The position numbers and the translations under genes are program-made. The notes beneath the pieces were generated by a model. The model had not been told where the DNA came from and searched no databases. It saw only the letters and a list, made by a program, of their open reading frames with translations. Shown here piece by piece: positions 1-64,000 of a DNA stretch of 64,000 nucleotides. Location of the stretch: the NCBI RefSeq assembly GCF_009208775.1, contig NZ_WFLM01000004.1:1-64000 (forward strand). The letters run 5' to 3'. The first letter of the stretch is position 1; each line of letters starts with the position of its first letter. The stretch comes from Silvanigrella paludirubra (GTDB lineage Bacteria; Bdellovibrionota_B; Oligoflexia; Silvanigrellales; Silvanigrellaceae).

Positions 1-33
1 GGTACAAGCTCTAAGTCTTTAAAGCCTAGTTTT

Positions 34-147
34 GGCTGTGCTGATTGCGGCGGGGAAATACCGGATCCCATTCCGAACTCCGAAGTCAAGCCCGCCTGCG
101 GCAATGGTACTGCACCCTTAGGTGTGGAAGAGTAGCTCTGCGCAGCC
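34..147 (+). rRNA. rrf: 5S ribosomal RNA
   Basis: The stretch has the conserved 5S core (CCGAACTCCGAAG near 73-85, then TGGTACTGCACC). Its ends pair as the terminal helix I: GGCTGTGC at 34-41 pairs with GCGCAGCC at 140-147, allowing one G-U. The inferred length is about 114 nt, normal for 5S. It lies at the left edge, so it is probably the last gene of an rRNA operon whose 23S gene is outside the window. A strong terminator follows within 11 bp. The exact ends are inferred from the helix. Confidence 0.93.
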
Positions 148-157
148 TTTTATTCTT

Positions 158-191
158 AAATCCCACTTCTATTGAAGTGGGATTTTTTTTT
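158..191 (+). terminator. Rho-independent terminator of the rRNA operon
   Basis: A 12-bp perfect stem (AAATCCCACTTC / GAAGTGGGATTT) with a 4-nt loop runs into a T tract, directly after the 5S gene. This is a textbook intrinsic terminator ending the rRNA transcript. Confidence 0.92.
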
Positions 192-348
192 CGTCTATTT
201 TTCTGATATTTCAATATAAGTTCTAAATAAAAAATAAATGCATTTATATCGTATTACCGTTTTTCTTTCTTATTATTGTATTTAGATTCAAGATAAGATT
301 GCTTGAACGTAGTAATTTGAGATTCTAAATTTTTAATAAATTTTCACA

Positions 349-825
349 TTAGATGTGATCAAAATATTTTCTTAAAAAAAATGTTTGAAATTCTTTTTGA
401 TAACCAATTTGCTCATAAAATGCTTGGGCATCTGTTCTCATTATTTGAGTTGCTAACAAAACGGACTTGCATCCTTTTAACATTGCCCATTTCTCTGCTT
501 CTTGCATTAGAATTTTGCCTATTCCAAATCGTCTAAACTTATTTTCAACGACAAGACCTCCAATTTCTAATGTTTTGCATGTTAGAAGATATGGGGCTTC
601 AAAAAAATGAATAAATCCAATAATATTCTCATTACTCTTTTGTTTTGCGACTCGAACTTGATGATTAGAAAAGCAAGATAAGTCATGAAATCTATTTTCT
701 AAATCTTGCAAAGATCCTTCAAAACCTAGTTGTTTACATAGTGAAGTTATTAAAAACAAATCTTTTTTTTCTAGGAAATTTATTTCATAATCTAGATTAT
801 TGGTTGTTTTATAATTCATTTGCAT
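349..825 (-). CDS. GNAT-family N-acetyltransferase
   Basis: This 158-aa protein matches the GNAT fold. Motif A, the acetyl-CoA pyrophosphate-binding loop, is seen as RRFGIGK at about residues 98-104 after the beta strand IGGLVVEN. Motif B is AQAFYEQIGYQ near 133-143. The family transfers acetyl from acetyl-CoA to an amine; the substrate cannot be told from sequence. The first ATG is preferred because GGAG lies about 11 nt upstream. It is a single-gene unit facing the rRNA operon, with no conserved neighbour. Confidence 0.85.
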   Translation of the reverse strand: MQMNYKTTNNLDYEINFLEKKDLFLITSLCKQLGFEGSLQDLENRFHDLSCFSNHQVRVAKQKSNENIIGFIHFFEAPYLLTCKTLEIGGLVVENKFRRFGIGKILMQEAEKWAMLKGCKSVLLATQIMRTDAQAFYEQIGYQKEFQTFFLRKYFDHI

Positions 826-1096
826 TTTTTATTTCACTCCATAATTATGTTTATAATGGAACTTTACCTTTATAGTATTTATTCAGGTATATATTTTTGA
901 TCAATAAAAGTATTTATCTATTTTTTAGATATTCGCGCAAAGTTTTTATTTTTTATAGATAAATGTGTAGTATTTTTTATGTAAAAATAAGATTAATAAG
1001 TTGAAAATAAAAAATTTTTAAGATATTAGAATTAAAGAGTATTTTCTTGTTTTGCGTTGATGTTTATTTATAAAGCTTTTATTCTGGGGGTTAAAA

Positions 1097-1768
1097 ATGA
1101 ATTTTCTCAAAAAAAATACAATTAAGATAACTTGTTTATTTGCAGCTTCATTATCAATTGTAACAGCTTCATGCACATCTACTTCAAATCCTAATAATGC
1201 ACAGGTTTATCTTAAAAAAGATATTAACGTAGAAGAATCAAAGGTAATTGTTTTTCCTGTATTATATATGTCGAAAAGTGATTTTGAAAATAGCAATAAA
1301 AATTTTAATGGTAATTTATTGGATGCTAAATTTGCTGCATCTTGGGTTGCAAATGTAGGAAAAGAAAATGTTATTCCTGTTCCAAGAGTTGTATTAAACG
1401 AAATTCCAAAATCATGGGAAGTTTTAAATATTTTAGTAAGTCAAATGGATAACGCAGAGAAGGCTAAAGATAGTATTAAAGGCACCGTTGTTGAAAGTTT
1501 TATTAATTCTATTACTGAAAAATATGGAAAATATACAACATTTGCTTTTTCAGTAGTTTTTGAAAATGAAGATGCATATAAATCTTCAAATAAAGTATAT
1601 AAAAATATGGGTTTATTTGATCCAAAATCACTATCATGGAAGTGGATTACAAAAGATCACTATGAAGCTTCTAAATTTATGCCGGTACCTTATGCAGTTG
1701 CTGTGAATGATGTTATTTCAAATTCATTTGAAGCACTTAAAAAAGAAAATAATAATAAAATTAACTAA
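1097..1768 (+). CDS. Predicted exported or lipid-anchored protein of unknown function
   Basis: This 223-aa protein starts with a basic then hydrophobic signal segment (residues 1-25) ending in VTASC. That resembles a lipoprotein signal-peptidase II site with Cys26, but the -3 residue is Thr, so the lipobox is imperfect. After it comes a Ser/Thr/Asn-rich linker. The mature part has no motif I recognise. A GGGGG ribosome-binding site lies 5 nt before the ATG. The gene stands alone in very AT-rich DNA. Its product is probably periplasmic or outer-membrane anchored; no function can be assigned. Confidence 0.7.
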   Translation: MNFLKKNTIKITCLFAASLSIVTASCTSTSNPNNAQVYLKKDINVEESKVIVFPVLYMSKSDFENSNKNFNGNLLDAKFAASWVANVGKENVIPVPRVVLNEIPKSWEVLNILVSQMDNAEKAKDSIKGTVVESFINSITEKYGKYTTFAFSVVFENEDAYKSSNKVYKNMGLFDPKSLSWKWITKDHYEASKFMPVPYAVAVNDVISNSFEALKKENNNKIN

Positions 1769-1797
1769 ATCTACAAATGATAAATTTATATACTAAT

Positions 1798-1816
1798 AAA
1801 AATAATTATTATTTTT
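1798..1816 (+). terminator. Possible weak terminator (AT-only hairpin)
   Basis: An AT-only inverted repeat (AAAAATAAT / ATTATTTTT) lies 30 bp after the preceding stop codon and runs into T residues. AT-only hairpins are common by chance in DNA this AT-rich, so confidence is low. Confidence 0.25.
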
Positions 1817-2025
1817 CTATCAAATTTAAATTTTAAAATAAAAGATCCTTTATTAAAAAATAAAAATTATTATTTATTGGTAATCTATTTTAAAATTACT
1901 ATACTTTTTGTTTCCAGCATAAATGAAATCCTATATATAAAATGATGTGTGTTTGGTTTTTATAAATCGTTGATATAAAAAAAACATCAAATTATAATTT
2001 ATATAATAAAATTATGGGGTTTTTT

Positions 2026-3546
2026 ATGAAAAAAATAGGGTTCATTTTAATTTCTCAATGCTTCATTTTTAGTCCTATTTTGGCTGCTACAAAATTAAAT
2101 GTTTTATTAAATGATAGTGGAAACAATCCTTATTCCGATTCGGCACCAAGTAGTGTTCGAAGTGCAATTGAATCGGCTGTTTTTGGACAATTATTATCTT
2201 TACAAAATAATATGATTGTTCCTAGCTTATTAGAAGATGCTTATTATGATTCTAAATCTAATGAATATGTATTAACAATTAAAAAAAATATTTATTTTCA
2301 AAATAAAAGGCAAGTTACAATTGAAGATTTAGAATTCAGTTTATTGCGTCTTTTTTTTACGAACGAAAAATCGTTTGGAAAAGCAGCACTCATGAATATT
2401 GAAGGATTAGATGAAATTCAAAAACAAGGGTTCACAAAGTTTAAAAGCGGTATTGTTAGTGGGGTTAGAATTAAAGATGACTATACCCTAACCATAAAAT
2501 TAATGACTCCTGATCCTGATTTTTTATATATATTAACAGATACCGCATTTTCTATAGCTCCCATGGAAGAGTTTCAAGATAATTATATGGATTGGAAAAG
2601 TTATCCTATTGGTGCAGGCCCCTATTCCATTGTTTCTCCAGGATTTAAAAATGGTGTTGTTGAGTTAAAAAAATATGATAAATCATTAATTAAAGCACCA
2701 GATAGCGTTAAATTTTATACAAAGAAGATAAAAGATATTCATTACGATCTTAGTTTTATGAAATTGGAAAATACAAAACAAAATCGTTATCAAAAATATT
2801 ATTCCGAATTACCTGATTCTGTTTTTGGATTGACATTTACGAATGTAAATCCTTTAGGAAACTCTCTTGAGTTTAGGAAATTTGTTCAAGCAGCGCTTGA
2901 TCGTGAAGCATTGCAAAAATTAGCTTCTGGTTTTTCAGCGGCGTTTGAAAATTATCCAAATACCAATTGGGGAATAAAAAAATTATCAAATCCTTATAAC
3001 CCAGAATTAGCTCAAAATTTATTTCAATCTTTGCCTAAAAATTTAAGAGATAAGGAATGGAACGTTTCTGTTTATAATAGTGGAAGTGAAATTAAAGGAA
3101 ATAAAAAATTATTCATTGACGAAATAAAAAGACAATTAGGTTTATATGGATTTAAAATGACTTATTTTCCAATTACAGAGAAATTTCTTCCTAAAAAATA
3201 TGCAGAAGAAACACCTTTTGACATTTCATTTTTTCAAATAGATCATTTTGATACTCTTTTTAAATTTGCAAGACTTTTAAATAATGGTCCTGATCAATTT
3301 GTTAAGCCACTTTATGACGAAAAGCTTGAGGCTTTGTATAAAAATGCATTTAATGCCACAACAAAAGAGTCTAAATTAAAAAATATTGAAACTCTTTCAG
3401 AATATGTTCATGAAAAAGCATATTGGATTCCATTATTAGATGCTAAAACAGTTTATTATTATGATCCAAATACGATCGATAAAATTGGAAAAAAAGGGGA
3501 TGATTTAAATGTATTTTCTGCTTCAAGAGTTGAAATGAAAGAGTGA
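2026..3546 (+). CDS. ABC transporter periplasmic substrate-binding protein (peptide/nickel, SBP family 5)
   Basis: This 506-aa protein has a signal peptide (residues 1-21, MKKIGFILIS... to about ILAA). The fold pattern is that of OppA/DppA-type solute-binding proteins: an N-terminal 'DSAPSS..SAIESAVFGQLL' segment, 'YVLTIKKNIYFQNKRQVTIEDLEFSLLRL', the hinge region 'YPIGAGPYSI', and a C-terminal 'YWIPLLDAK'. The family captures oligopeptides or similar ligands in the periplasm. The ATG at 2026 is preferred over the in-frame ATG at 2014 because GGGG sits 6 nt before it. No permease or ATPase gene adjoins. Instead a sensor kinase starts 33 bp downstream, suggesting a sensing rather than an import role (inference). 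Confidence 0.82.
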   Translation: MKKIGFILISQCFIFSPILAATKLNVLLNDSGNNPYSDSAPSSVRSAIESAVFGQLLSLQNNMIVPSLLEDAYYDSKSNEYVLTIKKNIYFQNKRQVTIEDLEFSLLRLFFTNEKSFGKAALMNIEGLDEIQKQGFTKFKSGIVSGVRIKDDYTLTIKLMTPDPDFLYILTDTAFSIAPMEEFQDNYMDWKSYPIGAGPYSIVSPGFKNGVVELKKYDKSLIKAPDSVKFYTKKIKDIHYDLSFMKLENTKQNRYQKYYSELPDSVFGLTFTNVNPLGNSLEFRKFVQAALDREALQKLASGFSAAFENYPNTNWGIKKLSNPYNPELAQNLFQSLPKNLRDKEWNVSVYNSGSEIKGNKKLFIDEIKRQLGLYGFKMTYFPITEKFLPKKYAEETPFDISFFQIDHFDTLFKFARLLNNGPDQFVKPLYDEKLEALYKNAFNATTKESKLKNIETLSEYVHEKAYWIPLLDAKTVYYYDPNTIDKIGKKGDDLNVFSASRVEMKE

Positions 3547-3579
3547 ATAGTAGATTAAAATAAAAGATATTTAAAAAAT

Positions 3580-5937
3580 ATGATAGAAAATCATTCATTA
3601 AAAGAATATATTTTAAATCAATCTAATAAACAAATTAGATATTACACATGTATTATATTTTTTATTCTTGCAGCATTTTCTATTATCTCATTTTATAGTT
3701 TATATATTAAAAGCTCTTATAATATAATTAATTCATTATCTTATGGGATTGCTAATTCAATTTTATTAGGTGATTTTTTTGCGATTCAAAAAGAATTTTC
3801 ATCATTGATTGAAATTGAGGCATTTGAGCAGATAATCATAAGAACAAATCCTAAATTCTCCCAAATTGGAGAATATGATATTTTAAATATTGGATTAAAT
3901 ATTATTGAAAATGAAAATTCAGAAAGAATATTTAGTCTTATTTTAAGCGAAAATAATTTATATTATTATAATTATGTGAATATTATTACGGTAAATAAAA
4001 GGGATATAGGTAGAATTTATTTTGTTAAAAAAATTGATATTTCCCTTATTTTTAGTGCTTATTTAATATTCTTTTTATTATTAATATTTTGTTATTTTTA
4101 TTTAAAATACAAAATTAATTTAATATATAAAAAAATTTCAAATCCGATTTTTGATATAGAAAAATATGTTTCTGGAAAAATTAATATAAATAAAGGAAAT
4201 TTTGAATTTGAAGAATATAAAAGTTTATATAATAAAATTTTTTCATATAAACAAGAAATTGAATTATTAAAAAAAGATCAATTATTAATTACTGAATTAA
4301 AAGCAATCAGTTCAACATTGCAAATGCTTGCTCACGATGTAAGGCAACCATTTTCACGTTTAAAAATGTCATTAGATATTTTAAAAAAATCTAAATCATA
4401 TGATGAAATGATAAAGTTAATTCAAACAATTTCAATTAATACAAATAGAGATATTTTGCAAGTAGAATATTTTTTAAATGATATTTTGCATACTAAAAGT
4501 GATAATAATTTGAAAATTGAAGAAGAGAGTTTACTTAAGATATTGAGTGCTGTTTTGAAATTATGTTTTGAAATGCAAAATGACTTAAACATTGAATTAG
4601 AATATAAATTTTCTCATAATTATAAAGTAATGGTTGATATAAAAAAAATTGAAAGAGTTTTTTCAAATATTATATTAAATGCTATTCAAGCTATGAAGCT
4701 AAAAACCGGTAAAATATGGATATTAACTAAAGAATATATTGAGAATAATGAAAAATATATTGAAATTTGTATAGGAAATAGTAACTCTTATATTGAAAAA
4801 GAAGATATTGATAAAATATTTAATCTTTTTTTTACTAAAGGTAAGAAAAAAGGAACTGGTTTAGGGCTTGCTATTTCATTGCAAATTATTAAAAATCATG
4901 GAGGAAAAATAACTTGTAATTCATGCAAGCAAAAGGGTGTTGAATTTATATTTACTTTACCATCTAAAAGTAAATTATTTGAAGATAATAAAGATTTATA
5001 TATATTTCCTAGACATAGTAAATACTTTGAGTTTCAATATAATATTCAATCGAATACTTTATACAATTACTATAATTCTGAATCATTAAAAATAGAAAAA
5101 CAGATTTTTGATGAAATTAGTTTAATAAATAAAAAGGTTTATAATATTTTAGTGCTCGATGATGATGTTGATTATGCTAATGGAATATTATCTCTTTTGG
5201 ATGAATTTAAGTTAATAAAACCATTTTTTAAAATCCATATTTCAAAAAATTTTGAAAAAGCTGCAAATATTTTTAGTCATTTTAATCCAGATTATTTGAT
5301 TTGTGATATTGATTTAAATTGTCCCGAACATAATGGTTTTGATTTTGTAAAATATGTTAGAGAATTTAATAAAAATGTTAAAATCTGTATTCATACAAAT
5401 CGTTTTATTAAAGATGATTTTCAACTTTCAACAGAGATTAATTCGGATTATTTTATTGTTAAACCAATGAATAATTATCAATTTATTAAATTTATAAGTT
5501 CTTTATTTTTGACTTCTACTGAAAATATTTTTGAAAATCCTGAAGAATCCTTAATTGTTAAAAATGATAATGAAAGAACTGTAATTATTATTGATGATGA
5601 TGACTTTTATTTAATGCTTTGGCAAAAAACAATGATAGATATTAAAGTTAATTTATATAATCATCCAGATTTTTTTTATGATTTTATATTACAAAATAAA
5701 GATTATATTCATAATATTGAATGCGTAATATTTGATTATTATATTGAGGATAAAGTAAATATTATTGAAACGAAAATAATAGAAAATTTGAAGAATTTAG
5801 GTTTAAATTGTCCATTTATTTTATGCTCAAATTCAAAAATTAAGGAATCTGAAACCACATTTTTTGATGGGATTTTGGATAAAAATCCATGTGAATTTTC
5901 AAAAATTAAAAGTCTTTTTAAAGATAAATTTAATTAA
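3580..5937 (+). CDS. Membrane hybrid sensor histidine kinase with two receiver domains
   Basis: This 785-aa protein has two transmembrane helices (about 22-42 and 155-176) flanking a roughly 110-residue extracytoplasmic domain. A HisKA domain follows with phospho-acceptor His252 in AHDVRQPFSRL. The HATPase_c domain has an N-box near 360-373 (FSNIILNAIQAM) and a G2-box at about 423-433 (GTGLGLAIS). Two receiver domains complete it: REC1 (about 521-640, VLDDD and CDID) and REC2 (about 666-785, IIDDDD, FDYY). REC2 is more divergent around its acceptor. The gene is extremely AT-rich, below its neighbours. It directly follows the peptide-binding protein gene, so the pair may be one sensing unit. 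Confidence 0.88.
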   Translation: MIENHSLKEYILNQSNKQIRYYTCIIFFILAAFSIISFYSLYIKSSYNIINSLSYGIANSILLGDFFAIQKEFSSLIEIEAFEQIIIRTNPKFSQIGEYDILNIGLNIIENENSERIFSLILSENNLYYYNYVNIITVNKRDIGRIYFVKKIDISLIFSAYLIFFLLLIFCYFYLKYKINLIYKKISNPIFDIEKYVSGKININKGNFEFEEYKSLYNKIFSYKQEIELLKKDQLLITELKAISSTLQMLAHDVRQPFSRLKMSLDILKKSKSYDEMIKLIQTISINTNRDILQVEYFLNDILHTKSDNNLKIEEESLLKILSAVLKLCFEMQNDLNIELEYKFSHNYKVMVDIKKIERVFSNIILNAIQAMKLKTGKIWILTKEYIENNEKYIEICIGNSNSYIEKEDIDKIFNLFFTKGKKKGTGLGLAISLQIIKNHGGKITCNSCKQKGVEFIFTLPSKSKLFEDNKDLYIFPRHSKYFEFQYNIQSNTLYNYYNSESLKIEKQIFDEISLINKKVYNILVLDDDVDYANGILSLLDEFKLIKPFFKIHISKNFEKAANIFSHFNPDYLICDIDLNCPEHNGFDFVKYVREFNKNVKICIHTNRFIKDDFQLSTEINSDYFIVKPMNNYQFIKFISSLFLTSTENIFENPEESLIVKNDNERTVIIIDDDDFYLMLWQKTMIDIKVNLYNHPDFFYDFILQNKDYIHNIECVIFDYYIEDKVNIIETKIIENLKNLGLNCPFILCSNSKIKESETTFFDGILDKNPCEFSKIKSLFKDKFN

Positions 5938-6074
5938 AATAATTTTAAATATTCTCAAATATATGCAAAAAATGGAAAGATGAAAATGGTTAGCTAAAGA
6001 TAAGTGTCTTTACTTGTCAAATTCTGTTTTTTGAGGTCATATTTAAATTCTTACGTACATTGGCATGTTTGCAT

Positions 6075-6112
6075 GTCAGCTCTAACATTGGGTTATTAGA
6101 AATTAAGCTGAC
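6075..6112. promoter_or_regulatory. Inverted repeat upstream of the restriction-modification operon
   Basis: The 7-bp arms GTCAGCT (6075-6081) and AGCTGAC (6106-6112) flank a 24-nt AT-rich spacer, 46-83 bp before the hsdM start. It could be an operator or an mRNA hairpin. No controller gene lies next to the operon, so its meaning is open. Confidence 0.25.
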
Positions 6113-6157
6113 TCAAATTATATGTAAATGCTAATGATTAAAAAGGAACTGTGAAAT

Positions 6158-8563
6158 ATGGCACTTAAAAAATCTGAACTCTATTCATCATTATGGGCGA
6201 GTTGCGACGAGCTTCGTGGTGGAATGGACGCGAGTCAATACAAAGACTACGTTCTGGTATTTCTTTTTATAAAATATATTAGCGATAAATATGCAGATCA
6301 AAAATACGCACCAATTACAATTCCAAAGGGCGCAAGTTTTGCAGATATGGTTGCCCTAAAGGGAAAACCAGATATTGGTGATCAAATTAATAAAAAAGTG
6401 ATTGGGCCACTGGCAAAAGAGAACAAGTTATCCGACATGCCCGATTTTGATGACTCAGCAAAACTTGGTAGCGGAAAAGAAAAAGTAGATCGCCTCACAA
6501 ATTTAATTGCCATTTTTGAGAACCCTGCCCTAGATTTTTCAAAAAACAGAGCAGATGGCGATGACATACTTGGTGATGCATACGAATATTTAATGCGACA
6601 TTTTGCTACGGAGAGTGGTAAAAGTAAGGGGCAGTTTTATACTCCCGCTGAAGTAAGCCGCATTATGGCTCAAATTTTAAATATCGCAAATGCTAAAGTG
6701 ACAACAGATACTACGGTGTATGACCCTACTTGTGGTTCTGGTTCCTTGCTTTTGAAAGTTGGAGAAGCAGCAAAAATAAAACCAACACTCTATGGACAAG
6801 AAAAAGATTCGGCCACAAGCAGCTTGGCTCGAATGAATATGTTTCTTCATAACAACCCAACAGCTTTAATTACTCAAGGTAACACCATTGCGGACCCTAA
6901 ATTTTTAAATGGAAATAATTTAAAACAATTTGATTATATTGTCGCTAATCCTCCCTTTTCAGATAAACGCTGGAGTACAGGCATTGATCCTTCTAGTGAT
7001 CCTTTTGGTCGTTTTGCTACTTTTGGGATTCCTCCAGCCAAACAAGGTGACTATGCTTATTTGCTTCACATCGTGCGCTCCTTAAAAAGCACAGGTATTG
7101 GTGCTTGCATTTTACCTCATGGGGTTCTTTTTAGAGGAAATGCAGAAGGGGATATTCGCAAAAACTTAATTACAAAAAACGGTTGTTACATTAAAGGAAT
7201 TATTGGTCTTCCTGCAAACTTGTTTTATGGAACAGGGATTCCTGCTTGTATCATTGTTATTGATAAAAAAGAAGCTTTTGCGCGCAAGGGCATTTTTATG
7301 ATCGATGCCAGTCAAGGGTATATGAAGGATGGTCCAAAAAATCGCTTAAGAGATCAAGATATTCATAAAATAGTTGATATATTTAATAATCAAATTGAGT
7401 TTCCTAAATACTCACGATTTGTTCCTCTTTCAGAAATTGAAAAAAATGATTATAACTTAAATCTTCCACGTTACATTGATAGTCAAGTTACCGAAGATCA
7501 ACAAGACATCGAGGCACACCTTAAAGGTGGAATTCCAAAAGCGGATATCGATGCGCTTGCAAAATATTGGGATATTTGTCCAAAAATAAAAACGTCACTT
7601 TTTAAAGAAATTCGTCCCGGCTACTTTAAGTTGACGGTTGATAAATCTGAAATTAAATCAGCGATTTTTGGCCATCATGAATTTAAAAATTTTATTGCTT
7701 CAATGAATTCTCATTTTGAAGAATGGAAAATAAAAACAGCAAAAGCACTCAAAAAATTAGAAGTTCATTTTCATCCCAAAGACGAAATTAAAAAACTGTC
7801 TGAAGATTTATTGCTCCATTATGAAAATAAACCTCTTATTGATGCATACGACATTTACCAACATTTAATGAATTATTGGGCAACAACTTTGTCGGATGAT
7901 TTTTATTTAATTTCTGCCGATGGATGGAAAGCGAATACCTATCGCATTATGGAAAAAGATAAAAAAGGAAAAGAAAAAGACAAAGGCTGGACGTGTGACC
8001 TTATTCCTAAAAATTTAATAATTGCAAAATATTTTTCTAATGAACAAGCAAATATGGATAAAGTAAATGCAAATTTAGAATTACTTACTTCACAAATTAC
8101 TGAAATGGAAGAAGAACATGGTGGTGAAGAGGGCGCTTTTAGTGAGCTTGAAAAAGTAAATAAAGCCAATGCGACAGCAAGGCTCAAAGAAATTGCCAAA
8201 GATAAAAGTGCGAAAGAGGAAGCAGAAATTCTTAAAAAATATATTGCACTTTGTGAAGAAGAAAGTGAATTAAAGAAACAAGTAAAAGAATTAGAAACTG
8301 CGCTCGATGAAAAAACTTTAAATCAATATCCAAAGCTAAAAGAAACAGACATTAAAAATTTAGTGGTTGATGATAAATGGATGGCAACCCTTGATAAAGA
8401 TATTCATGGTGAATTAGATCGCGTGAGTCAAACCTTAACTTCACGCATTAAAGAACTTGCCGAACGCTACGATTCAGCACTTCCTGATCTTCTTAAAGAT
8501 GTTTCGTTATTTGAATTAAAAGTAAATAAACATCTCGAAAAAATGGGGTTTTTATGGAATTAA
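6158..8563 (+). CDS. hsdM: Type I restriction-modification system, DNA methyltransferase subunit HsdM
   Basis: This 801-aa protein is the N6-adenine methyltransferase subunit. The HsdM N-terminal helical domain ('LWASCDELRGGMDASQYKDYVLVFLFIKYISDK') is followed by the SAM-binding motif I DPTCGSGSLLL (about 189-199) and the catalytic NPPF motif (about 264). It is longer than the classical ~500-aa HsdM. The extra C-terminal ~300 residues include a Glu/Lys-rich coiled coil (about 640-740), a known long-HsdM variant. It overlaps hsdS by 10 bp. With HsdS it forms the modification methylase and with HsdR the restriction complex. Confidence 0.96.
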   Translation: MALKKSELYSSLWASCDELRGGMDASQYKDYVLVFLFIKYISDKYADQKYAPITIPKGASFADMVALKGKPDIGDQINKKVIGPLAKENKLSDMPDFDDSAKLGSGKEKVDRLTNLIAIFENPALDFSKNRADGDDILGDAYEYLMRHFATESGKSKGQFYTPAEVSRIMAQILNIANAKVTTDTTVYDPTCGSGSLLLKVGEAAKIKPTLYGQEKDSATSSLARMNMFLHNNPTALITQGNTIADPKFLNGNNLKQFDYIVANPPFSDKRWSTGIDPSSDPFGRFATFGIPPAKQGDYAYLLHIVRSLKSTGIGACILPHGVLFRGNAEGDIRKNLITKNGCYIKGIIGLPANLFYGTGIPACIIVIDKKEAFARKGIFMIDASQGYMKDGPKNRLRDQDIHKIVDIFNNQIEFPKYSRFVPLSEIEKNDYNLNLPRYIDSQVTEDQQDIEAHLKGGIPKADIDALAKYWDICPKIKTSLFKEIRPGYFKLTVDKSEIKSAIFGHHEFKNFIASMNSHFEEWKIKTAKALKKLEVHFHPKDEIKKLSEDLLLHYENKPLIDAYDIYQHLMNYWATTLSDDFYLISADGWKANTYRIMEKDKKGKEKDKGWTCDLIPKNLIIAKYFSNEQANMDKVNANLELLTSQITEMEEEHGGEEGAFSELEKVNKANATARLKEIAKDKSAKEEAEILKKYIALCEEESELKKQVKELETALDEKTLNQYPKLKETDIKNLVVDDKWMATLDKDIHGELDRVSQTLTSRIKELAERYDSALPDLLKDVSLFELKVNKHLEKMGFLWN

Positions 8564-9759
8564 AGGAAGGATTTAAGAAGACAGAGATTGGTTTTATTCC
8601 AGTTGATTGGAAAACTGAAAATCTAAGAGAAAATCTGTTGGGAATTCCCAAGTATGGTATTAATGCTTCTGCTGTTACTTTTGATTCAAGACTACCAACT
8701 TATTTGAGAATAACAGACATAACTGATGAAGGGAGAATTAACCCTGACTCTCTCGCATCGGTTAATCATCGGGCCGCAAATGAGTATAGATTAGAAGAAT
8801 ATGATGTTGTTTTTGCTAGAACAGGAGCTAGTGTTGGAAAAAGCTATTTGTATCAAAAAAAAGATGGTGAGTTTGTTTATGCTGGTTTCTTGATACGAGT
8901 TCAAACAGATCATCATAAATTATATGCTCCATATTTGTTCCAATTTTCAAAAAGTGCTCAGTATTGGAAATGGATTCGTGAACACTCTATGCGAAGCGGT
9001 CAACCAGGTGTAAATGGAAAACAATATTCTGAATTACAAATTCCATTACCTCCATCAATAAAAGAACAAAAAGTCATTGCCAACGCTCTTTCCGATGCAG
9101 ATTCCTACATTGAATCACTCGAAAAACTCATCGCTAAAAAACAACTTATTAAAAAAGGTGTGATGCAAGAGTTATTAACAGGCAAGAGGCGATTGGATGG
9201 CTGTTATCACAGCTGGTCTAAAAAGACTTTAGGAGAAATTTCTGAAATAATAATGGGTCAATCTCCTCTATCTTCATTTTATAATACTTTTGGTAATGGT
9301 TTACCACTAATTCAGGGGAATTCTGACATTATTAATAGAAAACCTATTCAACGTGTTTTTACAACAAACGTGACTAAAAAAGGGGAACCAGGAGATATAC
9401 TAATTAGTGTTCGAGCGCCTGTTGGAACAGTAGCTAAAGCTTCGTTTGATTGTTGTCTTGGACGAGGTATTTGTGCACTAAGAAATGCAGGTGATTTTTT
9501 ATATTATGCTCTTGAAGCAAAAGAATCTCATTGGTCATCTTTATCAAAAGGATCAACTTTTGATTCAGTAACTTCATTGGAGTTAAAGAATTTTCTAATT
9601 CATTATCCTAATGATGAAATTGAACGCAATTTAATATCACAAGTAATTATTAATATAGATGAAGATATAAGAGGAACAGAAAAAGCCCTCACCAAAGCCC
9701 GCCAAATTAAACAAGGCATGATGCAACAATTACTGACAGGAAGGATCCGTTTAGTATGA
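8554..9759 (+). CDS. hsdS: Type I restriction-modification system, specificity subunit HsdS
   Basis: This 401-aa protein is the DNA-recognition subunit. It has two target-recognition domains (TRD1 about 10-165, TRD2 about 217-350), each followed by a helical conserved region. Those regions are internal repeats ending in GVMQELLTGKRRL (about 203-215) and GMMQQLLTGRIRL (388-400). The layout predicts a bipartite target sequence. The start overlaps hsdM and the stop overlaps the hsdR ATG as ATGA. No simple-sequence tract or inverted second hsdS copy suggests phase variation here. Confidence 0.95.
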   Translation: MELKEGFKKTEIGFIPVDWKTENLRENLLGIPKYGINASAVTFDSRLPTYLRITDITDEGRINPDSLASVNHRAANEYRLEEYDVVFARTGASVGKSYLYQKKDGEFVYAGFLIRVQTDHHKLYAPYLFQFSKSAQYWKWIREHSMRSGQPGVNGKQYSELQIPLPPSIKEQKVIANALSDADSYIESLEKLIAKKQLIKKGVMQELLTGKRRLDGCYHSWSKKTLGEISEIIMGQSPLSSFYNTFGNGLPLIQGNSDIINRKPIQRVFTTNVTKKGEPGDILISVRAPVGTVAKASFDCCLGRGICALRNAGDFLYYALEAKESHWSSLSKGSTFDSVTSLELKNFLIHYPNDEIERNLISQVIINIDEDIRGTEKALTKARQIKQGMMQQLLTGRIRLV

Positions 9760-12700
9760 GTGATGTTATTGGAAAGTCAGAAAAAGTAACACAAAATCGC
9801 ATTATTGATCTTTTTATAAATGAGCTGGGCTTTCATTATTTAGGCAATTGGTCTGAACGAAAAGGGAACAGCAATATTGAAGAAGAATTTTTAACGAAAT
9901 ATCTTAATAAAAATGGGTATTCGAAAGAAAAAATAAATGTAGCAATAAATAAACTAAAGACTGAAGCCAATAACTACAATCGTACACTCTACCAAAACAA
10001 CAAAGAAGTTTATTCTCTGTTACGTTATGGAGCGTCAGTTAAAATTGACGTAACAAAATCAAATGAAACTATAAAATATATCAATTGGGATGATCCGCAA
10101 AAAAATGATTTTGCAATTGCCGAAGAGGTCACATTACAAGGTAACAACGAACGTCGACCTGACCTAGTTCTTTATATTAACGGAATTGCAATATCTGTTA
10201 TTGAATTAAAAAACAGTCGAGTAAGTATTGGTGATGGTATCAGTCAGTTAATTTCCAATCAGCTGCCGGAATTTAATGAATGGTTTTTTACAACAACTCA
10301 AATTCTTTTTGCGGGAAGTGATGCAGAAGGTTTAAAATACGGAACCATTCGTACGCCAGAAAAATACTATTTAACTTGGAAAGAAGATGAGCAGGAAAAT
10401 GAACGGTTTAAACTGGATAAATACATATTAAAAATATGTGAAAAAAAACGTTTCATCGAACTTTTGCATGACTTCATTCTGTTCGATGGCGGAGAAAAAA
10501 AACTGCCGAGGGTGCATCAATATTTTGGAGTAAAAGCTGCGCAAGAATTTATGAAACGCCGTGAAGGTGGGATTATTTGGCACACGCAGGGAAGTGGTAA
10601 AAGTATTGTAATGGTTTTACTAGCTAGGTGGATTTTAGAAAACATTTCTAAAGCAAGAGTATTGATTATTACCGATCGGCAGGAGCTAGATGCACAAATA
10701 AAAAGTGTGTTTGAATCCTCTGGGGAAAGTATTTATCAAACGAGCAGTGGGATTGATCTCATGTCAAAACTTGCCCTTCCTACCCCTCGGCTTTTTTGCT
10801 CGCTTGTTCATAAATTTGGTCAGCGTGATGTTGGTAATATAGATAAATTTATAGAAGAAATTAAGTCAAGACCTAGTATTGTTGTGGGTGAATTATTTGT
10901 ATTTGTTGATGAGTGCCATCGCACACAAAGCGGGGATCTTCATGATTTAATGAAGGCCATTATGGCAAATGCCGTATTTGTTGGATTTACGGGTACTCCG
11001 CTTTTAAAAAATGATAAAAATAAAACACTAGATGCTTTTGGCAAATATATACACACCTATAAATTTAGTGAAGCGGTTGCAGATAAAGTTATTTTAGATC
11101 TTTTATATGAAGCTAGAGATATTGATCAACGTCTTAGTTCAGTAGAGAAAATAGATGCTTGGTTTGACGCTAAAACTCGTGGATTAAATAGTTGGCAAAA
11201 AGACGAACTTAAAAAACAATGGTCCACAATGCAGAGAGTATTGAGTTCACGCTCACGAATGGAAAAAGTGGTTGCAGATATAGTCTTTGATTTTGGTGTT
11301 AAGCCAAGATTAAATAACAATAGAGGCAATGCTATATTAGTCGCTGCTAGTATTTTTGAAGCTTGTAAATATTATGAGCTGTTTCAAAAAACGGTATTTA
11401 AAGGCAATTGCGCTATTGTTACCTCATATAATTTAGATAAAAGAGATACGACCAAAGAAGAAACAGGGGCAAATACAGAGACCGATCGCCAAGTTATTTA
11501 TAACACTTATTTTGAGTTGTTAAAAAATGTTCAAGCGTTACCTAATTTATCAAAAACGGAAACGTATGAAGCAAAGGCAAAGGATAAATTTAAAAAAGAA
11601 CCAGCTAATATGAAACTATTGGTGGTTGTTGATAAATTATTAACGGGATTTGATGCCCCCTCCTGTACTTATATTTATATAGATAAAAGTATGCAAAATC
11701 ACGGTCTTTTTCAGGCAATTTGTCGGACAAATCGTCTAGATGGAGAGGATAAAGTTTTTGGTTACATTGTTGATTATAAGGATTTATTTAAAAGTGTAGA
11801 AAAAGTCATCTCTGTTTATAGTTCGGAAATAGATCATAGTACGGACAAAATAGATGGGGCAGATTCCGATGTATTAATGAACAATAGACTAAATAAAGCC
11901 CGTGAAAAATTAGATCAAGCATTAGAAATGATGTTTCTTATTTTAGAGCCTATTCCACAACCGAAAGGGGAATGGGAAAGTATTCGTTATTTTTGTGGGA
12001 ATACAGAGATTGCAACAGATTTAAAAGACAAAGAATCTCTTCGAATTTCTTTATATAAAACAGTGGCAACATTTCTTCGCGCCTATGCAAACGTATCAGA
12101 TGATTTAGAAGCAGCAGATTATTCGCAAGAAGATATAACGCGCATAAAAAAACAGCTAAACCAAGCGATTGACCTACGCGCTCTAATTCGTAGAGCAAGT
12201 GGTGAAGAATTGGATTTAAAAGCCTACGAAGCAGACATGAGACATTTACTTGATTCCTATATTGAAGCTTCAGATCCAAGAAAAATTTCACCTTTTGACG
12301 ATGTGCCACTTCTTGAATTGATTGTTAAATCTGGAATTGCAGAAGCCTTTACGCAAAAGTTTGGTAACAAGCAACCCAAAGATGATAAGTCTGTGGCTGA
12401 AGTCGTAGAAAACAATATAAGAAGTAAAATTATGAAGGAGCATCTTCATGATCCCGCTTTTTTTGAAAGAATGTCAAAGCTTTTAGACGAGGTTGTTAAA
12501 TTCAGAAAAGAGAACGCAAACAAATATGAAGAGTATCTGCTTAAAGTCGTGAATTTAGCTAAAAGAATTCAGTCTGGCTCAGCGTCACAAATGCCATCAT
12601 CTTTACAAACACTTGGGCAAAAAGCGCTTTATAATAACTTAGGAGAACAGGAAGAGCTTGCATTAACAATAGATATGACATTAAAACAAGTGCGCCCTGC

Positions 12701-12821
12701 CGATTGGAGAGGGGTGCAAACTCGAGAGAATGTCATTAAGCAAGCCTTATATGAAATTCTTAAGAGTGAAAAAGAAGTAGAAAGAATTTTTAATATTGTA
12801 TTTATCCACAAGGAATATTGA
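9756..12821 (+). CDS. hsdR: Type I restriction endonuclease subunit HsdR
   Basis: This 1021-aa protein is the motor and nuclease subunit. The N-terminal PD-(D/E)xK nuclease is visible as PDLVLY...VIELKNSR (about 134-152). The SF2 helicase has Walker A QGSGKS (about 278-283), the DEAD-like box VDECHR (about 385-390) and motif III GFTGTPLL (about 410). The helical C-terminus contacts HsdM. Catalytic motifs all look intact, with no frameshift. Its ATG overlaps the hsdS stop by 4 bp, so translation is coupled. The product translocates DNA and cuts unmodified targets. Confidence 0.96.
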   Translation: MSDVIGKSEKVTQNRIIDLFINELGFHYLGNWSERKGNSNIEEEFLTKYLNKNGYSKEKINVAINKLKTEANNYNRTLYQNNKEVYSLLRYGASVKIDVTKSNETIKYINWDDPQKNDFAIAEEVTLQGNNERRPDLVLYINGIAISVIELKNSRVSIGDGISQLISNQLPEFNEWFFTTTQILFAGSDAEGLKYGTIRTPEKYYLTWKEDEQENERFKLDKYILKICEKKRFIELLHDFILFDGGEKKLPRVHQYFGVKAAQEFMKRREGGIIWHTQGSGKSIVMVLLARWILENISKARVLIITDRQELDAQIKSVFESSGESIYQTSSGIDLMSKLALPTPRLFCSLVHKFGQRDVGNIDKFIEEIKSRPSIVVGELFVFVDECHRTQSGDLHDLMKAIMANAVFVGFTGTPLLKNDKNKTLDAFGKYIHTYKFSEAVADKVILDLLYEARDIDQRLSSVEKIDAWFDAKTRGLNSWQKDELKKQWSTMQRVLSSRSRMEKVVADIVFDFGVKPRLNNNRGNAILVAASIFEACKYYELFQKTVFKGNCAIVTSYNLDKRDTTKEETGANTETDRQVIYNTYFELLKNVQALPNLSKTETYEAKAKDKFKKEPANMKLLVVVDKLLTGFDAPSCTYIYIDKSMQNHGLFQAICRTNRLDGEDKVFGYIVDYKDLFKSVEKVISVYSSEIDHSTDKIDGADSDVLMNNRLNKAREKLDQALEMMFLILEPIPQPKGEWESIRYFCGNTEIATDLKDKESLRISLYKTVATFLRAYANVSDDLEAADYSQEDITRIKKQLNQAIDLRALIRRASGEELDLKAYEADMRHLLDSYIEASDPRKISPFDDVPLLELIVKSGIAEAFTQKFGNKQPKDDKSVAEVVENNIRSKIMKEHLHDPAFFERMSKLLDEVVKFRKENANKYEEYLLKVVNLAKRIQSGSASQMPSSLQTLGQKALYNNLGEQEELALTIDMTLKQVRPADWRGVQTRENVIKQALYEILKSEKEVERIFNIVFIHKEY

Positions 12822-13516
12822 TGAAGATTGTTTTAGGTGACGTTTTAATAGATTTAACTCAAAAAGAGATTAAAAATGTCCATCTGAGTGTAAATCCACC
12901 TAAAGGTGACGTTCGAATTTCCGCCCCTTTTAGTATGAATATTGATGCGATTCGTGCCTTTGCGATATCTAAAATTCCCTGGATTAAATTTGAGCAAAAA
13001 AAATTTTTAACCCAAGAGCGTGAGTCCCTCCGAGAGTATTTAGATAGAGAAAGTCATTATGTTTGGGGACAACGTTACATGATGGAAATTGTTGAAGTTG
13101 ATAATACACCAGCAGTTGAATTAAAACACTCTAAACTTGTTTTGCATATAAGACCAAATACCACAAAAGAAAAATGTAAAGAAATGCTAGAAACTTGGTA
13201 TCGTATGCAAATTAAAATAGCTGCTCCCGAAATTATAAAAAAGTATTCTTCTCGTTTACAAGTTAATGTCGAACGTCTCTATGTTCAAGGAATGAAAACC
13301 CGTTGGGGTGGAGCAAATCCTGCTAGGAAAAGTATTCGATTAAATACGGATCTGGCGCGAAAGCCTTCTATATATCTTGACTATGTTGTTTTGCATGAAA
13401 TGGTTCATTTTATTGAACCGACACATAATGCGCGTTTTAGTGCATTAATGGATTTGCATATGCCAAATTGGAAACAATATCGAGATGAGTTAAATAAGTT
13501 ACCTTTGAAGTGCTGA
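12821..13516 (+). CDS. YgjP/SprT-like zinc metallopeptidase (M48 family, DUF45)
   Basis: This 231-aa protein has the DUF45 signature: RWGGANPARKSIRLN (about 161-175) and the zinc site HEMVH (192-196), with a downstream His202 in IEPTHN. The family is often the last gene of type I R-M operons, as here; its role there is not established. The ATG at 12821 is chosen over the in-frame TTG at 12818 because AAGGA lies about 7 nt before it. The start overlaps the hsdR stop by one base (TGATG), implying coupled translation. Confidence 0.9.
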   Translation: MKIVLGDVLIDLTQKEIKNVHLSVNPPKGDVRISAPFSMNIDAIRAFAISKIPWIKFEQKKFLTQERESLREYLDRESHYVWGQRYMMEIVEVDNTPAVELKHSKLVLHIRPNTTKEKCKEMLETWYRMQIKIAAPEIIKKYSSRLQVNVERLYVQGMKTRWGGANPARKSIRLNTDLARKPSIYLDYVVLHEMVHFIEPTHNARFSALMDLHMPNWKQYRDELNKLPLKC

Positions 13517-13557
13517 ATATATTTTTATTTAATACCCATATTAAACTCCTTAAAAAA

Positions 13558-14025
13558 TCACCCTACTTTTCTTATTTCAAGATCATTTTTATTTTCATCG
13601 TTTTCTGTATCTTTTTTAGATAAATAAACACCAAAAATAATAAAACAAATGCCTATCAATTTTGCAATCGTTGAGGTGATTTCAGAATTTTTATTGTCTA
13701 AAATAACACTTGTGATCATTTGTCCACTTATTAGCAAAAGCAAACTCTTTGTGGCACCAATTTTTGTAAAAGTGTAGCTATTAATTGCAACTAAAATGGC
13801 TCCTAAAAATCCTCCGACATAAGCATAAATAGGAATATTTGCATTTGTCTCAAAATGAAAACTTCCCATAGCAATAAGCAAGATAGATAAAAATACAAAG
13901 CCAACAATATGATTCCAAAAAGAAGCTTTAAAAGCGCCTATATCTTCGCTTAATCTTCCGTTAATAGCACGACTCAATCCGACAATAAATCCATTTAAAA
14001 GAGCGATAAAAATAAATTCAGTCAT
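13558..14025 (-). CDS. DMT-superfamily half-transporter, YdcZ (DUF606) family
   Basis: This 155-aa protein has about five predicted membrane helices and the DUF606 pattern (NGFIVGLSRAINGRLSEDIGAFKASFWNHIVGF). The C-terminal tail is charged. It is a half-length member of the drug/metabolite transporter superfamily. It starts 7 bp after a second gene of the same family, so the two products likely work as an antiparallel heterodimer (inference from paired small transporters). The substrate is unknown. Confidence 0.82.
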   Translation of the reverse strand: MTEFIFIALLNGFIVGLSRAINGRLSEDIGAFKASFWNHIVGFVFLSILLIAMGSFHFETNANIPIYAYVGGFLGAILVAINSYTFTKIGATKSLLLLISGQMITSVILDNKNSEITSTIAKLIGICFIIFGVYLSKKDTENDENKNDLEIRKVG

Positions 14026-14032
14026 TGTTTTA

Positions 14033-14509
14033 TTACCTAAAAAATATGATAATCCAGCTACCAGTTAAAACAAAAAATACCACCATAAAATCTTTAAATT
14101 TGAATCGTTTTTTTAAGGTTCCAAATAAACCAAAAGAATCACAAATAATGCCAAAAATAATTTGACCCAATAGCATAAGAGCAAGCGTTCCAGATAGGCC
14201 GAGTTTACTATTGATAGAAACAGAAGCTAAAATAACGGTAAATGCTCCAGGAATGCCACCTGAATAAAGCCAAAAGGAACTTTTTTTTGAAATACTTTTT
14301 GTTTTTTTAGGATTATTCATTCTTGAGTGAAATACTTTAGTAAACAAGTATATTAAAATAAGAGCCGCTATGCTACCAATTCCATGGGCTATCCAAGAAG
14401 AATAGAGTGGAGTGGTATATTTAGCTAAAGTGCTATTAAATAATATCATAATAGCAAGTATACAACCGCTACCAAGTGCAAGAATCCAGTCAAAGGAAAG
14501 TAACTTCAT
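14033..14509 (-). CDS. DMT-superfamily half-transporter, YdcZ (DUF606) family
   Basis: This 158-aa membrane protein is the partner of the next gene. It has about five hydrophobic helices, the family segment 'LAKYTTPLYSSWIAHGIGSIAALILIYLF' and a basic Ser/Lys-rich loop (about 65-80). The ATG at 14509 is preferred over the in-frame ATG at 14524 because AGAG lies about 7 nt upstream of it. The two genes are probably cotranscribed. The substrate cannot be inferred. Confidence 0.8.
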   Translation of the reverse strand: MKLLSFDWILALGSGCILAIMILFNSTLAKYTTPLYSSWIAHGIGSIAALILIYLFTKVFHSRMNNPKKTKSISKKSSFWLYSGGIPGAFTVILASVSINSKLGLSGTLALMLLGQIIFGIICDSFGLFGTLKKRFKFKDFMVVFFVLTGSWIIIFFR

Positions 14510-14552
14510 TATTATCTCTTTCATAATCTTAAATATTAAATAAACATAAAAT

Positions 14553-15251
14553 TTAAATCATGCATTCGTAAATTAAGTGAAAAAGTGAATAAAATTTGAT
14601 TCCACTATATTTTTCAAGTCCTAATGCGCAGGTTTCGAGGCAAGTGTACCCCTCTTTACAATCTTCAGGAATAAATTCTTTAATTGTTTTTAAGGCATTT
14701 TGATTGAGTTCTGGATTGCTAAATCCTTTGCTTCCTGCAAAACCGCAGCAAAGAATATCGTTAGGTATAATTACGTTGTTTGTACATTTATGAGCTAAAT
14801 AAAGCATTTCTTTATTTTTATTTAAATTTGTTATAGAACAATTGATATGTAATAATATTTTTTTATCTGATTTTTTAAAATGATAATCTTTTAATTCTTC
14901 ATATAAAAAAGAGATGGGATCGAAAATTCTTTTTATAATAGGATTTTCAGATTCTTTTGAATATATTTCGAAAATACAACTTGAATTTTCAATTAAAATA
15001 ACAGCACTATGATTTTGTTTTATTACTTTAGAGAAATAAGTTAATAAATGATTTCGTTTTTTATTAGCTGTTTTATCGTAACCCATACTACAGTACATTA
15101 AACCACAACAGTCGTTATTTAAATTTATGACTTCTACTTTATATGAAAGTTTCTGAAGAATTTTGATAATTTTAGAAGTCATGGAATGATCATTGAAACT
15201 CATTACTTTTGATGCACAGGAAGGAAATAAATAAACTATTTTTTCAATCAT
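14553..15251 (-). CDS. Cysteine-rich (CCG-domain) subunit of D-lactate/2-hydroxyacid dehydrogenase
   Basis: This 232-aa protein has two cysteine-rich CCG repeats: NNDCCGLMYC (about 45-54) and ILCCGFAGSKG (about 160-170). These ligate Fe-S clusters in the heterodisulfide-reductase D/GlpC family. In many bacteria this domain is the C-terminus of a single ~950-aa FAD/Fe-S dehydrogenase. Here it is a separate gene whose ATG overlaps the end of the FAD subunit gene by 8 bp (ATGATTGA). The protein probably passes electrons from the flavin subunit to the respiratory chain. Confidence 0.83.
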   Translation of the reverse strand: MIEKIVYLFPSCASKVMSFNDHSMTSKIIKILQKLSYKVEVINLNNDCCGLMYCSMGYDKTANKKRNHLLTYFSKVIKQNHSAVILIENSSCIFEIYSKESENPIIKRIFDPISFLYEELKDYHFKKSDKKILLHINCSITNLNKNKEMLYLAHKCTNNVIIPNDILCCGFAGSKGFSNPELNQNALKTIKEFIPEDCKEGYTCLETCALGLEKYSGIKFYSLFHLIYECMI

Positions 15252-17238
15252 GATATGAAGTCTTTATTTTAAGATATAGTTTACCAAAAAAGTGAATCAT
15301 AAAATGAAACTGTGATAAAAAATTCCAAATATAGGATAAAAATACAGATTTATGTTTTATCCGCCAATTTTTAATAACCTTACCTGTATCCACTCCCACA
15401 GGACAAACAGTAGCACACATTCCGCTGGCAGCACAGGTGTCAGAGCCATAATATTTAAAATGTTTAAACATATTTTTGTATATTTTTGTTTTATTATTTT
15501 TTTGAATAAAATTCATGGCTCTTAAAGAAACAATTCTTTGTCTAGGAGTTAAACTAAGTCCATAAGAAGGACAAATTCTTTCACAGGCACCACATTCGTT
15601 ACATTTGTCTAAATGTATATCTATTTCTGTTATTTGTTTTAAGTTTTTGGTATGAATGAATTTATCCGAAGAAAGAATGACATCAGGATTTAATATAATT
15701 TCAGGATCTAATATTTGTTTAATTTCATGCATAATATCATTTATCTCTTTTCCCCATTCAACTTCAATAAAAGGAGCGATATTTCGCCCTGTGCCATGTT
15801 CAGCTTTTAAGGAACCATTGTGTTTATCAATCACAAGAGTAGCTAAATTTTTCATAAATATTTCATATTTTATTTTGTCATTTTCGTTTTCAAATTTCAT
15901 TTCTAATATAAAATGTAAATTGCCATCTTTGGCATGTCCAAATAAACAACTATTTTCAAAGCCATGCTGTTTAAAAAGTTCTTTTAAGTCAAAGCTTCCT
16001 TGCGGTAAACTTTCTAAAGGAAAAGCAACATCTTCAAGTAAAGCTAAGAAATTTGGTTTTCTTTGTGATTGGACAATAGGTAATATAGATTTTCTAATTT
16101 TCATGATTTTTTGATATTTATCGTTTTCATAGAATTGACTATATGTAATTACATTTTGGCAACGGTTTATTTTTTTGTTTATCTCTAATATTTTTTGATT
16201 TAAATTCATTTCTGATGAATCTCTTAAATCTATTATAAGTAAACAGTGCTCATAGGTATTTATTTCCTGTGAAAGAAATTCGCTTAACTCTTTTTTAGCG
16301 CATTTAATTGATGTTGCATCAAGAAACTCAAGTGATGAAATATTCTCATCATTTAAAATTAGGACGGCTTCCATTGCCGATCTTAAATCAGAAAAAAAAC
16401 AGAGAGCCGCTTTTTTATATGGGTCTTCATAAATTGTTTTATAAGTAATACTTGAAATAAAACCAAGAGTTCCTTCCGATCCAATCATTAAGTGGGAAAT
16501 AATATCTATAGGATCTTCAAAATCTAAAAATGAATTTAAGGAATAGCCAACTGTATTTTTTATTTTATATTTATTTTGAATTTTTTCTTTTATATTGTTA
16601 TTTATTAATATTTTTTTTCTTATTTCAATTATTTTTTCACAAATAAATTTATTTGTTTTTTTAAAATCCTGAATAGATACTTCATCACTCGTATCTAATA
16701 TTGTTCCGTTATTGAATATCACACGTATATTTTTTAGGGTGTGATAACTGTTATTTTTAACTCCACAGCACATTCCGCTTGCGTTATTTGCGGCTATCCC
16801 GCCAATTTTAGCAAAATCGAGCGAAGAGGGGTCGGGCCCTATTTTTTTTTGGTACTTTGCTAAATAATAATTCGCATCTTTCCCAATGACACCTGCTTGA
16901 AGTTCTATTTCATTTCCATCATTAAGTATTTTATATTTTCGCCATTTCCAGCTTATAACAAGAAGGACGGAGTCCGTAATAGATTGTCCCGATAGAGAGG
17001 AGCCTGCCGCTCTAATTGTTAAGGGAATTTTGTATTTTTTTGCTGATTTAAAAATAGATTGTATCTCAACTTCTTCATCTACAATAAGAACTAATTTGGG
17101 GACTAAATAGTAGTGACTCGCATCATTTGCATAGGAATAAAGACTAAGAGGGTCAAAAAGGATATTTTTTTTGGGGAGAGCTTGTTTTATGAGCTTTAGA
17201 AAATTATTGAAATTTTTGTCTTGTTCTGCAGCTATCAT
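15244..17238 (-). CDS. FAD-linked oxidase with 4Fe-4S domain (D-lactate / D-2-hydroxyacid dehydrogenase type)
   Basis: This 664-aa protein has an N-terminal FAD_binding_4 domain (TIRAAGSSLSGQS, about 74-86; GPDPSSLDFAKIGGIAANNASG). The FAD-oxidase C-terminal domain carries the metal-binding motif GHAKDGNLHF (about 431). Two 4Fe-4S motifs follow: CNECGACERICP (about 547) and CAASGMCATVCPVG (about 600). It matches the N-terminal two thirds of Dld-II/YdiJ-type dehydrogenases; the CCG domain is encoded by the overlapping next gene. It likely oxidises D-lactate or D-2-hydroxyglutarate at the inner membrane; the substrate is not proven. Confidence 0.87.
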   Translation of the reverse strand: MIAAEQDKNFNNFLKLIKQALPKKNILFDPLSLYSYANDASHYYLVPKLVLIVDEEVEIQSIFKSAKKYKIPLTIRAAGSSLSGQSITDSVLLVISWKWRKYKILNDGNEIELQAGVIGKDANYYLAKYQKKIGPDPSSLDFAKIGGIAANNASGMCCGVKNNSYHTLKNIRVIFNNGTILDTSDEVSIQDFKKTNKFICEKIIEIRKKILINNNIKEKIQNKYKIKNTVGYSLNSFLDFEDPIDIISHLMIGSEGTLGFISSITYKTIYEDPYKKAALCFFSDLRSAMEAVLILNDENISSLEFLDATSIKCAKKELSEFLSQEINTYEHCLLIIDLRDSSEMNLNQKILEINKKINRCQNVITYSQFYENDKYQKIMKIRKSILPIVQSQRKPNFLALLEDVAFPLESLPQGSFDLKELFKQHGFENSCLFGHAKDGNLHFILEMKFENENDKIKYEIFMKNLATLVIDKHNGSLKAEHGTGRNIAPFIEVEWGKEINDIMHEIKQILDPEIILNPDVILSSDKFIHTKNLKQITEIDIHLDKCNECGACERICPSYGLSLTPRQRIVSLRAMNFIQKNNKTKIYKNMFKHFKYYGSDTCAASGMCATVCPVGVDTGKVIKNWRIKHKSVFLSYIWNFLSQFHFMIHFFGKLYLKIKTSYHD

Positions 17239-17615
17239 TCAAAAACCTTTGACTTTTTAAGTTGATTAATTTGAAATGCAAGCTTCACTCTATTGAAGAT
17301 AAATATGGTATATATGAATTTGAATTTAATGTAAATATTGGTAAACATTGAATTATATTCTATCTTTAATGAAAAATAACAGTAATTTAAGGTGGTTATA
17401 AGAACTCCATTTTTGCATTATGAACTCGTTTTTTTGGAAAATGTTATTTAGAAAAAATAAGAATAATTTTCTGGAGCTTCTAATACCCCGATTTCTGCAA
17501 CTATTAAGATAATTATCCCTAAAGAAGCTTGTATTTCTAAATTTTTTGCGATAGTAAGCAGGTTCCGATTTGATAGATGATCGGCCTATATTAAAAATGA
17601 AGGGGGGTGAATGAT
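17239..17615 (+). other. Non-coding region upstream of rpsU
   Basis: This 377-bp AT-rich stretch between the divergent dehydrogenase and rpsU genes holds no credible gene. It must contain the promoters for both directions. TTGCGA at 17548-17553 is a possible -35 box for rpsU, but no convincing -10 box sits at the right distance. Confidence 0.4.
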
Positions 17616-17813
17616 ATGCCAGTAGTTAAGATTAAAGAAGGTGAAACCTTTGAAAGCGCAATGCGTCGTTTTAAGAAACAATGCGAAAAAGCAGGTATCC
17701 TTTCTGAAATTCGCAAACGTGAGCATTACGAAAAACCCTCTGTTAAAATTAAGAGAAAACGTATGGCGGCTCGTAAACGCGCCCTTAAAAAACAAAAGAA
17801 GCTTATGGCTTAA
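17616..17813 (+). CDS. rpsU: 30S ribosomal protein S21
   Basis: This 65-aa protein starts [21 protein letters not shown], the S21 hallmark, and has a Lys/Arg-rich C-terminus. S21 helps 30S subunits start translation. The ATG at 17616 is chosen over the in-frame GTG at 17607 because it matches the family start and has a GGGGGG-type Shine-Dalgarno about 8 nt before it. It is the first gene of rpsU-dnaG-rpoD, the macromolecular synthesis operon. Confidence 0.96.
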
Positions 17814-17841
17814 TTTCGTTTTTTAGCTCATCAATAGCTTT

Positions 17842-17876
17842 AAAAGGAGGGTTGTGTTTACAGCTCTCCTTTTTCA
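17842..17876 (+). terminator. Terminator/attenuator between rpsU and dnaG
   Basis: An 8-bp stem (AAAAGGAG 17842-17849 / CTCCTTTT 17866-17873) is followed by Ts. In E. coli the same operon has a partial terminator at this exact place, letting rpsU be transcribed in excess over dnaG. The parallel position supports that role here. Confidence 0.65.
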
Positions 17877-17939
17877 ATTTTGACTGATATGGTATCATAC
17901 TCTCTACCTATAATTGGTAAGAGTTTTACTGCTTAAACA

Positions 17940-20900
17940 GTGAGGTTCTTTTTGAGACTTCGCAAACATTCTATCCAAAATATAATTCAAACCATTCCTC
18001 TTCAAGACCACCTACGACGTTTTATGGATGTGAAGCGTTCTGGAGGGAATGCGGTTGCAAAATGCCCATTTCATCAAGATTCTTCGCCAAGTATGTATAT
18101 TTATCAAAATAATTATCATTGTTTTGCCTGCAAGGCTCATGGAACTGTGATTGATTATGAAATGCACCGTACGGGTTGTTCGTTTCGTGAGGCGGTGGAA
18201 AGTTTATCTCAAACGTATCAAATTCCTTTAGAATACGAATCAAGCTCTGAAGAAAAGCAGAATAGTGCCAAAAATGATTTTTTTGAGGCACAAAATAAAG
18301 AACTCGAAAAAATACATTTATTTTTTAAAGAAAATTTAAATAGCTTGATAGATAGTAATTCACATTCTATAAAGCTTGATTTTAAAGATTTTTTAATAAA
18401 TAAATTAAAAAAATATATTGAATTTGTTTATACAGGGGAGCAATCTACTTGTGATTCCTTTATGGAAAATATTTCTTTAAAAGAGATTTTTAAATTAGAT
18501 TTATCGGATAGATTTGCCTTTCCTATATATAAAGAAAATGGAAAATTAGGTGGATTTGCTTTTTCTAATAAAATAACCCAATTTAATAATGAAGAACCTT
18601 TTTCTGAAAATAACTTTTTAAGTTTTTTAAATGATTTAGAAATTTTTACTCCTTTTCCGAAATCGACATTACATTGGTTAAATTGGCACCAAGCAAGAAA
18701 TCAATTAAATAATCAAAAAAATATAATTGTTACTGCAAATTTTTATGATTTATATTACTTACTTTCATTAGGTAAATTAAATACAATTGCTTGTTTGCAA
18801 AATAAAATAGATACGTCATTAGCAAAAGTTTTAGCTAAAAAAGTACCAAGAATCACGATTGCTGTTTCTTCTCTAGCAAATCAAAATATGTTTTTATGGA
18901 AAACATTTTTAGAAACGATAATTTTAAGTGATTTATCTTTTGATACCGTTTTTTTCTCATTACAAAATGAAAATATATCTTCAGAAGATTTAAATAAAGT
19001 CTTTTTAAATACAAAACCTCTTTGGGAAGAAATTGTAAATAAATTTTTTGATAATATTCCATCTTCTATTAAATTAGGAGAATTTCAAAAAAAACTGTTA
19101 CCTATTTTTAATAAAATTGAGGATCAGTCTCGAAAAGAATTGATATTAGATAACATAGCAGCTAAATATTTTGGTTCCTCAAAAAAAATATTTGGATCTG
19201 CTAATTATAATAAGTATAAACTAAAAAGTTCGGATAATAATAAAGTAAATATTCCTCCAGTAGTTCAAAAAAATGAAATAAAAATAGAAAAAAAATTGCC
19301 CCAAAAAGAAACTCTTAAATTGGATAAAAATTTTGAAATTGAGAAAGAATATATTGCAAAATCTGTATATTTTTATCACAAAATTCTATTATCGGATTTG
19401 CCTTTAGCAAAAGAGGCACGTTTGTATTTAGAGCAAAGAGGAATTGAATTAGAACATATTGTTAAATGGGGATTTGGATTTTGCCCTTATTCAAATGAAT
19501 TATCTAGAAAGGTTGAAAAAAAATTAGTCCCTTCTGAACCTTTACTTGAGCTTGGATTAATTAAAAAAAGTAAAATAAATGATGGCTTTTACGACTTTTT
19601 TCATGATAGAATAATAATACCTATTTATGGACATGAAGGCTCTATTATTGCACTTTCTGGTCGTTTATTTCAACCTCATTTGCAATCAAAAACAAAAGAA
19701 TTGCCAAAATATATAAATTCACCTGAGTCCGCAATTTTTGCAAAATCGAATGTTTTATATCATTTTTACGCTGCTCTTCAATCCATAGTTAGTTATGGTT
19801 TTGTATTAGTAGTTGAAGGTTATATGGATTGTATTTCTTTAGTGAATGCTGGGGTAACAAATACGGTCGCTGTTATGGGAACAAGTCTTACCCACTCACA
19901 TATGGAAGCTCTTTCAAAAGTAACTAAAAGAATAATTATATGCTTTGACTCGGATAAAGCAGGTCAAAATGCAGCAAGAAGAACTTTCTTTATTGCTTTT
20001 CCTTTTAAAGGAATTGATTTGGAGTATTTAGAAATTCCTGATGGAAAAGATCCAGACGATTTTATTAAAAAATATGGGGTGAATGAATTTCATGCTTTAA
20101 TACCTAAGACAGAGCCTTTGTTAAATAGGGTATGCAAATGGTTTTTTGAAGAATCTAATTTTAAGCCAGAAGTTTTTTTAAGGCAGGCAAAAGAACATAT
20201 TCTTCCTATTATTTTGCAGCACCCTGATAAACAAGTTCAAGACGAATCCTTACTATTTTTATGTGACAAATACTTTGAAAATGTATATCCTGAAGACCTT
20301 CGACAAGAAATGGAAGGCTTATCTTCATTGCATATAAAGCCTCATTTTGTTAAAGACGTCGCTAAGCCTGAAGCCTTTTCTCTTGAAGAGTGGCCTGTCT
20401 TTTCCGTTACTGAAGTTAAATTAATTTTATCACTTGTCCATTCAAGGTTTTATGAGTTACCAATACGCTTGCGTAATGTAGCTCAAGGATTATCAAGCTC
20501 AGAAGAGGCTAACGAGCGTATTTGTGCATTAGCAATAAGCAATCAAATGAGTAAGATAAGTTTTTCTGTTTATCTTGAATTGCTGACAGCTATGGTTGAA
20601 AACCAGCACGTTTCTTTAATTGAGCTTGAAGACTTGGATAAATTTAACTTTTCGCATCAGACAAAAGTGGTTCTGGCTTATGCAAATTCAAATGTTCACA
20701 TTTTATTTCAATATAAGATGGAGGAATTGCTGAAAGAAAGCTTGCCAGTGGGCGTGTCCATGATATCATTTAAGAACATTTGGGATTTAAAAAATTCTGG
20801 TTTTTTGAGGTTTCAGTTGCGAAATATTAAACTTTCCTCGCAAAGAGGTGTTTTATCGGCATTTACGGCTGAGGCTTTACTTCAATTGGAACTCGAATAT

Positions 20901-21035
20901 ATTGACAACGCTCTAAAAGCTTTTTCGAGTTTCCATTTTGATAATGAGATAGATAAACAGTTTCATGACCTTGTCAGAGAGCGTACAAGGCGTAGCAAGG
21001 AATTTGGTTCTTTTGAATCTTTTAATTTGCAATAA
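17940..21035 (+). CDS. dnaG: DNA primase DnaG with a duplicated, partly degenerate catalytic core
   Basis: This primase has 1031 codons against about 600 normally. The CHC2 zinc domain (CPFHQDSSPS...CFACKAHG, about 42-68) is intact. An extra core follows at about 117-412, then the catalytic core at about 466-780: RNAP segment DRIIIPIY, KYINSPE, TOPRIM VVEGYMD with Glu626, and FDSDKAG with Asp670/Asp672. The extra core aligns with the true one along its length (DRFAFPIY, FLNDLEIFTPFPKS, VTANFYD, AVSSLANQ) but lacks the acidic residues. Residues ~800-1031 form a divergent C-terminal domain, probably the helicase-binding end. The start is GTG; an in-frame TTG at 17952 with GAGG 6 nt upstream is equally plausible. 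Confidence 0.93.
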   Translation: MRFFLRLRKHSIQNIIQTIPLQDHLRRFMDVKRSGGNAVAKCPFHQDSSPSMYIYQNNYHCFACKAHGTVIDYEMHRTGCSFREAVESLSQTYQIPLEYESSSEEKQNSAKNDFFEAQNKELEKIHLFFKENLNSLIDSNSHSIKLDFKDFLINKLKKYIEFVYTGEQSTCDSFMENISLKEIFKLDLSDRFAFPIYKENGKLGGFAFSNKITQFNNEEPFSENNFLSFLNDLEIFTPFPKSTLHWLNWHQARNQLNNQKNIIVTANFYDLYYLLSLGKLNTIACLQNKIDTSLAKVLAKKVPRITIAVSSLANQNMFLWKTFLETIILSDLSFDTVFFSLQNENISSEDLNKVFLNTKPLWEEIVNKFFDNIPSSIKLGEFQKKLLPIFNKIEDQSRKELILDNIAAKYFGSSKKIFGSANYNKYKLKSSDNNKVNIPPVVQKNEIKIEKKLPQKETLKLDKNFEIEKEYIAKSVYFYHKILLSDLPLAKEARLYLEQRGIELEHIVKWGFGFCPYSNELSRKVEKKLVPSEPLLELGLIKKSKINDGFYDFFHDRIIIPIYGHEGSIIALSGRLFQPHLQSKTKELPKYINSPESAIFAKSNVLYHFYAALQSIVSYGFVLVVEGYMDCISLVNAGVTNTVAVMGTSLTHSHMEALSKVTKRIIICFDSDKAGQNAARRTFFIAFPFKGIDLEYLEIPDGKDPDDFIKKYGVNEFHALIPKTEPLLNRVCKWFFEESNFKPEVFLRQAKEHILPIILQHPDKQVQDESLLFLCDKYFENVYPEDLRQEMEGLSSLHIKPHFVKDVAKPEAFSLEEWPVFSVTEVKLILSLVHSRFYELPIRLRNVAQGLSSSEEANERICALAISNQMSKISFSVYLELLTAMVENQHVSLIELEDLDKFNFSHQTKVVLAYANSNVHILFQYKMEELLKESLPVGVSMISFKNIWDLKNSGFLRFQLRNIKLSSQRGVLSAFTAEALLQLELEYIDNALKAFSSFHFDNEIDKQFHDLVRERTRRSKEFGSFESFNLQ
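18288..19175 (+). repeat. Degenerate first copy of the primase core inside dnaG
   Basis: Residues ~117-412 of DnaG are a diverged protein-level repeat of residues ~466-780. Matching landmarks occur in the same order: SDRFAFPIY/HDRIIIPIY, LHWLNWHQA/LYHFYAALQ, NIIVTANFYD/FVLVVEGYMD, LNTIACLQ/TNTVAVMG, PRITIAVSS/KRIIICFDSD, LLPIFNKI/ILPIILQH, AAKYF/CDKYF. Catalytic Glu and both Asp residues are Ala, Ser and Leu in this copy. The alignment was made by eye. Confidence 0.75.
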
Positions 21036-21127
21036 ACGTAAAATTATTTCAATGTAACCGATTTGCGCTATTCAATTGTCCCTGAATAGGGTTTTTTTGT
21101 TTTGTGATTCTTGGGGGTTTTTAAAAT

Positions 21128-23749
21128 ATGACGAATTCCAAGTCAAAGTCTGCAACTGTAGGTGGTCAGAAACGTGCTTCTGAGCCAACCCAAAAAGAAA
21201 AATCCGCAAGCTCAAAGCCAGCTTCACAGCCATCAAAAAAAGTGGAAAAGAATCCGGTAAAGTCACAGAACTCTTCTAAGCCTGTGGATTTAAAAACGGT
21301 TAAAAAAGAGAATCATCAAACGATTAAAAAACAACCTAGCTCTAAATCAACTCAGAGCCCTGATGCGGATGAAAATCATTCTTTGGAAAAAGATACGAAA
21401 AAAACGGTGGTTTTTCGCTCTGAAAAAGATCCTAAAAGTCCACAAATAAAGTCGAATCGTGACGTTAAATTAACAGATAAAGGTACTGATAAAGAAAAAT
21501 TAGTGCCTTCTAAATTAGAAAAAAACAATAAAGATACTATGGCGAATAAAAAAGTTACAAAACCAGCTGATGAAGAGTCTATGAATATAAATCCTAATAT
21601 GGTTAAAAAAGAGTCTATTCCTGCTAAAGGTGGGAAACTTTCTCCTTTAAAATCAGATACTGTTTTAGCAAAAACCTCAGGTGGCAAACCCAATATCGTT
21701 ATAAAAAAGAAGTCAGATAAAGACTCCTCCTCTTTAGAACAAGATAAAAAATCTTTGTTAAACGTAACAGATCCTTCTAAACAAAAGTCAAAATCAGCAG
21801 TAACAGGCGCTCAAGCAGATGGGACAAAGTCTCTTGCGACAAAATCAAAAGATGCCGCTGTTTCTTCTTCTGCAAAAGACAAAGATAAAAAAGTAGTAAA
21901 GAATGCGGTTTCTGAAAAGTCATCAGGTTCTAAAAAAGAATCCTCTAAGGCTTTGGATGGTGATTCATCAGAAGAAAAAGTAAGTTTAAAATCAGCTGTT
22001 CCTGGCTCTAAAAAGAAAGATTCTGCTAAAGCAGACCCAACTAAAAAATCAAGTAAACAAGGGAAACAAGGTAAAGGAGCAGATTCAGATGACGACGAAT
22101 CATTTGAAGAAGTTTCTTTAGACGAAGAACCGGATGACTTTGGTGCTGAAGAAGAAGAAGATCTCCTAGGTGATGTCGATCTCGAAGCTGATGAATCTGC
22201 ATCTCTTCCAGAAGACGATTTTCTTGCAGCTGAAGAATTTGGTGCTGATCTTGGTGGTGAAGAAGAAGAACTCGATGCTTCAGCAAGAAGTAACGATCCC
22301 GTTCGTGTTTATTTAAGAAAAATGGGACAAGTTGCTCTTTTATCTCGCGACGGCGAAGTTGAAATTGCCAAAAAAATTGAAAATGAAGAGAACAAGCTGT
22401 TAGAGCACCTTGTTTCTTTACGCATTGGTATCAACCATATGTGTGATGTAGGACAAAAATTTATTGATGGTGTGATTAAAGCGAAAAACCTTGTAAAAGG
22501 TTTTGACGACGAACAAGATCAAGCAAATGATGAAGGCCAATCCCAAAGAGTTCGTGTACTTGTTGAAAGCTTTATGAAGCTTGCGAAAACAGTCATCGAA
22601 ATTGAAGATAAATTTGGCTTACAAGGTCTTGATAAACTCTCTGCTCATGAAAGAGAAATTTTAAAAGAATCACGCGATCAAATGTTTGAAATTGTAAAAG
22701 AGATCAACATCAATCGTCGTATTATTCAACAAATCGTTGCTGAGTTAGACACCCACGCAAAAAGTGTTTCCGACTGTATGAAAGAAACAAATAAAGTGAA
22801 GGTGAGAACGCGTTTAGATGAAGCTCGTTTATCTGCTTATTGCAATGCCAATGCGCCAAGGCCTATAGAAGTAAACTTTTTAACAGAAAAAGATTGGGAA
22901 AACTTTAAAAACACTTATATCTCTGCACAAAATGCAATTTTAATGAGTGAGCAAGCTTGTTTCCTTAGTAGAAGTGAAATTGCGATAAAGTACCAAGTTA
23001 TTAGTAATGCTAATCGTTTCGCAGAAGAAGCAAAACGTGAATTAATAGAAGCAAACCTTCGTTTAGTTGTTTCCATTGCTAAAAAATACATGAACCGTGG
23101 TCTTCAATTTTTGGATCTTATCCAAGAAGGTAACATTGGTCTTATGAAAGCAGTAGAAAAATTTGAATACCGTCGTGGTTACAAATTTAGTACTTATGCT
23201 ACTTGGTGGATTCGCCAAGCGATCACACGTGCTATTGCGGATCAAGCTCGTACCATTCGTATTCCTGTTCATATGATTGAAACGATCAATAAAATGGTTC
23301 GTACAAGTCGTCAATTGGTTCAAGAGATGGGTAGAGAACCTACTCCTGAAGAAATTGCACAGCGTATGGATATGAGTATTGAAAAAGTACGTAAGGTTAT
23401 GAAAATTGCGCGTGAGCCAATTTCTTTGGAAGCTCCTATTGGGGAAGAAGAAGATAATCATTATGGAGACTTTTTAGAAGATAAAGCACATGGTGCGCCT
23501 ATAGACATTGTGGCAAACCAAAGCTTATCTGAGCAAACTAAAAAAGTTCTTGCTACTTTAACTTCTCGCGAAGAAAAAGTGTTACGTATGCGTTTTGGTA
23601 TTGGTGAAAAGACGGACCATACTTTGGAAGAAGTAGGGCAAAGTTTTGATGTAACTAGGGAACGTATTCGTCAGATTGAAGCAAAAGCGTTACGTAAACT
23701 TCGTCATCCAAGCCGTTCTAAAAAATTAAAAGCTTTCATTGAAAGTTAA
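21128..23749 (+). CDS. rpoD: RNA polymerase primary sigma factor (sigma-70) with long low-complexity N-terminus
   Basis: This 873-aa protein is the housekeeping sigma factor. The conserved part starts near residue 389 (region 1.2, [12 protein letters not shown]). Region 2 follows ([13 protein letters not shown]...FLDLIQEGN...[13 protein letters not shown]), then region 3 and region 4 with the helix-turn-helix [18 protein letters not shown]. The first ~330 residues are Lys/Ser-rich and highly basic, then an acidic Glu/Asp stretch (about 320-385) leads into region 1.2. No clear region 1.1 is visible. GGGGG lies about 8 nt before the ATG. It is the last gene of the rpsU-dnaG-rpoD operon, 92 bp after dnaG. 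Confidence 0.97.
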
Positions 23750-23777
23750 TTTTAATAATTTAATTAATTTAGCTAAC

Positions 23778-23828
23778 ATAAGCCCTAATTTTTGGTTTTC
23801 AATATTCCATAATTAGGGCTTATTTTTT
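23778..23828 (+). terminator. Rho-independent terminator after rpoD
   Basis: A 13-bp perfect stem (ATAAGCCCTAATT / AATTAGGGCTTAT) with a 20-nt loop is followed by T residues, 29 bp after the rpoD stop. It closes the macromolecular synthesis operon. Confidence 0.88.
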
Positions 23829-23874
23829 ATTAAGATTGGATTGAATCTCATAAAAATTAAAAACTTTTGCATGC

Positions 23875-24672
23875 TTAACTTTTAATTGATTTTAAATAAT
23901 TAATAAAATTATTGATATCATAAGAATTATCAATATAGTCAATATATTCAATGTTTTTTTTCATATTTTTCAAACAATTGCCACCAACCATATATTTTAA
24001 AGAAAAATTTATTTTAGGATTATTTTTTAAAAAGTATACAAAATTTTCTAGTTTTATTAAATGCTCTTCAAGCGCAATAGAAATAGCAATTGCTTTTGGA
24101 CAAATTTTTATTATTAAATTTACTAATTCATCTTCAGATAATGGATAAAGTATAACATAACTTGTAACTCCTGCATCTTTAAGAACAATATCAAGAAATC
24201 GAATGCCTATTGTATGTGAATTTCCTTCTATGCATATAAGAATTACATCAATTTTATTTTCTATTTTTCCAAACTCATCTATGCTTATTTTGCTTAAAAT
24301 TAAATTTATAATACTATTACTAAAATGTGAAAATAAGTGCTCTTGTTCAATACTCAATTGTTTTTTTTCAAATAAATTACCAATTTTTCTCATAATCGGT
24401 TGAATAATTCCCATAATCACGTCTGAATATTGTAATCCTAAACTTAAACCTTTTTTCAATACATCTTCAGGAGCTATGATAATTCCATTTCTACCTTGGT
24501 TTTCTATTTCAGAAAAAAATTCCTGAATTTCGGTCAATTTAATAATGTCAAATGTATTTTTATTTGAAAATTTTGATTTACATTTTAAACAAAGGCCATG
24601 AGTAATTGTATAATCATGATAAGGTTCTTTTTCGCCAATAAATTTAGCACAATATGAACACCATCTTATCAT
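23875..24672 (-). CDS. Cobalamin (B12)-binding domain protein with N-terminal zinc ribbon
   Basis: This 265-aa protein starts with a CxxC...CxxC zinc-ribbon-like segment (Cys5, 8, 28, 31). A four-helix B12-binding cap follows (about 60-130) with SIEQEHLFSH resembling the EH motif of MtbC/CarH-type caps. The Rossmann half (about 140-265) has NSHTIG (151-156), which keeps the His and Gly of the DxHxxG loop that ligates cobalt. It has no methyltransferase or DNA-binding helix-turn-helix domain, so a sensory or regulatory role is likeliest. It is a stand-alone gene, convergent with rpoD. Confidence 0.75.
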   Translation of the reverse strand: MIRWCSYCAKFIGEKEPYHDYTITHGLCLKCKSKFSNKNTFDIIKLTEIQEFFSEIENQGRNGIIIAPEDVLKKGLSLGLQYSDVIMGIIQPIMRKIGNLFEKKQLSIEQEHLFSHFSNSIINLILSKISIDEFGKIENKIDVILICIEGNSHTIGIRFLDIVLKDAGVTSYVILYPLSEDELVNLIIKICPKAIAISIALEEHLIKLENFVYFLKNNPKINFSLKYMVGGNCLKNMKKNIEYIDYIDNSYDINNFINYLKSIKS

Positions 24673-24893
24673 AATATTTCCAATTATTAATTTTGAATTT
24701 TCTAGAAAAATCTTACAACTAAAATGTATCGGAATATTTATTAATTTTTTAAGTAAATAATTAAATTAAGGATAAAGAGGTACTAAGAGGCTGAAACGGA
24801 AAAATGAGGAGTAAGTAAACCTGTGGGGAGGGTAAAATTAGGGATTAGTTAAAAATTATTTTTAGATTTTGTAGAACATAGTTAATTTAAAAT

Positions 24894-25298
24894 TTAAAGT
24901 ATAAATTCTTTTTCAGCGTCAATTTTTACTTTTCCAGTAAAGTTTTTTAAAGGAACATAACCTTTTTCAATAGAAATTTTTGCAGCATAAATATCTTTAA
25001 AATTTTCACCAATAGAATTTAAAACTTGTTCTGCTAAAAATTCGAGTAACTTTACTTTTTCTAGCGTTTTTATTTTATGAATGATATGTTCACAGACAGC
25101 GCCATAATCAACTGTATTACTCAGTTTATCTAGGGTGTTGTTGTATTTGATTTTAATAGACAAATTTATTGTGATATTTTGTCCTATTTTTTCTTCGTAT
25201 TCATTTGCACCTAGATAGAGAAATGTTTTCATTTCTGAAATGTGTATCCAGCAAAATTGATCATCAGTTGACAAATATGGTGTCGATGAAAATTTCAT
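24894..25298 (-). CDS. folB: Dihydroneopterin aldolase family protein
   Basis: This 134-aa protein has the FolB pattern: FLYLGANEYEEKIGQNITINLSI, the TVDYGAVCEHI motif, LLEFLAEQVLNSI and a terminal basic 'KISIEKGYVPLKNF'. FolB cleaves 7,8-dihydroneopterin to 6-hydroxymethyl-dihydropterin and glycolaldehyde in folate synthesis. Length is slightly above the usual ~120. No other folate gene adjoins. It is divergent from rocD with a 104-bp shared promoter region. An epimerase role (FolX) cannot be excluded. Confidence 0.82.
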   Translation of the reverse strand: MKFSSTPYLSTDDQFCWIHISEMKTFLYLGANEYEEKIGQNITINLSIKIKYNNTLDKLSNTVDYGAVCEHIIHKIKTLEKVKLLEFLAEQVLNSIGENFKDIYAAKISIEKGYVPLKNFTGKVKIDAEKEFIL

Positions 25299-25402
25299 TT
25301 TTTGTTTCCTAATGGTTGGCTATCCTTAAAAACAAAGTTATATGTGGAAAAGAGTATTGTTTTTTCCATTATGAAACTCATACATAGAATAAAGGTAAAA
25401 AA

Positions 25403-26650
25403 ATGACAAACCAAAATGTTTCTGAAATTTCAAAAAAATATATTGATATGGCTGATAAGTTTGGTGCCCATAATTACCACCCCTTAAAAGTAGTTATAAC
25501 AAAAGGTTCTGGCGAATGGGTTTGGGATATTGATGGTAAAAAATATCTTGATATGTTGAGTGCATATAGTGCTGTAAATCAGGGGCATTGTCACCCAAGA
25601 ATGCAACAGACACTTATGGAACAAGCCCAAAAAGTAACTTTAACTTCAAGAGCTTTTCATAATGATCAAATGGGTCCTTGGTTAAAACAATTAACTCTTT
25701 TGTGTAAAAAAGACAAAGCACTTCCAATGAATACCGGTGCAGAAGCCGTTGAGACAGCAATAAAAGTTGCACGTAAATGGGGTTATTTAGTTAAAAAAGT
25801 ACCTAGACACCAAGCAGAAATTATTGTTTGTGACCATAATTTTCATGGCCGTACAACAACAATTGTAAGTTTTTCTAGTGAACCTCAATATAAAGATGAT
25901 TTTGGTCCATACTGTGGTGGTTTTCGCTCTGTTCCTTATGGAGATGCGGCCGCTCTAGAAAAAGCAATAACTCCAAATACCGTTGGGTTTTTATTTGAGC
26001 CTATTCAAGGAGAAGCAGGAATTATCATTCCTGCACAAGGGTATCTTGAGAAAGTAAGTCAAATTTGTAAAAAACATAATGTGCTTTGTATAGCAGATGA
26101 AATTCAAACAGGCTTAGGTCGTACTGGTAAACTTTTTGCTCACTTATATGAAAATTGTGAACCCGATTTAATTATCCTTGGAAAAGCATTAGGTGGTGCT
26201 TATTATCCTATTTCTGCAGTCGTTGGAAACGACGATATTTTAGGGCTTTTAAAACCAGGCGATCATGGTTCTACTTTTGGCGGAAATTCAATGGCTTGTG
26301 CTTTGTCACAGACCGCTTTGAGTATTATTGAAGACGAAAAACTTGCAGATAGAGCATTTAAATTAGGCAATCAATTTAGAGAAGGTTTAGCTCATTTGCC
26401 CAAAAAAGTAGTGAAAGAAATTCGTGGAAAAGGTCTATTAAATGGGATTGAAATTCATCCAGAAGCTGGTAAAGGTCGTTTTTATAGTGAACTTCTTCAA
26501 GAAAGAGGAATTCTTGCAAAAGAAACCCATGATTATACCATACGTTTTGCACCACCTTTAGTTATGAAAGATGAAAGTATGCGTTTTGCGATTGATACCA
26601 TTTCTGAAGTTTTTGCAAAAACTCAAGCAGAATGGCTGCAAAAATCATAA
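25403..26650 (+). CDS. rocD: Ornithine aminotransferase (ornithine-oxo-acid transaminase)
   Basis: This 415-aa PLP-dependent class III aminotransferase closely follows Roc[80 protein letters not shown] and the Schiff-base lysine in [11 protein letters not shown] (about 261). It converts ornithine plus 2-oxoglutarate to glutamate semialdehyde plus glutamate, linking arginine/ornithine to proline and glutamate. No other arginine catabolism gene lies nearby. rho follows on the same strand after 154 bp. Confidence 0.95.
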
Positions 26651-26804
26651 TCCTTATTTTTGGAAAGAGTTGACAAAGAAAAGAACACCTGTTAAAAATG
26701 AAATTGCTTTCACAAGCGTCCGTTTTTATTTATATGGCGCAACCAGCCAAAAATCCCTTCTTTTTATTTATTCCTTCAACTTTTTTCTTTTGGAATCATT
26801 TAGC

Positions 26805-28658
26805 ATGGTAGATGACAAAAATAATGATGACTTCGATAATGAGTCTCCGTCCCCGCGTAAACGCACAACGAATTCAACAACCAGACGTTACATTCGTAGA
26901 ACACCTGAAGAAAGTACGCTTTTTAATGAAAATGCGACTTCTTCTTCATCTCAGAATGACTCTGACAGCGAAGGTATTTCTACTTACACACCGTCTAGAC
27001 GCGTTTTTACCAGGTCAAAAGACCCATCAAACATGTCTTCGTCTCCTTCTTCATCTCAAAATAATCATTCATCTTCTTCGAATTCGACGTTTACTCCACG
27101 CCCGTCTCCATTTGGAATGAATGCTCCCCCTCCAAACAGAATGGGTTCCCCACAGGCTTCCATGAACGCAGGAGGAGGATCTACCGTGCATCCCGCATCA
27201 CCAGCAATGCAACAGCAATCTCATACTACGGCAAGTTCAACTAGTAATAACAATACTCCGAATCAGCCTCAGCAGTATCGTACCTCTTACCAAGGTCACA
27301 ATAACCAACAACGTAACAACCATCCTTCTTCTAGAAGACCAGATCAATCTCGCCCTGTTCCAACGGGAGCTGACGAAAAAGAGCCTGAGTTTAATTCAGA
27401 AGTTCCTGTTATGAATTTAAAAGAGCTAAAAGAAAAACACATTAGCGATTTAGTTCATATGGCGAAAGACATGGGCATTGACGGCGCAGCAAACTTAAGA
27501 AAACAAGATCTTGTTTTTTCTTTGTTAGAGGCTCAAGCTGTTCGCAATGGTGTTGTTTACTCTGAAGGTGTGCTTGAAACGTTGCCTGACGGTTTCGGTT
27601 TTTTAAGAGCCCCTGATTATAATTATTTGCCTGGGCCAGATGACATCTATGTATCTCCATCACAAATTCGTAGATTTAATTTACGTACAGGAGACACTGT
27701 TTCTGGACAAATTCGTCCACCAAAAGACAATGAGCGTTACTTTGCTTTATTAAAAGTAGAATCCGTAAATGGCGAAACACCAGACTTTACTGGTGAGAAA
27801 ATTTTGTTTGATAACTTAACAACCATTCACCCCGATTTCCGCTTTAAATTGGAAAACGATCCACAAATTTACAGTACACGTTTAATCGATCTTTTTGCTC
27901 CTATTGGAAAAGGTCAACGTGCTCTTATTGTGGCGCCTCCAAAAACAGGTAAAACTATTTTACTTCAAAATATTGCGAATTCCATTGCAATAAACCACCC
28001 TGAAGCCGTGTTAATTGTTCTTCTTATTGACGAACGTCCGGAAGAAGTAACAGACATGGAACGCTCTGTACGCGGTGAAGTTGTGAGCAGTACCTTTGAT
28101 GAACCTGCACAACGTCACGTTCAAGTTGCCGAAATGGTAATTGAAAAAGCAAAAAGGTTGGTTGAGCATAAAAAAGATGTTGTTATCTTATTAGACTCCA
28201 TCACTCGTCTTGCGCGTGCGTACAACAGTGTTGTGCCACCAAGCGGAAAAATATTAACTGGTGGTGTCGACGCGAACGCACTTCACAAACCAAAAAGATT
28301 TTTCGGTGCGGCGCGTAACGTGGAAGAAGGCGGAAGTCTTACTATCATTGCAACTGCGCTTATCGACACAGGAAGCCGTATGGACGAAGTTATCTTTGAA
28401 GAATTCAAAGGTACAGGTAACATGGAACTTGTTCTCGATCGCCGCTTAGCAGAACGCCGTGTGTTCCCGGCAATTGACATTAATAAGAGTGCAACTCGTC
28501 GTGAAGATCTCCTTCTTGCACGCGAAACTCTCAATCGTCTTTGGGTACTCCGTAAAGTATTGCATCCAATGTCTCCAATCGAGTCCATGGAATTTTTATT
28601 GCAACGTTTTGAACGCTGCGAAACCAATGATGACTTTTTAAATAGTATGAATGGTTAA
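26805..28658 (+). CDS. rho: Transcription termination factor Rho with long low-complexity N-terminus
   Basis: This 617-aa protein (E. coli Rho is 419 aa) has an added N-terminal ~195 residues rich in Ser, Asn, Pro, Gln and Arg. Then come the Rho_N helical domain (about 200-240, [18 protein letters not shown]), the RNA-binding cold-shock domain (about 254-325, LPDGFGFLR) and the RecA-like ATPase with Walker A APPKTGKT (about 378-385) and [14 protein letters not shown]. Rho terminates transcription by translocating on RNA. ATG 26805 is chosen because upstream in-frame residues overlap rocD and look non-coding; its Shine-Dalgarno is weak. Confidence 0.96.
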
Positions 28659-28690
28659 TTTCTAATTTATTCTATTTCATTAAGAAATTA

Positions 28691-28725
28691 AAAATCCCCT
28701 TTCGAAAGTTTGGGGATTTTTTTTT
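28691..28725 (+). terminator. Rho-independent terminator after rho
   Basis: The stem AAATCCCC / GGGGATTT with extra closing pairs has a loop containing TTTCGAAAG and is followed by a run of nine Ts, 32 bp after the rho stop codon. Confidence 0.88.
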
Positions 28726-28957
28726 ATGTGATTTGAAGAAAAATTTTTGGGTTAAATTTAAAATGAGAGATGTATATATTTTAAAATCATAATTAATGCA
28801 ATTTGTATTTTTTGTAATTAGCATTAAATTTTATAAGATATTGTATAGAATTATTTGGTGAGAATATTTTTTTAATGTAATAAATTTTAATTTTATTTTT
28901 TCAGAATAATCTATAATTAAATTTTTGGAATATGTTTTTATACTATTAAATAATTTG

Positions 28958-29902
28958 TTATTGATTTATTTCAGCAGTCCATATATTATCTTTAAAATTA
29001 ATATTTAAATTATATAAAATGTTATCAATACGGATACTTATTCTTGATGTAGAGGTAGAATTATTCGCTTTGAAAACCAATGCACATCGACTACCCGAAT
29101 TGAGAGTTTTTATCCTTGATATAATATAATTATCTTCAGCATCATTATCAACGCATTGGTAATTACCTTCATAATTTATATCGTTATTATTTTTAGATCG
29201 TTGTTGAAGACTTAAATCACTTAAAGCAATCAAATTAATTTCATTAATTTTAATCGAATTTTCTGATCGTGAATTATTTTTGATTTGAATCCTTGCATAT
29301 TGAGGATCATCTAAAGATGTAAATGATATTTCAATATCATTAAAAACAGCAGTATAAATGGAGGTAAAAAGAGCGGTATCATTAGCCTTTTCAAATATAT
29401 AAAGTGAAAATATATCAGGATTCATTTTACCAGTAATAAATTTATGATCATTATAATTTTTTTGATTTACATACTTTCTGAATATTTTGTTAGAATTATT
29501 TCTTTTAATTTTAAAAAGAGAATTCTTATTTTGTGGAAAGTAATCAATTTTATTTATATTAAAACTTTTTATACTAAGTTCACAATTGTATCTAGGACCA
29601 ATAGGAAAATCAATTGTCTCATTCCCACTTTTTGTGAATTTTTGATCTATTAAATAAGTATTACCATCACTAAAAATAAGACCAGAGCAGTGTAACTGAG
29701 AGTTTACTTCCCAGCTTTCAATCGCAGAATTGATATTTCCTAATTTTCTTGCATTAAATGAGAATTTAGTGAAAACAATGTCTGAATTTAAATTAGGTGA
29801 TCTTTGTTGATTTTTGCATCCTGATAATGAAAGGGAAAGAATTAATATAATAAGTAGTGAAGATAAAATTTTTACAAATTTTTTCAACATTAAAATTTTC
29901 AT
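28958..29902 (-). CDS. Predicted lipoprotein of unknown function
   Basis: This 314-aa protein has a long hydrophobic signal ending in the lipobox LSLSGC (Cys at about 29), so it should be lipid-anchored. The mature part is Asn/Ser/Ile-rich. It contains several Cys, including SRCALVFKANNSTS, suggestive of extracytoplasmic beta-sandwich-like repeats. No known domain is recognised. Two ATGs (29902, 29890) are possible starts. The next lipoprotein gene upstream is similar in layout and lies 25 bp away, so they likely form an operon. Confidence 0.75.
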   Translation of the reverse strand: MKILMLKKFVKILSSLLIILILSLSLSGCKNQQRSPNLNSDIVFTKFSFNARKLGNINSAIESWEVNSQLHCSGLIFSDGNTYLIDQKFTKSGNETIDFPIGPRYNCELSIKSFNINKIDYFPQNKNSLFKIKRNNSNKIFRKYVNQKNYNDHKFITGKMNPDIFSLYIFEKANDTALFTSIYTAVFNDIEISFTSLDDPQYARIQIKNNSRSENSIKINEINLIALSDLSLQQRSKNNNDINYEGNYQCVDNDAEDNYIISRIKTLNSGSRCALVFKANNSTSTSRISIRIDNILYNLNINFKDNIWTAEINQ

Positions 29903-29927
29903 TCCTTCCCATTTTATTCTTCTTATT

Positions 29928-30866
29928 TCAATTAGAACTAGTAATAGTAATTACACGATATGAGTTACCCAAAGGAGATTCATTTGCTAGAACAATATAT
30001 TGATTCGCAAATTTAAGATCTTTCCAGTTATCACGTTCGCCAAGACGAATATCCGAACAATTTTTTGAACCAGTAGCTTTATAAGCTTTATCCACGTCAT
30101 TAATTAAGGTCATATTAGGTGTAAAATTAGTACCACCACCAAATGGAGTAAGCTCAGTAGCACTTGAAATAATTTTACATCCTGTAGTATTTTCAGCGGA
30201 ATTTGGCCAGTTTGTGATCCCTCTTATCGTATTTGAAAGGGTATGATTTATAGTAAAACTTCTCGCATTTGAAGCCTTAAAGCTATTTTTAATTAGTCTT
30301 AAAGAAAGTGGATTTGGCAATTTTACTTCTTGGAATTGAAATGTTTTTTCAACGGTTTTTAATGATTCCCAAGTTGATAAAGTTTCAGTTGCAAAGTCTA
30401 GTAAAATTAAACTTAATGGATCGCCTTCTAATGCTTTTACTCCATTTAAGTATTTTTTTATGCTAGAATCAGATGCTTTAGTATATTCACCGTGAGTTGC
30501 GGCGCTTGTAACAGTATTATCAGCATTATAAGTTAATGTTAAAGCGGATGAACTATTATAACTTTGGCTACTAGATCCTGTCTCTGTATAATTAAAATTT
30601 TTAATTTTAATAGTGCATTTTTCACCGTCAACAACTTCAAATTTTGGACTAGCATTAGTAATATAAAATATACTTGTATCACTGGGACAAACTACTTCAG
30701 CTTCTACTTCATATGTATTAATAGCAGTTGCGTTATGATTTAAGGTAAGATTTGTTGTAACTTGCTTTTTTGCTTTTGGAGTGCTTTGTCCTCCACCGCG
30801 AGAGCAGCTATTAAGCATAGTTCCAGCAAGACATATTCCAATTAATATATTATTTTTATAAAACAT
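29928..30866 (-). CDS. Predicted lipoprotein of unknown function
   Basis: This 312-aa protein has the signal MFYKNNILIGICLAGTMLNSC, with a plausible lipobox MLNSC, followed by a Gly/Ser/Lys linker. The mature part is Ser/Thr/Asn-rich and contains 'EAEVVCPSD', 'GEKCTIKIKNFNY' and 'SKNCSDIRLGERDNWK'. The ATG at 30866 is chosen over the in-frame one at 30893 because TAGGAG sits about 6 nt before it. With its neighbour it shares length and features such as 'CTIKIKNFN' against 'CELSIKSFN', so the two may be distant paralogs. Function is unknown. Confidence 0.75.
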   Translation of the reverse strand: MFYKNNILIGICLAGTMLNSCSRGGGQSTPKAKKQVTTNLTLNHNATAINTYEVEAEVVCPSDTSIFYITNASPKFEVVDGEKCTIKIKNFNYTETGSSSQSYNSSSALTLTYNADNTVTSAATHGEYTKASDSSIKKYLNGVKALEGDPLSLILLDFATETLSTWESLKTVEKTFQFQEVKLPNPLSLRLIKNSFKASNARSFTINHTLSNTIRGITNWPNSAENTTGCKIISSATELTPFGGGTNFTPNMTLINDVDKAYKATGSKNCSDIRLGERDNWKDLKFANQYIVLANESPLGNSYRVITITSSN

Positions 30867-33708
<2,842 letters not shown>

Positions 33709-33903
33709 AAATTTATTTTTTAGTCTACTTGCAGAATTTAAATATTCCCTTTTTATAAGATGACAAAAAACAAATTGAGCTCGATTATTTTAGAGAAGTA
33801 GACTATGAAAAATCGGTTAAAAGAAAATTTACAAATCAGGATATAAAATATTTCGAAGAATTAATTCAAAGATAGAAATAATGTTAATTAAAAATATTTA
33901 TAA

Positions 33904-34317
33904 TTACATTAATTCTAATCTTTCTTTAGGTGTTGTGTTTTTTAAAACATTTGAAGAAATTCTTAAAAATTCTTCATTTAGCTCTAACTTATTTCCAAGC
34001 CAAATTGGAAAAATAAGATGATCTGCATACATATCTTTTGTATTTGGATGAATTAATATATTTAAATTTTGTCGATTTAGCATTAACCATGGTACAAAAG
34101 TATGAAATGTCTCTATACTAAAATCGGCCTCAAACATGGGCACAGGGTGTGGCCCAACAGGCTTGTCAAATAAGTTTGAAACAATAATATTTTGAAAACG
34201 ATTTGAAATTAATTGGGCAAGCGCTTTAGCAGCCTCAAATCCATTATGCATTTCATAGTAAACATGAGCATGGTAACTATCAATTTCTTCTATAGACACT
34301 TCTTTAATTATTGTCAT
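33904..34317 (-). CDS. DOPA 4,5-dioxygenase family protein
   Basis: This 137-aa protein matches the small DOPA-dioxygenase family: SYHAHVYYEM near the start, VGPHPVPMFEADF, VPWLMLNR, LNILIHPNT, DHLIFPIWLGN. The conserved His residues (YHAHVYY, GPHP, HPNT, DHLIFPIWLG) would bind iron. The fungal founding member opens the ring of L-DOPA; bacterial homologues are mostly uncharacterised, so the substrate here is open. It is a stand-alone gene with no pigment pathway genes around. Confidence 0.8.
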   Translation of the reverse strand: MTIIKEVSIEEIDSYHAHVYYEMHNGFEAAKALAQLISNRFQNIIVSNLFDKPVGPHPVPMFEADFSIETFHTFVPWLMLNRQNLNILIHPNTKDMYADHLIFPIWLGNKLELNEEFLRISSNVLKNTTPKERLELM

Positions 34318-34473
34318 AAATTCCCTATTTTCTGTGGTTTAATGAAACCAACTTTAGGATAAAATTGAATAATGCTAAATGTAATTTTTAAAGATAAATT
34401 AGTCAATTCAACATATAAGAATCTTTTAAATTTTATTTATTGTAATTTTTAAATTTAATAAACTTTTATGATT

Positions 34474-34513
34474 AAAAAAATAGAGAGAGAATAAATTAAA
34501 ATTTATTCTCTCT
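34474..34513 (-). terminator. Rho-independent terminator after ohr
   Basis: Read on the minus strand, a 13-bp perfect stem (AGAGAGAATAAAT / ATTTATTCTCTCT) with a 4-nt loop is followed by ATTTTTTT, 35 bp past the ohr stop. Confidence 0.85.
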
Positions 34514-34547
34514 TCTGAAAAAGCAATCTAAAAAATTTTAATTCATT

Positions 34548-34970
34548 TTAGATAACCGTTAATTTAACATTAACATTGTTTCTTGTTGCATTTGAATAAG
34601 GACAAACAATATGAGCTTTTTCAACTATGTCTTTTACTTTTGCTACTTCCATATTTGGAACATGAATTTTTAATTCAACTTCAATTCCAAATCCATTTGG
34701 AATAGGCCCTATGCCCACGACTCCTTCAATGGTTGTTTCTGGTGATAATTGAATTTTTTCAAGACCAGAAACGTGTCTCATTGCGCCCAAAAAGCATGCA
34801 CTGTAGCCCATGGCAAATAGTTGTTCTGGATTCGTTCCTTCTCCGCCTGGACCACCCAATTCTTTTGGAACAGATAGATTGAACTTAACTTTTCCATCTA
34901 CAGTTTCTGTTTTGCCATCACGACCGCCCGTTGCTTTCGCGCTTGTTGAATATAAAACCTTCTCTAACAT
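34548..34970 (-). CDS. ohr: Organic hydroperoxide reductase Ohr
   Basis: This 140-aa OsmC-fold peroxidase reduces organic and fatty-acid hydroperoxides. The redox pair is visible as Cys59 (GYSACFLGAM) and Cys123 (VCPYSNATR). 'GGRDGKTET' and 'GGPGGEGTNPEQLFA' are typical Ohr segments. GGGGG lies 4 nt before the ATG. The repressor gene ohrR lies just upstream on the same strand, and a motif shared with the ohrR promoter sits 31-42 bp before the start, so control by OhrR is likely. Confidence 0.95.
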   Translation of the reverse strand: MLEKVLYSTSAKATGGRDGKTETVDGKVKFNLSVPKELGGPGGEGTNPEQLFAMGYSACFLGAMRHVSGLEKIQLSPETTIEGVVGIGPIPNGFGIEVELKIHVPNMEVAKVKDIVEKAHIVCPYSNATRNNVNVKLTVI

Positions 34971-35000
34971 AAAACCCCCAATTGTATCGCGTTATATTAT

Positions 35001-35012
35001 ATCTTAAACGAT
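35001..35012. promoter_or_regulatory. Candidate OhrR operator before ohr
   Basis: ATCTTAAACGAT lies within an imperfect palindrome (ATATC-6-GATAT, 34999-35014) between ohrR and ohr. It differs at one base from the reverse complement of the ATCGTTTACGAT site before ohrR, and lies at nearly the same distance from the start codon. Confidence 0.5.
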
Positions 35013-35029
35013 ATAAAATGTTAAAAAAA

Positions 35030-35461
35030 TCAAACCTTCTTTTTTAGCAACGCTGTTCTTAACTTTGCCAAACCTATCATCAAGTGATTCATTTCCTCTT
35101 TCGTAAGATTACTGCTATTCCCTAGCTCCACTGGAATGTGGCGGACTTTATCCTTAAGTTTTTTACCCTTTTCTGTTAGGGTAATGTTTACTTGTCTTTC
35201 GTCCGTAACTTCACGCTTTCTCTCGATTAAATGTAAAGACTCTAACCTTTTTAACAGCGGTGTGATTGTGCTTGTTTCAAGATAAAGACTATTACAAATT
35301 TTCGAAACAGTTTGAGGTTCTCTTTCCCACAGTACAAGCAAAACAAGGTACTGCGGATAGGTAATGCCTAATTCTTTCAAGAGCTTCTGATAAGCTTTAT
35401 TAAAGCTTAATGAAGTTGAATACACTAAAAAACATAGCTGTTGGTCAAGAATCAAGGACAC
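35030..35461 (-). CDS. ohrR: MarR-family organic hydroperoxide repressor OhrR
   Basis: This 143-aa winged-helix repressor has the OhrR N-terminus LDQQLCFLVYSTSLSFNKAY, where the Cys (residue 10 here) is the known peroxide sensor. The DNA-binding segment follows: SKICNSLYLETSTITPLLKRLE and the wing KREVTDERQVNITLT. GTG at 35461 is chosen as start because AAGGGAG is 6 nt upstream and homologues begin there; the longer reading frame to 35509 would run through the likely promoter and operator. Oxidation of the Cys should release the repressor from ohr. Confidence 0.92.
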   Translation of the reverse strand: MSLILDQQLCFLVYSTSLSFNKAYQKLLKELGITYPQYLVLLVLWEREPQTVSKICNSLYLETSTITPLLKRLESLHLIERKREVTDERQVNITLTEKGKKLKDKVRHIPVELGNSSNLTKEEMNHLMIGLAKLRTALLKKKV

Positions 35462-35487
35462 ATCACTCTCCCTTAAAAGAATAATAC

Positions 35488-35499
35488 ATCGTTTACGAT
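35488..35499. promoter_or_regulatory. Candidate OhrR operator before ohrR (autoregulation)
   Basis: ATCGTTTACGAT is a perfect inverted repeat (ATCGT-TT-ACGAT) 27-38 bp before the ohrR GTG. A near-identical site precedes ohr, as expected if OhrR controls both genes. Confidence 0.55.
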
Positions 35500-35724
35500 T
35501 ATATTGCAAGCAATTTTTTAGAGGTTTTTATTTTTTTTTGAACTTGAATTTGGGGAACCTTGATTGTGTTAAATAAGAATCCTCCATCAATCCAATGAAA
35601 TTAAATGTAAATATTTATCTAATAATTACTTTTGACGTTTACTTAAAACTAATAAAAGTCGATAAACAACCTACGGAAAGTCTTTATCATAATCTATTTA
35701 AGTATATTGAGGTAAGCTTAAGGT

Positions 35725-36099
35725 ATGAAAGTTCTTGCCATTGATGATAGCAAATTAGCTTTGAGCCAAGTAGAGAGATTGATTAAAGATATTATTCCAA
35801 ATGTGGAAATGCTAAAATTTCAAGATCCAAAAGCAGGAATAGAAATAGCAAAAAAACAATTTTCTGAAATTAAATTTATTCTTGTTGATTATAATATGGA
35901 TACTATGAATGGCATTGAAGTTATAGATGAAATTATTTCACTTTATAAAGCAAATCAAATTGGCCTCTTAACAGCAAATACACAAAGTTCAATTAAAGAA
36001 GAAGTTCAAAAACGTGGAATCCACTTTTTAAGCAAAGAAGGATTAAAAGAACAACTTTTAACGATCTTTAATAATATTGCTTTAAAGGATTCAAAATGA
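35725..36099 (+). CDS. CheY-like single-domain response regulator
   Basis: This 124-aa stand-alone receiver domain has the acidic pair Asp7-Asp8 (AIDDSK), phospho-acceptor Asp55 (ILVDYNMD), the switch Thr in LLTAN and the conserved Lys in FLSKEG. It has no output domain, so it acts by protein contact. It is the first gene of a tight three-gene operon; its stop overlaps the CheC-like gene start by 4 bp. The neighbouring phosphatase and kinase probably control its phosphorylation. Confidence 0.9.
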   Translation: MKVLAIDDSKLALSQVERLIKDIIPNVEMLKFQDPKAGIEIAKKQFSEIKFILVDYNMDTMNGIEVIDEIISLYKANQIGLLTANTQSSIKEEVQKRGIHFLSKEGLKEQLLTIFNNIALKDSK

Positions 36100-36701
36100 G
36101 CTTATTAACTGAGATCCAAGAAGATATTATTAAAGAACTATTTAATAGAGGAGTTGGAAAAGCTGCGAAAATTATTTCTGAAATGTTATCCTCACAAATT
36201 GTCCTCTCTGTTCCTAAACTTAACCAAGGCTCATTAAATGAGTTAGCAACAGAACTTATTGATAAGAAAACAATAGGAATAAAACAAAAGTTTGAAGGTG
36301 AGTATCAAGGAGATGCTATGATTCTTTATGATCATGGTTCTTGCCTTGAAGTCATTTCTTCTCTTTTAGGATATGATGAATTACCTCAAGAATTTGGAAA
36401 TTTTGAAAGAGAAACATTAAGTGAATTTGGAAATATTATTCTTTCTTCTTGTCTTTGTGAGTTTGAAAAAGCATTAGAATGTAAATTTCTTACTTCTGCT
36501 CCTAAAGTAATTAGTGGTAATTTTCCAGATGATTTTATTTTTTCAAAAAATAATAATGAAGAATTTATGCTTCTAAATATGATATTTTCACTTTCTAATT
36601 CACTTTCATTAGGAAGAATAAGCCTATTTATAAATCGAGATGACATAAAAGATATTGCACCTAAGCTTGATAAGTATTTTGAAAGGATAATTTCTTCATG
36701 A
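36096..36701 (+). CDS. CheC-like chemotaxis phosphatase
   Basis: This 201-aa protein has the CheC/CheX/FliY fold. Two ExxN phosphatase motifs are visible: Glu14-Asn17 (KELFNRGVGKAA) and Glu110-Asn113 (LSEFGNIILSS), each at the start of a paired helix as in CheC. Such enzymes dephosphorylate CheY-type receivers. It lies between a receiver gene and a histidine kinase gene with 4-bp ATGA-type overlaps on both sides, so its likely target is the receiver encoded just upstream. Confidence 0.85.
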   Translation: MSLLTEIQEDIIKELFNRGVGKAAKIISEMLSSQIVLSVPKLNQGSLNELATELIDKKTIGIKQKFEGEYQGDAMILYDHGSCLEVISSLLGYDELPQEFGNFERETLSEFGNIILSSCLCEFEKALECKFLTSAPKVISGNFPDDFIFSKNNNEEFMLLNMIFSLSNSLSLGRISLFINRDDIKDIAPKLDKYFERIISS

Positions 36702-37858
36702 TTATGGATAAGAGTATTGAGCTTTTATATGCAAAAGTACTTTCAGAAATTAGTCATGGAGTCATCTTAATTGATTCTACTCAAAAAATATTTATATGGA
36801 ATAATTGGTTATTTCAGCATTCAAAAATAGATTCGGAAAATGCTGTCGGAAAATTTATTACAGACATATTTCCAGAAATTAATTTAAATTTAAGACTTAA
36901 AACAGGAATAGAATGGTGTTTGGAATCGGGAAAATATACAATTATCTCCGAGCGATTTGGGTTGTCTCCGCTTCCCTTGTATTCCGAAAATGAAAAACGT
37001 ATTAATCCAAGAATAATTCTTAGTCCTATTCAATTTGAAAATAAATTTTTCTGCTGCATCGAAATTTATGACAGTAGTTCATATTTAGCTAAAGAAAATT
37101 TTGCACGTGGCCAAACACGTATGCTTAAAGATACACAAACAACTCTTGTTGAAACTTCAAAACTTGCTGCTTTAGGAGAAATGGCTGGTGGTATTGCTCA
37201 TGAAATAAATACCCCCTTAGGAGCTATTCTTTTAAGAGCAAGTCAAATAAAAAGAATGCTTGAAAAATCACCAGAGAGTTTAGAAAAGGTTATTGAGTTT
37301 TCTGATGTTATCATTTCAATTTGTCAAAAAATAGAATCTATTATTAAAGGATTAAGGCATTTTGCAAGATCTTCTGAGAAAGATCCTTTTACAAAAAATA
37401 AAATAATTGACATTATTAATGATACAATAGCTTTATGTTCAGCTAGGATGCAGGAAAATAATGTTGAAATAATGATAGAAGGAAATTTTAATGATTTGGA
37501 AATAGATTGTAGGCCATCTCAAATTTCTCAAGTGTTACTTAATCTTCTTAGTAATGCTCAGCATGCTTTAAGCAATTTAACTGAAAATAAATGGATAAAA
37601 ATATCTTTGACAGTTGAAGAAGAGTTTATACAAATAAAAATAATTGATAATGGAGTAGGAATATCTGAAAATATTGCTAATAAAATTTTTCAACCATTTT
37701 TTACCACTAAAGAAATAGGTGTAGGAACAGGGCTCGGTTTGAGTATATCAAGAGGAATTATTAAGGATCATGGAGGAGATTTGTTTTTAGATAGGAAAGA
37801 GAAAAATACAGTTTTTGTAGTTGTGTTACCTAAAATACAAATCACTAAAAAGAAATAA
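36698..37858 (+). CDS. PAS-domain sensor histidine kinase (soluble)
   Basis: This 386-aa protein has no membrane helix. An N-terminal PAS-like domain (about 10-125, GVILIDSTQKIFIWNNW) precedes HisKA with His168 (GGIAHEINTPLGA) and HATPase_c with N-box LLNLLSNAQHAL, G1 DNGVGISE, F-box FQPFFTTK and G2 GTGLGLSIS. It resembles NtrB/ZraS-type kinases. It is the last gene of the receiver-CheC-kinase operon, overlapping the CheC-like gene by 4 bp, and probably phosphorylates that receiver. Confidence 0.9.
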   Translation: MIMDKSIELLYAKVLSEISHGVILIDSTQKIFIWNNWLFQHSKIDSENAVGKFITDIFPEINLNLRLKTGIEWCLESGKYTIISERFGLSPLPLYSENEKRINPRIILSPIQFENKFFCCIEIYDSSSYLAKENFARGQTRMLKDTQTTLVETSKLAALGEMAGGIAHEINTPLGAILLRASQIKRMLEKSPESLEKVIEFSDVIISICQKIESIIKGLRHFARSSEKDPFTKNKIIDIINDTIALCSARMQENNVEIMIEGNFNDLEIDCRPSQISQVLLNLLSNAQHALSNLTENKWIKISLTVEEEFIQIKIIDNGVGISENIANKIFQPFFTTKEIGVGTGLGLSISRGIIKDHGGDLFLDRKEKNTVFVVVLPKIQITKKK

Positions 37859-37866
37859 TCACTAGA

Positions 37867-37884
37867 AAAATATAATTATATTTT
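37867..37884. terminator. AT-only palindrome between convergent genes
   Basis: The perfect 18-bp palindrome AAAATATAATTATATTTT lies between the convergent kinase and yjdM genes and could stop transcription from both sides. It has no GC pairs, so it is weak. Confidence 0.3.
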
Positions 37885-37901
37885 AAAATACATGATACAA
37901 A

Positions 37902-38252
37902 TTAGTTCATAATTTTCTTAACAAACTCAGATTTTAATTGCATTGGGCCAATCCCTTCTATTTTGCAATCAATATCATGATCGCCTTCTACAAGACGAAT
38001 AATTTTTACTTTGGTTCCTACTTTAATAACTGATGATGATCCTTTTACTTTAAGATCTTTTATAACAGTAATCATATCCCCGTCAGCAAGAACATTTCCA
38101 TTGGAATCACGAACAATGTACTGTTCAGCTTGTTCATCATTTTTATTGGAGTTTTTTGACCATTCATGAGCACATTCTGGGCATATTAATAGTTCGCCAT
38201 CTTCGTAAGTATACGCAGAATCACATTTTGGGCATTGTGGTAAATCACTCAT
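37902..38252 (-). CDS. yjdM: YjdM/PhnA-family zinc-ribbon protein
   Basis: This 116-aa protein has an N-terminal zinc ribbon ([25 protein letters not shown]) followed by the PhnA domain with [35 protein letters not shown]. It matches YjdM in nearly every conserved position. Despite the old name PhnA, no phosphonate role is established for it and no phn genes lie nearby. It follows the rpoA-rplQ terminator on the same strand and probably has its own promoter. Confidence 0.92.
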
Positions 38253-38296
38253 AATTTTATTTCCTTAATTCGTGATTGGTTGAATCTATTTAAGAC

Positions 38297-38342
38297 ATAA
38301 AAAAAGTCGGTAGAGACTGAATTTCTCCACCGATCTTTTTTA
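38297..38342 (-). terminator. Terminator after rplQ
   Basis: On the minus strand TCGGTGGAG pairs with CTCTACCGA (one G-U) around a 9-nt loop and is followed by a T run; A residues upstream extend the stem. It ends the rpoA-rplQ transcript before yjdM. Confidence 0.82.
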
Positions 38343-38370
38343 TAGCTAATTACTAAAACTAATTTGAAAA

Positions 38371-38763
38371 TTAGTTTGCAGCAGGAGCTTCTACTTTATT
38401 GATTGCAGTTGGTTCTACAAATTCAATGATCGCTCTTCTTGCATGGTCGCCAGGGCGAAATCCAAGTTTTAAGATTCTAGTGTAACCACCTTGTCTTTGA
38501 GCGTTTGGTGGAGCTACTCTTGAAAATAGGTCACCTACTGTTTTTTTGCTATATAGAGTTGAAGCAGCGCTTCTGCGGTTGTTAACGCTATCAACACGTG
38601 CTAAAGCAACAAGAGGTTCAACAATTTTTCTTAATTCTTTTGCGCGTTCAATAGTTGTTACTAATGTACCGTGCTCAATTAATTGAGTTGCTAAACCGCG
38701 GAGAAGCGCTTTACGACCAGCAGAATCTCTGTTTAATTTTCTATGCGCTAAACGATGTCTCAT
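38371..38763 (-). CDS. rplQ: 50S ribosomal protein L17
   Basis: This 130-aa protein starts MRHRLAHRKLNRDSAGRKALLRGLATQLIEHG, the L17 signature, and ends with the conserved 'RILKLGFRPGDHARRAIIEFVE'. L17 sits near the peptide exit tunnel. It follows rpoA by 21 bp and closes the alpha operon, as in most bacteria. Confidence 0.97.
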   Translation of the reverse strand: MRHRLAHRKLNRDSAGRKALLRGLATQLIEHGTLVTTIERAKELRKIVEPLVALARVDSVNNRRSAASTLYSKKTVGDLFSRVAPPNAQRQGGYTRILKLGFRPGDHARRAIIEFVEPTAINKVEAPAAN

Positions 38764-38784
38764 GTTCTTCCATCCTTAATCAGA

Positions 38785-39774
38785 CTAAATTCTATCCCTT
38801 AGTTTAGTAGGGTCAAATCCCTCTATCTTCATGCCAAGATGGAGTCCCATTTCAGCAAGGAGGTCTTTAATTTCGTTCAAAGTTTTACGACCAAAATTCT
38901 TTGTTTTAAGCATTTCGGCTTCAGTTCTAATAACAAGTTCTCCGATATAACGAATACCTGCATTTTCAAGGCAGTTAGCAGCTCTCACAGAAAGTTCGAG
39001 TTCATCAACTGATTTATATAGATTCTCATTCAAACGAGCATCCACTTGAATAGAATCAATCACTTGAACTTCATCATCAGCCTCTTGGAAATTTATGAAG
39101 ATAGAAAGCTGATCTTTAAGGATTTTAGCTGCATAAGCCAAAGCATCTTCAGAAGTAACAGCACCATTGGTACTGATTTCTAAAATAAGTTTGTTAAAAT
39201 CAGAGCGTTGTCCAATACGTGTATCAGAAACGCTGAAACTAACCCTTTTAACAGGAGAGAATACAGCATCTATTGGAATAACACCTAATGGCAAACCATC
39301 TTTAACGGCATCGCTTGTTAAGTATCCTTTACCAGTTCTTACGGTAATTTCTGCTTTAAATTTTCCACCTGCTCCAACCGTACAAATGACGTGATCAGGG
39401 TTTAAAATGCGAAGCGATCCGTCTGAAATGACATCAGATCCCCTTACTACCTTCGGACCTACAACATCGATCATAGCGGTTTTTTCACCTTCTGTGTCGA
39501 GCCATACATCCAAAGCTTTCAAGTTTAAAACAACCTCTGTTACATCTTCTGAAACGTCAGGAACTGTCGAAAACTCATGCTCTACTCCTTCAATGCGCAA
39601 ACCTACAACAGCAGCACCTTGAAGAGAAGAAAGCAAAACACGACGCAATGCGTTACCTAACGTAGTACCAAAACCACGCTCCAGAGGCTTAGCTATAAAT
39701 CTCCCAAAAGCAGAAGAAATATCTTCTTTTTCAATAAACTGCGGCTTTAACAGCGCCTTCCAGTTGCTCTGCAT
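38785..39774 (-). CDS. rpoA: DNA-directed RNA polymerase subunit alpha
   Basis: This 329-aa protein has the N-terminal assembly domain ([25 protein letters not shown]) and the C-terminal alpha-CTD (about 240-329), which contacts UP elements and activators ([31 protein letters not shown]). The alpha dimer nucleates RNA polymerase assembly. ATG 39774 is chosen over the in-frame TTG at 39789 because GGAG lies 6 nt before it. Unusually, rpsD does not precede it and a terminator plus long spacer separates it from rpsK, so it should have its own promoter. Confidence 0.97.
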
Positions 39775-40024
39775 TATTGACTCCGTCAACTTTTCCGTTT
39801 CGTATTTTGCCCCAAAGTACCTTTTGAGCTTTTATAAATATAAAGGCTCACTTGTCATTGCTCGTGCATTATAGTCCTTAAAATATCAAGAACTTATTTT
39901 GCAAAAAGCACGACTAAGCGATACAAGTTGCCTTGTAGCACTATTTTTAACATTTACCAAGAGAAAACGATAAAGCATTAAACTAATAACACCAATTAAT
40001 CCATCGTGTTAAAAGTTTGACTGC

Positions 40025-40053
40025 CTTATCAATTAGCTTAAAAGTACTGTCAA
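40025..40053 (-). promoter_or_regulatory. Candidate sigma-70 promoter for rpoA-rplQ
   Basis: A perfect -35 box TTGACA (40048-40053) and a -10-like GATAAG (40025-40030) are 17 bp apart. A second candidate is the perfect TATAAT at 39868-39873, with a poor -35. The first would give a leader of about 240 nt containing the GCAA hairpin. Confidence 0.4.
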
Positions 40054-40162
40054 AACAAATCTGAACTTTATGCAAGTTCAGTAAGATTTAATGAACACTC
40101 TATAATCAAAAAAGATCATAGTTTTTTAGGTGTTTAAAACAAATGGACTATAAATTATAATC

Positions 40163-40199
40163 CAAAACAAAGCATAATTTCGTTTTAAAGAAATTATGC
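40163..40199 (-). terminator. Terminator after rpsK
   Basis: On the minus strand the perfect 10-bp stem GCATAATTTC / GAAATTATGC has an 8-nt loop and is followed by TTTGTTTT, 14 bp past the rpsK stop. It separates the spc/alpha ribosomal genes from rpoA-rplQ. Confidence 0.82.
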
Positions 40200-40213
40200 C
40201 TCATATTTTGCTA

Positions 40214-40600
40214 TTAAACCCTACGACGCTTAGGCGGTCTGCATCCATTGTGTGGAACAGGTGTTGCGTCTTTAATAAGTGTTACTTTAATTCCAGTTGC
40301 AGAAATAGCGCGTACTGCGGATTCTCTGCCTGAACCTGGGCCTGTAACTATAACTGAGCAACTTTTCATTCCACAGTCAATCGCTTTACGTGCAGCATCT
40401 TCTGCAGCAACTTGTGCTGCAAATGGAGTACTACGGCGAGATCCTTTGAAACCTTTGCTACCAGCACTTGACCAAGTAATAACGTCACCATTCGCATCTG
40501 CAAATGTAACAATTGTATTGTTAAAACTTGCAGAAATAGTAGCTATTCCAGTTGGAACATTGCGTTTAACACGCTTTTTCTTTGATACTACCTTATTCAT
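40214..40600 (-). CDS. rpsK: 30S ribosomal protein S11
   Basis: This 128-aa protein has the S11 core: [44 protein letters not shown] and the C-terminus [14 protein letters not shown]11 lines the 30S platform near the mRNA exit. ATG 40600 is taken rather than the in-frame TTG at 40606; GAGG lies about 10 nt upstream. It follows rpsM by 26 bp. Confidence 0.97.
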
Positions 40601-40626
40601 TATCAAAATACCTCACACTTTAGAAG

Positions 40627-40995
40627 TTACTTCTTCTTATTCGCTACCGTCTTCTTTGGACCTTTACGCGTACGCGCATTTGTTTTCGTTCTTTGTCCAC
40701 GAGCAGGTAAACCTTTACGGTGACGAAGACCACGATAACAACCCAAGTCCATCAAACGTTTGATGTTGGACTGAACAAGACGACGCAAATCACCTTCTAC
40801 AGTGTGGTTTGTATCAATAAGCTTTCTTATGGCGTTAATCTGATCGTCGTTAAGATCTTGGGTACGCATGTCTCTATTTATAGACAATTGATCCAATATC
40901 TTTTGAGAGGATTTACGACCAAGACCATGTATATACGTAAGCGAAATTTCGATACGCTTGTTACGCGGAATGTCAACGCCCGCAATTCTTGCCAC
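40627..40995 (-). CDS. rpsM: 30S ribosomal protein S13
   Basis: This 122-aa protein starts [26 protein letters not shown] and has the basic tail [21 protein letters not shown] that reaches the P-site tRNA. It lies 23 bp after rpmJ and heads the short rpsM-rpsK end of this transcript. Confidence 0.97.
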
Positions 40996-41018
40996 AACTA
41001 ACCTCCGATATTTTTCTA

Positions 41019-41132
41019 TTAACCTTGACGCTGCTTGTGCTTTTTATTTTCACAAATAACTCTTACTACACCAACGCGACGAATTACTTTGCATTTATCG
41101 CAAATTGGCTTTACACTAGCTCTAACCTTCAT
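41019..41132 (-). CDS. rpmJ: 50S ribosomal protein L36 (zinc-binding form)
   Basis: This 37-aa protein starts [19 protein letters not shown] and keeps the zinc ligands Cys11, Cys14, Cys27 and His32, i.e. the zinc-containing form. It lies between infA and rpsM, its usual position. Confidence 0.95.
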
Positions 41133-41169
41133 TAGCAAAAACTCCTAGTAAAAACTCACAAAAATATTA

Positions 41170-41481
41170 TTATTTAGACCTAAAAACAATTTTAGCTCTA
41201 AACCTGCCATCTTTAGTCTTATCATTTGGATTCAATTCAACTTTCACTCTATCGCTAGGTAAAATATTGATGCAATTCATTTTCATTCGACCAGATACAT
41301 GAGCTAAAACCTTGAGACTGTTGTCGAGTTCTACTATAAACAAATTGTTAGGTAATTTTTCAGCAACGATACCTTCCAATTCAACCTTTTTAGGTTTGTC
41401 ATCTTCTTCTAGCTCAACCTTTTTGGCTTTATCGTCTTCGTCAAACTTCACCTTTTTAGGTTTATTTTCATATTCAGCCAT
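41170..41481 (-). CDS. infA: Translation initiation factor IF-1 with N-terminal repeat extension
   Basis: This 103-aa protein contains a normal IF-1 OB fold (about 34-103, [46 protein letters not shown]), but the family is about 72 aa. The extra N-terminus has tandem 11-residue charged repeats: residues 7-17, 18-28 and partial 29-37 ([31 protein letters not shown]). The last repeat merges into the native start of the fold. IF-1 occupies the 30S A site during initiation. It lies between adk and rpmJ. Confidence 0.93.
41371..41463 (-). repeat. Tandem 33-bp repeat in infA
   Basis: Two full and one partial 33-bp units encode the KxKKVxxxxDD repeats. The first and third units share AAACCTAAAAAGGT at the DNA level, consistent with recent duplication inside the gene. 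Confidence 0.8.
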
Positions 41482-41555
41482 TTACATTCATACTCCAATG
41501 AGAACAAAGAGCGTTATTGGGTATCCCAATCTGCTGCTTAAATCAAGTTCAATCT

Positions 41556-42218
41556 TTATTTTCTTAACAAAATTGATACAATTTCAGCATAAACAATCTC
41601 AGGTTGACGTAACCCATCAATAATGCTTAAGTTATTTCTATCAGCATAGTACGAAACCAAAGGTTCAGTTTCCTTTTGGTAAACAGTAAAACGTCTTTTT
41701 ACTGTTTCAGGTTCATCGTCTTTACGGCGAAACATTGTTCCCATTTTTTCACAACTACTACAAACATAATTCGCTACGTCTGTTCCAGTTGGAATGGAAT
41801 CAATCTTACCGCAAGAAGAACAAGTCCATCTTTTTTCAAATCTCTCTAGCAACTTGTCTAGGTCCGCAGATAGCGAGAGAACTAAATCCACTTTGCTAGA
41901 AAATTTGCTGATAAGAACATCAAATTCTTTTGCTTGAGAAAGATTTCTTGGAATGCCATCTAACAAAATGATGTCATTCTGTTTGGGCTTCATTACATTT
42001 AAAGTACTTTCAAGGCATTCAAAAATTGATTTGTCATCAACTAAATGTCCAGACTCAACAATACTTTTAACTTTTAATCCAAGAGCCGATTCGGAAGCAA
42101 TTTCCTGACGGATGATGGCGCCAGTTGAGATATGCTTTACTCCTAGGCGCGCGCTTAAAAGAGAACATTGAGTCCCTTTACCTACGCCTGGAGGGCCTAA
42201 AAAAATGATTACCTTCAT
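41556..42218 (-). CDS. adk: Adenylate kinase
   Basis: This 220-aa protein has the P-loop GPPGVGKGTQ, the AMP-binding STGAIIR and LLDGIPRN, and a zinc-type LID with CSSCGK...CSSCEK (four Cys). It interconverts ATP + AMP and 2 ADP. It lies between secY and infA, the common placement when the spc operon carries adk; no map gene follows. It is 13 bp after secY. Confidence 0.96.
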   Translation of the reverse strand: MKVIIFLGPPGVGKGTQCSLLSARLGVKHISTGAIIRQEIASESALGLKVKSIVESGHLVDDKSIFECLESTLNVMKPKQNDIILLDGIPRNLSQAKEFDVLISKFSSKVDLVLSLSADLDKLLERFEKRWTCSSCGKIDSIPTGTDVANYVCSSCEKMGTMFRRKDDEPETVKRRFTVYQKETEPLVSYYADRNNLSIIDGLRQPEIVYAEIVSILLRK

Positions 42219-42231
42219 TTATAACCCTGCT

Positions 42232-43554
42232 TCATAGCCTTGTATCATTATTAGCTGTCGTTGTATCTCTTGATTGAGATGGGAAAATTAGAAAATCATA
42301 CTTTTGAGTTGCGAGTTGTGCTCTTACTTGGCGAATTGCTTCAAGACCCACACCAACAACAATCAAAAGAGATGTCCCGCCAAAAGTCATTTGTTGAGAG
42401 AATGCAGAACCAATTAATGAAGGAACTACAACGATAAGATTCATGTAAATCGCACCAGCAAAGGTAAGGCGAGTTACAACGGTATCTAAAGCTTCTGCAG
42501 TTTCACTACCTGGACGTACCCCTGGTATATAAGCATTTTGTTTTTTTAAATTTTCAGCAACATCATCTGATTTAAAGACAATAGATGCATAGAAAAAGGA
42601 AAAGAACATGCCTAATACAACAAAGACCGCATTATATAACCAATGACCTGGTAAAAAATCAGCTAACCAAACATTACCAGCCGCACTTCCGAAACTTAGG
42701 AAAGTTGCCGGAACAGCAAGAATAGTCGAAGCAAAAATGGCAGCCATAATACCAGCCATATTTACCTTTAAAGGTAAGTGTGTTGCTTGCGCAGACATTA
42801 CTCTTTTTCCAACTAATCTTTTTGCATAATGAATTGGAACTTTTCTATAACTTTGCTCAAAAAAAGTAACAGCAAATACAAGAAGTAAAGCAAAGGCAAC
42901 AATACCAAGAGCTCCTAATAAAGCCCCGCTATTTTGTTTTACCATTTCAATTATTGTATTGGCTGAAGATGGTAAATAAGCAACGATACCAGCAAAGATA
43001 AGTAAACTAATTCCGTTTCCAATACCCTTGTCTGTTATTTGCTCACCTAACCACATCACAAAACAACTTCCAGCAGCCATTAGAACACAAGACATGAGTC
43101 TAAAAGATAAGCCAGGATCGAGAACGATCATCCCACCATTAGGTCCTCTTGATGCCTCTAATCCAGCAGATAATAAATAAGCTTGGACAAGGGCTAAAAG
43201 GACAGAAAGACTCCTTGTAATGCGGGTAATCTTTTGTCTGCCTACGCCACCCTCTTTTTGCATTTGTTCCAGTGAAGGAACAACTACAGTCATGAGTTGA
43301 ATAATAATACTTGCAGAAATATAAGGCATTACTGCAAGGCTAAAAATGGAGAAGTGACTTAACGCACCGCCTGAAAACATATTAAATATTTTTAATAAAC
43401 CAGCACCCTGCTGACTTGCAAAAAGAGCAAGCTCTTTTGCATCAATACCTGGCACAGGGATATGCACTCCAAAGCGGAAAACGAGAAGTGCTAACAATGT
43501 AAACAACAAACGCTTTACAAGGACATTTTCTGTCCAGCCACTTCCCTGAGGCAT
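42232..43554 (-). CDS. secY: Protein translocase subunit SecY
   Basis: This 440-aa membrane protein has about ten predicted helices. Landmarks include FRFGVHIPVPGID near the start, GGALSHFSIFSLAVMPYISASIIIQLM, GNGISLLIFAGIVA, the loop VGKRVMSAQATHLPLKVNMAGI, and YIPGVRPGSETAE. It is the pore of the Sec channel in the inner membrane. It follows rplO by 7 bp; secE lies elsewhere. Confidence 0.97.
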   Translation of the reverse strand: MPQGSGWTENVLVKRLLFTLLALLVFRFGVHIPVPGIDAKELALFASQQGAGLLKIFNMFSGGALSHFSIFSLAVMPYISASIIIQLMTVVVPSLEQMQKEGGVGRQKITRITRSLSVLLALVQAYLLSAGLEASRGPNGGMIVLDPGLSFRLMSCVLMAAGSCFVMWLGEQITDKGIGNGISLLIFAGIVAYLPSSANTIIEMVKQNSGALLGALGIVAFALLLVFAVTFFEQSYRKVPIHYAKRLVGKRVMSAQATHLPLKVNMAGIMAAIFASTILAVPATFLSFGSAAGNVWLADFLPGHWLYNAVFVVLGMFFSFFYASIVFKSDDVAENLKKQNAYIPGVRPGSETAEALDTVVTRLTFAGAIYMNLIVVVPSLIGSAFSQQMTFGGTSLLIVVGVGLEAIRQVRAQLATQKYDFLIFPSQSRDTTTANNDTRL

Positions 43555-43561
43555 CCTCTGG

Positions 43562-43981
43562 TTACTCCTCGATGGTTACGCCTTTTGCGAGCAGTTTTTC
43601 ACGTGCTCCAGAAGACATAACAAAGTTTTTCACAGTTTTAAGATCTGCAGGTACATCACCCATTGAAAGTAATTTTGCGATGCCTTTAGCTACAAAGCCT
43701 TGACCATCTAAAATGCCGTTTTCAATGTATTGTGAAGAATCTTTTAAATTTAAAGACTCAACGTTAATTGCACAAGCATTTTTAAATCCGCGTTTAGGAA
43801 TTCTACGGTAAAGAGGAGTTTGACCACCTTCAAAACCAGGACGAATGCTAGAGCCAGAACGAGCTGTTTGGCCTTTACCACCACGTCCACCCGTTTTACC
43901 AAGACCACTACCTGGGCCTCTACCTAAACGGCGTTTATCTTTTCTTGCGCCCGGATTAGGACGAAGTTCTTCTATTCTCAC
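43562..43981 (-). CDS. rplO: 50S ribosomal protein L15
   Basis: This 139-aa protein starts MRIEELRPNPGARKDKRRLGRGPGSGLGKTGGRG, typical of L15. The start codon is GTG with AAGGAG 8 nt upstream. It lies between rpmD and secY in the spc cluster. Confidence 0.97.
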   Translation of the reverse strand: MRIEELRPNPGARKDKRRLGRGPGSGLGKTGGRGGKGQTARSGSSIRPGFEGGQTPLYRRIPKRGFKNACAINVESLNLKDSSQYIENGILDGQGFVAKGIAKLLSMGDVPADLKTVKNFVMSSGAREKLLAKGVTIEE

Positions 43982-43993
43982 TTTAATTACTCC

Positions 43994-44191
43994 TTACTCA
44001 GCTGGCTCAACCCTGATAAATTGAATTACCTTGTTGACCTGGCCAAGTATTGGGTTCACGTTTGGTAATACACGTGAGGAACCAATTTTAGAAAGACCAA
44101 GTGAAACTAGGGTTCTACGCTGTGATTCGCTACGTCCCGCAAAGCTGCGAAGCAAAGTCACTTTTATTTTTGGGGTATTAATATTTTGCAT
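43994..44191 (-). CDS. rpmD: 50S ribosomal protein L30
   Basis: This 65-aa protein has the L30 fold pattern IKVTLLRSFAGRSESQRRTLVSLGLSKIGSSRVLPN and ends with VNKVIQFIRVEPAE. It lies between rpsE and rplO. Confidence 0.95.
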   Translation of the reverse strand: MQNINTPKIKVTLLRSFAGRSESQRRTLVSLGLSKIGSSRVLPNVNPILGQVNKVIQFIRVEPAE

Positions 44192-44208
44192 TTTAGAGAG
44201 TCCCCTTC

Positions 44209-44691
44209 TTACTTACGTGCTTTTAAGTATTCTTCAGTAGTAGAAAGCTGTTTAAGACCTTTAAATGCTGCTTTTACAACATTATGAGGATTCCGACTAC
44301 CTTGAATTTTAGCCATAATGTTAGGAATGCCTGCAAGTTCAGCAACAGCACGTACAGAACTTCCAGCAACAATACCACTACCCTCAGTTGCAGGGCTTAA
44401 AAGAAGGTGGCTTGCACCAAATTTTGCATTAACTACGAATGGAATTGTTTGTTTTTCCATTGGTACTGTAATGAGTGATTTTTTTGCTTGTGCTACAGCT
44501 TTTCTAACGGCTTCTGGAACTTCAGCAGCTTTGCCTAGTCCATAACCAACTGTACCTTGGCGATCTCCAACAACAACAAGTGCGGAGAAGCTCATGCGTC
44601 TACCGCCTTTAACTGTTTTGGATACGCGTGAAACGCTAACAACACGATCTTCAAAACGATCTTTTTTCTGTTCTTCTTTATTCATTTGCAT
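44209..44691 (-). CDS. rpsE: 30S ribosomal protein S5
   Basis: This 160-aa protein shows FEDRVVSVSRVSKTVKGGRRMSFSALVVVGDRQGTVGYGLGKAAEVPEAVRKA and the C-terminal SRNPHNVVKAAFKGL, all S5 hallmarks. S5 contributes to decoding accuracy. It lies between rplR and rpmD. Confidence 0.97.
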   Translation of the reverse strand: MQMNKEEQKKDRFEDRVVSVSRVSKTVKGGRRMSFSALVVVGDRQGTVGYGLGKAAEVPEAVRKAVAQAKKSLITVPMEKQTIPFVVNAKFGASHLLLSPATEGSGIVAGSSVRAVAELAGIPNIMAKIQGSRNPHNVVKAAFKGLKQLSTTEEYLKARK

Positions 44692-44721
44692 TTTCTGCTC
44701 TTCCTTAAAAAAGTTAAGTTC

Positions 44722-45084
44722 TTAGAACTGAAGACCAGCTTCACGAGCGGAATCAGCGAGAACCTGAATACGCCCATGGTATGTGAAACCGTTTCTGTCA
44801 AAAACAACAGCGCTGATTCCAGCGTTTTTTGCTCTTTCAGCAACAAGATTTCCGACTTTTACAGCCATTGTCTTGCCACGAAGACCAGTTGCTTTAACAT
44901 CTGCTTCAATAGAACTAGCGCATGCAATAACTATGCCTTTTGCATCATCAATAACTTGAGCCTGAATATGGCGGCTGCTCTTGAATACGCAAAGACGTGG
45001 TTTTGTTAAATCAGAAGAACGGCGGCGCCAAAAACGCATTTTACGCAATTGCCTGATCTTTTTACGATTGATTATACGATACAT
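44722..45084 (-). CDS. rplR: 50S ribosomal protein L18
   Basis: This 120-aa protein has [10 protein letters not shown]-type text ([31 protein letters not shown]) and ends [21 protein letters not shown], typical of the 5S-binding L18. It lies between rplF and rpsE. Confidence 0.97.
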
Positions 45085-45144
45085 AACATCTCCTGGTTTC
45101 CTGCTAACATACAGAAAACACGATTTATAATAAGCAGGAAGAAA

Positions 45145-45684
45145 TTATTTCTTACCTGCAGATTTACCAACTTTAGTTACAATAACTTCGCCAGCGTAAC
45201 GAATGCCTTTACCTTGGTAAGGTTCAGCAGGACGTACGGAACGAACTTTAGCAGCCATTTGGCCCACGAGCTCTTTATCAACACCAGAAATATTTACTTT
45301 ACCAGCTTTATCAACTTCAAAAGTGATGCCTGTTGGTGGCTCAATATTTACAGGATGTGAAAAACCAACAGTAAGGTTTAAAACCTTGCCTGCCATAGCT
45401 GCACGGTATCCTGTACCTTGGATTTCAAGAGATTTGCTGAAACCAGCAGATACACCTTGAACCATGTTAGAAAGAAGGGTTCTGTAAAGACCCCAATACG
45501 CAGAGCTGTTTTCTCCGTTATTCGCAGATACAACAACTTCGTTATTTTCTTGTGCAATAGCAATACGACCAAAGGTATCACGTTTCATCGTGCCTTTTGA
45601 TCCATTCACTTCGAGAATAGTTCCGCTTAATTTTACGGTTACTCCCGAAGGAATTTTAATTGGCTGCTTACCAACTCTTGACAT
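45145..45684 (-). CDS. rplF: 50S ribosomal protein L6
   Basis: This 179-aa protein starts MSRVGKQPIKIPSGVTVKLSG and has the C-terminal PEPYQGKGIRY-type motif (PAEPYQGKGIRYAGEVIVTKVGKSAGKK). L6 sits near the factor-binding site. It lies between rpsH and rplR. Confidence 0.97.
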   Translation of the reverse strand: MSRVGKQPIKIPSGVTVKLSGTILEVNGSKGTMKRDTFGRIAIAQENNEVVVSANNGENSSAYWGLYRTLLSNMVQGVSAGFSKSLEIQGTGYRAAMAGKVLNLTVGFSHPVNIEPPTGITFEVDKAGKVNISGVDKELVGQMAAKVRSVRPAEPYQGKGIRYAGEVIVTKVGKSAGKK

Positions 45685-45709
45685 AGAAGCCTCCTAAAAA
45701 CCTCGAAAG

Positions 45710-46108
45710 TTACCAAATATAAGCTAAAACTTCTCCACCAACGCGTTCTTTACGAGCTGTTTTGCTTGTAAGAACACCTTTTGGCGTAGTAAGTATTGCG
45801 AAACCAAGACCACCACGGATCTTTGGAAGATCCTCAACACCTTTGTAAACGCGGCAACCAGGTTTAGATACACGTGTAATTCCACGGATCACCGGTTGAC
45901 CAACTTCACTATATTTCATGGCAATTTTAATTTTGCCTTGACCATTATCTTTGATTAGACGGAACCCACGAATGAGGCCTTCTGTTTCTAAGATTTTTGT
46001 AATTTCAATTTTAATAATGCTTGCAGGAATTGTTGTATATTTAAGACCTGCACTAGAAGCATTACGGATACGTGTTAACATATCAGCGATTGGATCAGTA
46101 GCGTACAT
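45710..46108 (-). CDS. rpsH: 30S ribosomal protein S8
   Basis: This 132-aa protein has TDPIADMLTRIRNA at its start and ends GLGFAILTTPKGVLTSKTARKERVGGEVLAYIW, the classical S8 ends. S8 is a primary 16S-binding protein and in E. coli represses the spc operon. It lies between rpsN and rplF. Confidence 0.97.
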   Translation of the reverse strand: MYATDPIADMLTRIRNASSAGLKYTTIPASIIKIEITKILETEGLIRGFRLIKDNGQGKIKIAMKYSEVGQPVIRGITRVSKPGCRVYKGVEDLPKIRGGLGFAILTTPKGVLTSKTARKERVGGEVLAYIW

Positions 46109-46119
46109 ATTTATTCACC

Positions 46120-46305
46120 TCACCAACTTGCCTTGACCATTCCAGGAATTTGTCCTGAAAGGGCATTTTTACGTAAGCAAATACGACATAGACCAAAGTC
46201 TCTATAGTAAGCGCGAGGACGACCGCATTGGTTACAGCGGTTGTGCTGACGCGTAGAAAACTTGGCTTTTTTATTTGCCTTATTAATCATTGCTAAACGA
46301 GCCAC
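46120..46305 (-). CDS. rpsN: 30S ribosomal protein S14, zinc-binding (type Z)
   Basis: This 61-aa protein is the short form of S14 with zinc ligands Cys24, Cys27, Cys40 and Cys43 ([32 protein letters not shown]). Proteobacteria more often have the long zinc-free form (~101 aa), so the type is worth noting. It lies between rplE and rpsH, the normal place. Confidence 0.96.
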
Positions 46306-46316
46306 ATCTATCCCCT

Positions 46317-46955
46317 TTACTTTCTAAACGGCATATCGAGGAGAGTAAGAAGCTCACGAGCTTCCTCATCTGTTTTTGCAGATGTCACGATAGTGATACT
46401 CAAGCCACGTGTTTTATCTACTTTATCCGCTTCGATTTCAGGAAATATGATCTGTTCACGGATTCCAAGAGAATAATTGCCACGACCGTCGAAACTATTA
46501 GATGAAACTCCACGGAAGTCACGTACGCGAGGTAGTGCTACCGAAACGAGTTTATCGTAAAATTCAAACATGCGTTCTTTACGAAGAGTTACAGAAGCGC
46601 CAATTGGCATTCCTGCGCGTAACTTAAAGGTTGCAATTGATTTCTTTGCACGAGTAATAACTGCTTTTTGACCAGTAATCAACTCAAGCTCAGCTGCAGC
46701 TGCTTCAAGTGCCTTAATGTTTTGAGTAGCTTCGCCTTGGCAAGTATTAACAACGATTTTTACGATCTTAGGAAGCTCCATCACATTTTTTTCTGTATGA
46801 AGCTTTTTAAGTTCAGGTAAAACTTTGTCGCTGAACTTTGCCATGTATCTTGGTTTAACACCTTTAGTGTGCTCACCACGAACGACTACTGCGCCATAAT
46901 CTGCGCCTTTTTTGCCAGTAGGTTTTTTACCGGACTGATTTTTTTCGCTTGCCAT
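46317..46955 (-). CDS. rplE: 50S ribosomal protein L5 with N-terminal extension
   Basis: This 212-aa protein is L5 (about 179 aa usually). The normal part starts near residue 37 ([36 protein letters not shown]) and ends with the family segment [20 protein letters not shown]. The first ~36 residues are an added basic tail. The gene follows rplN directly with its GGAGG inside the rplN end; rplX, which normally lies between them, is missing. L5 binds 5S rRNA and contacts P-site tRNA. Confidence 0.95.
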
Positions 46956-46958
46956 GGA

Positions 46959-47336
46959 TTATAGAACCTCCGGAGCCAAGCTGATAATCTTGCCACAATT
47001 ACGTTGTCTTAATTCACGAGCAATTGGTCCAAAAATACGGGTTCCAACTGGCTCTTTTTCATTTTTGACAATTTTTACAAGAACAGCAGCATTTTCATCA
47101 AAACGAATACGAGAACCATCTGTTCTCGAAACTTCTTTCTTACAACGAACTACAATTGCTTTGTGTACTTCGCCTTTTTTAACACGCCCACCAGGCACAG
47201 CATCTCTTACGGATACGACGATCAAATCGCCAACACGTGCATAACGACGGAAAGAACCGCCCATAACACGAATGACGTTGAGACTTCTCGCACCGCTATT
47301 GTCGGCTGCTACCAGGATTGATTCTGGCTGAATCAC
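46959..47336 (-). CDS. rplN: 50S ribosomal protein L14
   Basis: This 125-aa protein reads [27 protein letters not shown] and ends with [18 protein letters not shown], matching L14. GTG 47336 is chosen as start: GGGGTG lies 4 nt upstream and the protein then begins exactly like its family; the longer ATG at 47348 lacks a ribosome-binding site. It lies between rpsQ and rplE. Confidence 0.95.
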
Positions 47337-47391
47337 GATACACCCCATTAAATGAGAAGAAAAAAGAAACTATTTTAAAGTGTTGCCTACA

Positions 47392-47652
47392 TTAGTGAGC
47401 AACAACAGAAACAACTTTCCATGACTTGTTTTTGGAAATACGGCGGCAAGGCAAGATATCAACATCTTTACCAACCACGATATTTTGAACACCAAAAGTG
47501 TCAGCTAACAAAGAAGTATGAAGGTGAAGACGTTTGCCGTATGTCTTATTAGGAACAACACGAGGAACTTCTACTTTTACAGTCTTTGTATCTTTTGAGA
47601 TCGCTACTACACGGCCTCTAATAGGATTCTTAGTGATTTTATTGTTTTCCAT
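47392..47652 (-). CDS. rpsQ: 30S ribosomal protein S17
   Basis: This 86-aa protein has the S17 text RGRVVAISKDTKTVKVEVPRVVPNKTYGKRLHLHTSLLAD and DILPCRRISKNKSWKVVSVV. It lies between rpmC and rplN in the S10 cluster order. Confidence 0.96.
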   Translation of the reverse strand: MENNKITKNPIRGRVVAISKDTKTVKVEVPRVVPNKTYGKRLHLHTSLLADTFGVQNIVVGKDVDILPCRRISKNKSWKVVSVVAH

Positions 47653-47668
47653 GTCTATTTACCCTCAA

Positions 47669-47860
47669 TTATTTAGCAGATTGTGCTTTTCTGCGAGAAA
47701 CGATTTTTAAATCTCTTCTCAGACCTGCCACACCGCCCGCATTACTGATGAGAGCTGGATCCATGGAAACCCTAAACTTTACAAGCTCTTTAATAAGAGT
47801 GTCTTGTTTAGTAGATGCATCACTAGAGCTTAAATCAGAAAACTTTTTTTGTTTTTTCAT
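47669..47860 (-). CDS. rpmC: 50S ribosomal protein L29
   Basis: This 63-aa protein is a helical L29 ([37 protein letters not shown]). ATG 47860 is chosen; it overlaps the rplP stop by 4 bp (ATGA), and a GGGAAA lies just upstream. The motif match is looser than for its neighbours, but the place between rplP and rpsQ supports it. Confidence 0.92.
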
Positions 47861-48285
47861 TGATTTTCCCAAACCTTATCACTTCTGCTCATCATGCGAG
47901 TTTTGAAAGGAAGTTTAGCAGCAGCAAGATCAAATGCTTCTTTAGCAAGATTTGCTGGTACACCTTGAATTTCAAAAATTACGCGACCTGAGCGAATTGG
48001 ACAAACCCAACGATCCAAACCACCTTTACCGGAACCCATACGTGTTTCAGCTGGTTTCTTTGTAATAGGTTTGTCTGGAAACACACGAATCCAAACCTTT
48101 CCACCACGTTTTATATGGCGGGTCAAGGCAATTCGACTTGCTTCAATTTGACGAGCTTCTAGTTTTCCAGGTTCAAGAGCCTGAAGAGCGAAATCTCCAA
48201 AGTCAACACTGTTGCAACGATCTGCAACGCCTTTAATGCGGCCTTTGTGAGATTTACGGAATTTAACTTTTTTTGGAGCTAGCAT
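47857..48285 (-). CDS. rplP: 50S ribosomal protein L16
   Basis: This 142-aa protein starts [19 protein letters not shown] and has [29 protein letters not shown], typical of L16 at the tRNA-accommodation site. It lies 7 bp after rpsC. Confidence 0.97.
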
Positions 48286-48292
48286 TTTCTAA

Positions 48293-48979
48293 TTACTCCT
48301 CATTGCGTGCATTTTTGGAACTAGGAGCAACGCTACCAGCTGTTTTCCCAAAAACTTCACCCTTAAATAACCAAACCTTAACACCAATGAGTCCGTAAGT
48401 TGTTAAAGCTTCGGAAGTTCCATAGTCAATGTCTGCACGAAGAGTATGAAGAGGAACGCGTCCTTCCATATACCATTCTGTACGAGCCATTTCTGCACCG
48501 TTTAAACGGCCAGCAACACGGATTTTGATTCCTTTTCCGCCTGCTTTCATAGCTTGTTGCATAACCTTCTTCATAGCTCTTCTGAAGGAAATACGTTTTT
48601 CAAGTTGTTGTGCAACGTTGAATGCCGCTAATTGAGCATTTGTATCAGGATTCTTAACTTCAAAAACATCAACTTTGATGGATTTGTCATTAGATTTAAG
48701 AACTGTTTTAACTTCATCACGAAGTAATTCAATCCCTTTACCTTGTTTACCAATAAGTTTACCAGGCTTAGCTGTGTAAACTTTAACTACAACTTGTTTT
48801 GCAGCGCGTTCGATTTCAACGCGTGCAACGCCAGCTTCTGCGTATTTTTTTGATATGAACTTGCGAACATTCAAGTCTTCATTAAGATTTTTTGCAAATT
48901 CACGTTTACTAAACCAACGAGAATCCCAAGTCTTGTTAATCCCAAGTCTCAAACCAATTGGATGTACTTTCTGACCCAC
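48293..48979 (-). CDS. rpsC: 30S ribosomal protein S3
   Basis: This 228-aa protein starts [23 protein letters not shown], has the KH-domain [14 protein letters not shown] and the C-terminal domain [34 protein letters not shown]. The start is GTG with AGAGGG about 7 nt upstream. S3 forms part of the mRNA entry helicase. It lies between rplV and rplP. Confidence 0.97.
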
Positions 48980-48993
48980 TGTTGTACCCTCTG

Positions 48994-49317
48994 TTAATTA
49001 AGTTTAAGACGAATAGTTAAGTGCGACGTCTTTTTTAATATAGGCGTAGCACGTCCTTGTGCGCGTGGCATAAACATGCGACGGCGGGGACCTTCATTCA
49101 CTACAAAGTCACTAATTACAGTGTTTACAGCACTATTCTCAGGAAGCTGTGCAAGCGCAGAGCGGATAAGCTTTACTGTCGCTACAGAACCAGAGCGTCT
49201 TTCGACAGAAAGCACAGCAATTGCTTGAGAAACAGTTTTGCCAATGATTAGCGGTCTTAACAATCTTGCCTTACGTGCGGTACACTTTGCAGCATAGTGT
49301 GTTGCTTTTGCGTCCAT
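48994..49317 (-). CDS. rplV: 50S ribosomal protein L22
   Basis: This 107-aa protein has the L22 pattern [28 protein letters not shown] and the C-terminal hook [25 protein letters not shown], which lines the exit tunnel. It lies between rpsS and rpsC. Confidence 0.97.
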
Positions 49318-49327
49318 AAATTACCTC

Positions 49328-49603
49328 TTACTTTTTCTTAGCGGCTTTTTTATCCGCACCATGACCATGGAAAGTACGAGTTGGCGAAAATTCACCAAGC
49401 TTGTGTCCAACCATATTTTCGTTCACATAAACGGGAACGAACTTTTTTCCATTGTGAACTGCAAATGTGAGTCCAACGAAATCTGGAATAATTGTGGAAC
49501 GGCGGCTCCAGGTTTTAATTACTTTAGCGGCACCCTTGTTTTTATCTGCTGCTTTGAGCAAATGGGTGTCAACAAAAGGACCCTTTTTCAACGAACGTGA
49601 CAT
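49328..49603 (-). CDS. rpsS: 30S ribosomal protein S19
   Basis: This 91-aa protein starts [18 protein letters not shown] and has [44 protein letters not shown], the S19 signature. It lies between rplB and rplV. Confidence 0.97.
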
Positions 49604-49628
49604 GCTTTACCCCTTAAGCAATTCGAAA

Positions 49629-50456
49629 TTATTTTTTACGACGGCTTACGATAAACTTATCGCTAGGTTTTACCTTGCGAGTTTTGTAACCTTTAGACAA
49701 TTGACCCCATGGTGAGCATGGATGACGGCCACCACTTGTACGACCTTCACCACCACCCATTGGATGGTCAACAGGGTTCATAGCAACACCACGAACAGTT
49801 GGGCGAACGCCCTTCCAACGATTACGGCCAGCTTTACCAATAGAAACATTCATATGGTCCGCATTGGATACAGTACCGATGGTTGCATAGCAATCTTCAG
49901 GGATAAGACGAAGTTCACCTGATGGCATACGAATTTGAGCGTATTTTTCAATACGACCAACTAACGTTGCAGATGCACCAGCACTACGAACTAACTTTGC
50001 ACCAGCTCCCGGACGCATTTCAACACTGTGGATAATTGTACCAGCAGGGATCTTCTTGAGTGGGAGGCTATTGCCAGCCTTGATATCAGCTTCGTGAGAA
50101 GCGATAATTTTTGTACCAACCTTAACACCGTTTGTAGCAAGTACATAACGACGATCTCCATCGATAAATTTCACGAGAGAGATAAAAGCTGTACGATTTG
50201 GATCATATTCAACAGAAGTAACAACACCTTCAACGTCTTTACGACTTCTCTTCCAATCAATAATACGATATTTGATCTTATTTCCGCCGCCTTGATGGCG
50301 AACAGTAATGCGACCAGTATTATTACGACCCGCTTTTCTTGGGTTTGGAGCCAAGAGCGGCTTGTAAGGAGTATCAGTAGTAAGAACTTCTCTGTAGTTG
50401 ATGTAACTTTGTGTTCTTGTTGTAGCCGTATAAGGCCTTAATTGTCTGATTCCCAT
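49629..50456 (-). CDS. rplB: 50S ribosomal protein L2
   Basis: This 275-aa protein starts [18 protein letters not shown] and has [70 protein letters not shown] with the key His of the peptidyl-transferase-associated loop. ATG 50456 is chosen over 50465: the family starts there and GAGG lies 4-5 nt upstream. It lies between rplW and rpsS. Confidence 0.97.
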
Positions 50457-50530
50457 TTTCCTCATCCTTGCGCGATAATTCGAGGATTTTTCCGCGCATT
50501 AAAACTATAAAATACAAAAAAACAGAAAAA

Positions 50531-50857
50531 TTATTCCGTTACAGTTTCTGCTTGCGTGTTCATAACTGGTGCAGGAAGCTCTTGCCCATCTTTTAAGCGA
50601 ATAAACGCTTTTTTGATGTTAGGAAGTTTAACTTCAACAGCGCCACCTTTTTTAGAACGCGCTTTACGTACAATTCTTCCACGTAGAATAGAAGTATTTA
50701 CATTGATAACATCAACACCAAAAACATCTTTAACAGCTGCTTTGATGTCTGTTTTTGTAGCTTTGAGATCAACTTTAAGTGTGTAAACTTTATTCTCTAA
50801 AAGACTAAAAGATTTTTCACTTAAAACTGAGCCTTTGATAACATAATCCGAACGCAT
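50531..50857 (-). CDS. rplW: 50S ribosomal protein L23
   Basis: This 108-aa protein has the L23 layout SDYVIKGSVLSEKSFSLLENKVYTLKVDLKATKTDIKAAVKDVFGVDVINVNTSILRGRIVRK and ends in a short extra acidic tail (MNTQAETVTE). ATG 50857 is chosen because AAAGGA sits 7-8 nt upstream; the ATG 6 bp earlier is too close. It lies between rplD and rplB. Confidence 0.95.
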   Translation of the reverse strand: MRSDYVIKGSVLSEKSFSLLENKVYTLKVDLKATKTDIKAAVKDVFGVDVINVNTSILRGRIVRKARSKKGGAVEVKLPNIKKAFIRLKDGQELPAPVMNTQAETVTE

Positions 50858-50879
50858 GTTCATTTCCTTTCTTCAAAAA

Positions 50880-51476
50880 TCAGTCTGCTATCCTAGATTC
50901 AAGAACTTTGAACGCTTCTGGACTTGCAATAAGACTGCGTGCTTGAAGAATAGTAAATGCATTTACTTGTTCTGGACTCACAAGGTGAACTCCGCGGATA
51001 TTGCGAAGTGCACGAATTGTGCTTTCGTTTGGATTGCTTAAGCAAACCAAAGTGTTTCCAGACAAATCAGCAACATTCTTTAGTGCAGACGCCGCATCTT
51101 TTGTTTTTCCACTTGGAAAATCAAGTGAACCAACAAAAATTTTGCCAGACTTAATACGCTCAGAAATTGCAATACCGAGAGCAACACGACTCATTTTTAC
51201 GGGAATCGCTTGACGGTAATCGCGCGCTTTAGGTCCGTGAGCAACACCACCACCAACATGGAGAGGAGCTACGAAAGAACCACGACGAGCGCTTCCTGTT
51301 TTCTTTTGTTTGTAAGGCTTTTTACCAGTAGATCTAACCATTGCGCGTGTTTTTACGCCAACAGTTCCTTGTCTTTGGTTGGCTCTGTAAGCCTTAATAA
51401 CCTGCCAGAGAGTGCCTTTGTTACGGTCAGCATAGCTTACCAAACTCTCTGGAAGGGTTTCAATTTTAGACAACAT
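50880..51476 (-). CDS. rplD: 50S ribosomal protein L4
   Basis: This 198-aa protein has the L4 internal loop RQGTVGVKTRAMVRSTGKKPYKQKKTGSARRGS and the closing FTILQARSLIASPEAFKVLESRI. In E. coli, L4 represses the S10 operon; whether it does here is unknown. It lies between rplC and rplW. Confidence 0.97.
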   Translation of the reverse strand: MLSKIETLPESLVSYADRNKGTLWQVIKAYRANQRQGTVGVKTRAMVRSTGKKPYKQKKTGSARRGSFVAPLHVGGGVAHGPKARDYRQAIPVKMSRVALGIAISERIKSGKIFVGSLDFPSGKTKDAASALKNVADLSGNTLVCLSNPNESTIRALRNIRGVHLVSPEQVNAFTILQARSLIASPEAFKVLESRIAD

Positions 51477-51502
51477 ATGCTATCCCTTCCCAAAACTTAA
51501 AT

Positions 51503-52054
51503 TTAAACAAATACCATACCGCCGCGTGCACCAGGTACACCGCCTACGATAGCCATAATTGACTCTTCATGAGACCAGTAAGCAACCTGAACATTGCGGA
51601 GAGTTACTTGTACATTACCGTCTTGACCAGGCATTTTTTTGCCTTTCATAACGCGACCAGGTTCAGCACGCATACCTACAGATCCAGGGGATCTATGAAA
51701 ACGGCTACCATGGCTTGCAGGACCGCCACCAAAACCGTGACGAGTCATAGCGTCTTGAAAACCGCGACCTTTAGAAAAGCCAGTAATTTTTAATTTTTGT
51801 CCGACAGAGAGAGAAGGAGCTTTAAGAGGTGAGCCTACTTCGTATTCAGCAGGATTTTCGACAACCCATCCACGTACAAGTTTATTTTTATGACCTGTAT
51901 CGTATTCAACAACAACAACAACTTTGCCATTTTCCAAAGTTTCGTGTCTAAGAACTTTAGCTGGCTGCATTTTTAGAACAGTTACGCCTTGGGCTGTGCC
52001 ACTTTGCGTAAAAGCACTAGTCATGCCAACTTTGCTAAAAGCATAACGTACCAT
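51503..52054 (-). CDS. rplC: 50S ribosomal protein L3 (short form)
   Basis: This 183-aa protein has SKVGMTSAFTQSGTAQGVTVLKMQPAKVL and the core KGRGFQDAMTRHGFGGGPASHGSRFHRSPGSVGMRAEPGRVMKGKKMPGQ. It is about 25 residues shorter than the usual ~209, mainly in the middle, but both ends are canonical and no frameshift shows. It lies 104 bp after rpsJ, with a hairpin between them. Confidence 0.96.
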   Translation of the reverse strand: MVRYAFSKVGMTSAFTQSGTAQGVTVLKMQPAKVLRHETLENGKVVVVVEYDTGHKNKLVRGWVVENPAEYEVGSPLKAPSLSVGQKLKITGFSKGRGFQDAMTRHGFGGGPASHGSRFHRSPGSVGMRAEPGRVMKGKKMPGQDGNVQVTLRNVQVAYWSHEESIMAIVGGVPGARGGMVFV

Positions 52055-52108
52055 ATGACTTTAACTCCTGCTGGATGCAATAGATTACAGCGCCAGCTTT
52101 TTGTTAAA

Positions 52109-52132
52109 ACTTCTTAAAATAATTTAAGAAGT
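52109..52132 (-). terminator. Hairpin between rpsJ and rplC (possible attenuator)
   Basis: A perfect 10-bp stem ACTTCTTAAA / TTTAAGAAGT with a 4-nt loop is followed by TTTT on the minus strand. It could be a partial terminator letting rpsJ be made in excess or a processing site. Confidence 0.45.
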
Positions 52133-52158
52133 GTGATTAAAAAATAATAACCAGTTTT

Positions 52159-52470
52159 TTAGTAGAGATTGATTTCTACATCAACACCAGCTGCTAAGTC
52201 GAGTTTCATGAGTCCATCAACAGTTTGTTGTTTTGGCTCAAGAAGATCGATTAAACGGCGGTGAGTGCGGATTTCAAATTGCTCGCGTGACTTTTTGTCA
52301 ACGTGAGGTGATCTCAACACTGTATAACGGTTAATGATCGTTGGCATTGGTACTGGGCCAGCAATTTTTGCTCCCGTTCCTTTTGCCTTGTTAATAATCT
52401 GAGCTACGCTCTGGTCAACCAGAGAAACATCATAGCCCTTGAGACGAATACGGATTTTTTGGCTTTCCAT
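52159..52470 (-). CDS. rpsJ: 30S ribosomal protein S10
   Basis: This 103-aa protein begins [25 protein letters not shown] and contains [38 protein letters not shown], all S10. S10 also acts in antitermination as NusE. ATG 52470 is chosen because GGAGTG lies about 7 nt upstream; the longer reading frame would run through the promoter region. It is the first gene of the S10 cluster. Confidence 0.97.
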
Positions 52471-52490
52471 TGAATTACACTCCAAACCGT

Positions 52491-52523
52491 TGGGCGTCGA
52501 TTCGTAACGTAGAATGACGCCCA
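52491..52523 (-). promoter_or_regulatory. Inverted repeat over the S10-operon promoter
   Basis: The 8-bp arms TGGGCGTC (52491-52498) and GACGCCCA (52516-52523) are perfect, with a further inner pairing ATTC/GAAT. It overlaps the spacer and -10 of the candidate promoter, so it could be an operator or part of a leader hairpin. Confidence 0.45.
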
Positions 52524-52530
52524 TTGTCAA
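52501..52530 (-). promoter_or_regulatory. Candidate sigma-70 promoter of the S10 operon
   Basis: TTGACA (52525-52530) is a perfect -35 box; TACGAA (52501-52506) is a weak -10 after 18 bp. It sits right after the rpoC terminator-like hairpin and before rpsJ. Confidence 0.4.
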
Positions 52531-52567
52531 GCAAAAATTGTAAAATTAGAGCAATAAGTAAGCATAA

Positions 52568-52590
52568 GAGATAAGCAATGTGCTTATCTC
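52568..52590 (-). terminator. Hairpin at the end of rpoC
   Basis: The perfect 9-bp stem GAGATAAGC / GCTTATCTC with a 5-nt loop includes the rpoC stop codon and is followed by a poor T-rich tail. It is probably a partial terminator before rpsJ. Confidence 0.55.
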
Positions 52591-55500
52591 ATTTGATGAT
52601 GAGAACCTGTTCCTAAGCGGGCAACCACTTGTGGAATTGAGGCTTCGATTATTGCTTCTGCATCGAGGCTTTGGCCTTCAACAAACATTTCTAAGTTATT
52701 ATAGAAGTTTACGCCAGTACCAGCCGGAATTAAGCGACCCATAATAACGTTTTCTTTAAGTCCACGTAATAGATCTTTACGACCAGCAAGGGCAGCTTCT
52801 GTAAGAACGCGGGTTGTTTCTTGGAAAGATGCCGCCGAAATAAAGGACTCTGTAGATGACGCTGCTCTTGCTATACCTAGAAGCAAAGGCTCAGCCGTAG
52901 CTGGACGAGCTCCTCTTTGCATAGCAAATTCGTTTTGCTCTTCAAATGTCCATTTTTCAACCTGAGCCGCAGGTAGAAACTCGGTGTCTCCTGGATCTTT
53001 AATTCTTACACGGCGAAGCATTTGTTTTACAATAATCTCAATGTGCTTATCATCGATATTCACACCTTGAAGTTTGTAAACCGCCTGAATTTCAGAAACA
53101 AGGTAACTAGCTAGAGCTTTTTCACCTAAAACTTTTAAAATATCATGTGGGTTTAATGGTCCATCCACGAGTGGTTCGCCGGCACGGATAAAGTCTCCTT
53201 CGGTAACAACCACGTGGCGTCCTTTTGGAATAAGATATTCACGACTGTCGCCACCACCCATTTCTGGAGTAACAACCACGCGTCTTTTACCTTTGATATC
53301 TGCTCCGAAAGAAACAAAACCGTCAATTTCAGAAATGATTGCAAATGTTCTGCGTTTTTGAGCAAGGAATAGCTCAGCAACACGTGGTAGACCACCTGTA
53401 ATATCCTTTGTTTTTGCTTGTTCTCTTGGAATTTTAGCAAGAACATCACCAGGATAAACATTGTCATTGTCTGCAAACATGATTGTCGCACCACTAGGAA
53501 GTGGGTAACGGGCATCACGAGTTTCTGTAATTCGAATTGCCGTTCCAGAAGAGTCTGTAACAACAATTGCGGGTTTAATTTTTGTATCTTTGTTTTCGAT
53601 CACAACACGACGAGTTAAACCTGTTACTTCGTCAGTACGTTCTTCAACGGAAACACCTTCAAAAAGGTCTTGGAATTTAATTTTACCAGAAACCTCGGAT
53701 ACAATTACAACAGAGTGCGGATCCCATTCAATTAACATGGTTCCTACTTTTACGCTGGCTCCATCTTTAACAAATACTTTCGATCCGTATGGAATAGAGT
53801 GGCGGTCACGTTCAATACCATCAAGGTCATAAACGATCACTTCCCCGTTTCTACCCATTGCTGTGTCCCAATCACTACGGCCTTTTACTAAGCTTACATT
53901 GGAAAGTTGAACTGTACCTTCCGCTTTTGCTTCGTGAGAAGACGCTTGAGATTGAGTTGTCGCTGTACCACCAGAGTGGAATGTACGCATTGTTAACTGT
54001 GTTCCTGGTTCCCCGATGGATTGAGCAGCAATAACGCCTACGGCTTCCCCAACGTTAACAAGGTTACCAGTTGCAAGGTCACGACCGTAGCATTTTGCAC
54101 AAACACCACGTCGAGTACGGCATGTTAATACAGAGCGAACATAAACGCGGTCAATTTTTGCTGTATCCATCCGGAGAACAGCTTCCTCGTTGATTTCTTC
54201 GTTTGCTTTTACAATAACCTCACCAGTTGCACGGTTTTTAATATCGTAAAGAGATGTTCTTCCTAGAGTTCGGTTTCCAACGCGTTGAATGACTTCGCCG
54301 CCTTCAACTACAGATGTGATTTCCACACCATCAAGAGTACCGCAATCTGTTTCAGAAATGATGGTATCTTGCGCAACGTCCACTAACTGACGTGTAAGGT
54401 AACCAGAAGATGCTGTTTTAAGAGCAGTATCGGCAAGACCTTTACGAGCACCGTGAGTGTTAATAAAGTATTGAAGAATTGTGAAACCTTCGCGTAAGTT
54501 TGAAGTCACAGGAGTTTCAATAATTTCACCTGTAGCTTTTGCCACGAGGCCTTTCATTCCTGCAAGCTGACGCATCTGTTGTTTTGAACCACGGGCTCCG
54601 GAGTCAGCCATCATGTAAAGAGAGTTGAATGATTGAATTTGAACAGCTTCCCCTTTTTGGTTAACTGCTTTTTGAGTTTCAAGTTGTTTCAACATTTTTA
54701 CAGTAATTTCGTCCTGAACACGGGACCAAATATCAATTACTTTATTGTGGCGTTCGCCTTCTGTAATAAGACCTTCCGCGTATTGTTCACGAACTTCTTT
54801 TACTTCGTTATATGCTTCTTCCAAGAGTTTTGTTTTTTCTTTTGGAATCATCATGTCTTTAATTGCAATAGAAATACCAGATTCTGTAGCATAACGATAA
54901 CCTAATTCACGTAAAGCATCTGCTAAAAGAACTGTCTCTTTTGCACCGCAAAGACGGTAGGTATCGTTTACAAGAACGGCAAGTGCTTTTTGATCGAGAG
55001 CTTTATTGTATTTTTTGAAGAACGGAACGTTATCTGGAATCACTTCTTTTAAAATACAACGACCTACTGTGGTTTGAACAAGTTCTTTATCACCTGGATT
55101 CAAACGAACAAAAACGCGTGTGTGCAATTCTACAAAATCATGGTCATAAGCAACACGAACTTCATCAAGGCTTGAGAATTTCATGCTGTCGCCACGTAAA
55201 GTAATATTTTCACGTGTTAAATAGTAAAGTCCAAGAACGATATCCTTACGAGGCTCAATAATAGGCGTACCGTGCTGAGGTGACAAAATGTTATTTGTCG
55301 ACATCATAAGAACACGAGCTTCTATTTGTGCTTCAAGGCTTAATGGAACGTGAACACACATGGTATCGCCGTCAAAGTCCGCGTTAAATGCCTGACAAAC
55401 CAATGGGTGAAGCTGAATTGCTTTGCCTTCGATTAATACAGGTTCAAACGCTTGAATACCTAAACGGTGCAATGTTGGCGCACGGTTTAAAAGAACAGGG

Positions 55501-56777
55501 TGTTCTTTTGTGCATTCTTCAAGAAGGTCCCAAACTTCAGGACGTTCTTTTTCCACCATTTTTTTCGCACTTTTAATTGTAGAAACATAGCCTCTTTCTT
55601 CAAGTTTATTGAAGAGAAATGGTTTAAACATTTCGAGAGCCATTAATTTTGGCAAACCGCATTGGTGAAGACGGAGTTCTGGACCCGCAACAATTACGGA
55701 ACGACCAGAATAGTCCACACGTTTACCAAGCAAGTTTTGACGGAAACGACCACTTTTCCCTTTTAACATGTCGGAAAGAGAGCGAAGAGGGCGTTTATTT
55801 GGACCTGTAAATACTTTTCCACGACGTCCGTTATCAAATAACGCATCGATCGCTTCTTGGAGCATTCGTTTTTCATTACGCACAATGATTTCAGGCGCAT
55901 TTAATTCGATAAGTCTAAGTAAACGATTGTTACGGTTGATCACACGACGGTAAAGGTCGTTTAAGTCAGACGTAGCAAAACGGCCACCGTCCAAAGGAAC
56001 AAGCGGACGAAGGTCTGGTGGCAATACAGGAATAACGGACAACATCATCCACTCAGGACGGTTGTCACTCATTGTAAAGGCACCAACGACTTTAAGTCTT
56101 TTGATTAACTTTTTGCTTTGAGCATCGGAAGTCGTATTTAACAAAGATTCTTTGAGTTGTTCAGAGAGTTCAAATACGTCAACAGATTGCAACATTTCGA
56201 GCATGGCATCGGCACCGATTCCTACGCGGAATGCGTTGTTTCCAAGCTCACGTACTTTTGCCGCAAAGCGATCTTCTGAAATAAGCTCATGCTTTTTAAG
56301 ATCAGAAGTACCTGGATCAAGAACGATGTAGGATTCGCAATAAAGAACTTTTTCAAGATCTTTAAGCGAAATGTCTACAACGCAACCAATACGGGAAGGT
56401 AAACTTTTTAAGAACCAGATGTGTGCCACTGGGCTTGCTAAGTTAATGTGACCAAGGCGTTCACGACGCACTTTGCTTTCAATAACTTCAACACCGCATT
56501 TTTCACAAACCGTTCCACGGTGTTTTTTACGTTTATATTTTCCACAAATACATTCGAAATCACGAACGGGGCCAAAGATTTTTCCGCAGAAAAGGCCATC
56601 ACGTTCTGGTTTAAACGTTCTGTAGTTGATTGTTTCTGGTTTTTTAACTTCACCATAGGACCAGCTTCTGATGCGTTCAGGAGAAGCTAGACCAATTTTA
56701 ACTGCACTAAAACTCAAAGGATCTACAGGTTTTTCGAAGAAACTGTAAACATCTTTGGAACCTTCATTCATATTCAT
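52584..56777 (-). CDS. rpoC: DNA-directed RNA polymerase subunit beta'
   Basis: This 1397-aa protein has the N-terminal zinc finger [23 protein letters not shown], the rudder region [25 protein letters not shown], the catalytic NADFDGD (about residues 461-467) and the second zinc site [16 protein letters not shown]. After NADFDGD the usual QMAVH is TMCVH, a rare change next to the Mg-binding Asp residues. GAAGGAG lies 7 nt before the ATG. It follows rpoB by 18 bp and is closed by a hairpin before rpsJ. Confidence 0.98.
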
Positions 56778-56795
56778 GCTTAAACTCCTTCGTTA

Positions 56796-59700
56796 TTATT
56801 GGATTTCACGCACATCGCGTTGAAGATCATCAAGACTGATTTCACTTTCATCACGAATAAGGCTGACATCCAAAGCAAGCGATTGCATTTCTTTGACAAG
56901 AACGTTGAAGGACTCTGGTAATCCAGGGAGCATCATGTTTTCGCCTTTTACAACTGCTTCGTACATTTTTGTACGACCTGCGATGTCATCTGATTTCACA
57001 GTTAAGAACTCTTGAAGCGTATAAGCTGCTCCATAGGCTTCCATCGCCCACACTTCCATTTCTCCAAGACGCTGACCACCAAATTGTGCTTTACCACCAA
57101 GAGGTTGTTGCGTAACGAGACTGTAAGGCCCAATAGAACGAGCATGGATTTTTTCATCAACTAAGTGATGTAGACGAAGGACATACATGACACCAACTGT
57201 TACTTGGCGGTTGAATTTTTCACCTGTACGGCCGTCGTATAAAGTAACTTGTCCAGAACGATCGAGATCGGCAAGTTCAAGGTATTTGAAGATTTCTTCT
57301 TCTTCGGCGCCATCAAACACGGGGTTTGATAACGTAACACCTTCTTTATACTTACGAACAAACTGACGTAGTTCTTCGTTTGAACAAGATTTTACAAATT
57401 CGTGTACAGAAGGATCATCCCATACTTTGCAAATATATTCTTCAAGTTCTTTACGAGGAGCTGCTTTGTCCAACATTTCATTGATTTTAAGACCAATTCC
57501 GCGTGCTGCCCAGCCAAAGTGCGTTTCCATAATTTGGCCGATGTTCATACGTGAAGGAACCCCAAGAGGGCTCAATACGATATCAACAGGCTGACCATTT
57601 TCGAGGTAAGGCATATCTTCGATTGGAACAATTTTAGAAATAACCCCTTTGTTACCGTGACGACCCGCTAGTTTATCACCAACTTGAAGACGACGTTTAA
57701 TCGCAACATATACTTTCACCATTTTGATAACGCCTGGTGGAAGTTCATCACCACGTTTTGCACGAGCTATTTGGGATTCTGTCATTTCACGAACGAGAGC
57801 GATTTTTTCGTTCATGGATTTTTTGATTTTAGCTAATAGCGCACTTTTATCTGAGCTAATTACTTCAAGTGATTTAATTTGCTCAATTGTCATGCCAGCA
57901 AAAGCTTCTTTGTGAATTTTTTCACCAGAGGAAACTTTATAAACATGTCCTTCATGTTTTGTTTCAAAACTAACAGCAGCAGTTTCATCTACAAAAAGTG
58001 TTTCTAATTTTTCAACAGTAGATTTGCGGATGATTTGAATACGATCGCGCTCATCTTTTTTGAGTTTAGAAATTTCTTGTTCTTGAACTTGGATCATACG
58101 GCTATCAAGTTCTGCACCTTCACGAGAGAATACTTTAGCTCCAATAACCGTTCCTTGAACTCCTGGTGGAACACGAAGGGAGGTATCACGAACATCGGCC
58201 GCTTTTTCACCGAAAATTGCGCGGAGAAGTTTTTCTTCAGGTGTAAGTTGTGTTTCTGCTTTTGGAGTTAGTTTACCAACGAGGATGTCTCCCGGTTTTA
58301 CTTCGGCTCCAATGCGAACAACACCAGCGTCGTCGAGATCTTTTAAGGATTCATCGCTGACGTTTGGAATATCAGAAGTAATTTCTTCTTTTCCTAGTTT
58401 TGTATCACGGCTAATACATTCAAATTCTTGGATGTAAACAGATGTGTAGAGATCTTCACGAACAATACGTTCTGAAACAACGATACCATCTTCGTAGTTG
58501 TAACCATTCCAAGGAAGGAATGCCACGACCACGTTTTGGCCAAGAGCTAGTTCGCCCATTTCTGTAGCAAAACCGTCTGCAATGATGTCGCCTTTTTCAA
58601 CCTTATCGCCAACTTTTACAATTGGTTTTTGGTTAACGCAGGTATCCACGTTTGATCTTGTAAATTTAACAAGAGTGTAGATATCCACTTCCGATGCCAC
58701 TTCAGTTACATCCGAAGAAACTTCGTTTGCTTTAATCACAACGCGTTCTGCATCCACAGAAATAACAGTACCAGCACGACGAGAAACCACAGTTACGCCA
58801 GAATCGGCAGCAACCGTACGTTCCATGCCTGTACCAATAAGCGGCGCTTTTGTGCGAAGCAAAGGCAGGCCTTGGCGTTGCATATTGGCACCCATGAGGG
58901 CACGGTGGGCATCGTCATTTTGAAGGAATGGAATTAAGGAAGCTGCAACAGAAACCGCTTGGTTGGTTGCCACGTCCATTAAGTCTACTTCTTCCGCTGT
59001 GTAGATGTTGGTTTCGCCAGAACTACGCGCGTTTAATAGGTCGTTTGAATTAATTTTATTTTCGTGGTCAGGATATATACGCGCTTGCGCAATAACATGG
59101 TCACGCCATTCGTCTGTAGATGAGTAATAACGAACTTCATCCATAGGAAGACGATCGGTAACGGTACGGTATGGAGTTTCGATAAATCCATATTTGTTAA
59201 CTTGTGCAAAAGAAGCAAGAGAAACGATAAGACCAATGTTTGGACCTTCCGGCGTTTCAATTGGACAAATACGACCGTAATGTGTTGGGTGAACGTCACG
59301 GACTTCGAAGCCAGCTCTTTCACGGGAAAGACCACCAGGCCCGAGGGCTGAAAGACGACGTTTATGATAAACTTCCGCTAATGGGTTTGTTTGATCCATA
59401 AACTGACTCAACTGAGAAGAACCAAAAAATTCTTTAACAACTGCAGTAACAGGTTTTGCATTCACGAGATCGTGAGGCATTAAACTGTCGAGATCTTGAA
59501 GTTGTAAGCGCTCTTTAATTGCTCTTTCAATACGAGTTAAACCAATACGATATTGATTTTCAAGTAACTCACCAACGGCACGTACACGACGGTTGCCAAG
59601 GTGGTCAATGTCATCCACTTTGATTTTTCCGCTACGGACATCGAGAAGACGTTTAACTGTCCCAATGATATCTTCGCGAGTTAATGTGCGATAATCAATG

Positions 59701-60968
59701 TCGATAGTAAGATCGAGTTTTTCATTTAATTTTAAACGACCCACTCTTGATAAGTCATATCTGTCTTTTTCAAAAAATAAATTTTGAAAGAGGTTACTTG
59801 CGTTTTCGAGTGTGGGTGGATCTCCCGGACGCATTCTGCGGTAAATTTCAAGAAGAGCTTCTTCTGTGTTTAGGGTTTTATCAACCATAAGTGTGTCACG
59901 GAAAGAAGAGTCCACGTTAAGATCATCAATAAATAAAATTTGGAATGATGTTATGCCTCTTAGCATAATTGCTTCCAAGATTTTTTCAGAGATGTCTGTG
60001 TTTATTGGAAATAAAACTTCGCCAGTATCGTCATCGATAATGTCTTGGCCAATCACTTTTCCAATAAGTTCTTCTTGTGGGAAGTGAAGTTCTACAACCC
60101 CAGCAGCTTTTAATTGTTTAATATGTAAAGCAGAAATTTTACGGTTGCGTTTTACAAGAGTATTGCTTGGATTTTTTGGATCCATAATATCTGTAGAAGC
60201 ACGTTGTCCGCGTAAACGATCGAGGTCTACTTTACGGAAAAATTGTCCATCACGATTGAGGATGGTTTCGCACTCATAAAAAGTGCCAAGCAATTCTTCT
60301 GTTGTATAACCAAGAGCCTTTAGTAAAACGGTAGCAGGCATTTTTCTGCGACGGTCAATACGGCAATAAAGGATATCTTTTGTGTCAAATTCAAAATCTA
60401 ACCAAGAACCACGGTAAGGAATTACGCGTGCATTGTATAGAAATTTACCTGAGGATAGTGTTTTGCCTTTGTCGTGATCAAAAAAGACGCCAGGAGAACG
60501 GTGAAGCTGTGAAACCACAACGCGCTCTGTACCATTTATGATAAATGTACCATTTTGAGTCATAAGAGGAATTTCACCAAAGTAAACTTCCTGCTCCTTG
60601 AACCCACGAATAGATTTTACACCTGTATCATGATCGACATCCCAAATAATGAGACGAATCAAAACCTTTACAGGCGCTGCATAAGTCATGCCTTTTGAGC
60701 GGCATTCTTCAACAGTATATTTTGGTTCATCTAGGGAATAACTGACGAATTCAACAGAAGCTGTTGCATCAAAATCTTGTACAGGAAATACGCTCTTAAA
60801 AACGCCCTGTAAGCCCGCTTCTATACGAGCATCTGCGGAATCTGTTCCTTGCAAGAATTCAGCGTACGACTTCTTTTGAATGTCAATTAGATTTGGCATT
60901 CCAATGATTGGTTTAACTTTAGCAAAAGTACGACGGTGACGGACGAAGCTTGATGCCAGATTGGCCAT
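56796..60968 (-). CDS. rpoB: DNA-directed RNA polymerase subunit beta
   Basis: This 1390-aa protein has the rifampicin-pocket region [37 protein letters not shown], with the residues usually tied to susceptibility (Asp, His, Ser) unchanged. It is followed by the fork region [23 protein letters not shown], and ends with the switch-3 region [22 protein letters not shown]. The length is proteobacterial. GAGG lies about 7 nt before the ATG. It starts 192 bp after rplL, with hairpins between. Confidence 0.98.
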
Positions 60969-61025
60969 ATTGAGTCCTCTGCGTAAGAAAGAAAGGATAC
61001 AAATATAAGATTGCTAAATTGTGTG

Positions 61026-61065
61026 GTGTGCATCAAATGGCATACCATACGTGAGCACAGCACAC
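61026..61065 (-). promoter_or_regulatory. Inverted repeat in the rpoB leader
   Basis: GTGTGC (61026-61031) and GCACAC (61060-61065) are perfect arms around an inner ATGG-4-CCAT palindrome. It is probably an mRNA hairpin just before rpoB; a protein site is the alternative. Confidence 0.35.
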
Positions 61066-61085
61066 AATATTTGCACAACAGCAAA

Positions 61086-61122
61086 AGTCAAGCCATAGAA
61101 CGTACTGTTCAATAGCTTGACT
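61086..61122 (-). terminator. Hairpin between rplL and rpoB (attenuator or RNase III site)
   Basis: The outer stem AGTCAAGC / GCTTGACT and inner stem GAAC / GTTC make a long interrupted hairpin, followed by TTTTGC on the minus strand. In E. coli the same spot carries an attenuator and an RNase III site that lower rpoB relative to rplL. Confidence 0.55.
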
Positions 61123-61160
61123 CTTAAGCTAATAAGACTGGGAAAACAGCAAAGTTAAAA

Positions 61161-61532
61161 TTACTTAACTTCGATTGTTGCGCCAACAGCTGTAAGCTTT
61201 TTCTTGATTTCTTCAGATTCAGCTTTAGTAACGCCAGCTTTAAGGGATTTAGGAGCGCCTTCAACTAGATCTTTAGCTTCTTTAAGACCAAGACCAGTAA
61301 TAGCACGAACTTCCTTAATTACGTCAAGTTTTTTGTCGCCAGAAGCTTTAAGAATTACTTCGAATTCTGTTTGTTCAGCAGCAGCAGCAGCAGGAGCAGC
61401 TGCCATCATAGCAACTGGAGCAGCAGCGGATACGCCAAATTTGTCTTCTAATTCTTTAACAAGCTCAGCAGCTTGAATAAGAGTAAGGTTTTCGATGTAA
61501 GAAATAAATTGTTCTTTAGTAATAGTAGACAT
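61161..61532 (-). CDS. rplL: 50S ribosomal protein L7/L12
   Basis: This 123-aa protein has the dimerising N-terminus, an Ala-rich hinge ([14 protein letters not shown], about 37-50) and the globular C-terminus [39 protein letters not shown]. It forms the stalk that recruits translation factors. It lies 81 bp after rplJ, in the usual rplJL pair. Confidence 0.98.
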
Positions 61533-61613
61533 TGTCAGTCCTTTAAAAAATTAAGTTTCATAGCGAAACTATTAGATTAAACACAAAATAAATACGCAAT
61601 CGGGCAATCGTTA

Positions 61614-62132
61614 TTAACCGGCTTTTTTCTCTTTAATGGCGTTAAGAACTTGAACCAAGTTTCTAGGAACACCATTGAGTACGTTGAGAAGTCCACGGTG
61701 TGGAGCAACCATAGTACCGATAAGTTGGCCAAGAAGTACTTCGCGTGAAGGTAAAGAAGCGAGTTTTTCAACAGAAGCTGGAGTTAATAAGGATTTCTCC
61801 ATATAACCGCCAACGATTTTGAGTTTCTCAAATTTCTTTGCGGATTCAGAAAATACTTTAGCAGCGGCAGCAGCATCACCATAAGCAAAAACAACGCCTG
61901 TTTGGCCTTTGAAAAGTTCAGAGATTACATTTTCGTCTCTACCTTCAACAGCTTTTTGAGCAATTGTATTTTTTACTACGTGAAAATCTGCTTGGACTGC
62001 TTTGAGTTCACGACGCATTGCCGTAAGCTCTTCAACTGTCATCCCTGAGTAATTAGCTAGGAACACAGCACCAGATTTGTCGAGTGCTTGAACAACACTT
62101 TCGCGCCACTGGAGTTTAGCGTTACGATCCAA
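61614..62132 (-). CDS. rplJ: 50S ribosomal protein L10
   Basis: This 172-aa protein has AVFLANYSGMTVEELTAMRRELKAVQADFHVVKNTIAQKAV and a C-terminal helix that anchors L7/L12. The start codon is TTG at 62132, with the strong Shine-Dalgarno GGGGAGG 7 nt upstream. It follows a 147-bp leader after rplA, where L10-L12 autoregulation would act. Confidence 0.96.
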   Translation of the reverse strand: MDRNAKLQWRESVVQALDKSGAVFLANYSGMTVEELTAMRRELKAVQADFHVVKNTIAQKAVEGRDENVISELFKGQTGVVFAYGDAAAAAKVFSESAKKFEKLKIVGGYMEKSLLTPASVEKLASLPSREVLLGQLIGTMVAPHRGLLNVLNGVPRNLVQVLNAIKEKKAG

Positions 62133-62279
62133 GAGAGTGCCTCCCCTAAGTTATTCGTATTCCCACAGGCAAAATGGAATTACGAGGTTGATAAACCGCA
62201 GGGGTCAAAGTCTATGCGGGATTTATATGATTGCACAATCGCAATATTACCAGCAGTCTTAGACCCTTACGAAACGAAA
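62133..62279 (-). promoter_or_regulatory. Probable ribosomal protein L10 leader
   Basis: This 147-bp spacer between rplA and rplJ ends in GGGGAGG and has a helix with unpaired GA-rich asymmetry (CCGCATAGAC...CCCTGCGG), reminiscent of the kink-turn target of L10 in rplJ leaders. The call rests on position and that motif only; no covariance search was done. Confidence 0.45.
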
Positions 62280-62978
62280 TTAAACTTTATATTCAGCTGG
62301 ATCTACGCAAACAGAAGGGCTCATTGTGGAGCTTACATACACAGATTTAATGTATGTTCCTTTTGCTGCAGCAGGTTTTGCTTTAACAATAGCATCAATA
62401 AATGCTTTTGTATTTTCTTCGATTTTTTTAGAGTCAAAAGAAACTTTTCCAACAGGTGCTTGAATAATTCCGGCTTTATTTACCTTGAATTCTACGCGGC
62501 CTGCTTTTGCTTCTTTAACTGCATTTTTAAGATCTTGTGTAACTGTACCAACTTTTGGGTTTGGCATAAGTCCACGAGGAGCAAGGATACGTCCAAGACG
62601 TCCCACAACACCCATCATGTCTGGAGTTGCAATAGCTGCTTCGAAATCGAGCCAGCCACCTTGAATTTTTTGAGCAAGATCGTCACCACCAACAAAATCA
62701 GCACCAGCTTCTTCTGCTTCGCGGATTTTTTCGCCCTTAGCAAATACTAAAACGCGCACCTTTTTGCCAAGGCCATGAGGAAGAACGACAGCGCCACGAA
62801 CGTTTTGGTCAGCGTGACGTGGGTCAACGCCGAGATTCATAGCAACTTCAACTGTTTCGTCGAATTTTGCATATGAAATATCTTTAAGAAGCTGGCTTGC
62901 TTCGTTCAGATTATAAGACTTGCTAGGATTTACTTTAGCGCTAGCAGCCTTTAATTTCTTACTAATTTTTCTTGCCAT
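62280..62978 (-). CDS. rplA: 50S ribosomal protein L1
   Basis: This 232-aa protein has [36 protein letters not shown] and [20 protein letters not shown], the L1 signatures. L1 forms the mobile stalk at the E site and in E. coli represses its own operon. It lies 52 bp after rplK. Confidence 0.98.
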
Positions 62979-63030
62979 AATGATTTTCCTTTGAGGTAAA
63001 TCGGCTTATAAAGGCCTCCCTCTAAAAAAT

Positions 63031-63456
63031 TTAACCTTTGATTTCTAGACCCATGGAGCGTGCAGAACCTTTGATAAGTTTCTTAGCAGCTTCAATATCG
63101 TAGCAGTTCAAGTCTGGAAGTTTGATTTTCGCAATTTCTTCAACTTGTTTTTCTGTTACAGAACCAGCAATTGCTTTACCTGGAGTTTTACTTGCTGACT
63201 CAATTTTTGCAGCCTTTTTAAGTAAGTTACTTGCAGGGGAAGTTTTTGTGATAAATGTAAATGATTTATCAGAGTAAACAGTGATTACTGTAGGAAGAAC
63301 TTCACCAGCTTGTTTTTGTGTACGAGCGTTGAATTCTTTTACAAACATCGCAATGTTTACACCACGTTGTCCAAGAGCTGGACCAACGGGAGGCGCAGCA
63401 GTCGCTTGAGCGCCTTTGATCTGGAGCTTAATAAGCCCTGTGATTTTTTTAGCCAT
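63031..63456 (-). CDS. rplK: 50S ribosomal protein L11
   Basis: This 141-aa protein has [39 protein letters not shown] and the C-terminal [26 protein letters not shown]11 binds the GTPase-associated rRNA. It is the first gene of the rplKAJL-rpoBC cluster; nusG and secE, usually just upstream, are absent and etfA lies there instead. Confidence 0.98.
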
Positions 63457-63485
63457 TGTACTTTCCTCATATAATATAGCAATCA

Positions 63486-63510
63486 GCCCAAAAAAAGGTG
63501 CGCTTTGGGC
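63486..63510 (-). promoter_or_regulatory. Hairpin in the rplK leader
   Basis: GCCCAAA and TTTGGGC form a 7-bp stem with an 11-nt loop, 30-54 bp before the rplK ATG. It may be part of an L1- or L11-controlled leader, or a terminator of the upstream etfA transcript. Confidence 0.35.
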
Positions 63511-63580
63511 GTGAATGCAAACCGATAATACATAATTTTAGGACTTGCAAGGAAAAAGGAAGGAAATAGGCGCTTTTGCC

Positions 63581-64000
63581 TTATTCAGTCATCTTCTTAA
63601 ATTCCCTTGTCAAGATAGGAACCGCTTGAAAAAGATCGGCCACAATGCCGTAATCTGCTTTTTGAAAAATAGGAGCATCGGCATCGGTGTTTATCGCTAC
63701 GATACATTTTGATGTACGCATACCAGATAAGTGTTGAATGGATCCAGAAATTCCACAAGCAACATATAAATTAGGATTTACCGTTTTACCTGTTTGACCC
63801 ACTTGCATGTCGTAAGGCGCGTACCCAGAATCGACTGCGGCGCGAGAAGCTCCTACAGAACCATGAACAACATCAGCACATTCAAAAAGAATTTTAAAGT
63901 TGTCTTTATTAGCAATCGCTCTTCCGCCAGAAACAATAATACTTGCTTCTGTGAGATCGGGACGTTCACTGGATCCTTTACGAACTTCTACCACTTTAGC
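63581..64000 (-). CDS. etfA: Electron transfer flavoprotein subunit alpha (C-terminal part)
   Basis: At least the last 139 residues are present; the reading frame is open to the window edge, so the start lies outside. The FAD-binding domain is clear: [65 protein letters not shown], and [20 protein letters not shown]. EtfAB carries electrons from acyl-CoA and other dehydrogenases to the quinone pool. The rplK gene starts 124 bp downstream on the same strand. Confidence 0.95.

What the first reader, a model, noticed from the sequence alone, without database searches (positions are those of the whole stretch)
18288..20279. DnaG primase with a tandem duplicated catalytic core, the first copy catalytically dead
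Residues ~117-412 between the zinc domain and the true core repeat the whole RNAP/TOPRIM/helical arrangement of residues ~466-780. Landmarks fall in the same order (DRFAFPIY/DRIIIPIY, VTANFYD/VVEGYMD, AVSSLANQ/CFDSDKAG, LLPIF/ILPII). The catalytic Glu and both metal-binding Asp residues are Ala, Ser and Leu in copy 1. A pseudo-primase domain fused in cis to an active primase could hold template or a partner protein, or regulate primer synthesis. I know of no described bacterial DnaG of this form.
Basis: partly seen in the sequence, partly recalled or inferred. Interest (0 to 1): 0.85.

Follow-up and report, generated by a model that had tools for sequence, protein, structure and literature searches.

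The report
DnaG primase with dead second core
In one bacterial lineage the enzyme that starts every new DNA strand carries a second, catalytically dead copy of its own core domain, sitting where the working core normally sits and kept by selection in all eight species examined.

Summary
Window 17940-21035 (+) encodes a 1031-aa DnaG: zinc domain, dead RNA-polymerase (TOPRIM) domain, 45-aa linker, intact RNA-polymerase domain, C-terminal domain. The dead copy (residues ~119-420) has no Pfam or NCBIfam hit alone. Its eight-species profile matches ordinary DnaG cores (HHalign 99.1%, E 1.6e-18; shuffled and reversed controls at most 1.7%). AlphaFold2 folds it without templates (pLDDT 85.5) into the DnaG catalytic-core fold (Z ~20 to solved DnaG domains).

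All eight genomes of the genus carry it, including two single-contig genomes. Family, order and class relatives do not. The catalytic Glu and second DxD Asp are lost in all eight, while the downstream core keeps every catalytic residue. Close-pair dN/dS is 0.13-0.30, against above 1 in the linker.

The dead copy follows the zinc domain at the ordinary spacing (64-65 residues; ordinary DnaG 62-70). The active core is ~400-424 residues away. My reading is a one-chain pseudo-dimer: a structural pseudo-core carrying the zinc domain, with a tethered active core (inferred). Canonical template- and NTP-binding residues are mostly lost in it, which weakens the template-holding idea. Origin by duplication of the gene's own core is plausible but not shown.

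The parts
17940..21035 (+). dnaG, 1031 aa (GTG 17940 start; TTG 17952 is an alternative)
   Evidence: ORF and translation; TIGR01391 dnaG 350.6 bits over a cut-off of 283.6; orthologues in frames of 1031-1070 aa in 7 further genomes of the genus
17964..18239 (+). CHC2 zinc-binding domain, residues 9-100
   Evidence: PF01807 E 4.4e-20
18294..19199 (+). Copy 1: dead DnaG RNA-polymerase-type domain (pseudo-RPD), residues ~119-420
   Evidence: hhalign 99.1% / 97.9% to DnaG cores with clean controls; AF2 pLDDT 85.5, Z 20.4 to 5vaz and 20.0 to 1eqn
18735..18749 (+). ANFYD, degenerate EGYMD motif (catalytic Glu is Ala)
   Evidence: posterior 0.999 for E265>A; A/N/N/S/T/T/T/N in eight species
18864..18884 (+). 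VSSLANQ, degenerate DxD metal motif (Asp>Ser, Asp>Leu)
   Evidence: posterior 0.99; second Asp lost in all eight
19200..19334 (+). Linker between dead and active core, ~45 aa, fast evolving
   Evidence: identity 6-29% to the window protein, dN/dS 1.1-1.7 in close pairs
19335..20315 (+). Active RNA-polymerase domain (core 2), residues ~466-792
   Evidence: PF08275 E 1.1e-30, Toprim_2 E 1e-22; EGYMD, DSD and KDPD motifs invariant in eight species
19815..19829 (+). EGYMD catalytic motif, residues 626-630
19944..19964 (+). FDSDKAG metal-binding DxD motif, residues 669-675
20316..21032 (+). C-terminal region (helicase-binding domain by position), conserved 61-69% among most of the genus and 40% in the most distant member
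   Evidence: weak match to the C-terminal region of family relatives, E 4.6e-8; helicase binding itself not tested
21128..23749 (+). rpoD (sigma-70), the next gene, also downstream of dnaG in the genus loci
   Evidence: Pfam sigma-70 regions 1.2, 2, 3, 4; the same downstream frame in L004-L010

Best explanation
The gene is the cell's replicative DnaG primase, into which a second complete RNA-polymerase domain was built before the genus diversified. The N-terminal one lost catalysis and became a structural pseudo-domain; the C-terminal one makes the primers. [Shown: homology, fold, loss of active site, conservation in eight genomes, purifying selection, intact second core.] Most likely working (inferred): the zinc domain and dead core form a fixed unit in the geometry of a normal zinc-domain/polymerase-domain pair, and the active core hangs behind it on a flexible linker. 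The chain is then a built-in pseudo-dimer: the zinc domain reads the template while attached to a dead core and works with the tethered active core, or with one of a neighbouring primase on the helicase ring, as in the trans arrangement described for DnaG. The dead core would set how far and when the zinc domain can reach an active site, and so tune initiation frequency or primer length, and may dock a partner through its lineage-specific conserved surface. The confidence given is for this whole statement; the anatomy alone I hold at about 0.97.
For: Fold and homology. Dead in all eight, active core intact in all eight. Spacing from zinc CFxC to the dead core's first helix is 64-65 (57 in one genome), as in 20 ordinary DnaGs (62-70); the active core is at 400-424. 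Selection: dN/dS 0.13 and 0.30 for the dead copy in the two usable pairs, linker above 1. One DnaB in an open frame of 455-463 aa in each genome of the genus, close to 453-479 in relatives, so no matching change in the helicase was seen. In the own genome the two other primase-like genes are of different types, so core 2 most likely serves the chromosome. Trans action of zinc domains: Corn 2005, cited in PMC6163395. Roles for dead polymerase or primase modules elsewhere: Pol epsilon C-Pol2 (PMC6265327), Twinkle NTD (PMC9723800).
Against: No experiment. Beyond close pairs the dead copy is much more divergent than the active core (24-40% against 41-62% identity), so its surface constraint is loose. 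The relative arrangement of zinc domain, dead core and active core was not predicted with confidence (full-length model pLDDT 51.5). In T4, lengthening or shortening the zinc-domain linker changed primer length little (PMC10359460), so spacing need not control primer length.
Confidence: 0.42

Rival explanations
1. The dead core is a docking platform for a replisome partner (clamp loader, SSB, a lineage-specific protein), as the dead half of Pol epsilon is for the CMG helicase; spacing of the zinc domain is incidental.
For: Loss of canonical NTP and template residues while W249, W320, K296 and F323 are invariant in all eight copies; Pol epsilon precedent of a dead fold that lost DNA binding and binds the helicase (PMC6265327).
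Against: No partner identified; the sequence evolves fast; normal zinc-to-dead-core spacing suggests that the zinc domain is part of its job.
Confidence: 0.25
2. The dead core is an extra single-stranded-template holder or NTP sensor that raises processivity or responds to alarmones, without catalysis.
For: Mildly basic (pI 7.8-9.2, net +1 to +9, against -6 to +3 for the active core); K198, K202, K241 and R253 kept in seven of eight.
Against: Equivalents of W165, R199, R201, R146, R221 and K229, which bind template or NTP in other DnaGs (PMC5429622), are mostly not kept (the alignment is weak in this part, posteriors about 0.1-0.65).
Confidence: 0.15
3. Relic without present function: a degenerate copy tolerated because it folds and does not disturb the enzyme (neutral ratchet).
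For: High divergence (24-40% identity to the window species) and long branches.
Against: Retained at 297-313 aa in all eight genomes; dN/dS 0.13-0.30 in close pairs while the adjacent linker is above 1; folds confidently.
Confidence: 0.13
4. No second core: chance resemblance, frameshift or assembly artefact.
For: No Pfam or NCBIfam match for the region alone.
Against: Profile, structure and whole-genome searches; eight genomes, two in one contig, open frame throughout.
Confidence: 0.01

Closest known systems
Bacterial DnaG primase (TIGR01391; E. coli DnaG, PDB 1dd9, 3b39)
   Same: Zinc domain, RNA-polymerase domain with TOPRIM, C-terminal domain; all catalytic motifs in core 2
   Different: An additional complete, dead RNA-polymerase domain between zinc domain and active core; ~1030 aa instead of ~600-780
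DNA polymerase epsilon catalytic subunit (tandem active and dead polymerase modules; PMC2669801, PMC6265327)
   Same: Replication enzyme with an active and an inactivated copy of its catalytic module in one chain
   Different: Unrelated enzyme family; order reversed (active module first in Pol epsilon); an essential helicase-binding role is shown there, not here
Animal mitochondrial Twinkle (pseudo-primase NTD; PMC9723800)
   Same: TOPRIM primase domain that lost catalysis but is kept for another role; appears among structural matches (Z ~10.7)
   Different: Twinkle has no second, active primase domain; fused to helicase
Archaeal PriX with PriS/PriL (PMC12019639)
   Same: Noncatalytic subunit within a replicative primase
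   Different: AEP-type primase and a separate polypeptide (from general knowledge)
Aquifex DnaG zinc/RPD fragment (2au3; trans crosstalk, Corn 2005)
   Same: Zinc domain joined to an RNA-polymerase domain; action of one chain's zinc domain on another chain's core
   Different: There both cores are active and on separate chains

Membership tests
Bacterial DnaG primase (whole protein) | CHC2 zinc domain at the N terminus | tested here: met
   PF01807 71.7 bits over a cut-off of 24.9
Bacterial DnaG primase (whole protein) | RNA-polymerase domain with DNAG_N and TOPRIM and all catalytic acids (E, DxD, DPD) | tested here: met
   PF08275, PF13155; motifs invariant in eight genomes
Bacterial DnaG primase (whole protein) | C-terminal DnaB-binding domain | tested here: inconclusive
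   conserved ~239-aa C-terminal region, no Pfam hit there; binding not tested
Bacterial DnaG primase (whole protein) | One RNA-polymerase domain, directly after the zinc domain | tested here: not met
   the domain at that place is dead; the active core starts 400-424 residues from CFxC. Motif spacing was 208-238 in 74 other DnaGs and 585 in the one genus member that the script caught
DnaG RNA-polymerase domain fold (copy 1) | Sequence-profile homology to DnaG cores | tested here: met
   99.1%, E 1.6e-18; controls at most 1.7%
DnaG RNA-polymerase domain fold (copy 1) | Three-dimensional fold | tested here: met
   predicted model pLDDT 85.5; Z 20.4 to 5vaz, 280 residues at 3.4 A; Foldseek E 3e-10 to 2au3
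Active DnaG/TOPRIM primase (copy 1) | Catalytic Glu of EGYMD | tested here: not met
   A/N/N/S/T/T/T/N in eight species, posterior 0.998 or higher
Active DnaG/TOPRIM primase (copy 1) | DxD metal ligands | tested here: not met
   second Asp lost in all eight; first kept only in one, Glu in another
Active DnaG/TOPRIM primase (copy 1) | Template and NTP contacts R146, W165, R199, R201, R221, K229 | tested here: inconclusive
   not kept as a set: K at the K229 position in three rows only, K241 kept in seven of eight; but the alignment is weak there
Tandem duplication of the gene's own core | Copy 1 closest to core 2 of the same gene | tested here: inconclusive
   14-18% identity, no excess over other DnaGs; AU p 0.285 for sisterhood and 0.315 for origin outside the order

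The most novel reading that the evidence does not exclude
A single-chain pseudo-dimeric primase: a dead polymerase domain has taken over the structural place of the catalytic domain next to the zinc domain, so that zinc-domain/active-site cooperation is separated from the usual short linker and is regulated through a pseudoenzyme, a bacterial counterpart of the dead half of DNA polymerase epsilon.
Probability: 0.4. Interest if true: 0.82.

Novelty: new variant of a known kind. Interest (0 to 1): 0.72.

Why it matters
DnaG is treated as an almost invariant three-domain enzyme, essential in nearly all bacteria. A lineage that built a dead second core into it, in the normal place of the active one, offers a natural separation of the zinc domain from the active site. 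That makes a long-debated point, whether the zinc domain acts in cis or in trans and how it sets initiation and primer length, directly testable. It would also be a bacterial parallel to the dead polymerase module of Pol epsilon and the pseudo-primase of Twinkle.

Tried and rejected
Pfam and NCBIfam scan of copy 1 alone: no hit. tblastn of copy 1 against phages gave one weak partial match (E 0.5), so no phage source was seen. Tree and AU tests do not resolve where copy 1 came from because of its long branches. Biopython YN00 failed, so I wrote a Nei-Gojobori count; distant pairs are saturated and only the two close pairs are used. The full-length AF2 model has low confidence outside copy 1, so no domain arrangement is claimed from it. 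Papers searched for pseudo-, tandem, duplicated or inactive DnaG found none describing this form; the Spirobacillus genome paper does not mention primase. The library lacks most subscription papers.

Full report
What is there. The window encodes at 17940-21035 (+) a 1031-aa DnaG, followed by rpoD. Pfam sees a zinc domain (9-100), one DNAG_N domain (490-612) and one TOPRIM (624-709), and nothing in between or for residues 103-460 alone. TIGR01391 also scores the protein over its cut-off. So by annotation this is a DnaG with a ~340-residue unexplained stretch.

The stretch is a second DnaG core. Eight copies from eight genomes were aligned (A1). The profile matches 20 DnaGs from outside the genus over 273 columns, that is the whole RNA-polymerase domain, with 99.1% probability and E 1.6e-18, and its own downstream core with 97.9% and E 3.7e-13. 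Column-shuffled profiles (40 per comparison) reach at most 1.7% and reversed ones 0.3%; the zinc and C-terminal regions of the same protein give at most 0.5%. As an HMM on the entire own genome it hits only itself and the DnaG core. Against all PDB chain sequences, three of its four hits at E up to 10 are DnaG primases. AlphaFold2 without templates and with only these eight rows gives pLDDT 85.5, pTM 0.85. VIA-align finds DnaG catalytic domains at Z 16.7-20.4 in the first twelve places, then T7 gp4 and Twinkle at about 11. Foldseek agrees (E 3e-10). The full-length model gives Z 19.3 to 3b39 for model residues 107-417.

It is dead, and the other core is not. Mapped to E. coli numbering by profile alignment, E265 is A, N, N, S, T, T, T, N in the eight species; D311 is L, F, F, S, N, N, S, H; D309 survives only in one. 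D269 is invariant. Core 2 keeps EGYMD, FDSD and the KDPD motif in all eight. The residues reported to bind template or NTP in other DnaGs (PMC5429622) are mostly not kept in copy 1; K241, which I checked as well, is kept in seven of eight. The alignment is weak in that part (posteriors about 0.1-0.65).

It is conserved and selected. All eight genomes of the genus, two of them in a single contig, have open frames of 1031-1070 aa with the copy. Six genomes of the same family, one of the same order and the rest of the class have ordinary DnaGs of about 585-777 aa, apart from frames cut by contig ends. In 74 DnaGs outside the genus the distance from the zinc motif to EGxxD is 208-238 residues. In close pairs dN/dS of the copy is 0.13 and 0.30, of core 2 0.11 and 0.10, of the linker above 1. 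The copy is thus under clear purifying selection, but diverges more than the active core over longer distances (24-40% against 41-62% identity to the window species).

Its place is telling. From the zinc motif CFxC to the first helix of the polymerase domain ordinary DnaGs have 62-70 residues; here the dead copy starts at 64-65 (57 in one genome) and the active core at 400-424. The dead copy, not the active core, occupies the normal place next to the zinc domain, and the active core follows a fast-evolving linker.

Origin. The tree puts copy 1 as one clade (100/100) grouping with DnaGs of its order (99/99), but on very long branches. Sisterhood to core 2 is not rejected (p 0.285), nor is an origin outside the order (p 0.315), and identity to the own core (14-18%) is no higher than to other DnaGs. 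'Tandem duplication' is therefore a reasonable guess, not a result; the dead copy may even be the older core with a newer one added behind it.

Host. One related genome (G014) matches in contig number and length (7965 bp) a record named Silvanigrellaceae bacterium. A single-contig member of the genus has 2,806,830 bases, the size reported for Spirobacillus cienkowskii (2.81 Mbp; PMC12321486). I infer order Silvanigrellales (Oligoflexia, Bdellovibrionota).

Mechanism. I favour a single-chain pseudo-dimer: zinc domain plus dead core form a structural unit, and the active core works with that zinc domain, or with one from a neighbouring primase on DnaB, across the flexible linker. Zinc domains acting in trans have been described for DnaG (Corn 2005, cited in PMC6163395; known to me from its title and general knowledge). 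The consequence for primer length is open: in T4 the linker was proposed to measure the primer, yet four of five linker mutants made primers of normal length (PMC10359460). Rivals are a partner-docking platform like dead C-Pol2 of Pol epsilon (PMC6265327), an extra template or NTP site, and a tolerated relic.

Known or new. The parts are known; the architecture was not found in the held literature or in the other genomes examined. Precedents for the principle exist in Pol epsilon and Twinkle. I rate it a new variant of a known kind.

Noticed in passing
L033:6628-13518 (-), own genome contig C4 ~604.6-611.5 kb: A 2296-aa protein joins a TrwC relaxase, a TraI-like helicase and, at 1428-1652, a DnaG RNA-polymerase/TOPRIM core with no zinc-domain hit: a conjugative-element relaxase-helicase-primase fusion.
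   Followed up: partly
L034:2304-4358 (+), own genome contig C1 (43,952 bp): A 684-aa protein with a DnaG-type CHC2 zinc domain and an AAA_25 ATPase but no primase core hit between them; another primase-like protein with a possibly unrecognised middle part. A 710-aa frame in G004 (C62) matches the zinc part.
   Followed up: no
window 21128-23749 (+): RpoD of 873 aa with ~385 residues of Lys/Ser-rich then acidic sequence before sigma region 1.2; the start of this low-complexity N terminus is shared by genus members.
   Followed up: no
window 6158-12821 (+): Type I restriction-modification operon hsdM-hsdS-hsdR.
   Followed up: no
window ~38000-64000: GC rises from ~0.30 to ~0.41 and GC skew changes sign at about 38 kb; the part beyond holds rpoC, rpoB and other genes mostly on the minus strand.
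   Followed up: no
G009:C95:8335-10242 (-): A second, 690-aa DnaG-like frame in a family relative, with zinc and core parts.
   Followed up: no
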